Of a stretch of DNA of 41,694 nt, positions 1-41,694 are shown piece by piece. Below the pieces are notes generated by a model. It made no database searches, had not been told where the DNA came from, and saw nothing but the letters and a program-made list of their open reading frames with translations. Origin of the DNA: an alpha proteobacterium SCGC AAA280-B11 (GTDB lineage Bacteria > Pseudomonadota > Alphaproteobacteria > Pelagibacterales > Pelagibacteraceae); contig AQUH01000004.1 of the NCBI GenBank assembly GCA_000371745.1, positions 1-41,694 of the forward strand, given 5' to 3'. The translations under genes and the position numbers were made by a program. Numbering within the stretch: position 1 is the stretch's first letter; every line of letters starts with the position of its first letter.

Positions 1-435
1 TTTTTTTTATTAATGGCAGCAAGAAATGAACACATTGTTAACAAAATAAATTTTTATCTTAAAAAAAACTTTATTATAGTTTGTGATAGATTTTTTTATT
101 CGACTTTAGCTTACCAACATTATTTGGAGGGTATGGATAAAAAATTTATATTTAATATTCAAAAAAAAATTTTTAATAAAGTTCATCCAAATATTACTTT
201 TTTGATTGATTTAAATAAAAAAGAATCAAAATCTAGAATTAAAAAAAGATCAAAAAGAACAAACAGATTCGATAGATTATCAAATTATCATTTTAACAAA
301 ATAAGAAACGGTTTTTTAAAAATATCTAAAATTTATAAAAATAAAATAATTTTAATTAATGGTAGTAAATCGATGTATGAAATTAAGAATGAAATCAATA
401 ACAAAACTTTAAAACTATTAAATGCAAAACGTTAA
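1..435 (+). CDS. tmk: Thymidylate kinase, C-terminal part (5' truncated by window edge)
   Basis: Frame is open from base 1 (FFLLMAARNEHI...); CDRFFYSTLAYQ and DLNKKESKSRIKKR match the thymidylate kinase DR(Y/F)..ST and LID regions; followed by holB. Confidence 0.85.
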   Translation, partial: FFLLMAARNEHIVNKINFYLKKNFIIVCDRFFYSTLAYQHYLEGMDKKFIFNIQKKIFNKVHPNITFLIDLNKKESKSRIKKRSKRTNRFDRLSNYHFNKIRNGFLKISKIYKNKIILINGSKSMYEIKNEINNKTLKLLNAKR

Positions 436-1363
436 TTTTTTAAATATTGAGGAATTAAATAAATCTCAGAGGTTATTATACGGTCATGATGATTTATTTA
501 AAAAACTAACAAGTTTATACAAAATAAAAAAGCTACCTAATAAGATTATATTTAGTGGTTTCGATGGAGTAGGGAAGGCTACTTTTGTTTATCATTTAAT
601 AAATGCTATTTTATCAAGCCAAGAAGAGAATTCTTATAATCTTTCTGAAAAAAAAATTTTAGAAACCAATAAAAGTTATTTAGATTTGATTAATAATGTT
701 AATTTTAATTTAAAGCATTTAAAAGTAGATGATTCTAAAAAAATAATTTCAATAGAAGAAACTAGAGAAATAATAGATTTTTTTAATAAATCATCAATTA
801 ATAATAAGCCAAAAATTTTTTTTCTAGAAGGCGCAGAAAATCTTAATAAAAGCTCCTCAAACTCAATCTTAAAAGTTTTAGAAGAATTACCAGAAAATAA
901 TTATTTTTTTATTTCTCATATTGAAAATAAAAAATTATTGGAAACAATTAAATCCAGATGTTTTAACTGTAGACTTTTTGTTAGTTCCAAGGAAAGTCAA
1001 ATTATAAAAAAAAAGTTAATAGCTCAATATGACGCTAGTGACACTATTATTCCCAATTTAACGCCTGGAATAAACCTTAAAATAAGTCTTTTGTTTAAAG
1101 AACTAGACCTACATAAAAAAGATTTTTCAACAAAAATACTAGCTATCCAAAGTTATTATTTAGAAGAAAAATATAATAAAGTATTAGATTTAATGCATGT
1201 ATATATTGAAAATTACTTCGCTAATAATATAGAAAAAAATAATTTTTTTAAAAATTTTAGAATAAGAAATAAAATTAATAATATTATTCATAATATTAAT
1301 TCAATTAATAACGAGATTAAAAGTAGTTTTTATGAAATTAATCTTTTACTAGGCATCAAATAA
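422..1363 (+). CDS. holB: DNA polymerase III delta' subunit
   Basis: FSGFDGVGKATFVYHLINAIL (P-loop), FFLEGAENLNKSSSNSILKVLEELPENNYFFISH; tmk-holB-metG order. Confidence 0.85.
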   Translation: MQNVNFLNIEELNKSQRLLYGHDDLFKKLTSLYKIKKLPNKIIFSGFDGVGKATFVYHLINAILSSQEENSYNLSEKKILETNKSYLDLINNVNFNLKHLKVDDSKKIISIEETREIIDFFNKSSINNKPKIFFLEGAENLNKSSSNSILKVLEELPENNYFFISHIENKKLLETIKSRCFNCRLFVSSKESQIIKKKLIAQYDASDTIIPNLTPGINLKISLLFKELDLHKKDFSTKILAIQSYYLEEKYNKVLDLMHVYIENYFANNIEKNNFFKNFRIRNKINNIIHNINSINNEIKSSFYEINLLLGIK

Positions 1364-2884
1364 TGAAAAATTTTTACCTCACTACACCTATTTATTACCC
1401 TTCAGCAAAACCACATATGGGCCATGCTTATTCGAGTATATCAGCTGATGTCATAGCGAGATTTAAAAGAATTGAAGGCTATAAAGTCAATTTTTTAACA
1501 GGAACGGACGAGCACGGTCTTAAAATCCAAAGAGCTGCCGAACAAAAAAAAAAAAATCCAAAAGATTTTTGCGATGAAATTTCTAAAAACTTTATTGATC
1601 TTGCAAAAAAATTAAATCTTACAAATACTGATTTTATAAGAACTACAGAAGCTAGACACAAAAAAACTGTTACTAAACTGTGGAGTATTCTTGAAGAGAA
1701 AAAAGAAATTTATATTTCTAAATATTCTGGATGGTATTCCGTATCTGATGAAGCATTTTATACAGAGGACGAAATTGAAACTAAATCTGATCTTAAAATT
1801 TCTAAGATCTCAGGATCCAAAGTTGAGTGGATGGAAGAAGAATCTTATTTTTTTAGACTTTCAAAATGGCAAGAACCTTTATTAAAATATTATGAAGATA
1901 ATCCTAATTTTATTTCTCCAACAAGTAGAAAGAATGAAGTTATCAGTTTTGTTAAAAGTGGACTAAAAGATCTTTCAATTAGCAGAACTTCTTTTAAGTG
2001 GGGCATACCAGTTCCAAATAATGATAAGCATATAATCTATGTTTGGCTTGACGCTCTCACTAACTACATAAGCGCTTTGAATTATTTTGAAAAAGATAAT
2101 AAAAATGAATTTTGGCCTGCAGATGTTCATATTATAGGAAAAGATATTATTAGATTCCATTGTGTTTATTGGCCAGCTTTTCTATTGGCGGCTGGGATTT
2201 CTCCACCAAAAAAAAGTTTTTGCTCATGGGTGGATTCTTTCTGGAGAGGAAAAAATGTCTAAATCAAAAGGAAATATTTTAGATCCTTTAGAGATTATTG
2301 AAAATTACGGCCTAGATGAAATTAGATATTATTTAATGAAAGAAGTTATTTATGGCGAGGATGGAAAAATAACACCGGAAAATTTAATTAATTGCATTAA
2401 TAGCGATTTAGCCAACAATATTGGAAATTTATATCAAAGAGTAACTTCAATTCTTCATAGTAAGTTAAATTCTACAATACCAAATTGCCAGCCAAATGAA
2501 AATTCTGACATAAAAATATTAAATTTAGTTGAAGAGAATTTAAATACACTAATTAATACTTTTAATAAATTTGAAATTCACAATTATTTGAAAAATATTA
2601 TTCAATTATGTTCTGAAGTTAATAAATATGTAAATGATTCTGCTCCTTGGTCTATTAAAGAGGACAATCTGCAAAAAAGAAACGTAATAATATATGTGGT
2701 TTTAGATTTTATTAGAAAAGTATCTATACTACTTCAACCAATTATACCTGAAAAAACTAAAATAATACTAGATTCATTAGATGTTAATGAAAATGACAGA
2801 TTTATAAAAAATATAAATAAAAATTTTGCTCTTACGCATGGTAATAAAATTAAAAAAATAAATATTTTATTTAAAAAACAATGA
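1363..2884 (+). pseudogene. metG: Methionyl-tRNA synthetase interrupted by a single-base frameshift at an A8 run (ORFs 1363..2262 and 2162..2884)
   Basis: N-terminal ORF has TTPIYYPSAKPHMGHAYSS; the KMSKSKGN motif is in the second frame; removing one A from run 2208-2215 gives a continuous PPKKVFAHGW reading. Confidence 0.85.
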
Positions 2885-3651
2885 TTGTAGATTCGCATTG
2901 CCACCTTGATTACGAACCTTTAATTAATAATATTGATCAAGTTTTAATAAACGCTAAAAAAAATAATATTACAAAATTACTAACTATTGGTACAAGTTTT
3001 GAAAGCTCTATTAAAGTTTTAGATATAGTTGGAAAATACGAAAATATTTATGGCGCGATAGGTATTCATCCTAATTCCACAACTGGAAATTTAGATAAAT
3101 TAATCAGTATTCTCGAACTTAAAAAAAAAAGTAAAAAAATAATAGCTTTTGGCGAAACGGGTTTGGATTATTTTTATAAACACAGTAAAAAAAATGATCA
3201 GATCGTTTCATTTGAAAAACATGTTGAATTTTCTACAGTTGAGGGTGTACCTGTGATTGTTCATACAAGAGAAGCCGATGATGACACTATTTCTGTTATT
3301 AAAAAAAACTTCGTTAAGACAAATTTTTTAATACACTGTTTTACTGGATCATTAGATTTTGCAAAAAAATTACTAGATTTGAATTGTTTAATATCATTCA
3401 GCGGAATAATAACTTTCAAAAAATCAGAAGAATTAAGAAAAGTTGTAAAATATGTGCCTTTGGACAGAATGTTAATAGAGACAGATTCTCCTTATTTAAG
3501 TCCTGATCCATTCCGAGGCAAGAGCAATGAGCCTGCGTATGTAAAAATTGTTGCTGAAACCGTTGCATTAATTAAACAAACAAATTTTGATTTAGTTGCA
3601 AATTCTACAACAGATAATTTTCATAAATTGTTTTTTAATGAAAAAAACTAA
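2881..3651 (+). CDS. TatD family hydrolase/DNase
   Basis: MIVDSHCHLD start, IGIHPN, FGETGLDY, LIETDSPYLSP motifs. Confidence 0.9.
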   Translation: MIVDSHCHLDYEPLINNIDQVLINAKKNNITKLLTIGTSFESSIKVLDIVGKYENIYGAIGIHPNSTTGNLDKLISILELKKKSKKIIAFGETGLDYFYKHSKKNDQIVSFEKHVEFSTVEGVPVIVHTREADDDTISVIKKNFVKTNFLIHCFTGSLDFAKKLLDLNCLISFSGIITFKKSEELRKVVKYVPLDRMLIETDSPYLSPDPFRGKSNEPAYVKIVAETVALIKQTNFDLVANSTTDNFHKLFFNEKN

Positions 3652-4423
3652 AGTAATTTTATTAGGAAGCGGAAGTTCTTTAGGTGTTCCAAGAATAGAT
3701 GGTTATTGGGGTAAAGTTAATAAAAAAAATAAAAAAAATCATAGAATGAGATGCTCGTTATTTATCAGGTATAAAGGAATGAATATAATTATAGACACAT
3801 CACCAGATATAAAAAATCAAGTTCTTAAAAATAAAATTAAAAAAATTGATTTCGTTATTTATACTCATGATCATGCAGATCAAACCCATGGAATCAATGA
3901 ACTTAGACCATTTTTTTGGCTTAATAAAAAAAAAATACCAATCTACGCTGACAAAGAAACATCAAGTTATTTAATGCGTTCTTTTAAATATCTATTTGTG
4001 AAGCAAAGCAAATATTATAAACCCATATTAAAGATGAATATTATTAAGAATAATTTTTATTTAAAAAAAAATAAAAATTTTATTCAGATAAAAAAAATAG
4101 AAGTCAAACATGGGGACATAAATGCTAATGGATATTTATTTAATAATATAGCTTACATTAGTGACTGTAGCTCAATATCAAGTAAATCATTAAAAAAGCT
4201 TATCAATTTAAAATTATTAATTATAGATTGTTTAAAATTTAAAGCTCACGCTACTCATTTAAATTTTAAAAAATGCTTATCTTATATAAAAATATTAAAA
4301 CCAAAAAAAACTATACTTACTAATTTACACAGCGATATAGATTATTTATCATTTAAGAAAAAATTATCAAAAATATCTAAAACAATAACTCCTGGCTACG
4401 ATGGACTTAAGGTTGTTATTTAA
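3638..4423 (+). CDS. Metallo-beta-lactamase-fold hydrolase, PhnP-like
   Basis: MKKTKVILLGSGSSLGVPR, YTHDHADQTHGINELR, AYISDCSS; start set at ATG 3638 rather than the tracked 3596. Confidence 0.8.
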   Translation: MKKTKVILLGSGSSLGVPRIDGYWGKVNKKNKKNHRMRCSLFIRYKGMNIIIDTSPDIKNQVLKNKIKKIDFVIYTHDHADQTHGINELRPFFWLNKKKIPIYADKETSSYLMRSFKYLFVKQSKYYKPILKMNIIKNNFYLKKNKNFIQIKKIEVKHGDINANGYLFNNIAYISDCSSISSKSLKKLINLKLLIIDCLKFKAHATHLNFKKCLSYIKILKPKKTILTNLHSDIDYLSFKKKLSKISKTITPGYDGLKVVI

Positions 4424-6531
4424 TGAGTAAAAAAAAAGAAATAGCAATATTATTACCTAATAAAGAAGATTATTCAAAAAATAATGCTGCTGCTGCTTCA
4501 ATTTGGGTAAAAGATTTTAATAGGGGTGAACTATTTAATAAAACAACAATTTTCGGTGTGGCTAAATCTTTACCTTATTTATCAAAAAATTTTATTAATT
4601 TAAATAATAAATTTTTAATAGGTAATAGTTATTTTTATTTAAAAAGTTTTATAAAAAGATTACCAAAAAATACAAAAATAATAGAAATTCACAACAGGCC
4701 GCATTTTTTTTTAATTCTTAAAAAAAAAATTCCTAATATAAAATTTATATTGGTATTTCATAATGATCCTAATTTATTAAGAGGATCAAAAACAATTAAT
4801 GAAAAAATAAAAATTTTAGAAAGTTGTGATGAAATTATTTTTGCAAGTTCTTATATCAAAGAAAGATTTTATTATAATTTAAAAAACACATTAAACCAGA
4901 AGGGAAATGTAGTTTATCCCTCAACCAATTATTATAATCATAATTTTAATAAAAAAATTCAAAAGGAAAAAATTATTATTTTTGTTGGAAAAATGAATTC
5001 CTCTAAGGGTTATAATATTTTTGGTGAGGCAGCTCTTAAAGTTTTAAACAAGTATAAAGATTGGCAAGTTATAATTGCTGGTAATGAAAAAAGAGAAACT
5101 TATAACTTTTACCATAAGAGACTTAAATTCTATAAATGGATTTCCCATAATAAAATTATTAATCTTTATAAAAAGTCCTCTATTTCTATCGTTCCATCTG
5201 TCTGGGAAGAGCCTTTTGGTCGAACAGCCATGGAATCCTCAGATATGGGTAATGCTGTAATAACATCCGGAAGGGGTGGATTAAAAGAAACATCCTTTAA
5301 ACCAATTATTCTTAAAAAATTAGATGCAATTTCTATTGAAAATGAAATTATAAAATTGATTAAAAGTCCAAAATTATTAAGAAAAATACAAAATTTTAAC
5401 TATAAAAATAAAAAAATTAATTACATAGATAATCTTAATTTAATAAATTCCATAAAAAAAAAGCTTCTTTTAAATAAAAAAAAAAATCTTATTAATTCTA
5501 TTAATAGAATATTACATATTTCAAATTTTGATGAAAAAACTCATCATAGATTATTTAATATTAATTTAGCCAATAAAATTAGCAATGGATTTGCTAAAAA
5601 TAAAATTTCGATAATTAATTTTAGTGATAGATCTTATGTAAAAAGTAAATTTTTTTTATATGCTTTAGAAAATGAAGTTAAAAATATTCTTAAAAATTAT
5701 AATCCTAATCTAATTTTATTAGGCCATACAAATTTATTGTCATTATCTTTTTTGCAGGAAATCAAATTTTACAATCCAGGTTTAAGAATAGCCTTTTGGT
5801 ACGAAGACTCTGTTAATAAAAATGGACCAGATTTTAATAAAAATATATCCTTTTTAGAGAAGTATAAATCAGTTGTTGATCAGTATTTTGTAACAACTAA
5901 CAAATATCACGTTCAAGCCTCAATACCTAAAAATAAATTAAATTATATCCCTGTACCATGTTCAGCATCAACGGAAAATCTAGATTTATACAAAACTAAA
6001 AATCATGAATTTGATATTTTTTTTGCATCCAGTCACGGGGTAAACAGGGGGGTTCTTAAAAAAAATAAAATAGATGAAAGATATAACTTTTTAAAATTGC
6101 TAATAGAAAAATCTAAAAATATTACTTATAATATATTTGGTTACGATAATATTTCTCCTGTATGGGGTGATAAATTTTATGATGAAATTTCAAAATGTAA
6201 ATTTGGGCTAAATTTGAGCAGGGGAAAACCTACAAAACATTACTCTAGCAACAGAATCGCTACATTGATTGCTAATGGGATCCCTACTTTAATAGATCAA
6301 AATACTAAATTTAACGATTTTTTTTCCAATAATGAAGTAATTTTTTATAAAAATATTGATGATTTAATTGTTAAAATTAATTTTTATAAAAAAAATGAAA
6401 ATGCAAGAAAAAAAATAGGGTTTAATGGAAAGAAAAAGTACTTCAAAATATTTAACAATCAAATTGTTGCTGATTATATTCTTTCTAAAACTTTGAAAAC
6501 GAAACCTAATTTTAAATATATATGGGAGTAA
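4423..6531 (+). CDS. Two-domain glycosyltransferase (GT4-like N-terminal half, CgeB/GT1-like C-terminal half)
   Basis: N-half IIFVGKMNSSKGYNIFGEAALKVL...VPSVWEEPFGRTAMESSDMGNAVITS; C-half WYEDSVNKNGPDF...FDIFFASSHGVNRG...FGLNLSRGKPTKHYSSNRIATLIANGIPTL. Confidence 0.75.
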   Translation: MSKKKEIAILLPNKEDYSKNNAAAASIWVKDFNRGELFNKTTIFGVAKSLPYLSKNFINLNNKFLIGNSYFYLKSFIKRLPKNTKIIEIHNRPHFFLILKKKIPNIKFILVFHNDPNLLRGSKTINEKIKILESCDEIIFASSYIKERFYYNLKNTLNQKGNVVYPSTNYYNHNFNKKIQKEKIIIFVGKMNSSKGYNIFGEAALKVLNKYKDWQVIIAGNEKRETYNFYHKRLKFYKWISHNKIINLYKKSSISIVPSVWEEPFGRTAMESSDMGNAVITSGRGGLKETSFKPIILKKLDAISIENEIIKLIKSPKLLRKIQNFNYKNKKINYIDNLNLINSIKKKLLLNKKKNLINSINRILHISNFDEKTHHRLFNINLANKISNGFAKNKISIINFSDRSYVKSKFFLYALENEVKNILKNYNPNLILLGHTNLLSLSFLQEIKFYNPGLRIAFWYEDSVNKNGPDFNKNISFLEKYKSVVDQYFVTTNKYHVQASIPKNKLNYIPVPCSASTENLDLYKTKNHEFDIFFASSHGVNRGVLKKNKIDERYNFLKLLIEKSKNITYNIFGYDNISPVWGDKFYDEISKCKFGLNLSRGKPTKHYSSNRIATLIANGIPTLIDQNTKFNDFFSNNEVIFYKNIDDLIVKINFYKKNENARKKIGFNGKKKYFKIFNNQIVADYILSKTLKTKPNFKYIWE

Positions 6532-6543
6532 TACTAGATAACT

Positions 6544-6562
6544 AACATTATAAATGTTTTTT
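6544..6562 (+). terminator. Rho-independent-like terminator after the glycosyltransferase gene
   Basis: AACATT-ATA-AATGTT stem-loop followed by a T run, immediately after stop at 6531. Confidence 0.5.
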
Positions 6563-7478
6563 ATAAATCTATTTTTGATAAAGCGTTATTTTTAAATAAA
6601 TTAGACTCCTTTATGTACCTTCTTACCATTTGAGTAGTTTTGTGGCCTGTCATATTCATAATACTTTTTTCATCAGCACCTGATCCTGCCGCTACTGTTG
6701 CAAAACCAGATCTTAAACTATGTCCTGAGTATTTTTTTGGATCAAATCCAGCTACAGATAAATATTTTTTAATTAAAATTGCTACCATTTTATCTGAGAT
6801 ATTAAAGACAAAGCCTTTTTTTGATTTAGAGATTTCAATCCATTTTTTTAAAAAAATAACAGGGCAAAAATTCTCATCTTTAAAATAGGGTATAGCCTTA
6901 ATCATACCTTCTCCAGATTGGTCAGTTTTTGATCTTTTGATAAAAATTTTTACACCTTCTTTTGTGAACTCCAAGTCTTCATGATCAATATTAACAAGCT
7001 CAGATCTTCTAAAGCCACCTGAAAATCCAATTAATATTAAGGCTTTGTCTCTATCCTTTCTTGATTCATCTTTTTCCGATTTTTCAATAATATTAATAAT
7101 TTCCTTTAATTCATTAATTAAAATTGGTTTTTTAGATTTCTGAAATACGCCCTTTTTTCTTTGTATCCCCATTAAATTTTCAATAATAAGTGGGTGCTTA
7201 ATATCTATATAGTGCCCTTTAACCTTGTGAATTACACTAATAGAAGCCAGTCTACGTTTTAACGTGCTTACTTTTGAATTTGATGACAGGTGAGTAATAT
7301 AGAAAGAAACGACTTTTGGCTGAGCTGGCAACGCACTAAAATTGTTTTTTTTGCAAAAATCAACAAAATGGTTAAAGTCAGATTTGTAAGCTCTAATTGT
7401 ATTGGCTGATTTGGAGGATTTAATATTGTCTAATGTCTCAATCTCAATAGAACTTAAATCTTTTACTAAATTTGACAT
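6561..7478 (-). CDS. Tyrosine recombinase/site-specific integrase
   Basis: Catalytic set present: GGFRRSEL (Arg), RSKTDQ (Lys), HSLRSGF (HxxR), MTGHKT (GH), VRRYI (Tyr); start placed at MSNLVKDLSS (7478); tracked ORF reaches 7523. Confidence 0.88.
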   Translation of the reverse strand: MSNLVKDLSSIEIETLDNIKSSKSANTIRAYKSDFNHFVDFCKKNNFSALPAQPKVVSFYITHLSSNSKVSTLKRRLASISVIHKVKGHYIDIKHPLIIENLMGIQRKKGVFQKSKKPILINELKEIINIIEKSEKDESRKDRDKALILIGFSGGFRRSELVNIDHEDLEFTKEGVKIFIKRSKTDQSGEGMIKAIPYFKDENFCPVIFLKKWIEISKSKKGFVFNISDKMVAILIKKYLSVAGFDPKKYSGHSLRSGFATVAAGSGADEKSIMNMTGHKTTQMVRRYIKESNLFKNNALSKIDL

Positions 7479-7482
7479 AAAT

Positions 7483-7507
7483 TTCCGATAACCATTAATT
7501 ATCGGAA
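7483..7507. repeat. Perfect inverted repeat TTCCGATAA-N7-TTATCGGAA just upstream of the recombinase start
   Basis: Read directly: TTCCGATAA (7483-7491), ccattaa, TTATCGGAA (7499-7507). Confidence 0.9.
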
Positions 7508-7566
7508 CTATTAATACAACCATAAATTGATGTCAATATCTAACAAAAGAGTTATTTATCATTATA

Positions 7567-7938
7567 ATGCATCTAAAATTCGATAACTTTGAACTTAAGC
7601 TTAATCTAGATAACTCTCAAACAGCACTCAAATTAGCCAAATTAAGCTCATTTAAAGCCCAAATAAACACTTGGGGCGAAGAGATATACTTCGAGACCAC
7701 TAATCTAGGCATTAAACCAGATAAAAACGCTAGAGATATAGTCACTTTTGGTGAAGTTGCTTATTGGTGTGAAGGCAATTCAATAGCAATTGGCTTTGGA
7801 AAAACACCAGTTTCTATAGAAAACGAAATAAGACTAGTCTCAAAAGTTAATATTTTCGCAACTTTTATCACATCTTCAAAAGTACTTAATAATCTCAAAA
7901 AGCTTAATAATAATGATAAAATAAGTATCATAATTTAA
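7567..7938 (+). CDS. Cyclophilin-like fold protein (TM1367-like family)
   Basis: TWGEEIYFETTNLGIKPDKNARDIVTFGEVAYWCEGNSIAIGFGKTPVS resembles the TM1367/cyclophilin-like family. Confidence 0.6.
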   Translation: MHLKFDNFELKLNLDNSQTALKLAKLSSFKAQINTWGEEIYFETTNLGIKPDKNARDIVTFGEVAYWCEGNSIAIGFGKTPVSIENEIRLVSKVNIFATFITSSKVLNNLKKLNNNDKISIII

Positions 7939-7973
7939 ATAGTTAAGTTTATATAAAAAGCTATTTAAAACAT

Positions 7974-8029
7974 GTATTTAGTTATAATACTTAAAGTATC
8001 ACTTTATGTTATAGTAACTATTTAAATAC
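7974..8029. terminator. Possible bidirectional terminator/dyad between convergent genes
   Basis: Imperfect dyad GTATTTA...TAAATAC around a central ATACTTAAAGTAT palindrome (7987-7999) between convergent stops at 7938 and 8032. Confidence 0.4.
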
Positions 8030-8031
8030 AG

Positions 8032-8538
8032 TTAATAATAATGTCTTTTTGGCTTTTGAATCCTCCATTCTTGAGTACTGCCTAATCTGCCCTTATTGAT
8101 AGGCTCAAAAGGGTTAACCCAACCTCCATAAATAGACCAATCTTTCTTAGGCGTTGTAAAGTTGAATTTAATCTCTTTCTTCTTTAACTTTTCACGCTCC
8201 TTTTCAAGTTGAGCCTCACGTTCAGCTTCACGTTTCTTTTGGTAAGCATATAAATCATCATAAGAAGTATCGATCTTTTTAACTTCTTCCTTTGAATCGG
8301 AAACTTCAATGGCGGGTTTTTTAGCTTTTTTACCAGTCATTGATTCATATAAAGATGGATCATTAACTTCCATATAAGGTCCCCATTTTTCAATTAATTG
8401 ATTATGAGTATCTTTTATGAGCTGATTAAAAGTTGGCTTTGTTTTGACACGGCACATGCTTTTGTAACGAGGATTTGATAAAAAAACCCTTTTATTACGA
8501 GCATAATAACCGATTTTGGATGGATGTATTTTTTTCAT
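8032..8538 (-). CDS. Hypothetical protein with charged coiled-coil segment
   Basis: ORF of 168 aa; ATGA overlap with the upstream gene; KKREAEREAQLEKEREKLKKKE helix. Confidence 0.65.
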   Translation of the reverse strand: MKKIHPSKIGYYARNKRVFLSNPRYKSMCRVKTKPTFNQLIKDTHNQLIEKWGPYMEVNDPSLYESMTGKKAKKPAIEVSDSKEEVKKIDTSYDDLYAYQKKREAEREAQLEKEREKLKKKEIKFNFTTPKKDWSIYGGWVNPFEPINKGRLGSTQEWRIQKPKRHYY

Positions 8539-9104
8539 TTTCTACCTCCTTTTTTTCTTTTTTTCTGAGCTTTTAAAAGAAGTTCCTCATACAATTGAAC
8601 TCTGCCAATTAATCTTCCCTCGATGGTATTCAATTTCAATAAAGAGCTTCCGGCATTGGAATCTCTTGTGAATGCCACACCAATTAAAGATTGATTTTTT
8701 AGAACTTTATTCTGATCACCTTCTTTAAAATCAGAATGAGTTATTTTATCAGAGGCTTTAGGTTTGTAAGAGTCTGCATCAAATTCTAGAATTTCATTTC
8801 CATAAATTCCGGTTTCTATGACACCAACCCTTCTCAATCTCCATAATAACTCTATAAGTTTTATAAAGATTTCCTCTTCATACGCCCCAAATGGTTTGTA
8901 CACTTTAAACATGCTACTTTTGAAAGTATTAAATTCTTCAATACTTTCTCCAATAATCACATGTTTTTCTGCTGTTAGGCCATGAGTTAAAGCATTGCCA
9001 CTCACCTTCTCTTTTCCAGATACAGTTCTAGGGCCAGTGCTTTTCTTGGCGTTTTGTCTATTAGCTCTAACCTTGTTGTTAGAGACTACTTTTAGTTTAG
9101 TCAT
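8535..9104 (-). CDS. Hypothetical protein of the 'STGPRT..GK..VSGNALTHGLTA' type
   Basis: N-terminal motif NRQNAKKSTGPRTVSGKEKVSGNALTHGLTAEK; start placed at MTKLKVV (9104) rather than the tracked 9143. Confidence 0.7.
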   Translation of the reverse strand: MTKLKVVSNNKVRANRQNAKKSTGPRTVSGKEKVSGNALTHGLTAEKHVIIGESIEEFNTFKSSMFKVYKPFGAYEEEIFIKLIELLWRLRRVGVIETGIYGNEILEFDADSYKPKASDKITHSDFKEGDQNKVLKNQSLIGVAFTRDSNAGSSLLKLNTIEGRLIGRVQLYEELLLKAQKKRKKGGRK

Positions 9105-9264
9105 AATTGCTCCATAATAATTTGATCCAAACGCGCAACCCACATGGCTAACGCTTTCGCGATCAAAAAGTTTAGTAATTTAAGGGCCACCAGAGACTGG
9201 TAAAAATTTAAGGCCGCATAGTTTGGAGTAACTATGTAACTAAAGCTAAAAATAATTTAGCAAT
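9105..9264 (-). other. Hairpin-rich 5' leader of the 8535/8032 operon (possible structured RNA)
   Basis: Three perfect stem-loops: 9245-9261 (6 bp), 9217-9236 (7 bp), 9189-9201 (5 bp, flanked by GGCC on both sides). Confidence 0.4.
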
Positions 9265-9270
9265 ACATAC

Positions 9271-9300
9271 ATGATAAGCTACCGACTGACTCCGTGTCAA
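9271..9300 (-). promoter_or_regulatory. Sigma70-like promoter TTGACA-N18-TATCAT
   Basis: Reverse complement: TTGACA (9300-9295), 18-nt spacer, TATCAT (9276-9271). Confidence 0.6.
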
Positions 9301-9386
9301 CACCATCAAAAATCTTTCATTTTCAATGGTTTTTTCAATTTCTTATGGGAGGATATAGGATGAGTTTGAAGGTTATGGCGACTGGA

Positions 9387-11960
9387 TTAAGACTTTTTAA
9401 ATTTGTTTTTAAATATTTTTGTATAATTCTGACCTCTTTGCAAACCTGTTCCTAAAAAGTCACCCCATCCAACCCATGATTTAGAGTAAAATCTTGATGG
9501 GCTTTTGGGTATATCATTAGGAAAATTTTTATCTTTACTGAATAGAGAATATTCTAATTTTGATTTGATATTAAAATTTTTTATTTTGTTTTTTGCTTTA
9601 TTGTATGAAAGATAATTACATCCCAAAAATGTCGATAAGCCTTCCCACTTCTCTCTATAATATTTTTCTGGACTTACTGGAATATTGGGAGGAAAATTAT
9701 TAGACTTACTAAAAAGATACCATTCTTTTTGGTTCTTTAATTTAAATTTTTGAATAATATTTTTTGCATTTTCATAAGGTAAAAAATCTTTTTTATGTAC
9801 ATTGCCAGTTCCTAAAAAATCGCCCCAATTTGTCCACTCTTTAATATAAATTCTATGTGGAATACTTGAAACGTCTTTTGGTAATAATTTTTTTTTTGAA
9901 TAATTCATCCACTCTTCATAACTTTTTATTTTTAAAGATTGAGCATATTTTTTTGCTTCCTCATAAGATCTCCAGTTTCCAAATGCTACTCTGTCCCAAA
10001 CTTTTAATTGAATTGACTTGTTAAATTCTTCTTCATTAACTTTTGTAAGAACGTTTATTTTTGTAATACCATCTACTGGCGATCCGCCTTTAGGTATTGT
10101 TCCACTGCTTACAGCTCTTAAATATTCTATAATTCTTGTATCTTGTGTCGCTAAAGCTCTAATCGTTGCTACAATTTCTTCAAACGCTGTATCTTTTGCA
10201 GCTTCAGTTGCGTTTTCATTTTCAGGAATAATTAATGGAATAAGAATGTAACCAAACTTTTTTCCAGGTGATAATCTTAAAGCACGTCCTGCTGCTTGCA
10301 CAATATCTACTTTTGATTTCTTTGGATCTGTAAAGACCACACAATCTATTGCTGGAAGATCAACTCCTTCTGTAAGACATCTTGAATTTGTCATTAAACC
10401 TTTTGACTCTGCAAACTCTCTCATTTGTGATGATCTTTGATTAGTTGGCATATCTCCACTCACATGGAATGCTTTTAAATTTCCATACTCTGGATAAACC
10501 TTTGAGATTAGTTCTTGTTGAGCTTTAAAGTTATTGGCACGTCTTATTGATGAGTGAAATGAAATTGCATTTCTTATTCCAAGTTTTTTAATTGCTTTTC
10601 TTAACGCTAAAGCAGTTGCAAATTCTCTTGCCTTTATGTCATCAATTTCTTTTTTTATTTGTATGAATTTATTGTCGGTATAGATCGCCTCTATTTCAGG
10701 TTCACTAATTCCAAACGTTATTATCTTGTAATCTGAAATGATGGGCGGTTTTGCTTCAATAGCTTCTTTAAAACTTAGTTGATAAATAAGATCGCCATAG
10801 TCTCTAGGGTCATCCATTGAAAGATATTCTTCCTTATCACCTCTAAATAATCTCTCCGTTGCCGTCATAAACAGTCGATGCTTGATCTTAATATTCTTTT
10901 GATGAATTAAATGCGCCATTGGTTTTGAACCAAGCCCAACTGTCTTATGAGCTTCATCCATGATGCCAAGATCAAATGTAAAACCTTTAGATCCAGCTGC
11001 AGTTACTTTTCCAGATTGATATGTTGTAAATACTATCTTTGTATTTGCTTTAGATTTTAGAAACTTCTTAATTTCATTCTTATCTGTAGTTACATCAATT
11101 CCAAGTTCGTAAATATTGCTTACAAAATCATCCTGATCATCGCTAACTGTTTGATCTGAACATACACATAACCAATCGGGTTTTATTCCAGCAATTAAAT
11201 ATTCACGTGTCCAAACTTTTAATGTTTGTTGAAGTAGCGCTAGAGATGGTACGGCAATTAAAACTGATTTAGCTTTAAGTCTATTTGCAATCCAGAAAGC
11301 TGTTAAAGATTTCCCTGTTCCGCAAGGCATGATGACCTTGCCACGTTCTTTGGTTTTAAAGTATTCAATAGTTTTATTAATTGCTTTTACTTGATGAGGT
11401 CTTGGGGAAAGAGCTTTAGGTATAATTACTTTACCTTCGGTCTTTGCTTTAATTAAATTCCAACGTTCAAGATTATTATCATCTAATTCAAGAAAACTTT
11501 CTAAAGTTACAAAGCTTACGCCTTTTAATAATTTTGTTTTTAATGGTGGTTTATCAGCTGTGGTCATAACAAGACCAAGTGAAATATTTTTACAATTATT
11601 GAATGTTAAATTTGCAAAAGTTGCTAGATCACCTTTGATAGTAAGAGTATCTTTTGGATCTGATCTGTATTTAGATTGAATGGCCCAGTACTTATTATCA
11701 AAGGTTTCTGCAATTAAATCTATTCCTTCATCAGTGTTTGGTAGATTGAGTTTTCTTTTTAAATCTTCTTTAACTTCCTTTAATAGCCAAACATTCTTTA
11801 ATTTAGTCTGATATTCTGGAGTTGTTTGAAGAAAGTATTTACAAACGTTTTCAAATATATCGCCTGCAAATTTTGCCTGCCCTGATTTAGTAAGTTCTTC
11901 TAGCTTCTTATTTAAATCACTCCAGCTATTTGAGCTGGATATGAGTTTTAGGGATTGCAT
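9387..11960 (-). CDS. Mrr-like nuclease / DEAH-box superfamily 2 helicase with C-terminal integrase-type repeats (restriction/defence-like)
   Basis: N-term DEGIDLIAE...YWAIQSKYR (PD-(D/E)xK, QxK form); MPCGTGKS Walker A; MDEAHK; MTATERL; QAAGRALRLS; C-terminal WxxWGDFLGTG repeats. Confidence 0.8.
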   Translation of the reverse strand: MQSLKLISSSNSWSDLNKKLEELTKSGQAKFAGDIFENVCKYFLQTTPEYQTKLKNVWLLKEVKEDLKRKLNLPNTDEGIDLIAETFDNKYWAIQSKYRSDPKDTLTIKGDLATFANLTFNNCKNISLGLVMTTADKPPLKTKLLKGVSFVTLESFLELDDNNLERWNLIKAKTEGKVIIPKALSPRPHQVKAINKTIEYFKTKERGKVIMPCGTGKSLTAFWIANRLKAKSVLIAVPSLALLQQTLKVWTREYLIAGIKPDWLCVCSDQTVSDDQDDFVSNIYELGIDVTTDKNEIKKFLKSKANTKIVFTTYQSGKVTAAGSKGFTFDLGIMDEAHKTVGLGSKPMAHLIHQKNIKIKHRLFMTATERLFRGDKEEYLSMDDPRDYGDLIYQLSFKEAIEAKPPIISDYKIITFGISEPEIEAIYTDNKFIQIKKEIDDIKAREFATALALRKAIKKLGIRNAISFHSSIRRANNFKAQQELISKVYPEYGNLKAFHVSGDMPTNQRSSQMREFAESKGLMTNSRCLTEGVDLPAIDCVVFTDPKKSKVDIVQAAGRALRLSPGKKFGYILIPLIIPENENATEAAKDTAFEEIVATIRALATQDTRIIEYLRAVSSGTIPKGGSPVDGITKINVLTKVNEEEFNKSIQLKVWDRVAFGNWRSYEEAKKYAQSLKIKSYEEWMNYSKKKLLPKDVSSIPHRIYIKEWTNWGDFLGTGNVHKKDFLPYENAKNIIQKFKLKNQKEWYLFSKSNNFPPNIPVSPEKYYREKWEGLSTFLGCNYLSYNKAKNKIKNFNIKSKLEYSLFSKDKNFPNDIPKSPSRFYSKSWVGWGDFLGTGLQRGQNYTKIFKNKFKKS
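9430..9968 (-). repeat. Three tandem ~58-60-aa protein repeats in the helicase C-terminus
   Basis: Units end WTNWGDFLGTG, WEGLSTFLGCN, WVGWGDFLGTG, each with YxxAKxxIxxFxIKSxxEWxxFSKxxxFPxxIPxSPxxYY. Confidence 0.8.
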
Positions 11961-12332
11961 TTATTTTTTTACACAAGGAAATGTTATATATTCAAGATTG
12001 TCTATTTTATCCAATTCACCTTTTGAATTTTTTACATAAAAATCGTTGGATTTAAATAGACCGATTAATCTTCCGATTTCACTTTTAGATTTTAAATTTA
12101 TCCAACACCTTTTATCTTTTTCTTTGTATTCATCAACATTCGCATAAGACATTGCTAGAGAATAAAGTTTACCATCTTGACCTTTTACAGCATCAACTTT
12201 CGTAATAGTTAGTGCAAAACCAAAATATTTTGAACTGCCACCAGTTATATCTCCTGTCACATAATAGTCCGCTCTCGCTCCACTACTCATCAACAACATT
12301 CCAGATACTAGGAAGATGATTGTACGGGTCAT
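11961..12332 (-). CDS. Small predicted secreted protein, unknown function
   Basis: Signal peptide MTRTIIFLVSGMLLMSSGARA; TAA directly abuts the helicase ATG. Confidence 0.65.
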   Translation of the reverse strand: MTRTIIFLVSGMLLMSSGARADYYVTGDITGGSSKYFGFALTITKVDAVKGQDGKLYSLAMSYANVDEYKEKDKRCWINLKSKSEIGRLIGLFKSNDFYVKNSKGELDKIDNLEYITFPCVKK

Positions 12333-12656
12333 TTATCCTTTGTACTTAATTTTAAAAGTTTCAGGATATCGTTTTCTTTGATCCTCACAGTAAGAGTAGC
12401 TATCAATATATGATTTCATTTTTGTTTTGATTTTTAAATTTTTATTACCTAGATCCTTAATCATTTGTGCCTCTGTATAGTTTAAATCGCGATTATATCT
12501 TTCTGCAAATATATGATCAGCACATTTTTCTAAAGCATCTTTTTCGGAACTAGAAAAAAATTGTAAATATACAAACAGCGTAAGTAGCAAAATTAATAAA
12601 AACCACCTATACTTCATAAATCTGGATCCTAATTTATAATAAATATTTTTATTCAT
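12333..12656 (-). CDS. Small membrane-anchored protein, unknown function
   Basis: One N-terminal hydrophobic segment (FLLILLLTLFVYLQFF); TAA abuts the next ATG; Met14 is an alternative start. Confidence 0.6.
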   Translation of the reverse strand: MNKNIYYKLGSRFMKYRWFLLILLLTLFVYLQFFSSSEKDALEKCADHIFAERYNRDLNYTEAQMIKDLGNKNLKIKTKMKSYIDSYSYCEDQRKRYPETFKIKYKG

Positions 12657-12684
12657 TCTATAATCTCAATCAAGGTTCTGGTCA

Positions 12685-13665
12685 TTAGAAACAGCTCAAC
12701 ATATTTGCATGATATTGGCAATTCATTGGTGCTCTTGTAGCAGGTCTTTGCGGTGACATCATTCTCAGTCCACTTTCCATTAGTGCCAAACTATCTGCTG
12801 TGTTAGCAGCTATAGCTTGTTGTTGTGCTGCATACGCTTGCATAATTGCTGCATTGGTTTGAGCATTAGCTAACTTTTCTCTTGAGGCGGCATTTACTTT
12901 AGCCAAATCAGCATTTGCTTTTGCTAATTGTTTTTGAAGCTCAAGTTTTTCTAATTCAATCTCTGCAGTATAGATTTTAAATATACAATCTTTAAAATTA
13001 TCAGATCCTTTTCTAAAGCCATATTTCTCATTACAAATATAAGCTCTTCGATCGTCAGGTGACATTTTGGCTATTTTATCAGCTGCCTGTTTTGCTTCAG
13101 TTTCTAATTTCTTTTTACTAGCTTCAACTAAATCTTGTTTCTTTTTTTGCTCCGCTAGATCTTTCTTTTCTTGTTCTAATAAGCAATTATTGTATTTTTC
13201 AGTTCCCTTTGTATATCCCCAATTACATTTTCCTGCATAAAGTTTTTCTAGTTCATTAGTTCTTAATTGTTTTTTTTTGTTTATTTCATCTTTTAATTCT
13301 TTATCTAATTCAACTTGAAATAACCTAATTTCATTTTTAGACTCAAGGTAAACTTTTTCAACTGCTTCTTCTCTTTCTTTAATAAACTTTGGATTAGCGC
13401 TTAATGACTTTTTTCTCCCAAAAAAAGATTGGTTTTCGGGATCATCTTGCATTCCTTTGTTATAGTATGTTGACTCAACATTTTCTATTTTTTGGTAAAC
13501 TGATCTTGGTATTAAAATGCCATTATTACCACATCCAGCATTTTTTTCGTGCATGTCGGCAAAATGCTTATCAGTATAATAACAGTACATATATTGTGTT
13601 TCAGAAAATGAAGGTTTACTAAACACCAAAAACAATAATCCTAATCCCCAAAATATCTTCTTCAT
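12685..13665 (-). CDS. Predicted secreted coiled-coil protein, unknown function
   Basis: Signal peptide MKKIFWGLGLLFLVFSKPSFS; long Lys/Glu/Ala-rich helical region; paired Cys residues. Confidence 0.65.
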   Translation of the reverse strand: MKKIFWGLGLLFLVFSKPSFSETQYMYCYYTDKHFADMHEKNAGCGNNGILIPRSVYQKIENVESTYYNKGMQDDPENQSFFGRKKSLSANPKFIKEREEAVEKVYLESKNEIRLFQVELDKELKDEINKKKQLRTNELEKLYAGKCNWGYTKGTEKYNNCLLEQEKKDLAEQKKKQDLVEASKKKLETEAKQAADKIAKMSPDDRRAYICNEKYGFRKGSDNFKDCIFKIYTAEIELEKLELQKQLAKANADLAKVNAASREKLANAQTNAAIMQAYAAQQQAIAANTADSLALMESGLRMMSPQRPATRAPMNCQYHANMLSCF

Positions 13666-13666
13666 T

Positions 13667-13691
13667 CTAGATTCAGTTTACCAAAATCTAG
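13667..13691. repeat. Inverted repeat CTAGATT-N11-AATCTAG upstream of the 13665 ORF
   Basis: Arms 13667-13673 and 13685-13691 read directly. Confidence 0.7.
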
Positions 13692-13783
13692 GTGTGGAGA
13701 TATGTAAAAAAAAGAGACTTAATTAGATCATTTTCTTAGCAAAAAACTTAATTATATAATAAAGGACTATTAAATTAATAATA

Positions 13784-14647
13784 ATGTCCATTTTAAATAG
13801 CATTAGCATCGTAATAATTTTTAGCATCACTTGGTCCAGTGCCTTTATTGTGGGAAAAATAGGCTTATTTTACATAAATGAATACGCTTTACTCTCATCT
13901 CGTTTCTTTATTGCATCTCTAATACTACTGCCAATCTGGCTTATTAAGAGAAATATTAAAAATAAAAAAAAGATAATAAAAGACGGAATAATATTGGGGT
14001 TGTTAAATAATGTGATTTATTTAGGGCTTATTTTTTCTTCTTTAAATTATATTTCTCCAGAACTAGTGACAATAATTGCAAGTTGCTCCCCTTTTATAAC
14101 ATGCATTATTGTATGGATTACAAAAGTTGAAAAATTTAGTTACACAGTTTTGCTTGGAATAATATTAGGTTTTCTTGGGGTTTTATTAATAACTACTTAT
14201 CGCCCTATTGGAAGCATTGAACCTATTGGGATTTTGCAAGCATTTATAGGAACTATAGGGTTTTCATTTGGAACCATATATTATAAAAAAAATTCCGTAA
14301 CTCATAATCCTCAGCTTATAAATTTTTGGCAATCGCTTACTGCTGCTGTGGTCTTGCTACCGTTTGCCTTGTATTTCACTAAAGCAAACACGATGATTAC
14401 AAAAGAATTAATTTTAGCAATTTTATATTTAGTCTTCGTAGTAACTATTGGAAGTATGTGGTTGTGGTTAATTATTATTAAAAACTTAGGGGCGTCCGTA
14501 GCCTCTAGCGCGCATCTTTTAAATCCAGCTATTGGGTTAATATTAGCCTATATTTTCTTTCAAAAAGAATTTTTGCTTACAGATTGGATTGGAATTTTAG
14601 TAATAACCGCTGGACTTTTTATAGTCACACGTTTTAAAAAAAAATAA
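13784..14647 (+). CDS. EamA/DMT-family transporter
   Basis: About 10 hydrophobic helices; FSITWSSAFIVGKIGL start and LLNPAIGLILAYIFFQKE repeat typical of EamA. Confidence 0.85.
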   Translation: MSILNSISIVIIFSITWSSAFIVGKIGLFYINEYALLSSRFFIASLILLPIWLIKRNIKNKKKIIKDGIILGLLNNVIYLGLIFSSLNYISPELVTIIASCSPFITCIIVWITKVEKFSYTVLLGIILGFLGVLLITTYRPIGSIEPIGILQAFIGTIGFSFGTIYYKKNSVTHNPQLINFWQSLTAAVVLLPFALYFTKANTMITKELILAILYLVFVVTIGSMWLWLIIIKNLGASVASSAHLLNPAIGLILAYIFFQKEFLLTDWIGILVITAGLFIVTRFKKK

Positions 14648-14656
14648 TAGAAATAT

Positions 14657-15265
14657 CTATTTAAGCTCCCCTATTGCTCCAACAGAAATAATAAATTTCA
14701 TAGCATCTTCAAAATTCATATTTAAATAAATAATATCTTTTTTTGGAATTAAAACTAAAAAACCACTAGTTGGATTTGGAGTTGTTGGAATAAAAACATT
14801 CACTAAGGTGTCATTAATTTTTGATGATATTTGTTTACTATTCTCATTTGTGGCAAATCCTACAGCCCAAGATCCAGATCTTGGAAACTCAATAAGAACT
14901 ACTTTTTTATTGCTAGAGCCATCTTCAGCGGATTGAAAACTTTTAGTAAATTGAGTTGCTCCTGAATAAACTGAACGCAATACGGGCACTTTTTGTAATA
15001 ATTGTTCACCTAATATCAAAATTTTTTTTCCAAAATAACTCAATGAAACAAAGCCTATAAGCACTGTGATTAAAACAGCTATCAAAATTTCTAATCCTGG
15101 AATTCTAAAAGGAAGATACTTGTTAGGATTAATTGCATCCGGAACAATACGAGAAAAAACGTCTATAACTAAAAATGTTAGATATACCGTTATAAATATT
15201 GGTATTAATGTTATTATACCTGCTAAAAAATAGTTTCTAATTTTTGTTATTAAAGATGATTTCAT
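14657..15265 (-). CDS. DUF502 family membrane protein
   Basis: NYFLAGIITLIPIFITVYLTF, LQKVPVLRSVYSGATQ, VFIPTTPNPTSGFLVLIPKKD. Confidence 0.85.
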   Translation of the reverse strand: MKSSLITKIRNYFLAGIITLIPIFITVYLTFLVIDVFSRIVPDAINPNKYLPFRIPGLEILIAVLITVLIGFVSLSYFGKKILILGEQLLQKVPVLRSVYSGATQFTKSFQSAEDGSSNKKVVLIEFPRSGSWAVGFATNENSKQISSKINDTLVNVFIPTTPNPTSGFLVLIPKKDIIYLNMNFEDAMKFIISVGAIGELK

Positions 15266-15324
15266 GATAACTTTTAAAATATTAACATTTTATTATTAAA
15301 ATTTATAACTAAAATTTAAAAAAA

Positions 15325-16149
15325 ATGAATAGAAGAGATTTTTTATCTATATCAAGCTGTTGCTGTGGTGGTTTTTTATTAGCTGGATGTGCCACTGCTC
15401 CTCTCACAGGAAGGCAACAATTAACAATATTGCCTGAGTCTATGATTAATAGTCAAGCAATTGGCGCTTACAAGCAAGTAAAATCTAAAGCACGATTAAT
15501 TACTGATAAAGATAAATTGGATCCAATAATAGCTGTTGGAAATAAAATTGAAAAAGCAATTAAACATTATTTCAAAAGCAAAAGTTTAAAAGATCCTACA
15601 GAAAATTATGAGTGGGAGTATATTTTAATTGATGAGCCAAAAACACTTAATGCCTGGTGTATGCCTGGAGGAAAAATTGCAGTTTATACAGGAATTCTTG
15701 AAATCACAAAAGATGACGATGGTCTTGCTATTGTTATGGGGCATGAAATTGGACATGCTGTTGCTAGACACTCACTAGAAAGAGCCAGTGCAGCTTTAGC
15801 AGTGAACGTTGGCGCTATTGCTGCAGACATATTTACTGGTGGAGCAGTCAGTAGAACTATGAACACTGTCGGGCAAACGGGTTTTGATCCAATAAGTATC
15901 GGTATTTTTAATCCTTTTAGTCGTCAACAAGAGTCTGAGGCTGATTATCTTGGAATAATTTTTGCAAATCTTTGTGGCTACGATATTTCAGCGTCCATTA
16001 AAGTTTGGGAACGTATGCAGGAAAAAATGAAAGGAAAAGAAATTCCTCAATTTTTAAGTACCCACCCTTCTTCCGGAACAAGAATTAATGATTTAAGATT
16101 TTTGATTCCTAAAGTTAAAATTGAATACCCTAAAATTGAAAATCTCTAG
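15325..16149 (+). CDS. M48 family metalloprotease, predicted Tat lipoprotein
   Basis: MNRRDFLSISSCCCGGFLLAGC signal/lipobox; MGHEIGHAVARHS (HExxH); QQESEADYLG. Confidence 0.9.
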   Translation: MNRRDFLSISSCCCGGFLLAGCATAPLTGRQQLTILPESMINSQAIGAYKQVKSKARLITDKDKLDPIIAVGNKIEKAIKHYFKSKSLKDPTENYEWEYILIDEPKTLNAWCMPGGKIAVYTGILEITKDDDGLAIVMGHEIGHAVARHSLERASAALAVNVGAIAADIFTGGAVSRTMNTVGQTGFDPISIGIFNPFSRQQESEADYLGIIFANLCGYDISASIKVWERMQEKMKGKEIPQFLSTHPSSGTRINDLRFLIPKVKIEYPKIENL

Positions 16150-16173
16150 ATTACTAATTAAATAGTAATTTTT
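16150..16173 (+). terminator. Rho-independent-like terminator after M48 protease gene
   Basis: ATTACTA-N6-TAGTAAT stem-loop then TTTTT, immediately after the stop codon. Confidence 0.55.
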
Positions 16174-16186
16174 ATTATCAGATTTA

Positions 16187-16262
<76 letters not shown>

Positions 16263-16308
16263 ATAAAGAGAGATCTATATAGATTACCCTTGATTTGAAA
16301 GCAATAAT

Positions 16309-17424
16309 TTAATCATTCCAAGCAAATAATTCAAAATGTTTTTTATAAAACTCATCAAATTTATTTTCTTTAATTGAAATACGAATTTTTTTCATCAAAT
16401 CTTGGTAAAAAGCAATGTTATGCCAAGTTAACAACATTGAACCCAATATCTCATTTGAATTGACCAAATGATTTAAATAATTTCTAGAATAAGAATTGGA
16501 TGCTGGGCAATCTATTGATTTATCCAAAGGATTTTCGTCTTTAGCATATTTTGCATTTCTAATATTAATCTTTCCTTGCCATGTAAATGCAAGACCGGTT
16601 CTTCCTGATCTTGTAGGTAGAACACAATCAAACATATCTATACCACGTTTAACAGCTCCTAAGATATCTTGGGGCATTCCTACACCCATCAAATAATGAG
16701 GTTTTTCTTTTGGAAGAATATCACTAACCGCATCTACAGCATCAAACATTTCTGATTGATTTTCTCCAACAGCTAATCCACCAAGAGCATATCCATCAAA
16801 ATCTATATCTATTAATCTCATTAAACATTCTCTTCTTAAATCTTTAAAAATTCCACCTTGGGTAATTCCAAACAACCATTTAGACTCTTGATTACCAAAT
16901 TTCTTTTTACATCTATCAGCCCATCTTAATGAAAGATTCATAGAATTTTTTATCTTTTCTTTATCAGAGGAATATTTAGGGCACTCATCTAAAACCATTA
17001 CAATATCAGAATTTAAATCAAGTTGAATTTGTATGCTTTCTTCAGGAGTTAAAAAAAATTTCTTACCGTCTATATGAGAATTAAAAGTCACTCCTTCCTC
17101 TGTAACTTTAGAAATTTTAGACAAAGACATAACCTGAAATCCACCAGAATCTGTAAGGATTGGAATATCACAATTCATGAACTCATGAAGACCTCCAGCT
17201 TGTTTTATCCTGTCAATTCCAGGCCTTAACATTAAATGATATGTGTTTCCTAAAATGATTTGTGATCCAGTTTTTTTGACTTGATCAACATACATTGCCT
17301 TTACAGTGGCAGCCGTACCAACGGGCATAAAAGCAGGCGTGTCTATTACTCCTCTACTAGTAGTAATTTTTCCAAGGCGAGCACCACTATTTTCATTTAA
17401 TAAATTAAATGAAATTGATTTCAT
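16309..17424 (-). CDS. tgt: tRNA-guanine transglycosylase
   Basis: GNTYHLMLRPG, LTDSGGFQVMSL, ALGGLAVGE, HYLMGVGMPQD. Confidence 0.95.
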   Translation of the reverse strand: MKSISFNLLNENSGARLGKITTSRGVIDTPAFMPVGTAATVKAMYVDQVKKTGSQIILGNTYHLMLRPGIDRIKQAGGLHEFMNCDIPILTDSGGFQVMSLSKISKVTEEGVTFNSHIDGKKFFLTPEESIQIQLDLNSDIVMVLDECPKYSSDKEKIKNSMNLSLRWADRCKKKFGNQESKWLFGITQGGIFKDLRRECLMRLIDIDFDGYALGGLAVGENQSEMFDAVDAVSDILPKEKPHYLMGVGMPQDILGAVKRGIDMFDCVLPTRSGRTGLAFTWQGKINIRNAKYAKDENPLDKSIDCPASNSYSRNYLNHLVNSNEILGSMLLTWHNIAFYQDLMKKIRISIKENKFDEFYKKHFELFAWND

Positions 17425-17437
17425 TACGATTTTTATT

Positions 17438-18001
17438 TTATTTCTCTGATCTAAAACTTATTATGATATCTGGATTACTAACGGCACCTGATCCGGGAAC
17501 ACCTCTTTTTATTTTATCAACAAATTCCATTCCAGATACAACTTTTCCAAACACAGTATAATTTCTGTCCAAGAAAGGATGTGAATCAAAACAAATAAAA
17601 AACTGACTATTAGCGCTATCTGGACTTTGCGATCTTGCCATAGATAAAGTTCCTCTTTGATGAGGAATGTTATTAAATTCGGCTTTTAAATCTGGAAAGT
17701 CAGAGCCACCTGTTCCAACCATTTGAGAATTAAATTCAGCTTTTGTATTTCCAAATTTAACATCTCCTGTTTGAGCCATAAAACCATCTATTACTCTATG
17801 AAAAGCAACACCGTCATATTTTCCAGAATCAGCCAGTTCTTTAATTCTTTTAACGTGGTTTGGAGAGATCTCATCATAAAGTTCAATTTTAACTTCACCG
17901 TGTTTTAATTTCATTATCATAAAAGTTCTTTCTTTAGATTTAACATTGTTTGAAAATACAAATAAAAATAAGGTTAAAGTGTAAATGATTTTTTTAAACA
18001 T
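17438..18001 (-). CDS. Cyclophilin-type peptidyl-prolyl cis-trans isomerase, predicted exported
   Basis: FHRVIDGFMAQTGD, SMARSQSPDSANSQFFICF, FGKVVSGMEFVDKI; N-terminal signal peptide. Confidence 0.9.
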   Translation of the reverse strand: MFKKIIYTLTLFLFVFSNNVKSKERTFMIMKLKHGEVKIELYDEISPNHVKRIKELADSGKYDGVAFHRVIDGFMAQTGDVKFGNTKAEFNSQMVGTGGSDFPDLKAEFNNIPHQRGTLSMARSQSPDSANSQFFICFDSHPFLDRNYTVFGKVVSGMEFVDKIKRGVPGSGAVSNPDIIISFRSEK

Positions 18002-18495
18002 TATTTAAATTTAGATTTTAGAGATTTAATAACAATGTTCGGTACAAATTGCACCAAATCTCCTTTTAAAGATGCAATTTCTTTGACAAAATTTGAAGAA
18101 ATAATTTGGTTTTTAATGTCAGCCATTAAAAAAACGGTCTGTAAACTATCATTTAATTTATAATTCATACCCGCTAACTGAAATTCATATTCAAAGTCAG
18201 AGGCAACTCTTAACCCTCTAAAAATAACATTAGCAGAAATTTTTTTACAAAAATTTGTTGTTAATCCAGAAAATGACACAACTTTAATTTTATTTTTAAC
18301 GTTAAGGGGAAAATCAGCTAAAACTTTTTTAATTAAATTAATTCTTTCTGAGGTAGAAAAAATTGTTTTTTTATTATTGCTTAATGGAACACCTATATAT
18401 AATTGATCCACCATACTGCTAGCTCTTTTAATAATATCAATATGACCAAAGGTTATTGGATCAAATGTTCCAGGATATAAACCTATTCTTTTCAT
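18001..18495 (-). CDS. coaD: Phosphopantetheine adenylyltransferase
   Basis: [45 protein letters not shown]; tracked start 18546 would run into the tRNA-Pro gene. Confidence 0.93.
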
Positions 18496-18502
18496 TTTTA
18501 TA

Positions 18503-18579
<77 letters not shown>

Positions 18580-18716
18580 AAACTGTGCTGTTATACAACT
18601 TAATTAATTTATTTAAAAGAAATACTAATCAATAAAACTTTAGATTAATTGAGTAATACTTTAGTTTTCTATAGAAAAATTTAAGATTTATAATAATATT
18701 TTTTATATTACCTTAT

Positions 18717-19109
18717 ATGGAAAAAAAACTTTCAAAACACGCTAGTAATCTTAAAAATTACGGAAAATTAAAAAAATTTACACATAAATGTATTTATAAA
18801 AATCATACTTGTGGTGATAAAATTAAAATTTATTTAAAAATTAAGGAAAGCATTGTTAAAAAGATTTCTTACAAAACAGAATGTTGCTTAATATGTAGTG
18901 CCTCTTCAAGTATTTTTAGTAATTGCATAAAAAATAAAGATATTAACAAAGTATTAATTTTCTCAAAAAAATTTATTAAATTAATTTTTAGCAAAAATTT
19001 TAATTTAAATGGAAAATGGAAAGAGTTTAATTTTTTATTAAAAAAAAGTTATTTTAATAGAAAGAACTGTATTTTAGTACCTTTTAATGCTTTAATAAAA
19101 ATTAAATAA
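18717..19109 (+). CDS. SufU/NifU-like iron-sulfur scaffold protein (divergent)
   Basis: NHTCGDKI, TECCLICSASSSI, RKNCILVPFNAL correspond to the three-Cys pattern of SufU/NifU-N. Confidence 0.7.
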   Translation: MEKKLSKHASNLKNYGKLKKFTHKCIYKNHTCGDKIKIYLKIKESIVKKISYKTECCLICSASSSIFSNCIKNKDINKVLIFSKKFIKLIFSKNFNLNGKWKEFNFLLKKSYFNRKNCILVPFNALIKIK

Positions 19110-19112
19110 CTA

Positions 19113-19664
19113 ATGAAAAAAAATATTATTTATTTTATCATAATATCAATGATTTTTTTTACAAAAAATATAAACGCCGAAAATACAAAAACTCTGTATG
19201 ATTTTTCATTTAATAACATAGATGGTAAAAAATATTTACTATCACAGCATAAAAATAAAGTTGTTTTAATTGTAAATGTTGCGAGTCAATGTGGGTTTAC
19301 TAAGCAATATGCAGATTTACAGATTTTGTGGGATAAATATAAAAATAAAAATTTTGTAATTATTGGCGTTCCTTCAAATGATTTTGGAAATCAAGAGCCT
19401 GGAACAAATAGTGAAATAAAAAATTTCTGTGAAACAAACTTCAATATATCATTTCCAATAATGGAAAAAGCAGTTGTTAAGGGAAAAGATGCTCATCCTT
19501 TTTATAAATGGGCTAAAGAAACTTACGGTAGCGCAGCAGAGCCAAAATGGAATTTTCATAAAATTTTAATTGATAAGAATGGTAAAATTATTGATACTTT
19601 CATCTCGACCACTAATCCTCAGAGTGATAAAGTTATTAAGGCTATAGAAAAAAATCTTAACTAG
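19113..19664 (+). CDS. Glutathione peroxidase (Cys form), predicted exported
   Basis: VNVASQCGFTKQYADLQ, GVPSNDFGNQEPG, WNFHKILIDKNG. Confidence 0.93.
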   Translation: MKKNIIYFIIISMIFFTKNINAENTKTLYDFSFNNIDGKKYLLSQHKNKVVLIVNVASQCGFTKQYADLQILWDKYKNKNFVIIGVPSNDFGNQEPGTNSEIKNFCETNFNISFPIMEKAVVKGKDAHPFYKWAKETYGSAAEPKWNFHKILIDKNGKIIDTFISTTNPQSDKVIKAIEKNLN

Positions 19665-19675
19665 TAGTTTCGTTG

Positions 19676-19750
19676 TGGCGGTCCCTAGGGGAATCGAACC
19701 CCTCTTTCATGGATGAAAACCACGTGTCCTAACCGATAGACGAAGGGACC
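19676..19750 (-). tRNA. tRNA-Glu(UUC)
   Basis: Reverse complement GGTCCCTTCGTCTATCGGTTAGGACACGTGGTTTTCATCCATGAAAGAGGGGTTCGATTCCCCTAGGGACCGCCA; anticodon TTC. Confidence 0.95.
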
Positions 19751-19827
19751 TTGAGAATGAAGTTATTTAGATTGTTTAATAATAATAATCAACAATTATG
19801 TGAAAATTGTATTTAACTTGATATTTT

Positions 19828-21579
19828 TTAATGCGTTAAAGAAATATCTTCAATAACAAATTCGATAACTCTTTGTTTATTCCAATCATTGCAACTAAGT
19901 TTTCCAGCTATATGAAATTTATGGTTTTTAAAATTTTTAAGATAATCAATTACTTTTTCTTTATTATTTTTAAAACAAATTCCATGCAAATAAAGACTAC
20001 TACTATTTTTAAATAAAACTTTTAATAAAAAATCATTTTCAAAATTAATTTTAATCATTGTTAAATCTTCAACAATAAATTTAGGCTCAGAATTCCCCGA
20101 ACCAAAAGGTCCTAATTTACTTACTTCTTCATAGGTTTTTTCGTTAACGGCATTAGCTGATAAAATACTATCTATCTCTATAAAGTTATTTTGAACAAAG
20201 TTAGGTTTTGATGACTTAAATTTAGATATTAAAAAATTTTTAAGATCTTCAATCTTATTTTCTTCAATGCTGAATCCAGCAGCCATCTTATGACCCCCTC
20301 CTTTTATTACAATTCCATTTTGTTTAGCTGCTAAAATAGTAAGACCAATATCAAATCCAAAAATAGATCTGCATGAGCCTTTTGCAATATTATTAGTAGA
20401 TGAAATTACTATAGTGGGTTTAAGAAATCTTTCTTTAATTCTACTAGCAATAATACCTATCAATCCTTCGTGCCAAAACTTATTGGCTATTAATATTATT
20501 TCGTTAGTATTTTCTTTTTCAGCTAATAAATAAGCTTCGTTTAAAATATCTTCTTCGATTGATTTTCTTTTTTTATTCAAAGAATCTAATGTTGTTGCTA
20601 TTTCGTAACTTTTTTTGGGGTCGTTCGTTGTAAGTAAATTAGCTCCAAGATCAGACTGCCCTATTCTTCCACCCGCATTGATCCTAGGGCCTAATAAAAA
20701 ACCAATATGATAAGTATCTGGGCTTTCCTTTAGGTCAGAGACATCCATTAGAGTTTTAATGCCTAAATTTTTTCTCTTCTTTAATATTTGTATTCCTTGA
20801 TAAACAAATGCTCTATTTAGATCTATTAATGGCACAACGTCGCAAATTGTGCCTAAAGCAACCAAATCTAAAAAATCATATAAATCTGGTTCATTAATTT
20901 TTTTGTCATTATAAAATTTACTTTCTCTAAGTGAGCGATTTAAAGCGACAATAAATAAAAAAGAAACTCCTGCTGCGCATAAATAACCAAGGTTAGATTT
21001 ATCTTCTAATTGATTTGGATTTACTAAGGCTTTGCATTTAGGAAGTTTAATTTCTGCTTGGTGATGATCAATAACTAAAACGTCAATATTATTTTGATTA
21101 GCATAGTCAAGAGCTTCGAATGATGATGTTCCGCAATCAACTGTTATTAAGAATTGACCTTTTTTATCAATAATATTTTTTAATGAACTAACGGATGGCC
21201 CATAGCCATCAATTTGTCGGTCTGGAATATAAATAAAAAAATTTGAGTATATATTTTTTAAAAAATTAACAATAATTGCTGTTGAAGATGCTCCATCCAC
21301 ATCATAGTCACCTAAAATACAAATTCTCTTATTCTCTTTAATAGCTTTTACAAGAGTTTCAACTGCAAGATCCATATCTTTTAAGACACTTGGATTTGGC
21401 ATGAATTCTTTAATCTTTGGATTTAAATAGGACTGGCAGTTCTCAGGTGCAATTTTTCTTATAGACAAAAGTTTAGATAAAAAATTATCAATTCCTAATT
21501 TTTGAGAAATTTCTAAAGCTAAATTTTCGTTATAATTAGATAATATCCATTCTTTACCAGTTACCGACTGGTATTTCAT
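19828..21579 (-). CDS. recJ: Single-stranded-DNA-specific exonuclease RecJ
   Basis: CILGDYDVDGASSTAI, VIDHHQAE, GPRINAGGRIG, GGGHKMAAGFSI. Confidence 0.95.
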   Translation of the reverse strand: MKYQSVTGKEWILSNYNENLALEISQKLGIDNFLSKLLSIRKIAPENCQSYLNPKIKEFMPNPSVLKDMDLAVETLVKAIKENKRICILGDYDVDGASSTAIIVNFLKNIYSNFFIYIPDRQIDGYGPSVSSLKNIIDKKGQFLITVDCGTSSFEALDYANQNNIDVLVIDHHQAEIKLPKCKALVNPNQLEDKSNLGYLCAAGVSFLFIVALNRSLRESKFYNDKKINEPDLYDFLDLVALGTICDVVPLIDLNRAFVYQGIQILKKRKNLGIKTLMDVSDLKESPDTYHIGFLLGPRINAGGRIGQSDLGANLLTTNDPKKSYEIATTLDSLNKKRKSIEEDILNEAYLLAEKENTNEIILIANKFWHEGLIGIIASRIKERFLKPTIVISSTNNIAKGSCRSIFGFDIGLTILAAKQNGIVIKGGGHKMAAGFSIEENKIEDLKNFLISKFKSSKPNFVQNNFIEIDSILSANAVNEKTYEEVSKLGPFGSGNSEPKFIVEDLTMIKINFENDFLLKVLFKNSSSLYLHGICFKNNKEKVIDYLKNFKNHKFHIAGKLSCNDWNKQRVIEFVIEDISLTH

Positions 21580-22523
21580 ATTTTAAATTTATTTATAATT
21601 TTTTTATTAAGTTTAGATGCATGGTGTAAAACATAGGTTTCGGATTGATAAAAACCATTATCTAAAATATTAATACCTTGAAGCAAATCTCCACCTGTAA
21701 CTCCTGTTGCGCAAAATAAAACATCATCTCTAACTATGTCGTTAATATAGTATTTTTTTTTAAGATCCTTTATTCCCATTTTTTTTGCCTTTTCAATTTC
21801 ATGGTCATTACTTAGAACTAATCTTGCCTGAAATTGACCACCTAAACATTTAATAGCAGCAGCAGCAAGAACACCTTCAGGCGCTCCTCCTATGCCTAAA
21901 TATATATCTACATTAAATTCTTCTATACCTGCATAAATAGCACCCGCTACATCACCATCTGAAATAAATTTAATTTTAGTCCCAAGCTTCTTGGCATCAT
22001 TAACTATATGATCATGCCTTTCTCTTTCTAAAAGACATATTGTTAACTTATCTGGTGTTGTATTTTTAAAATCAGCTAAATTTTTGAGATTTTTTGTTAT
22101 TCCAAAATCAAGATCTATAACCCCTTCTTTAATATTTTTTCCAACCGCTATCTTCTCCATATAAGTATCTGGTGCATGTAATAAATTGTCCTTCTTTGAT
22201 ACTGCAAGAACTGACATTGCGTTTGGTAAATTTTTTGCAGTTAAATTTGTACCCTCTAGTGGATCAACGGCTATATCCAATTCTTCTCCAACTCCTGTTC
22301 CTACTAATTCATTAATATAAAGCATTGGTGCTTCGTCCATCTCTCCTTCTCCTATGACAATTTTTCCTTTCATGGGAATATTATTGAGAAACAGTCTCAT
22401 TTTATCGACAGCTGCTTGATCGGCTGCAATTTTGTCGCCTTTGCCTTTTAATAATGATGATGCGTAAGCAGCTTCGCTAGTGGTTTTTACAAATAAATCT
22501 ACAAATCCATTGTTGATAATCAT
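21576..22523 (-). CDS. glpX: Fructose-1,6-bisphosphatase class II
   Basis: GKIVIGEGEMDEAPMLYINE, DPLEGTNLTAKN, IGGAPEGVLAAAAIKCLGG. Confidence 0.93.
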   Translation of the reverse strand: MIINNGFVDLFVKTTSEAAYASSLLKGKGDKIAADQAAVDKMRLFLNNIPMKGKIVIGEGEMDEAPMLYINELVGTGVGEELDIAVDPLEGTNLTAKNLPNAMSVLAVSKKDNLLHAPDTYMEKIAVGKNIKEGVIDLDFGITKNLKNLADFKNTTPDKLTICLLERERHDHIVNDAKKLGTKIKFISDGDVAGAIYAGIEEFNVDIYLGIGGAPEGVLAAAAIKCLGGQFQARLVLSNDHEIEKAKKMGIKDLKKKYYINDIVRDDVLFCATGVTGGDLLQGINILDNGFYQSETYVLHHASKLNKKIINKFKI

Positions 22524-23827
22524 AATTTCTTTTCATTTCTAATTCTGATCATCGTAATTTTTTTGCTAATAAATTTTTCCTTTGAAATTTTCTTTAAAGC
22601 TAATTTCATATCTTTCTCTTTAGCGTTATGAGTAATAATAACTAAATTAGCATATTTAGGATTGTTTAAAGGCTTTTGTAATATGCTTTGAATTGAAATC
22701 TTATATGTAGATAAAATAGAAGTAATTTTAGATAAAACTCCAGGCTTATCTTTTACAACTATCCTTAAATAAAACTTACAAATGTGATTATCGAAATCAC
22801 ACATTTTAAACTCTTTTGCATCAGAGTAATTAAATCCAAATGGTAAACTTACATTTCCTTTAAGAATTGCATTTAAATCTGAAACAACAGAGGAAGTTGT
22901 CGGTCCTTTTCCAGCACCCAGTCCTTGATAAACTATTTTGCCAATTGGATTTCCTTCGATCATAATTGCATTATTTGCACCATTGATCTTAGCAAGATCA
23001 GAATCTTTTGAAATTAAACAAGGATGGACTCTTTGTTTAATTTTGCCATCAATAATTTCAGAAATTCCAAGAAGTTTGATTTTATATTTAAACTTATGGG
23101 CATACTCAACATCTTCTAAATCAATCTGTTCAATTCCTTCTGTTAAAAAACTCTTATTAATTATTTTAGTTTTAAAACACAGAGCGCTTAATATGGATAT
23201 TTTTGATTTTACATCATCGCCATTAAGATCAAGCCTTGGATTAGTTTCAGCATAACCAAGTCTTTGTGCATTTAATAAAATCTCTTTAAAACTTTTTTTA
23301 GTTCTTTCAATTTCAGTTAAAATAAAATTCGTCGTTCCGTTTAATATTCCATAAATATGAAATAATTTATTACCAACTAAGCTTTCTTTTATTGATTTAA
23401 TAATGGGTATTCCACCACCAACCGAGGCTTCAAATAGTAGATTAACTGAATTATTCTCAGCAATTTTTGCAAGCTCATTACCATGTTTAAATATTAAAGC
23501 TTTATTCGCTGTAATAAAATGTTTGTTATTTTTTAATGCAGCAAATGCTAATTTTTTTGCAATTCCATCGGGTCCACCTATTAACTCAATAATAATATCT
23601 ACATCGTTTTTTTTAACTAAAGATAAAGGATTCTTAACCCACATCTTTTTTGGAATGCTAAATCCTCTTTTTTTATTAATTGCTCTAGCGGAAATATATT
23701 TTACTTGATAAGTCGAATTTGTATTTTTCTCGATAACTTTCTTGTTCTTAAGTAAATGTCGATAAACTTCTGAACCAATGTTTCCAAGACCAACAATTGC
23801 AATATTATAATTATCTTTAAAATTCAT
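22520..23827 (-). CDS. hom: Homoserine dehydrogenase
   Basis: GLGNIGSEVYRHL, GILNGTTNFILTEI, GLGAGKGPTTSSVVSDL, C-terminal ACT-like region. Confidence 0.95.
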   Translation of the reverse strand: MNFKDNYNIAIVGLGNIGSEVYRHLLKNKKVIEKNTNSTYQVKYISARAINKKRGFSIPKKMWVKNPLSLVKKNDVDIIIELIGGPDGIAKKLAFAALKNNKHFITANKALIFKHGNELAKIAENNSVNLLFEASVGGGIPIIKSIKESLVGNKLFHIYGILNGTTNFILTEIERTKKSFKEILLNAQRLGYAETNPRLDLNGDDVKSKISILSALCFKTKIINKSFLTEGIEQIDLEDVEYAHKFKYKIKLLGISEIIDGKIKQRVHPCLISKDSDLAKINGANNAIMIEGNPIGKIVYQGLGAGKGPTTSSVVSDLNAILKGNVSLPFGFNYSDAKEFKMCDFDNHICKFYLRIVVKDKPGVLSKITSILSTYKISIQSILQKPLNNPKYANLVIITHNAKEKDMKLALKKISKEKFISKKITMIRIRNEKKL

Positions 23828-24858
23828 TATTCTAATCCTACAGTTTCTTTCAAACCTAATCTTATATTCATATTTTGAACTGCCTGCCCTGCAGCTCCTT
23901 TAACTAAATTATCAATAGAACTTACAATAATTAATTGATTTTTATTTCTTCCAGAGAAAACATTAATATTACAATTATTAGTATTATTAACATTGTTTGT
24001 GTTTACAAATTTTCCGTATGGTAAAACTTTTACAAAATTGCTTTTTTTGTAAAATTTACTCAAATATTGATGAACTTTTTTCACGCTAATATTTTTTTTA
24101 AGATCGGCGTATATTGTCGTCACTATACCTCTAAAAGTTGGAATTAAATGAGGAGTAAATTCAACTTTTAAATCGCTAGAAACTTTTCCAAACAATTTTA
24201 AACCCTGATCAATTTCAGGCATGTGTCTATGATTACCCACACCATAAGCTGCAATATTTTTATTAATATTAGGATAGAGTTTTTTATCAGCAGTTTTTTT
24301 GCCAGCTCCAGAATAACCAGATTTAGAATCTATAATTATTTTTGAAGTTTTAATTGTTTTATTTAACAATAAAGGAATAAGGGCTAGTTGAGCTGATGTT
24401 GGATAGCACCCTGGACAAGAAATTATATTACTTTTTTCAATATCTTTTCTTGCAAATTCAGAAAGTCCATAAACAGAATATTTTTGATTATCGACCGCAT
24501 AATGTTTTAGTCCGTACCATTTTTCATAAACCTTAACATCTGAAAATCTAAAATCAGCTGATAAATCAATTAAAATTTGATGAGGAGAAATATTATTAGA
24601 CAATAATTGCGCTTCTCCATGTGGCAATGCAGAAAAAATTATATCAACGTCACTTAAATCTACTTTTTTAACATCAGATATTAAAGGTAATTTTTTTTTA
24701 ATCTTATTTTTTAAAAAAGAATTAACTGATTTTCCAATAGATCCTCTTGAGCACAAGTATTTAAGATTAATAAATTTATGATTACTTAATATTTTAGTAA
24801 GTTCTAAACCAACAAATCCTGAGGCTCCATTAATTAAAACGTTATATTTTTCAGACAT
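23827..24858 (-). CDS. argC: N-acetyl-gamma-glutamyl-phosphate reductase
   Basis: INGASGFVGLELTKIL, SALPHGEAQ, SCPGCYPTSAQLALIPLL, GNHRHMPEI. Confidence 0.95.
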   Translation of the reverse strand: MSEKYNVLINGASGFVGLELTKILSNHKFINLKYLCSRGSIGKSVNSFLKNKIKKKLPLISDVKKVDLSDVDIIFSALPHGEAQLLSNNISPHQILIDLSADFRFSDVKVYEKWYGLKHYAVDNQKYSVYGLSEFARKDIEKSNIISCPGCYPTSAQLALIPLLLNKTIKTSKIIIDSKSGYSGAGKKTADKKLYPNINKNIAAYGVGNHRHMPEIDQGLKLFGKVSSDLKVEFTPHLIPTFRGIVTTIYADLKKNISVKKVHQYLSKFYKKSNFVKVLPYGKFVNTNNVNNTNNCNINVFSGRNKNQLIIVSSIDNLVKGAAGQAVQNMNIRLGLKETVGLE

Positions 24859-24915
24859 GATCTGTATTTATAAGAAGTTGTAAATGACTTAAAGAATAAA
24901 ATTAGTCTATGTAGA

Positions 24916-25326
24916 CTAACGTTTAGAGAACTGGAATCTTCTTCTAGCTTTTTTCTGACCGTATTTTTTTCTTTCAACTTTTCTTGAATCTCTTGTTAAT
25001 AACTTTTCTTTTTTTAATGTCTTTCTTAATGTTCCATCTAAAACAAACAAAGCTTTAGATATACCTAAAGACACAGCTCCAGCTTGACCAGTTAAACCAC
25101 CACCTTTAACAGTGCAATTAACATCGTATCCATTATTTTTATTTATTACATTAAATGGCTTTTCAATACTAAGTTGTAAAACTGGGCGTTTAAAATATTC
25201 ATTATATTTTTTTCCGTTTACTATGATAGTTCCAGAACCTGCTTTTAACCAAACTCTAGCTATAGAGCTTTTTCTTTTTCCAGTTGCGTAAAATCTATTG
25301 TCTGAAACAGCTAAACTTTGAACCAT
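24916..25326 (-). CDS. rpsI: 30S ribosomal protein S9
   Basis: [22 protein letters not shown]-terminal [12 protein letters not shown]. Confidence 0.96.
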
Positions 25327-25330
25327 ATAA

Positions 25331-25786
25331 TTAATTTAAAGAATTTTTTTTATTTCTAGATTTAAAATCAAAGTCTACAGCCTTTTGCGTTTCATGAGGA
25401 TGTTTATCATCATTATAAACTTTTAAATTTCCTAATTGTTTTCTACCTAGTGGTCCTCTTGGCAACATTCTCTTAACAGCTAGTTTAATAATTCTAGATG
25501 GATCTTTTTGAAGAATTTTATCAGGAGTAGTTTCTTTAATACCACCTGGAAAGCCAGTGTGCTTATAATAAATCTTTTTAGAAAATTTTTTACCTGTAAA
25601 TTTAATTTTTCTTGCATTAGTTACAATCACAAAATCACCATCATCCATATTTGGAGTAAAGCTAGTTTTTTTTGTTCCTCTTAAAATCTTAGTAATTTCA
25701 GAAGCTAATCTGCCAACAATTAAGTTTGTTGCATCAATCTTGTACCAGTTTTTTTTAACTTCTTTTTTTTTTATAAATTCAGTCAT
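25331..25786 (-). CDS. rplM: 50S ribosomal protein L13
   Basis: [40 protein letters not shown]; adjacent to rpsI. Confidence 0.96.
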
Positions 25787-25798
25787 AAAGGAACGGAA

Positions 25799-25827
25799 TA
25801 AATATATTTTGCCTATAATTATGTCAA
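25799..25827 (-). promoter_or_regulatory. Putative sigma70 promoter for rplM-rpsI
   Basis: TTGACA (25827-25822) with AT-rich -10-like TATTTA at 17-nt spacing, 12 nt before the rplM ATG. Confidence 0.4.
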
Positions 25828-25847
25828 ATAGATTAAGGTAATTTTTA

Positions 25848-26873
25848 TTATTTTTTGGAGATTGATACTTGATAAAATAGATAAATTATCGAAAAAAGTA
25901 AAAAAATTGAACCTAGTTGATGAAGACTGGCAATATATATTTTATGACCACTAATTAAAACCAGAATACCAAGAAGTGCTTGAAAGATTATTGCTGATAA
26001 GACAATTAACAAATACTTTAAATTAATAATTTTTTTTTTCTCCAAGTAAAAGAAAATAAAAATAAAAAATAATATTATAAAATAAGCAACAATCCTGTGT
26101 AAGAATTGAACATGGGAAGGACTAGAATAAGATTTTGAATTTAAAAATTCTTTAATCAAAACATCATCTGGTACAAAATTTCCATTCATTAACGGCCAGG
26201 TTTGGTATATTTTTGCAGCATCAAGTCCAGAAACAAAAGCTCCAATTGCGATTTGAAAAAAAACAATAATTAGAAAAGAAAGAATTAAATAAGAATAAAA
26301 ATTTAGATTAATTTTTTTAATATCTCTAAATAAAATAGAAAAAAATAGTAATGATAAAATAATTTGAGCTCCTAATAAATGAGCTGACAATCTAAAATGG
26401 CTAACATCCGTATTTGTGATTAAACCGCTTTTAACCATATACCAACCTAAAAAACCCTGAAAAAAAAATAATGAAGAGATTATTGAATAAAATAAAATTT
26501 GTTTAAAATTAAAAATTTTTTTTATAAGAAAATATATGAAGGGTAGAATAAATACTAAAGAAGCTAATCTTGCTAATAATCGATGAATATATTCCCACCA
26601 AAAAATATATTTAAATTCAGCCAAGGACATTCCAAAATTAATTTTTTTGTATTGAGGAATCTCTTTGTATAAAGCAAAATAATATTGCCATTTCTTATCT
26701 GTTAGTGGAGGTAAAATTCCACTAAACAATTCCCAATTAGTTATTGAAAGTCCAGATTCTGTTAATCGTGTAAGGCCACCAACAAAGATAAGTGATGAAA
26801 CTAAAAATAAAGATAAATACAACCAAATAGTAACATGAGTATTATTTTTATTTAGATTATTTGTATTTAACAT
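25848..26873 (-). CDS. ctaA: Heme A synthase (COX15/CtaA family)
   Basis: GGLTRLTESGLSITNWELFSGILPP, WEYIHRLLARL, FLHRIVAYF. Confidence 0.93.
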   Translation of the reverse strand: MLNTNNLNKNNTHVTIWLYLSLFLVSSLIFVGGLTRLTESGLSITNWELFSGILPPLTDKKWQYYFALYKEIPQYKKINFGMSLAEFKYIFWWEYIHRLLARLASLVFILPFIYFLIKKIFNFKQILFYSIISSLFFFQGFLGWYMVKSGLITNTDVSHFRLSAHLLGAQIILSLLFFSILFRDIKKINLNFYSYLILSFLIIVFFQIAIGAFVSGLDAAKIYQTWPLMNGNFVPDDVLIKEFLNSKSYSSPSHVQFLHRIVAYFIILFFIFIFFYLEKKKIINLKYLLIVLSAIIFQALLGILVLISGHKIYIASLHQLGSIFLLFSIIYLFYQVSISKK

Positions 26874-26916
26874 TATAAATTAGTACTTAACTTATCTTTA
26901 TTTTAAAACAGTTTTA

Positions 26917-27189
26917 ATGTCGCAAAGAAAAATTATAAAAATTCGTTCTACTATTGATGCTATTGATAAGCAAATTGTTAAACTGCTTGGTCTAAGAAAG
27001 AAGCAAGTTTTGAAAATTGCTAAGTATAAGAATAAAAAAACTATCGTTGATAAAAAAAGAATTAATCAAGTAATGAAAAAAATTAAAGCTGAAGCCAAAA
27101 AAAATAAAGTTGATTTTTCGTTAGTAAAAGATTTTTGGGATAAATTAATTAAATATTCTATAAAATTAGAAAAAAAAATAGTTAAGTAA
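26917..27189 (+). CDS. Chorismate mutase (AroQ-type)
   Basis: 90 aa; STIDAIDKQIVKLLGLRKKQVLKIAKYK. Confidence 0.8.
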   Translation: MSQRKIIKIRSTIDAIDKQIVKLLGLRKKQVLKIAKYKNKKTIVDKKRINQVMKKIKAEAKKNKVDFSLVKDFWDKLIKYSIKLEKKIVK

Positions 27190-27192
27190 GAG

Positions 27193-27384
27193 CTACTTGC
27201 TATGTGGAGGAAGTTTTTTTTCTACAAACCATTCATGTTTACGTGTTGAGGGATTGTATTTCTTAACTCTTAATTTTATTTTAGCCTTTTCACCTGCTGT
27301 AGGTTTTTTTACATAATAATTAAAAGCGCTATTTGGTTTTAATTCAGGAACTAATCTTACTTTTATCGATGTTTTTTTAGCCAT
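27193..27384 (-). CDS. rpmG: 50S ribosomal protein L33
   Basis: MAKKTSIKVRLV...YYVKKP...KIKLRVKKYNPSTRKHEWFVEKKL. Confidence 0.85.
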   Translation of the reverse strand: MAKKTSIKVRLVPELKPNSAFNYYVKKPTAGEKAKIKLRVKKYNPSTRKHEWFVEKKLPPHSK

Positions 27385-27771
27385 TTAAGAGAGATTTTTT
27401 AATTCAGTAATAATTTTTTTAATTCTAATTAGCTTTTCTTTTTTATCAAATAAATTGTTAGTGCTTATATCTTTTCTCTCAAAATCGTCAACTTCAATAT
27501 CATTTATATTATTTTCTATTATTTTTTTAGCACCCTTTATGGTCAAGCCTTTATCTTTTAAAAGATAATGAATTTTTTTTAAAAGCTTAATATTTTCTTG
27601 CGTATAATATCTTCTACCTTTAGCTCTTAATTTCGGTCTTAATTGTGGAAACTCTTTCTCCCAAAATCTTAAAATATAAGTCTTTGCCTTGCCCGTTTCT
27701 AACTCAATAAGATTTAGTTCTTTGGCTACCTCGCCTATCGTTTTTAAAGCTTCAGCTGACTTCTCCGACAT
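27385..27771 (-). CDS. MerR family transcriptional regulator
   Basis: TIGEVAKELNL...RFWEKEFPQLRPKLRAKGRRYYTQENIKLLKKIHYLL. Confidence 0.88.
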   Translation of the reverse strand: MSEKSAEALKTIGEVAKELNLIELETGKAKTYILRFWEKEFPQLRPKLRAKGRRYYTQENIKLLKKIHYLLKDKGLTIKGAKKIIENNINDIEVDDFERKDISTNNLFDKKEKLIRIKKIITELKNLS

Positions 27772-28063
27772 TTATATTTTTATTAATTTTATTTTTTAAA
27801 ATTTTAGAAGGCTTAAAAGTGACTACAACCCTGCTTGATATAACCTTTTTTTCTTTAGTTTTTGGATTTCTTCCTATTCTTTCATTTTTATAACGAATAT
27901 TAAACGAACCAAAATTAGCTATTTTGACTTTATTCTTTTTTTCAAGCTGCAAAGAAATAAACTCAAAAATATCATCAATAAAATTTGAAGCTTCTACTTT
28001 TGAAATACCCAGTTCTTTATAAACTAGATCAGATAAATATTGTCTTGTGATTGCAGTTGTCAC
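27752..28063 (-). CDS. ihfA: Integration host factor alpha subunit
   Basis: HU/IHF fold: KVKIANFGSFNIRYKNERIGRNPKTKEKKVISSRVVVTFKPSKILK; adjacent to a merR-type gene. Confidence 0.88.
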   Translation of the reverse strand: MTTAITRQYLSDLVYKELGISKVEASNFIDDIFEFISLQLEKKNKVKIANFGSFNIRYKNERIGRNPKTKEKKVISSRVVVTFKPSKILKNKINKNINVGEVS

Positions 28064-28073
28064 AAATTTTTAT

Positions 28074-29072
28074 TTATAAATTTTTTTGTATTTGATCCTG
28101 TAAATTACCATCTAAAATATCATAGCACAATTTAATAGAATGATAAAAACCAATATAATCTGTGCTCCCGTGACTTTTTACAACCGGTGATGTAAGTCCT
28201 AAAAATATTCCTCCATTATATTTTCTTGGATCTAGATCGTTTTTAATGCTGTTAAAAATTTTAAATGACAATAAATAAATAAATTTTGAATACCAAGTTT
28301 TAACAAATTTTTCTTTAACAAGAGCTGCAATATATTTAGCAGTACCTTCTGCTGTCTTTAAAGCTATATTACCTGAAAATCCATCCGTAACTATTACGTC
28401 TACATTGCCATCTTTTATATGATTTCCTTCTATGAAGCCGGTAAATGAAAAACTATCACTATTAATCTGTTTTAATTCGTGCAAACTTTTCTTTAATAGA
28501 TCGCTTCCTTTGCTTTCTTCACTTCCAATATTTAATAATGCAACAGTTGGTTTATCTTTTTTGAAAACTGCCCTATACAAAGCTGCTCCTAATTTGGAAA
28601 AATCTACTAAATTTTTTATACTACAGTCAATATTTGCGCCTAAATCTAGAACAACACTTAATCCTTTGTGTGATGGCCACATAGACGCTAAAGCAGGTTT
28701 GTCTATACCTTCTATTTTATCCAAAATTAATCTGGACATTACAAGCAATGCCGCAGTATTGCCTGCTGATATTGCTATGTCGGCATTTTTGTTTTTTAAA
28801 GCTGTCAAAGCTAACCACATGCTAGAATTTTTTCCATTTTTAACAGCCTCTAAAGGAGACTCGTGGTCTAAAACTTTTTCATTTGTATGAACAATAGTAC
28901 TTGCAGTACCAACTAAAGGATATTTTTCTAAAATAGGATTTATCAGGTCTCTATTTCCAAATACTAGAAATTTTAAATCTTGATTACCTTGTAGGAATAA
29001 ATCTAAACCTTTAATAACTTTTAAGGGAGATTCATCTCCACCCATTGCATCAACTGCAACTGTAAATTTCAT
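28074..29072 (-). CDS. plsX: Phosphate acyltransferase PlsX
   Basis: VAVDAMGGDESP, AISAGNTAALLVMSR, VTDGFSGNIALKTAEG. Confidence 0.95.
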   Translation of the reverse strand: MKFTVAVDAMGGDESPLKVIKGLDLFLQGNQDLKFLVFGNRDLINPILEKYPLVGTASTIVHTNEKVLDHESPLEAVKNGKNSSMWLALTALKNKNADIAISAGNTAALLVMSRLILDKIEGIDKPALASMWPSHKGLSVVLDLGANIDCSIKNLVDFSKLGAALYRAVFKKDKPTVALLNIGSEESKGSDLLKKSLHELKQINSDSFSFTGFIEGNHIKDGNVDVIVTDGFSGNIALKTAEGTAKYIAALVKEKFVKTWYSKFIYLLSFKIFNSIKNDLDPRKYNGGIFLGLTSPVVKSHGSTDYIGFYHSIKLCYDILDGNLQDQIQKNL

Positions 29073-29096
29073 TTAAATAATTAAATATTTATTGAT

Positions 29097-29276
29097 TTAA
29101 GCTTTAGGCTTAAAAATTTGTTTACCATTATAGATTCCGGTTTTTTCATCTACGTGATGCGGAAGTCTATATTCACCACTTTTTTTATCTTCTATAACGT
29201 TTGCAAAATTTACAGCGTGATGAGATCTTCTTAAATTTCTTCTAGCTTTCGACGTTTTGCGCTTAGGTACAGCCAT
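29097..29276 (-). CDS. rpmF: 50S ribosomal protein L32 (not in the ORF track, 59 aa)
   Basis: Translated by hand: MAVPKRKTSKARRNLRRSHHAVNFANVIEDKKSGEYRLPHHVDEKTGIYNGKQIFKPKA*; next to plsX. Confidence 0.95.
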   Translation of the reverse strand: MAVPKRKTSKARRNLRRSHHAVNFANVIEDKKSGEYRLPHHVDEKTGIYNGKQIFKPKA

Positions 29277-29425
29277 TTAAATAATAATAATGTTAAAACA
29301 AGGCATCTCAATATCATTTGTAAGCAATAAATCAACATTGTTAATAATCATTGATTAGATAGTAAAATTTTATAAATAAATTCTAATTTAGTAAAATTAA
29401 CTAATTATGATAGTGTTTTTTAGCA

Positions 29426-29875
29426 ATGAAAATTTCATTATATAAATATATTTCAATATTTTTATTTTTATATTCCTGCAACACAATTGATGAACTTCAT
29501 GGAATTGATAATTTAAAACTTCAATCAGAATCTCTTAAAATAAACACCACAAATTCTAATGATGTATTAAATTTAATTGGCCCCCCACAAAGCATAGGAC
29601 TTAAAAATGAAAATATTTGGTATTATAACGAAGTTCATCAAACCAGAAGTAAGTTTGGTGAAAAAATTATCACTGAAAGTAACACCCTAAGATTAGAGTT
29701 TGATAATCTTGGCATACTTAGAAAGCTTAATTTTTTAGATAAAAATGCTCTAAGCAAAAATACATTCAACGAAGAGCAAACTTTAAGCCTTGGAAAAGAC
29801 TCAAGTTTTTTATCTAGTTTTTTAGCAAGTATGAGACAACGAGCTAAAAACTATGGAAAAGCTAACGAGCAATAA
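29426..29875 (+). CDS. bamE: Outer membrane assembly lipoprotein BamE (SmpA/OmlA family)
   Basis: Lipobox [31 protein letters not shown]. Confidence 0.8.
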
Positions 29876-31964
29876 TCGCAAGCAATAATAAAGCTACAAT
29901 ATTTGTAATCTTAATCATTGGATTAACTGCCGGACCAGCTGTATCTTTATAAGGATCTCCAACTGTATCTCCTGTTACCGCAGCTTTGTGAGCATCGGAA
30001 CCTTTTCCACCATGATGTCCGTCTTCAATATATTTCTTTGCATTATCCCATGCACCGCCGCCAGCTGTCATTGATACTGCTAAGAAAAATCCAGTAACAA
30101 TTACTCCAAGCAACATAGCTCCTAAAGCGGATAAAGCTGAAGAAGTTCCTGCAATTTTATAAATTATAATATAAAGAACTATTGGAGACAAAACCGGTAA
30201 CAAAGAAGGAATAATCATTTCTTTGATTGCAGCTTTAGTTAAAATATCTACAGCATTTCTGTAATCTGGTTTCTGTTTATTTTTCATAATACCAGGCCAT
30301 TTTTTAAACTGTCTTCTAACTTCAATAACTACAGCTCCTCCTGCTCTTCCAACTGCTTGCATTCCCATAGAAGCAAATAGATATGGAAGTAAACCTCCAA
30401 TTAACAAACCGATAACAACGTATGGATTTGATAAATCAAAATTTACAACAATTCCCTTTAATGCTGACCCTTGAGTTAAAGAAAAATGTTTAATGTCTTC
30501 TGTGTAAGCAGCAAATAAAACTAAAGCTCCAAGACCAGCAGAACCGATTGCATATCCTTTTGTTATAGCTTTTGTAGTATTTCCAACTGCATCAAGAGCG
30601 TCAGTAACTTTTCTAACATTAGCAGGTAAGTTACTCATTTGTGCTATTCCTCCAGCATTATCTGTAACTGGTCCATACGCATCTAAAGCAACTACCATTC
30701 CTGTTAATGCTAACATTGTAGTAACGGCAATTGCAATTCCATACAAGCCAGCGATCAAATAAGTTGATAAAATTCCAGCTACAATAATTAAAGCTGGTAA
30801 TGCTGTTGCTTCCATTGATACAGCCAAACCTTGAATTACGTTTGTACCATGTCCTGTTGTTGAAGACTTCGCGATTGATTTAACAGGGTTATAAGCTGTG
30901 CTAGTGTAATATTCCGTAACCCAAATTAACAATCCTGTAATCACTAGACCAATTACTCCGCAATAATACAATTTAAGTCCAGTAAAACTAAGAGTTCCTA
31001 CTTTATATACTTTAGTTAATCCAATAACATGCTGAGTAACCGGATATAAAACTATCAAAGATAAAATCGCTGAAACGATAAAACCTTTGTATAAAGCACC
31101 CATAATACTTTTATTAGATCCTAATCTTACAAAGTAAGTTCCAATAATAGATGTAATTAAACAGCTACCCGCAATTGATAATGGGTAAATAAGCATGCTT
31201 AAATTTCCAGAGAAAAATATTGATGCCAAAACCATAGTAGCAACAATTGTAACGGCATAAGTTTCAAATAAATCTGCAGCCATTCCAGCGCAATCTCCTA
31301 CGTTATCACCCACATTGTCAGCTATAACCGCTGGATTTCTAGGATCATCCTCAGGGATTCCGGCTTCAACTTTTCCAACTAAGTCAGCACCAACGTCTGC
31401 TCCTTTAGTAAAAATTCCCCCACCTAATCTTGCGAAAATTGAAATTAATGAAGCACCAAATCCTAATGCTACAAGAGCATTTGAAATTTCTCTTTCATTA
31501 ATTTTTAATTCTAAAAGTATCCAGTAATAAACAGCGATGGCAAGTAAAGCTAAACCAGCAACTAACATTCCTGTTAAAGCACCTGACTTGAAAGATATTC
31601 TTAAACCTTCTGCTAAACTTTTTCTTGAAGCCTCAGCAGTTCTTACGTTAGCTTGTACTGAAATTAACATTCCAGCATAGCCTGCTATTCCTGATAAAAA
31701 AGCTCCAATAAAATAACCAAGTCCAACCCAAGCACTAAATAAATAAATTACAACAACAAGAACTACCGCACCAACAATTGCTATAGTTGTGTACTGACGA
31801 TTTAAATATGCTCTAGCTCCTATTTGAATAGCACCAGCAATTTCTTTCATTCTTGCATTTCCTGAACTTGCTGACAAAATTTGAACGCCAGTTATATAAG
31901 CAAAAATAATTGATATAATTCCACTAAGGATTATTAAATTTAATACGAAACTTGGATTAAGCAT
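29862..31964 (-). CDS. hppA: Membrane-bound proton-translocating pyrophosphatase
   Basis: [66 protein letters not shown]. Confidence 0.96.
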
Positions 31965-32080
31965 AATTATAGACTTTTAGTTGGTTAGGTTAACGAGAAC
32001 CATGTAATTGCCAAATTACATCAATAAAATCAATCTTTTTTATTCAAAAATCTTTAAATTAAATAGAAAACTTTGCGTAA

Positions 32081-32461
32081 TTAAACGCTTTTTGCAATTT
32101 TATCTAGAACTGCATTAATAATGTTCTTTTGTTTGTCATTGAGAAACATTTTAGTAATTTTTAAATACTCATCAATCACAACCTTGAATGGTGTCTTTTT
32201 GTAAAAGAAAATTTCATAAATTGCAGATTTTAATATTATAGAAAATATTATTTCAAAGTTCTTAAGATCAAATTTTTTATCTAAAAAATTTATTAGTTTT
32301 TCCTCTAATAAAGAATTATTTTCTATTACTCCATTGCAGATTTTTTTTATGAATCTTTTGTAAGGATTCTTAAAATCAAATAATAATTTTTCTTGGTTTA
32401 TATAATGACTATACAGAAGTTGTACTATTATTAATCTTGAAGTATTTTTAACGTTAGTCAT
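32081..32461 (-). CDS. nusB: Transcription antitermination factor NusB
   Basis: SRLIIVQLLYSHY, ILKSAIYEIFF, VVIDEYLKITKMF; adjacent to ribH. Confidence 0.88.
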   Translation of the reverse strand: MTNVKNTSRLIIVQLLYSHYINQEKLLFDFKNPYKRFIKKICNGVIENNSLLEEKLINFLDKKFDLKNFEIIFSIILKSAIYEIFFYKKTPFKVVIDEYLKITKMFLNDKQKNIINAVLDKIAKSV

Positions 32462-32883
32462 TAATGTTTATAAATAGAATTATAAACACTCAATGCAGCG
32501 TGGGTAGCTTCTCCACCTTTATTTTTTAATTTAGGATCGCACCTAACTTCTGCTTGTTTTGGGGTATTACAATTTAATACACCGTTAGAAACTGGAACAT
32601 TATATTTTATAGAAATTTCTAACAATTTATCTGATACGGACTGACTAATAATATCAAAGTGTGGAGTTTCGCCTTTAATTATACATCCAAGAGCTATGCA
32701 AAAAGCGTATTTCTTATCTTTTAACAATATATTTAATAGTTGTGGTATCTCATAAGCTCCTGTCACTGAATAATGTCTAACATCAAATAATTTTTTATCT
32801 AATTTTTTTAAGGCACCAGCTAAAAGTTGTTTTTCAAAATTTTTATAGAATGATGAACTAATTATTAATACTTTTTTTTTCAT
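32461..32883 (-). CDS. ribH: 6,7-dimethyl-8-ribityllumazine synthase
   Basis: VTGAYEIPQLL, ALGCIIKGETPHFDII, NGVLNCNTPKQAEVR, KGGEATHAAL. Confidence 0.95.
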   Translation of the reverse strand: MKKKVLIISSSFYKNFEKQLLAGALKKLDKKLFDVRHYSVTGAYEIPQLLNILLKDKKYAFCIALGCIIKGETPHFDIISQSVSDKLLEISIKYNVPVSNGVLNCNTPKQAEVRCDPKLKNKGGEATHAALSVYNSIYKH

Positions 32884-33935
32884 TTAATAAACTCTTGTTT
32901 GACGATTTTTATACCAAAGCCATCTAAGCCTATTATATTTTTTTTAGACTTAGATATTAAAATCATTTTTCTAATATTTAAACTTCTCAAAATTTGAGCA
33001 CCAATACCGTAATTTCTTAAACTGCTTTCTTTCTTTTTATTAAGATTATTTTTAACTAATTCATCTCTTATTATAATCAAAATACAATTCTTGTATTTTT
33101 TATAATAATTAAGTGTTTTGTTAATAGATAGATTTTCTTTATTTTTTGATAAAAAACTAGTTACAATATTTGAAGAAATAACTCTAACTCTAGGTACAAT
33201 TTTTTTATCTTGAGCTTTGATTAAAGCAATGTGCTCTTTGCCATCTAATTTATTCTCATAAATTTTGACTTGATAAGTATCCTTTTTTCCAATTTTTACT
33301 TGTTCAATTCTTTTTAGTTTTATTAAACTTTCTTTTTTTAACCTGTAAGCAATTAAATCTTCAATTCTTGCTATATTTAAATTAAATTTTTTAGCATAGT
33401 TAAAAAGGTGTCTTCCTTTTGCCATTGAACCGTCTGTGTTCATTATTTCGCAAATGACTCCGCTTGAACCGCAACCTGAAAGTTTTGCTATGTCAACAGA
33501 TGCCTCCGTGTGCCCTGCTCTTTCAAGTACTCCTCCATCTTTAGCTATTAGAGGAAAAATATGTCCAGGCGTAGATATGTCTTTTTTTTTAACATTTTTT
33601 TTAATTGCTGTTTTAATTGTATGAGCTCTGTCTTTTGCAGATATACCTGTTGTGACTCCTTTTCGTGCTTCTATAGAAATAGTAAATGCAGTTTGTAATC
33701 TAGAAGAATTTCTACTTGGCATCAGAGATAAATTTAGTGCTTTCGCTTTATTCTTATCAATTGCTAGACAAATTAAACCTCTACCGTGCGTTGCCATAAA
33801 ATTTATCTTTTTATGATCAATCTTTGACGCTGGAATAACTAGATCACCTTCGTTTTCTCTATTTTTATCATCCATTAAAATAAAAATTTTTCCTTTTTTT
33901 GCATCCTGAATAATTTTTTTAATTGAAGAAAACAT
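32880..33935 (-). CDS. ribB: 3,4-dihydroxy-2-butanone-4-phosphate synthase with degenerate GTP cyclohydrolase II domain
   Basis: RibB motifs DDKNRENEGDLVIPA, THGRGLIC, GHTEASVDIAKLSG intact; C-terminal RibA-like half lacks the zinc-binding Cys motif. Confidence 0.88.
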   Translation of the reverse strand: MFSSIKKIIQDAKKGKIFILMDDKNRENEGDLVIPASKIDHKKINFMATHGRGLICLAIDKNKAKALNLSLMPSRNSSRLQTAFTISIEARKGVTTGISAKDRAHTIKTAIKKNVKKKDISTPGHIFPLIAKDGGVLERAGHTEASVDIAKLSGCGSSGVICEIMNTDGSMAKGRHLFNYAKKFNLNIARIEDLIAYRLKKESLIKLKRIEQVKIGKKDTYQVKIYENKLDGKEHIALIKAQDKKIVPRVRVISSNIVTSFLSKNKENLSINKTLNYYKKYKNCILIIIRDELVKNNLNKKKESSLRNYGIGAQILRSLNIRKMILISKSKKNIIGLDGFGIKIVKQEFIK

Positions 33936-33937
33936 AT

Positions 33938-34531
33938 TTATTTTTTTAATAAAGTTTTAGCTATTAAATCAATCTCAACATTAACGTAATTATTTTTTTT
34001 TAATTTTAATAAATTTGTATTTTGAAGTGTATGAGGAATAATCACAACTTTAAATTTATTAGGAAAAATTTTAGCAATGGTTAAAGACACTCCATTAATT
34101 GCTATAGACCCCTTTTCAATTAGAAATTTTTTAAATTTTTTAGGTATATTAAAAATTATAATCCAACTTTTCTTATTGTTAGAATTAATACTTAAAACTT
34201 TTATTGTTGTATCTACGTGTCCTTGAACAAAATGACCTGCAAACTCATCACCATATTTCAATGATTTTTCTAGATTTATTACATCACCAGATTTTAAATG
34301 CTTAAAAGCGGATGTGATAACCGTATGATTTGATAAATAAAAAAATAATTCATTCCTTTTCTTATTTTTAATAATTTTTGTTAAAGTTAAACAAACTCCA
34401 GAACATGCAATGGAAGTTCCAATATCTTTTTTAGTAAAACTTAGATTTGAAATAACCGATAAATAGTAACCATTATTTTTTTTTTGTAATTCTTTAATAA
34501 TACCAATATTTTTTATTATGCCAGTAAACAT
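33938..34531 (-). CDS. ribE: Riboflavin synthase
   Basis: MFTGIIKNIGII, IACSGVCLTLT, GHFVQGHVDTT, IAINGVSLTI. Confidence 0.93.
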   Translation of the reverse strand: MFTGIIKNIGIIKELQKKNNGYYLSVISNLSFTKKDIGTSIACSGVCLTLTKIIKNKKRNELFFYLSNHTVITSAFKHLKSGDVINLEKSLKYGDEFAGHFVQGHVDTTIKVLSINSNNKKSWIIIFNIPKKFKKFLIEKGSIAINGVSLTIAKIFPNKFKVVIIPHTLQNTNLLKLKKNNYVNVEIDLIAKTLLKK

Positions 34532-34539
34532 AAATTTAA

Positions 34540-35643
34540 TTATTTTTGAAATACAGTTAAATTGTTATTTTTTAAATAAATCTGCTGCATTATTTTATTG
34601 TTCTTAAATCTCTTCATTAAAATCATATAAATATTTTTAAAAGAGTGTGATGATTTCTTATTTGTAATTTCATCATTTTTAAAAAAATAAAAAATATCTA
34701 TAAGATTTAAGTCGATAAATTTTTTTATAGTATTAAGGCCCCCTTCTATTAAGACATTCTTGTAACCCAATAAACCAATGGTAACTAGGATTTCTTTGCA
34801 GTCTATTTGTTTATTTTTATTTAGTGGCAAATAAATTAAGTAAATATTTTTATTTTTAAGGTAATTAATTTTATTATTATTTTTATTCGAATAAAAAATA
34901 TAAGTTTTAATTTTTTTAGCAGATAATATTAATTTTGAATTTCTATTAATTTTAAGATTTGGATCAATTATAAATCGGGAAGGATTAGATTGAGTAAGTC
35001 CGCTAATACGACAATTTAATAATGGATTATCCTTATTGTGCGTATTAACTCCAATTAGTATAGCATTGATTTCAGAGCGCAAAACATGAGTTAATTTTTT
35101 TGAATAAATGTTTGTTATTTGCCGTCTATTTTTAATAAAAGAATAATAATTTTTTGAAGTTGCAACTTTTGCATAAACTTTTGGTAAAAAATTTTTATTA
35201 AAATCATTGTAAATTTTATAGAAATTATTTTTATAAATATTATTAATTTTATTAATTTTTATTTTATTATTCTGCAAAAATTCAAGACCTTTTCCTTGTA
35301 CTCTTGGATCATTATCTGTTTCGGAATAGTAAAGATTCTTTACATTTTTATTAACTATAAACTTTGTACAAGGTGGATTTTTTCCTTGATGATGACAAGG
35401 TTCTAAAGAAACGTAACAATCTAAATTATTATTTTTTTTTAAATTAACCAGAGCTGAATATTCACCGTGTGGACTCCCTCCAATACCCGTTACGCCGTAA
35501 GATATAATTTTATCTTTTTTACAAACTAGACAACCAACTGAAGGATTGATGCCTGTCATATTATTATGAACATTGGCTAAATTAAAAGCCAAGTTCATAT
35601 AATAAGACTTAATAAACTTAGTTTTATTTTTTTGAAGGGACAT
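34540..35643 (-). CDS. ribD: Riboflavin biosynthesis deaminase/reductase RibD
   Basis: [41 protein letters not shown]-terminal reductase [19 protein letters not shown]. Confidence 0.92.
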
Positions 35644-36082
35644 TAAGTTGGTCTACAAATTGCTCAAAATCTTTCGCCTCTTTAAAATTAGTATATACAG
35701 AAGCAAAACGAACATAGGCAACAGGATCTAGTTCTTTGAGACCTTCCATTACATATTTTCCAATCGTGCTAGATAATATTTCGGCCTGACCTAAATCTTC
35801 TAAATTTCTGTAAATCTTGGAAATAAATTTTTCTATTGTATCGCTATCAACGGGTCTTTTTCTTAGTGCAATATTAATAGATTTAGCTAATTTTTCTCTA
35901 TCAAAAGTAGATTTTCTTCCATTTTTTTTAACAACAATTAATTCTCTAAGCTGAACTCTTTCAAAAGTAGTAAATCTTTGCTTACAGCTACACTCTCTTC
36001 TTCTTCTAATAACAGTTCCATCTTCTGTAGGTCTTGAGTCAATGACTGAAGTTTCTTTATCTTTGCAAAATGGACAAATCAT
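35624..36082 (-). CDS. nrdR: Transcriptional repressor NrdR
   Basis: [44 protein letters not shown]. Confidence 0.95.
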
Positions 36083-36087
36083 AAAAA

Positions 36088-37386
36088 TTAAAAGTTATAG
36101 ATTGGAAAATTAGCACACAATTTTTTTACTTTTTCTTGAACTTCTTTTTCAACTTCATTACTTTTGTTATTAATTAGACCTTTCAAAACTTGATCTATCA
36201 GGTTTCCAACTGTTTTAAATTCATTTGTAGAAAATCCTCTTGTAGTGCACGCTGGAGTTCCAAGTCTTATTCCTGAGGTAATCCAAGGTTTTTGATCATC
36301 ATAAGGAATACCATTTTTATTGCATGTTATGTTCGCTCTTCCTAAAGAATCTGAGGCATCTTTTCCGGTAAGTTTAAAAGGTCTTAAATCTATGAGTATT
36401 AAATGTGTATCAGTTCCTCCTGAGAAAATTGTATAACCTAAATTTTTTAAAGTTTCTGAAAGTGCTTGAGCATTAGCTACTACTGATTTTGTGTAGGATT
36501 TAAAATTCTCTGATAAAGCTTCTTTAAAACAGACAGCTTTAGCGGCTATTACATGCATTAGTGGTCCGCCTTGTAGACCAGGAAAAACCGCTGAATTCAT
36601 TTTTTTTGCCAACTCTTCATTATTAGTAAGTATCAAACCTCCTCGTGGCCCCCTCAAAACTTTATGTGTGGTAGAAGTGACTACATCGGCATATTCAATT
36701 GGATTTGGATATGCTCCTCCGGCAACTAAGCCTGAAAAATGAGCCATATCAACTAGTAGATAAGCACCAACTTCTTTTGCAATATCTTTAAAAATTTTAA
36801 AATCGATAATTCTTGAATAGGCGCTTCCTCCTGCAATAATTAATTTTGGCTTATGTTTAATTGCCAGTTCTTTAACTGAATTGTAATCAATTAAACCGTT
36901 ATCTTTTCTGACTCCATACGCAATAGCATTAAACCACTTTCCAGACATAGCAGGCGCTGCTCCATGGGTTAAATGACCTCCTTGATCAATACCCATTCCT
37001 AAAATTGTATCTCCTGGCTTAATCAATGCTAAAAATACAGCTGCATTTGCTTGTGCACCTGAATGGGGCTGAACATTTGCAAAATTACAATTAAATAATT
37101 TTTTTACTCTCTCAATAGCTAAGTCTTCAGCAATATCAACGAATTCGCAACCTCCATAATATCTTTTACCGCTATAACCTTCGGCATACTTATTTGTTAA
37201 TACGGATCCTTGCGCCTCTAAAACTGCTCTTGAAACAATATTTTCAGAAGCAATTAACTCAATGTGATTTTGCTGGCGTGAGAATTCTTTTTGAATTGAA
37301 TTGTAAATATCTGGATCTGAATTTTTTAAATTAGAATTAAAAAAATCTTCAATATATTTTTTGTCAATTTTATTATCCAAGCTCAT
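36088..37386 (-). CDS. glyA: Serine hydroxymethyltransferase
   Basis: [49 protein letters not shown]. Confidence 0.97.
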
Positions 37387-37388
37387 AT

Positions 37389-37832
37389 TTATTTATCTAA
37401 TTTTTTTACTCTTGCTGTATGTCTGCCACCTTCAAATTTTGTACTAATAAAAGTATTTATAATTTTTTGCGCGTTTTTAAAATGAATTAATCTAGCGCCA
37501 AGACATAATACATTAGCATTATTATGCTTTCTAGCTAAAGATGCTGATATTTGATTATAACAAACAGCTGCTCTTATTTTCTTAAACCTATTTGCCGCAA
37601 TAGAAACTCCTATACCTGAACCACAAATTAATATTCCAAAAGAAGATTTTTTTCTTACCAATAACGCAAGTTTTTTTGCGTAATCTGGGTAATCAACTCT
37701 TTCGTCTGAGAAGGTACCAAGATCTAATGATTTGATTTTAGATTTATTTAGAAAAATTTTAACTTTTTCTTTCATTAAAAAACCAGCGTGATCTGAGGCT
37801 ATAACGATGGATTTAGTTAAAGATTTGGACAC
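37389..37832 (-). CDS. rpiB: Ribose-5-phosphate isomerase B
   Basis: [48 protein letters not shown]. Confidence 0.93.
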
Positions 37833-37895
37833 ACCAGTTAATTACCAACTTCAAAATAGCTTGTATATTAAAAAGATAATTAATAATTTTATATA

Positions 37896-39116
37896 TTAAG
37901 CCGCTCTTGAAAGTTTCAATTCTCTCCAAATTTCATTGAGCGCATTAACAAGAAATTCTAACTTAGAATCATCATGCAAAGGAGTTGGAGTAAACCTAAG
38001 TCTCTCTAGTCCCCTAGGAACAGTTGGATAATTAATTGGCTGAACATATATTGAATAATCGTTAAGCAAAATATCAGAGATTTCCTTACATCTAACAGGG
38101 TCCTTTACTAATAAAGGAACTATGTGACTATTATTTTTAATAATTGGCAAATTATGAGCCAACATCAATTTTTTTAATTTGTTTGCTCTTTCATAAAGAG
38201 CTTCTCTTAAACTATGATTATTTTTTACATAACGAATGCTTGCGACTGCGGCAGCAGCTAAACTTGGTGGCAAAGAAGTTGTAAAAATAAAACCTGGAGC
38301 AAAAGATCTTATTACATCAATAATATTAGATTTTGCTGTAATATATCCTCCCATTAGTCCAAAGCCTTTTGCAAGTGTACCTTCAATAATATCAATCTCA
38401 GATGTTAGGCCTAGCTGTTCTGATAAACCTCCTCCATTATTTCCATAAAGTCCTACTCCATGAACCTCATCTAGATAAGTTAGTGCATTATATTTTTTTG
38501 AAATTTCAATTATTTTTTTTATTGGTGCAAAATCACCATCCATTGAATAAACAGATTCAAATGCAACAATTTTTGGATGTTCTTTATTAGAATTTTTTAA
38601 AAGATATTCAAGATGGTCAACGTCATTATGTTTCCAGATAAATTTATCAGAATTACCTTTTCTAATACCTTCAATCATTGATGCGTGATTATTTTCATCT
38701 GAGAAAATAATACATTTAGGTAAAAATTTAGCTAACGTACTTAGTGCGCACTCATTTGCAATGTAACCGGAAGTAAAAATTAAAGCTCCATCTTTATTAT
38801 GAAATCTTGCTAGCTCATTTTCTAATTCAACATGATAATTTGAAGTACCAGAAATATTTCTTGTTCCTCCAGCACCAGCACCTACTAAATTTACAGCATT
38901 TACAAATGCATCAACAACTAATGGGTTCTGCCCCATTCCTAAATAATCATTGCTACACCAGATAGTTACATCTGATTTAATGCCGTATTGATTATTATAA
39001 ACTGCTTTAGGAAACTCACCTTTTTTTCGAGTAATGTTATTAAAAACTCTATAACGACCTTCTTGTCTTAGATCTTTCAATGCGCTGTTAAAAATAAGAT
39101 CGTAATCTATGCTCAT
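37896..39116 (-). CDS. hemA: 5-aminolevulinate synthase
   Basis: WCSNDYLGMGQNPLV, GAGAGGTRNISGTSNYHVELE, LDEVHGVGLYG, GTLAKGFGLMGGYI. Confidence 0.96.
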   Translation of the reverse strand: MSIDYDLIFNSALKDLRQEGRYRVFNNITRKKGEFPKAVYNNQYGIKSDVTIWCSNDYLGMGQNPLVVDAFVNAVNLVGAGAGGTRNISGTSNYHVELENELARFHNKDGALIFTSGYIANECALSTLAKFLPKCIIFSDENNHASMIEGIRKGNSDKFIWKHNDVDHLEYLLKNSNKEHPKIVAFESVYSMDGDFAPIKKIIEISKKYNALTYLDEVHGVGLYGNNGGGLSEQLGLTSEIDIIEGTLAKGFGLMGGYITAKSNIIDVIRSFAPGFIFTTSLPPSLAAAAVASIRYVKNNHSLREALYERANKLKKLMLAHNLPIIKNNSHIVPLLVKDPVRCKEISDILLNDYSIYVQPINYPTVPRGLERLRFTPTPLHDDSKLEFLVNALNEIWRELKLSRAA

Positions 39117-39194
39117 AACTAATATTATCCTATAGAAAATACTTTTTTCAAATATATACTTTTGCTGTATTGTCGCATTAAATATTAAATTCTC

Positions 39195-40178
39195 ATGAAG
39201 TTTCCTAGTACTAGATTAAGAAGAAATAGAAAGTCAGAATGGTCTAGACGACTAATAAATGACACCTACCTTGATAAATCTGATTTTATATTACCTATTT
39301 TTGTTTGCGAAGGTAAAAACCAGAAGCAAGAAATCAGATCGATGCCTGGGATTTTTAGATATTCCATAGATAGACTAGATGAAATAATTTCAAGAGCTTC
39401 AAAAAATGAAATACCTGCTGTTGCTATTTTTCCACTAATTGAAAGCTCTAAAAAAAATAATAAAGGAACTGAGGCTTTAAATAAAAATAATGTAATTTGT
39501 AATGCAATATACCAAGTAAAAAAAATAAATAAAAATATCGGCGTTATGTGTGATGTAGCGTTAGATCCTTACACTTCTCATGGTCACGATGGTCTTATTA
39601 TCAATAATGAAATTGATAATGATGAAACCAACAAAATTTTAATTAAACAAGCTTTAGTACAGGCCCAGGCAGGTTGCGATATTATTGCTCCATCCGACAT
39701 GATGGATGGAAGAATTGGTTTAATAAGAGATGCTCTAGAAAAAAATAAATTTTTTAATGTTCAAATATTATCTTATGCCGTTAAATATGCTTCTAATTTC
39801 TACTCCCCCTTTAGAGAAGCTGTAGGCACATCTTCAACTCTTAAATCTGATAAAAAAACTTATCAAATGGATTATAAAAATTCAGAGGAAGCTCTATTAG
39901 AAGTTAAATTAGATCTAGATGAAGGAGCTGATTTTGTAATGGTTAAACCAGCTTTAGCATATCTTGATATTATTTATAAAATTAAACAAAAATTTAATGT
40001 ACCAGTTTTTGCTTACAATGTTTCTGGTGAATATAGCTTGATCAAAAATGGCATTAAATCATCATTGGTAACTGAAGATATTATTCTTGAAGTAATTTAT
40101 AGTTTCAAAAGAGCCGGAGCGAATGCAATTGTTTCATACTTTGCAAACGAAGTAATAGAAAAATACCTATCAAGATAA
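39195..40178 (+). CDS. hemB: Delta-aminolevulinic acid dehydratase
   Basis: CDVALDPYTSHGHDG, IAPSDMMDGRIG, VMVKPALAYLD, YNVSGEYS. Confidence 0.97.
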   Translation: MKFPSTRLRRNRKSEWSRRLINDTYLDKSDFILPIFVCEGKNQKQEIRSMPGIFRYSIDRLDEIISRASKNEIPAVAIFPLIESSKKNNKGTEALNKNNVICNAIYQVKKINKNIGVMCDVALDPYTSHGHDGLIINNEIDNDETNKILIKQALVQAQAGCDIIAPSDMMDGRIGLIRDALEKNKFFNVQILSYAVKYASNFYSPFREAVGTSSTLKSDKKTYQMDYKNSEEALLEVKLDLDEGADFVMVKPALAYLDIIYKIKQKFNVPVFAYNVSGEYSLIKNGIKSSLVTEDIILEVIYSFKRAGANAIVSYFANEVIEKYLSR

Positions 40179-40622
40179 TTTTTTATATTTGCTCGCAAAA
40201 TAGATTAAAGGTTTTTCTACTTTTTTTAATTTAAATTTTAAAACTTTTGCAACAAAGAATAAATGATCACCAATATTTATTTTCTTAATTGTTTTACAAT
40301 TAAGCTCAGCAAGATTATTTTTTAATAAATTTTTTACTATAATTGAATTTTTTTTTACTTCATTTTTTGATGAAAAATAATTTGAAACTTCAATTTGTTT
40401 TTCCGATAAAATATAGATATTAAAAAATTTTAAATTACTAAATTTTTTAAAACTAGAAGTTGTTTTGTCCAAACTCCAGGAAATATAAGTAGGCTTTAAA
40501 GATATTGAGACAAAAGAATTAACCGTAATTCCTTTAACAAAATTATTTTTGTCATGTTTAGCAACAACTGTAATTCCAGTTGCGTATTTTGATAAAACTT
40601 TTTTATATTTAGAAATATTCAT
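40170..40622 (-). CDS. Flavin reductase-like FMN-binding protein
   Basis: KYATGITVVAKHDKNNFVKGITVNSFVSISLKPTYISWSLDKT; start placed at MNISKYKK. Confidence 0.85.
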   Translation of the reverse strand: MNISKYKKVLSKYATGITVVAKHDKNNFVKGITVNSFVSISLKPTYISWSLDKTTSSFKKFSNLKFFNIYILSEKQIEVSNYFSSKNEVKKNSIIVKNLLKNNLAELNCKTIKKINIGDHLFFVAKVLKFKLKKVEKPLIYFASKYKKLS

Positions 40623-40626
40623 AGCA

Positions 40627-41694
40627 TTACAAATGACATCTAATATTATTTTCAAAATTTCTATTCATAATCTGATTTTTATAACTCTTAATAACTTTTC
40701 CTGACTGAGCTCTTTTTCCGTAATTATTCTCAATTGTAGATTTATCAAACAAAGTTTTGTCCATTTGATCTTTGATAACTGACTTTGAATTAAATGCTGT
40801 GGCATTAATAACTTTTAGAGATTTGCCTTTTACTAGAATAACGCCTCTACCCTTATCTAACTTTGGAAGTTCATTAATATCAAAGGCTAACATCTTATTT
40901 TTTCCATCTGAGTCACAAATAATTGCAACAGAATCTGAATCTTTAACCACTTTAGAAATTCCAATAACAATGTCTTCACCTTTTACATTTACTACTTTTT
41001 TTCCAGTCTTTTTATTAGTTTCAAGACTTTTCTCTAAGGCAATAAAACCGTATCCACTTTTAGTATAAATAAAAATTTCACTCTCGCTATCAAATTTAAA
41101 ACTATCAATAATTTTTTCATTATCAGCAAGTGATAAATAGGAAGAGATAGGCCTTCCCGTTGAAGATCCTGTTAAAATATTATCTGCTTCGATTGTGTAA
41201 AATTTACCAAAATTTGATGCAAATATGATTTTATCATTAGATCGCGCATGAATTAATAATGCGCTATTTTGATTTCCAATTTGGTCTTCGAGATTTTTGA
41301 CAAAAGATTTTTGTGATTTAATAAAACCATTTTTAAGTACAGTAATTGTAAGAGGATCATCAGATTTGATCTCATTATCAAAGGCTTCTTCGTTCACACT
41401 GCCAAATTTATCTAATTTGGTTCTTCTTTTGCCTAATAAGGGATCGTCTTTAAATTTTTTGATCAAAAAATCTATTTCATTATCTATCTCTTTTTTTTGC
41501 AAAGATTTAGAAGATAGTAATTTTGTCAAAAAGTTTTTTTCAGATAATAAATCTTTATATTCCTGCTTAATTTCTTTTTCTTCTAATTTCCTAAGATTTC
41601 TTAAGCGCATATCTAAAATTGCATTTACTTGATTTTGGGTAAATTTAAATTTTTTTATTAATTGCAATTTTGGATCTTCTGCATTTCTAATAAT
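40627..41694 (-). CDS. parC: DNA topoisomerase IV subunit A, C-terminal part (5' end outside the window)
   Basis: QVNAILDMRLRNLRKLEEKEI and beta-pinwheel-like C-terminus; frame stays open to the window edge (IIRNAEDPKLQLIKK). Confidence 0.85.
   Translation of the reverse strand: MIRNAEDPKLQLIKKFKFTQNQVNAILDMRLRNLRKLEEKEIKQEYKDLLSEKNFLTKLLSSKSLQKKEIDNEIDFLIKKFKDDPLLGKRRTKLDKFGSVNEEAFDNEIKSDDPLTITVLKNGFIKSQKSFVKNLEDQIGNQNSALLIHARSNDKIIFASNFGKFYTIEADNILTGSSTGRPISSYLSLADNEKIIDSFKFDSESEIFIYTKSGYGFIALEKSLETNKKTGKKVVNVKGEDIVIGISKVVKDSDSVAIICDSDGKNKMLAFDINELPKLDKGRGVILVKGKSLKVINATAFNSKSVIKDQMDKTLFDKSTIENNYGKRAQSGKVIKSYKNQIMNRNFENNIRCHL

What the first reader, a model, noticed from the sequence alone, without database searches (positions are those of the whole stretch)
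9387..11960. Mrr-like nuclease + DEAH helicase + integrase-type repeats without a methyltransferase
One chain joins a QxK-type PD-(D/E)xK domain, a full SF2 helicase and three repeats ending in W..WGDFLGTG. The repeat resembles the 'phage-integrase repeat unit' (PF14882, from memory). There is no methyltransferase or specificity subunit nearby, so this is not a standard R-M system. The repeats could be a DNA-recognition module on a stand-alone defence effector.
Basis: partly seen in the sequence, partly recalled or inferred. Interest (0 to 1): 0.6.

Follow-up and report, generated by a model that had tools for sequence, protein, structure and literature searches.

The report
Methylase-free nuclease motor with swappable repeats
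A marine bacterium carries a DNA-cutting motor protein related to restriction enzymes, but instead of the usual self-marking and target-reading parts it ends in a string of small repeats that relatives replace wholesale, which looks like an exchangeable address tag for attacking foreign DNA without marking its own.

Summary
The minus-strand ORF 9387-11960 (857 aa) is one intact chain: Mrr-type PD-(D/E)xK nuclease with a QxK motif, full SF2 motor, three ~60-aa repeats. Nuclease plus motor match the type ISP enzyme LlaBIII (sequence E 1e-53; Foldseek E 4e-31); homology stops in the coupler. The methyltransferase and TRD are absent, and repeats take their place.

What is new: eleven close marine relatives (five chromosomal, six on virus-classed contigs) keep the nuclease-motor core under strong purifying selection (dN/dS 0.05-0.12 in close pairs) but carry different arrays of 3-7 repeats. 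Pairs with 89-95% identical cores share only 34-51% in the array; the break is at the first repeat, and synonymous divergence jumps there too, so arrays are exchanged, not merely fast-evolving. Variation inside arrays concentrates on helices 2 and 3; the scaffold is conserved. The same repeat is fused to GIY-YIG nucleases and other SF2 helicases in viral contigs.

Most likely: an MTase-free, array-addressed restriction enzyme on mobile elements and variable chromosomal sites of SAR11-like bacteria. DNA binding by the repeats, targets, self-avoidance and anti-phage activity are inferred, not shown. New variant of a known kind.

The parts
9387..11960 (-). 857-aa nuclease-motor-repeat protein (P0001)
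11526..11825 (-). Mrr_cat_2 PD-(D/E)xK nuclease domain, residues 46-145; D77, D81, Q95, K97
   Evidence: Pfam 49.3 bits; aligned with LlaBIII D74/D78/Q92/K94; invariant in relatives
10272..11411 (-). SF2 helicase-like motor, residues 184-563 (ResIII + Helicase_C), with Walker A GTGKS, DEAH, TAT, QAAGRALR
9987..10133 (-). linker / start of coupler-like region, residues about 610-658; LlaBIII homology ends at residue 615
   Evidence: low-confidence loop 626-639 and helix 643-658 in the AF2 model
9804..9986 (-). repeat 1, residues 659-719
   Evidence: AF2 four helices
9615..9797 (-). repeat 2, residues 722-782 (the only part, 755-780, that PF14882 matches)
9444..9623 (-). repeat 3, residues 780-839
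11961..13665 (-). three co-directional small genes directly upstream (326, 107, 123 aa; the 326- and 123-aa products look secreted), no family match; passenger genes of the same variable stretch, link to the nuclease not shown
9144..14656 (.). variable chromosomal stretch between the 202-aa gene (8535-9143) and the DUF502 gene (14657-15265); other cargo in G001, almost nothing in G004

Best explanation
It is a methyltransferase-free, single-chain ATP-dependent restriction enzyme whose target is set by an exchangeable array of ~60-aa DNA-binding repeats. Proposed working: the C-terminal array binds a long sequence in incoming phage, plasmid or rival-element DNA; binding switches on the SF2 motor, which tracks along duplex DNA as in type ISP enzymes; the N-terminal Mrr nuclease then cuts when the motor stalls or meets another. 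Because several repeats could specify a long site, the site may simply be absent from the host's ~1.3 Mb genome, so no self-methylation is needed. Specificity changes by replacing or rearranging the array while the nuclease-motor stays constant, and the gene moves as cargo on integrative, satellite-like elements and at variable chromosomal sites. Shown here: architecture, intact active-site motifs, purifying selection on the core, wholesale array turnover with a sharp boundary, variable repeat number, hypervariable helix-2/3 positions, mobile context. Inferred: DNA binding and sequence reading by the repeats, translocation, target choice, self-avoidance, anti-phage role.
For: Type ISP homology of nuclease+motor: phmmer to LlaBIII over residues 13-615, E 1.3e-53; Foldseek of the full model, top hit 4xqk E 4.4e-31. 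Catalytic motifs kept in 12 of 12 proteins, core dN/dS 0.05-0.12 in close pairs. Array turnover, core versus best repeat match: L087/L090 95% vs 34-43%, L015/L017 93% vs 41-51%, L017/L018 93% vs 38-48%, L015/L018 89% vs 40-46%. Synonymous divergence core vs array: 0.33 vs 0.56 (P 4e-8), 0.37 vs 0.62 (P 8e-6), 0.39 vs 0.71 (P 7e-9), so the DNA itself has a different history. Repeat numbers 3, 4, 5, 6, 7 in marine members, 5 and 9 in two other MAGs. Within arrays the least conserved positions are on helix 2 (21, 22, 25, 26, 28) and at helix 3 (40, 42, 43, 44), while A9, L16, W24, P34, P38, Y45, W50, G58 are kept. Same repeats on GIY-YIG nucleases and other SF2 helicases, and Pfam's own name ties them to integrases. 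Convergent design: Rhodococcus L007 has Mrr_cat_2 + SF2 + eight HA repeats, unrelated in profile comparison. Context: L018 carries an integrase and a TOTE-type primase; L003 has a PDC-S02 phage-defence-candidate gene in the same gene chain upstream (E 1e-147).
Against: No binding, cleavage or phage data exist. The 3-repeat AF2 fold has no PDB match, so no known DNA-binding fold supports it. Only three core/array pairs are unsaturated enough for the synonymous test; aligning non-orthologous repeats also inflates divergence, although the best repeat anywhere in the other array is no closer. Self-avoidance by a long site is untested, and the length of DNA read per repeat is unknown. A CcrM-type MTase is present in G000 and G048, so protection by a shared host mark is not excluded. 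The window's neighbours are not recognised defence genes.
Confidence: 0.55

Rival explanations
1. Modification- or structure-dependent (type IV-like) nuclease: the repeats bind DNA loosely or read a modified base or DNA structure, as SauUSI does with one chain of nuclease, SF2 motor and recognition domain, and no MTase.
For: SauUSI 7clg is a structural hit of the full model (rank 10); no cognate MTase in G048 for four families; such enzymes need no self-protection.
Against: Wholesale array exchange, variable repeat number and hypervariable helix faces fit changing sequence targets better than one constant mark; the same repeats sit on GIY-YIG nucleases, a class in which a C-terminal DNA-binding region normally gives site specificity (general knowledge).
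Confidence: 0.18
2. Element-lifecycle factor: a helicase-nuclease used by the mobile element for its own replication, transfer or homing, the repeats binding the element's own DNA (compare helicase-like genes with HA repeats near the ends of actinobacterial linear replicons).
For: In L015 and L018 the gene lies beside a tyrosine integrase; the Rhodococcus HA relative lies about 12 kb from the end of a linear plasmid; the repeat is named after integrases.
Against: L017 and L018 share a 100% identical and a 97% identical upstream neighbour yet have unrelated arrays; L015 and L018 have 89% identical cores but integrases only 37% identical, so core and element backbone are not tied; in the gene lists of four chromosomal copies no integrase is evident by eye.
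Confidence: 0.12
3. Restriction-modification in disguise: self DNA is protected by a separate MTase (CcrM or an unsampled one), and the repeats only replaced the TRD.
For: CcrM-like genes in G000 and complete G048; G000 is only 55% complete.
Against: Complete G048 has no other hit in PF02384, PF01555, PF07669 or PF00145 beyond CcrM- and PrmC-like genes; a single fixed CcrM motif could hardly serve many different arrays.
Confidence: 0.08
4. Sensor of phage infection rather than of sequence (Hna, Nhi or Hachiman style), with the array as a protein-protein sensor under an arms race.
For: Single-chain or paired nuclease-helicase defences triggered by phage proteins or DNA damage are known (PMC13381803, PMC12278908); hypervariable surface positions would also fit protein recognition.
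Against: Fold relationship is to type ISP translocases, not to DinG-like Hna (Hna is N-terminal SF2 and C-terminal nuclease, PMC13381803); the same repeats occur on DNA-acting enzymes with other catalytic domains.
Confidence: 0.07

Closest known systems
Type ISP restriction-modification enzymes LlaBIII / LlaGI (PDB 4xqk, 5ffj)
   Same: Single chain; N-terminal Mrr-type nuclease with D..D..QxK; SF2 motor; homology over residues 13-615 of 857; top structural match.
   Different: No methyltransferase, no TRD, most of the coupler missing; three repeats instead; 857 aa against 1578.
Mrr_cat_2 + SF2 + HA-repeat (PF03457) 'DEAD/DEAH box helicases' of Actinobacteria, e.g. Rhodococcus WP_064689746 (L007)
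   Same: Same nuclease-motor core (32.5% identity, residues 30-644), MTase-free, C-terminal repeat array (8 HA repeats).
   Different: HA and INT_rpt repeats are not related by profile comparison.
PF14882 INT_rpt (integrase repeat unit)
   Same: Best Pfam match of the repeats; other arrays of the same repeat found here reach 32 bits.
   Different: Window repeats are below the gathering score (21.3 vs 26.5); no described function or structure; named after integrases, not nuclease-motors.
SauUSI (type IV ATP-dependent restriction, PDB 7clg)
   Same: MTase-free single chain: nuclease, SF2 motor, recognition part.
   Different: Unrelated nuclease and recognition parts; modification-dependent (general knowledge; PMC7913695 describes its structure); no repeat array.
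Hna single-chain nuclease-helicase defence
   Same: One-gene SF2 helicase plus PD-(D/E)xK nuclease in alphaproteobacteria (PMC13381803).
   Different: Opposite domain order, DinG-like, ssDNA exonuclease triggered by phage SSB, no repeats.

Membership tests
Type ISP restriction-modification | N-terminal Mrr-type nuclease with D..D..QxK | tested here: met
Type ISP restriction-modification | SF2 translocase motor of the LlaBIII kind | tested here: met
   sequence and fold
Type ISP restriction-modification | In-chain methyltransferase | tested here: not met
   no MTase match in the chain; homology ends at residue 615
Type ISP restriction-modification | In-chain TRD | tested here: not met
   C-terminus is three repeats
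Type ISP restriction-modification | ATP-driven translocation and collision-dependent cleavage | not testable with these tools
   needs biochemistry
PF14882 INT_rpt | Score above the curated cut-off | tested here: inconclusive
   21.3 of 26.5 bits in the window protein; proteins with the same repeat found here: 25.6 in L055, 32.4 in L056, 32.5 in L066
HA-repeat nuclease-helicases | PF03457 HA repeats | tested here: not met
   no HA match in the window protein; profile-profile comparison P-value 0.69
Type IV modification-dependent restriction | Dependence on modified target DNA | not testable with these tools
   no known modified-base reader domain found by Pfam, but dependence itself needs an assay
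Anti-phage defence system | Lowers phage or plasmid success in vivo | not testable with these tools
   only context: mobile elements, PDC-S02 neighbour in L003
Standard R-M system | Cognate methyltransferase in the locus or genome | tested here: not met
   none near; only CcrM- and PrmC-like in complete G048 for four MTase families; the window's own genome G000 is only 55% complete

The most novel reading that the evidence does not exclude
A protein-coded, modular DNA-reading array, comparable in principle to TAL effectors: each repeat reads a few base pairs through helix-2 and helix-3 residues, arrays of 3-9 repeats address a restriction motor to long sites in phages or rival elements, and populations change targets by swapping arrays, giving sequence-addressed immunity with neither guide RNA nor self-methylation.
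Probability: 0.3. Interest if true: 0.88.

Novelty: new variant of a known kind. Interest (0 to 1): 0.63.

Why it matters
Nuclease-motor restriction enzymes are thought to need a methyltransferase or a modified target to spare the host. This family keeps an intact type ISP cutting-and-tracking machine, has neither an in-chain nor an obvious cognate methyltransferase, and has an array that turns over as a unit while the motor is conserved. If the array reads sequence, it is a natural modular DNA-recognition code with no described structure or function, and it explains how an MTase-free enzyme can be addressed. It also gives a clean test system, because natural pairs exist with 93-95% identical motors and unrelated arrays.

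Tried and rejected
Integrase at 6561-7523 as the island's own integrase: rejected, it is 87% identical and syntenic in G001 and G004 without the nuclease, so a resident gene. Guide RNA or structured RNA nearby: Rfam finds only tRNA-Lys. Flanking att-like direct repeats: only AT-rich pairs of 71-89% identity, nothing convincing. Promoter-like sites are at shuffle level and terminator-like sites slightly above it. Foldseek of the repeats: best E 3.2, uninformative. Homology of INT_rpt with HA repeats: none. Array divergence as relaxed selection only: rejected in three unsaturated pairs by the synonymous jump; other pairs are saturated and uninformative. Phage and plasmid collections hold no full-length member: best coverage 67% and 79% of the query. 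An arbitrary DNA pattern search told nothing.

Full report
What is there. The ORF at 9387-11960 lies on the minus strand and encodes 857 aa without interruption. Pfam finds Mrr_cat_2 at 46-145 (49.3 bits, cut-off 22), ResIII at 184-368 and Helicase_C at 453-563; INT_rpt PF14882 appears once, below its cut-off. The closest solved proteins are the type ISP enzymes LlaBIII (E 1.3e-53, residues 13-615) and LlaGI. In the alignment, D77, D81, Q95 and K97 fall on LlaBIII D74, D78, Q92 and K94 (positions counted from the printed alignment; that this D..D..QxK set is the nuclease motif is established knowledge of the Mrr/PD-(D/E)xK family). The AF2 model of the whole chain (pLDDT 80, pTM 0.69) matches LlaBIII 4xqk best (E 4.4e-31). 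After residue ~615 most of the LlaBIII coupler, and its MTase and TRD, have no counterpart; three ~60-aa repeats follow.

The repeats. A profile built from the obvious copies finds repeats at 659-719, 722-782 and 780-839. AF2 of the three-repeat stretch with a 27-row alignment gives about pLDDT 85-95 within repeats, four helices each, and pTM 0.48, so the arrangement between repeats is uncertain. Foldseek finds no PDB relative. No paper in the held library describes a function; the only mention is a modelling survey that lists PHINT_rpt PF14882 among families without a known structure.

Relatives. IMG/VR gave L002, L003, L015 (identical to L016), L017, L018 and L019; genomes gave G048, G575 (L087), G624 (L088), G701 (L089, broken after repeat 1) and G500 (L090). 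In the order, 6 of 397 genomes have it, the window's own included. More distant members are in a Lentisphaerae MAG (L004) and, N-terminally cut by the contig end, in a MAG labelled Chryseobacterium gleum (L005). Repeat counts: window 3; L015 4; L002 and L018 5; G048, L087, L088 and L090 6; L019 7; L004 5; L005 9; L003 and L017 run off their contigs.

Array exchange. Cores (residue 1 to ~655) are conserved while arrays are not: L087/L090 95% core, best repeat match 34-43%; L015/L017 93% and 41-51%; L017/L018 93% and 38-48%; L015/L018 89% and 40-46%. Only L002/L003 share an array (90-98%), which shows that arrays can be inherited intact. DNA identity drops from ~80-90% to ~45-65% at about codon 650-675. 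In the three pairs whose core synonymous differences are unsaturated, pS rises from 0.33 to 0.56, 0.37 to 0.62 and 0.39 to 0.71 (Fisher P 4e-8, 8e-6, 7e-9). Relaxed or positive selection on the protein alone would not raise synonymous divergence, so the array DNA has another history. Other pairs are saturated and say nothing. Core dN/dS is 0.05-0.12 in the close pairs and 0.14-0.21 in distant, near-saturated ones. L087, L089 and L090 lie upstream of the same RlmB-like and tuf genes, so they look like alternative versions at one hotspot (gene names read from the translations).

Recognition-like variability. In 101 repeats from 21 proteins, repeats of one array resemble each other more than repeats of other arrays (0.451 vs 0.356; 0 of 300 label shuffles reach it), as expected from local duplication. 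Within arrays the 14 least conserved positions are 42, 43, 25, 21, 40, 5, 2, 35, 22, 1, 28, 44, 26 and 47; helix 2 of the model covers columns 21-29 and helix 3 columns 41-44, so nine of the 14 lie on or next to helices 2 and 3, with 21/25/28 and 22/26 spaced as on a helical face. A9, V13, L16, W24, Y27, P34, P38, P41, Y45, W50, L57 and G58 are kept. This is what a recognition surface on a fixed scaffold looks like; it does not prove DNA reading.

Other homes of the repeat. A scan for WGDFLGTG in IMG/VR found it on GIY-YIG nucleases with 2-5 repeats (L053, L055, L061), on another SF2 helicase with four C-terminal repeats (L066), on large chains with N-terminal repeats, an SF2/SNF2 motor and Methyltransf_8 (L052, L062, L070), on a repeat-helicase chain (L071) and as stand-alone or cut arrays (L056, L064, L067). 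The recurring theme is fusion to enzymes that act on DNA or nucleic acid. A parallel solution exists: Rhodococcus L007 has the same Mrr_cat_2-SF2 core with eight HA repeats, unrelated to INT_rpt by profile comparison.

Context. The nearby tyrosine recombinase is a resident gene. In L018 the relative sits with a tyrosine integrase and a TOTE-type primase, which resembles phage satellites (PMC10803314 and PMC9122126, read as abstracts only, describe small marine satellites and antiviral hotspots in satellites). L003 has PDC-S02, a phage-defence candidate, and L002/L003 a PDDEXK_1 (Cas4-like) gene in the same gene chain. L017 and L018 have an identical upstream neighbour but different arrays.

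No methyltransferase. Scanned neighbours hold none. In complete G048 and partial G000, PF02384 and PF07669 hit only a ~285-aa PrmC-like frame and (PF02384) the CcrM-like frame, PF01555 the CcrM-like frame (plus one weak broken frame in G000), PF00145 nothing. The names CcrM and PrmC are inferred from size and family.

Mechanism. For type ISP enzymes, target binding by MTase-TRD stimulates the ATPase (PMC7049714) and nucleases are activated when motors collide (PMC4666363). I propose that the array takes over target binding. Long sites would make self-cleavage unlikely without methylation. Steps shown: anatomy, conserved motifs, array exchange, mobile context. Steps inferred: DNA binding, sequence reading, translocation, restriction, host sparing.

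Verdict. A real, intact and unusual protein. It is not a type ISP R-M enzyme, because two defining parts were tested and are missing, but it probably works like the restriction half of one. New variant of a known kind; interest 0.63, higher if a modular reading code is confirmed.

Noticed in passing
window 1363-2884: The methionyl-tRNA synthetase gene is split into two overlapping frames (1363-2262 and 2162-2884) near an A-rich stretch at about 2210; in relatives L043 and L044 the two matches lie in one frame. Probably a homopolymer sequencing error, or a broken core gene.
   Followed up: partly
window 8535-9143; L036:17177-17737; L043:8802-9371: Uncharacterised gene with the motif KKSTGPRT..GK..SGNAL.HGL, present in G000, G001, G004 and close to the nuclease gene in G048; no Pfam or PHROG match. 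May mark a SAR11 variable site.
   Followed up: partly
L089:8549-11640: In G701 the array is broken after repeat 1; later repeats survive in a separate ORF at 11320-11640, so the enzyme seems to be lost by array damage.
   Followed up: no
L087, L089, L090 upstream of the RlmB-like and tuf genes: Shared chromosomal hotspot holding nuclease-motor versions with different arrays.
   Followed up: partly
L053, L055, L058, L061, L073: GIY-YIG nucleases with 2-5 C-terminal INT_rpt repeats in viral contigs: possible homing endonucleases with an undescribed DNA-binding module.
   Followed up: partly
L052, L062, L070, L072: Large viral-contig proteins with 4-6 N-terminal repeats, an SF2/SNF2 motor and a C-terminal Methyltransf_8 domain (about 1200 aa).
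   Followed up: no
L003:1658-2593: PDC-S02 phage-defence-candidate gene present in L003 but absent from the otherwise near-identical L002, showing cargo gain or loss close to the nuclease-motor gene.
   Followed up: no
L015:6536-7789, L015:7796-8362: Proteins of 418 and 189 aa in the same element's cargo zone without a PADLOC match (418-aa one also without a Pfam match); the first has a nuclease-like N-terminus by eye.
   Followed up: no
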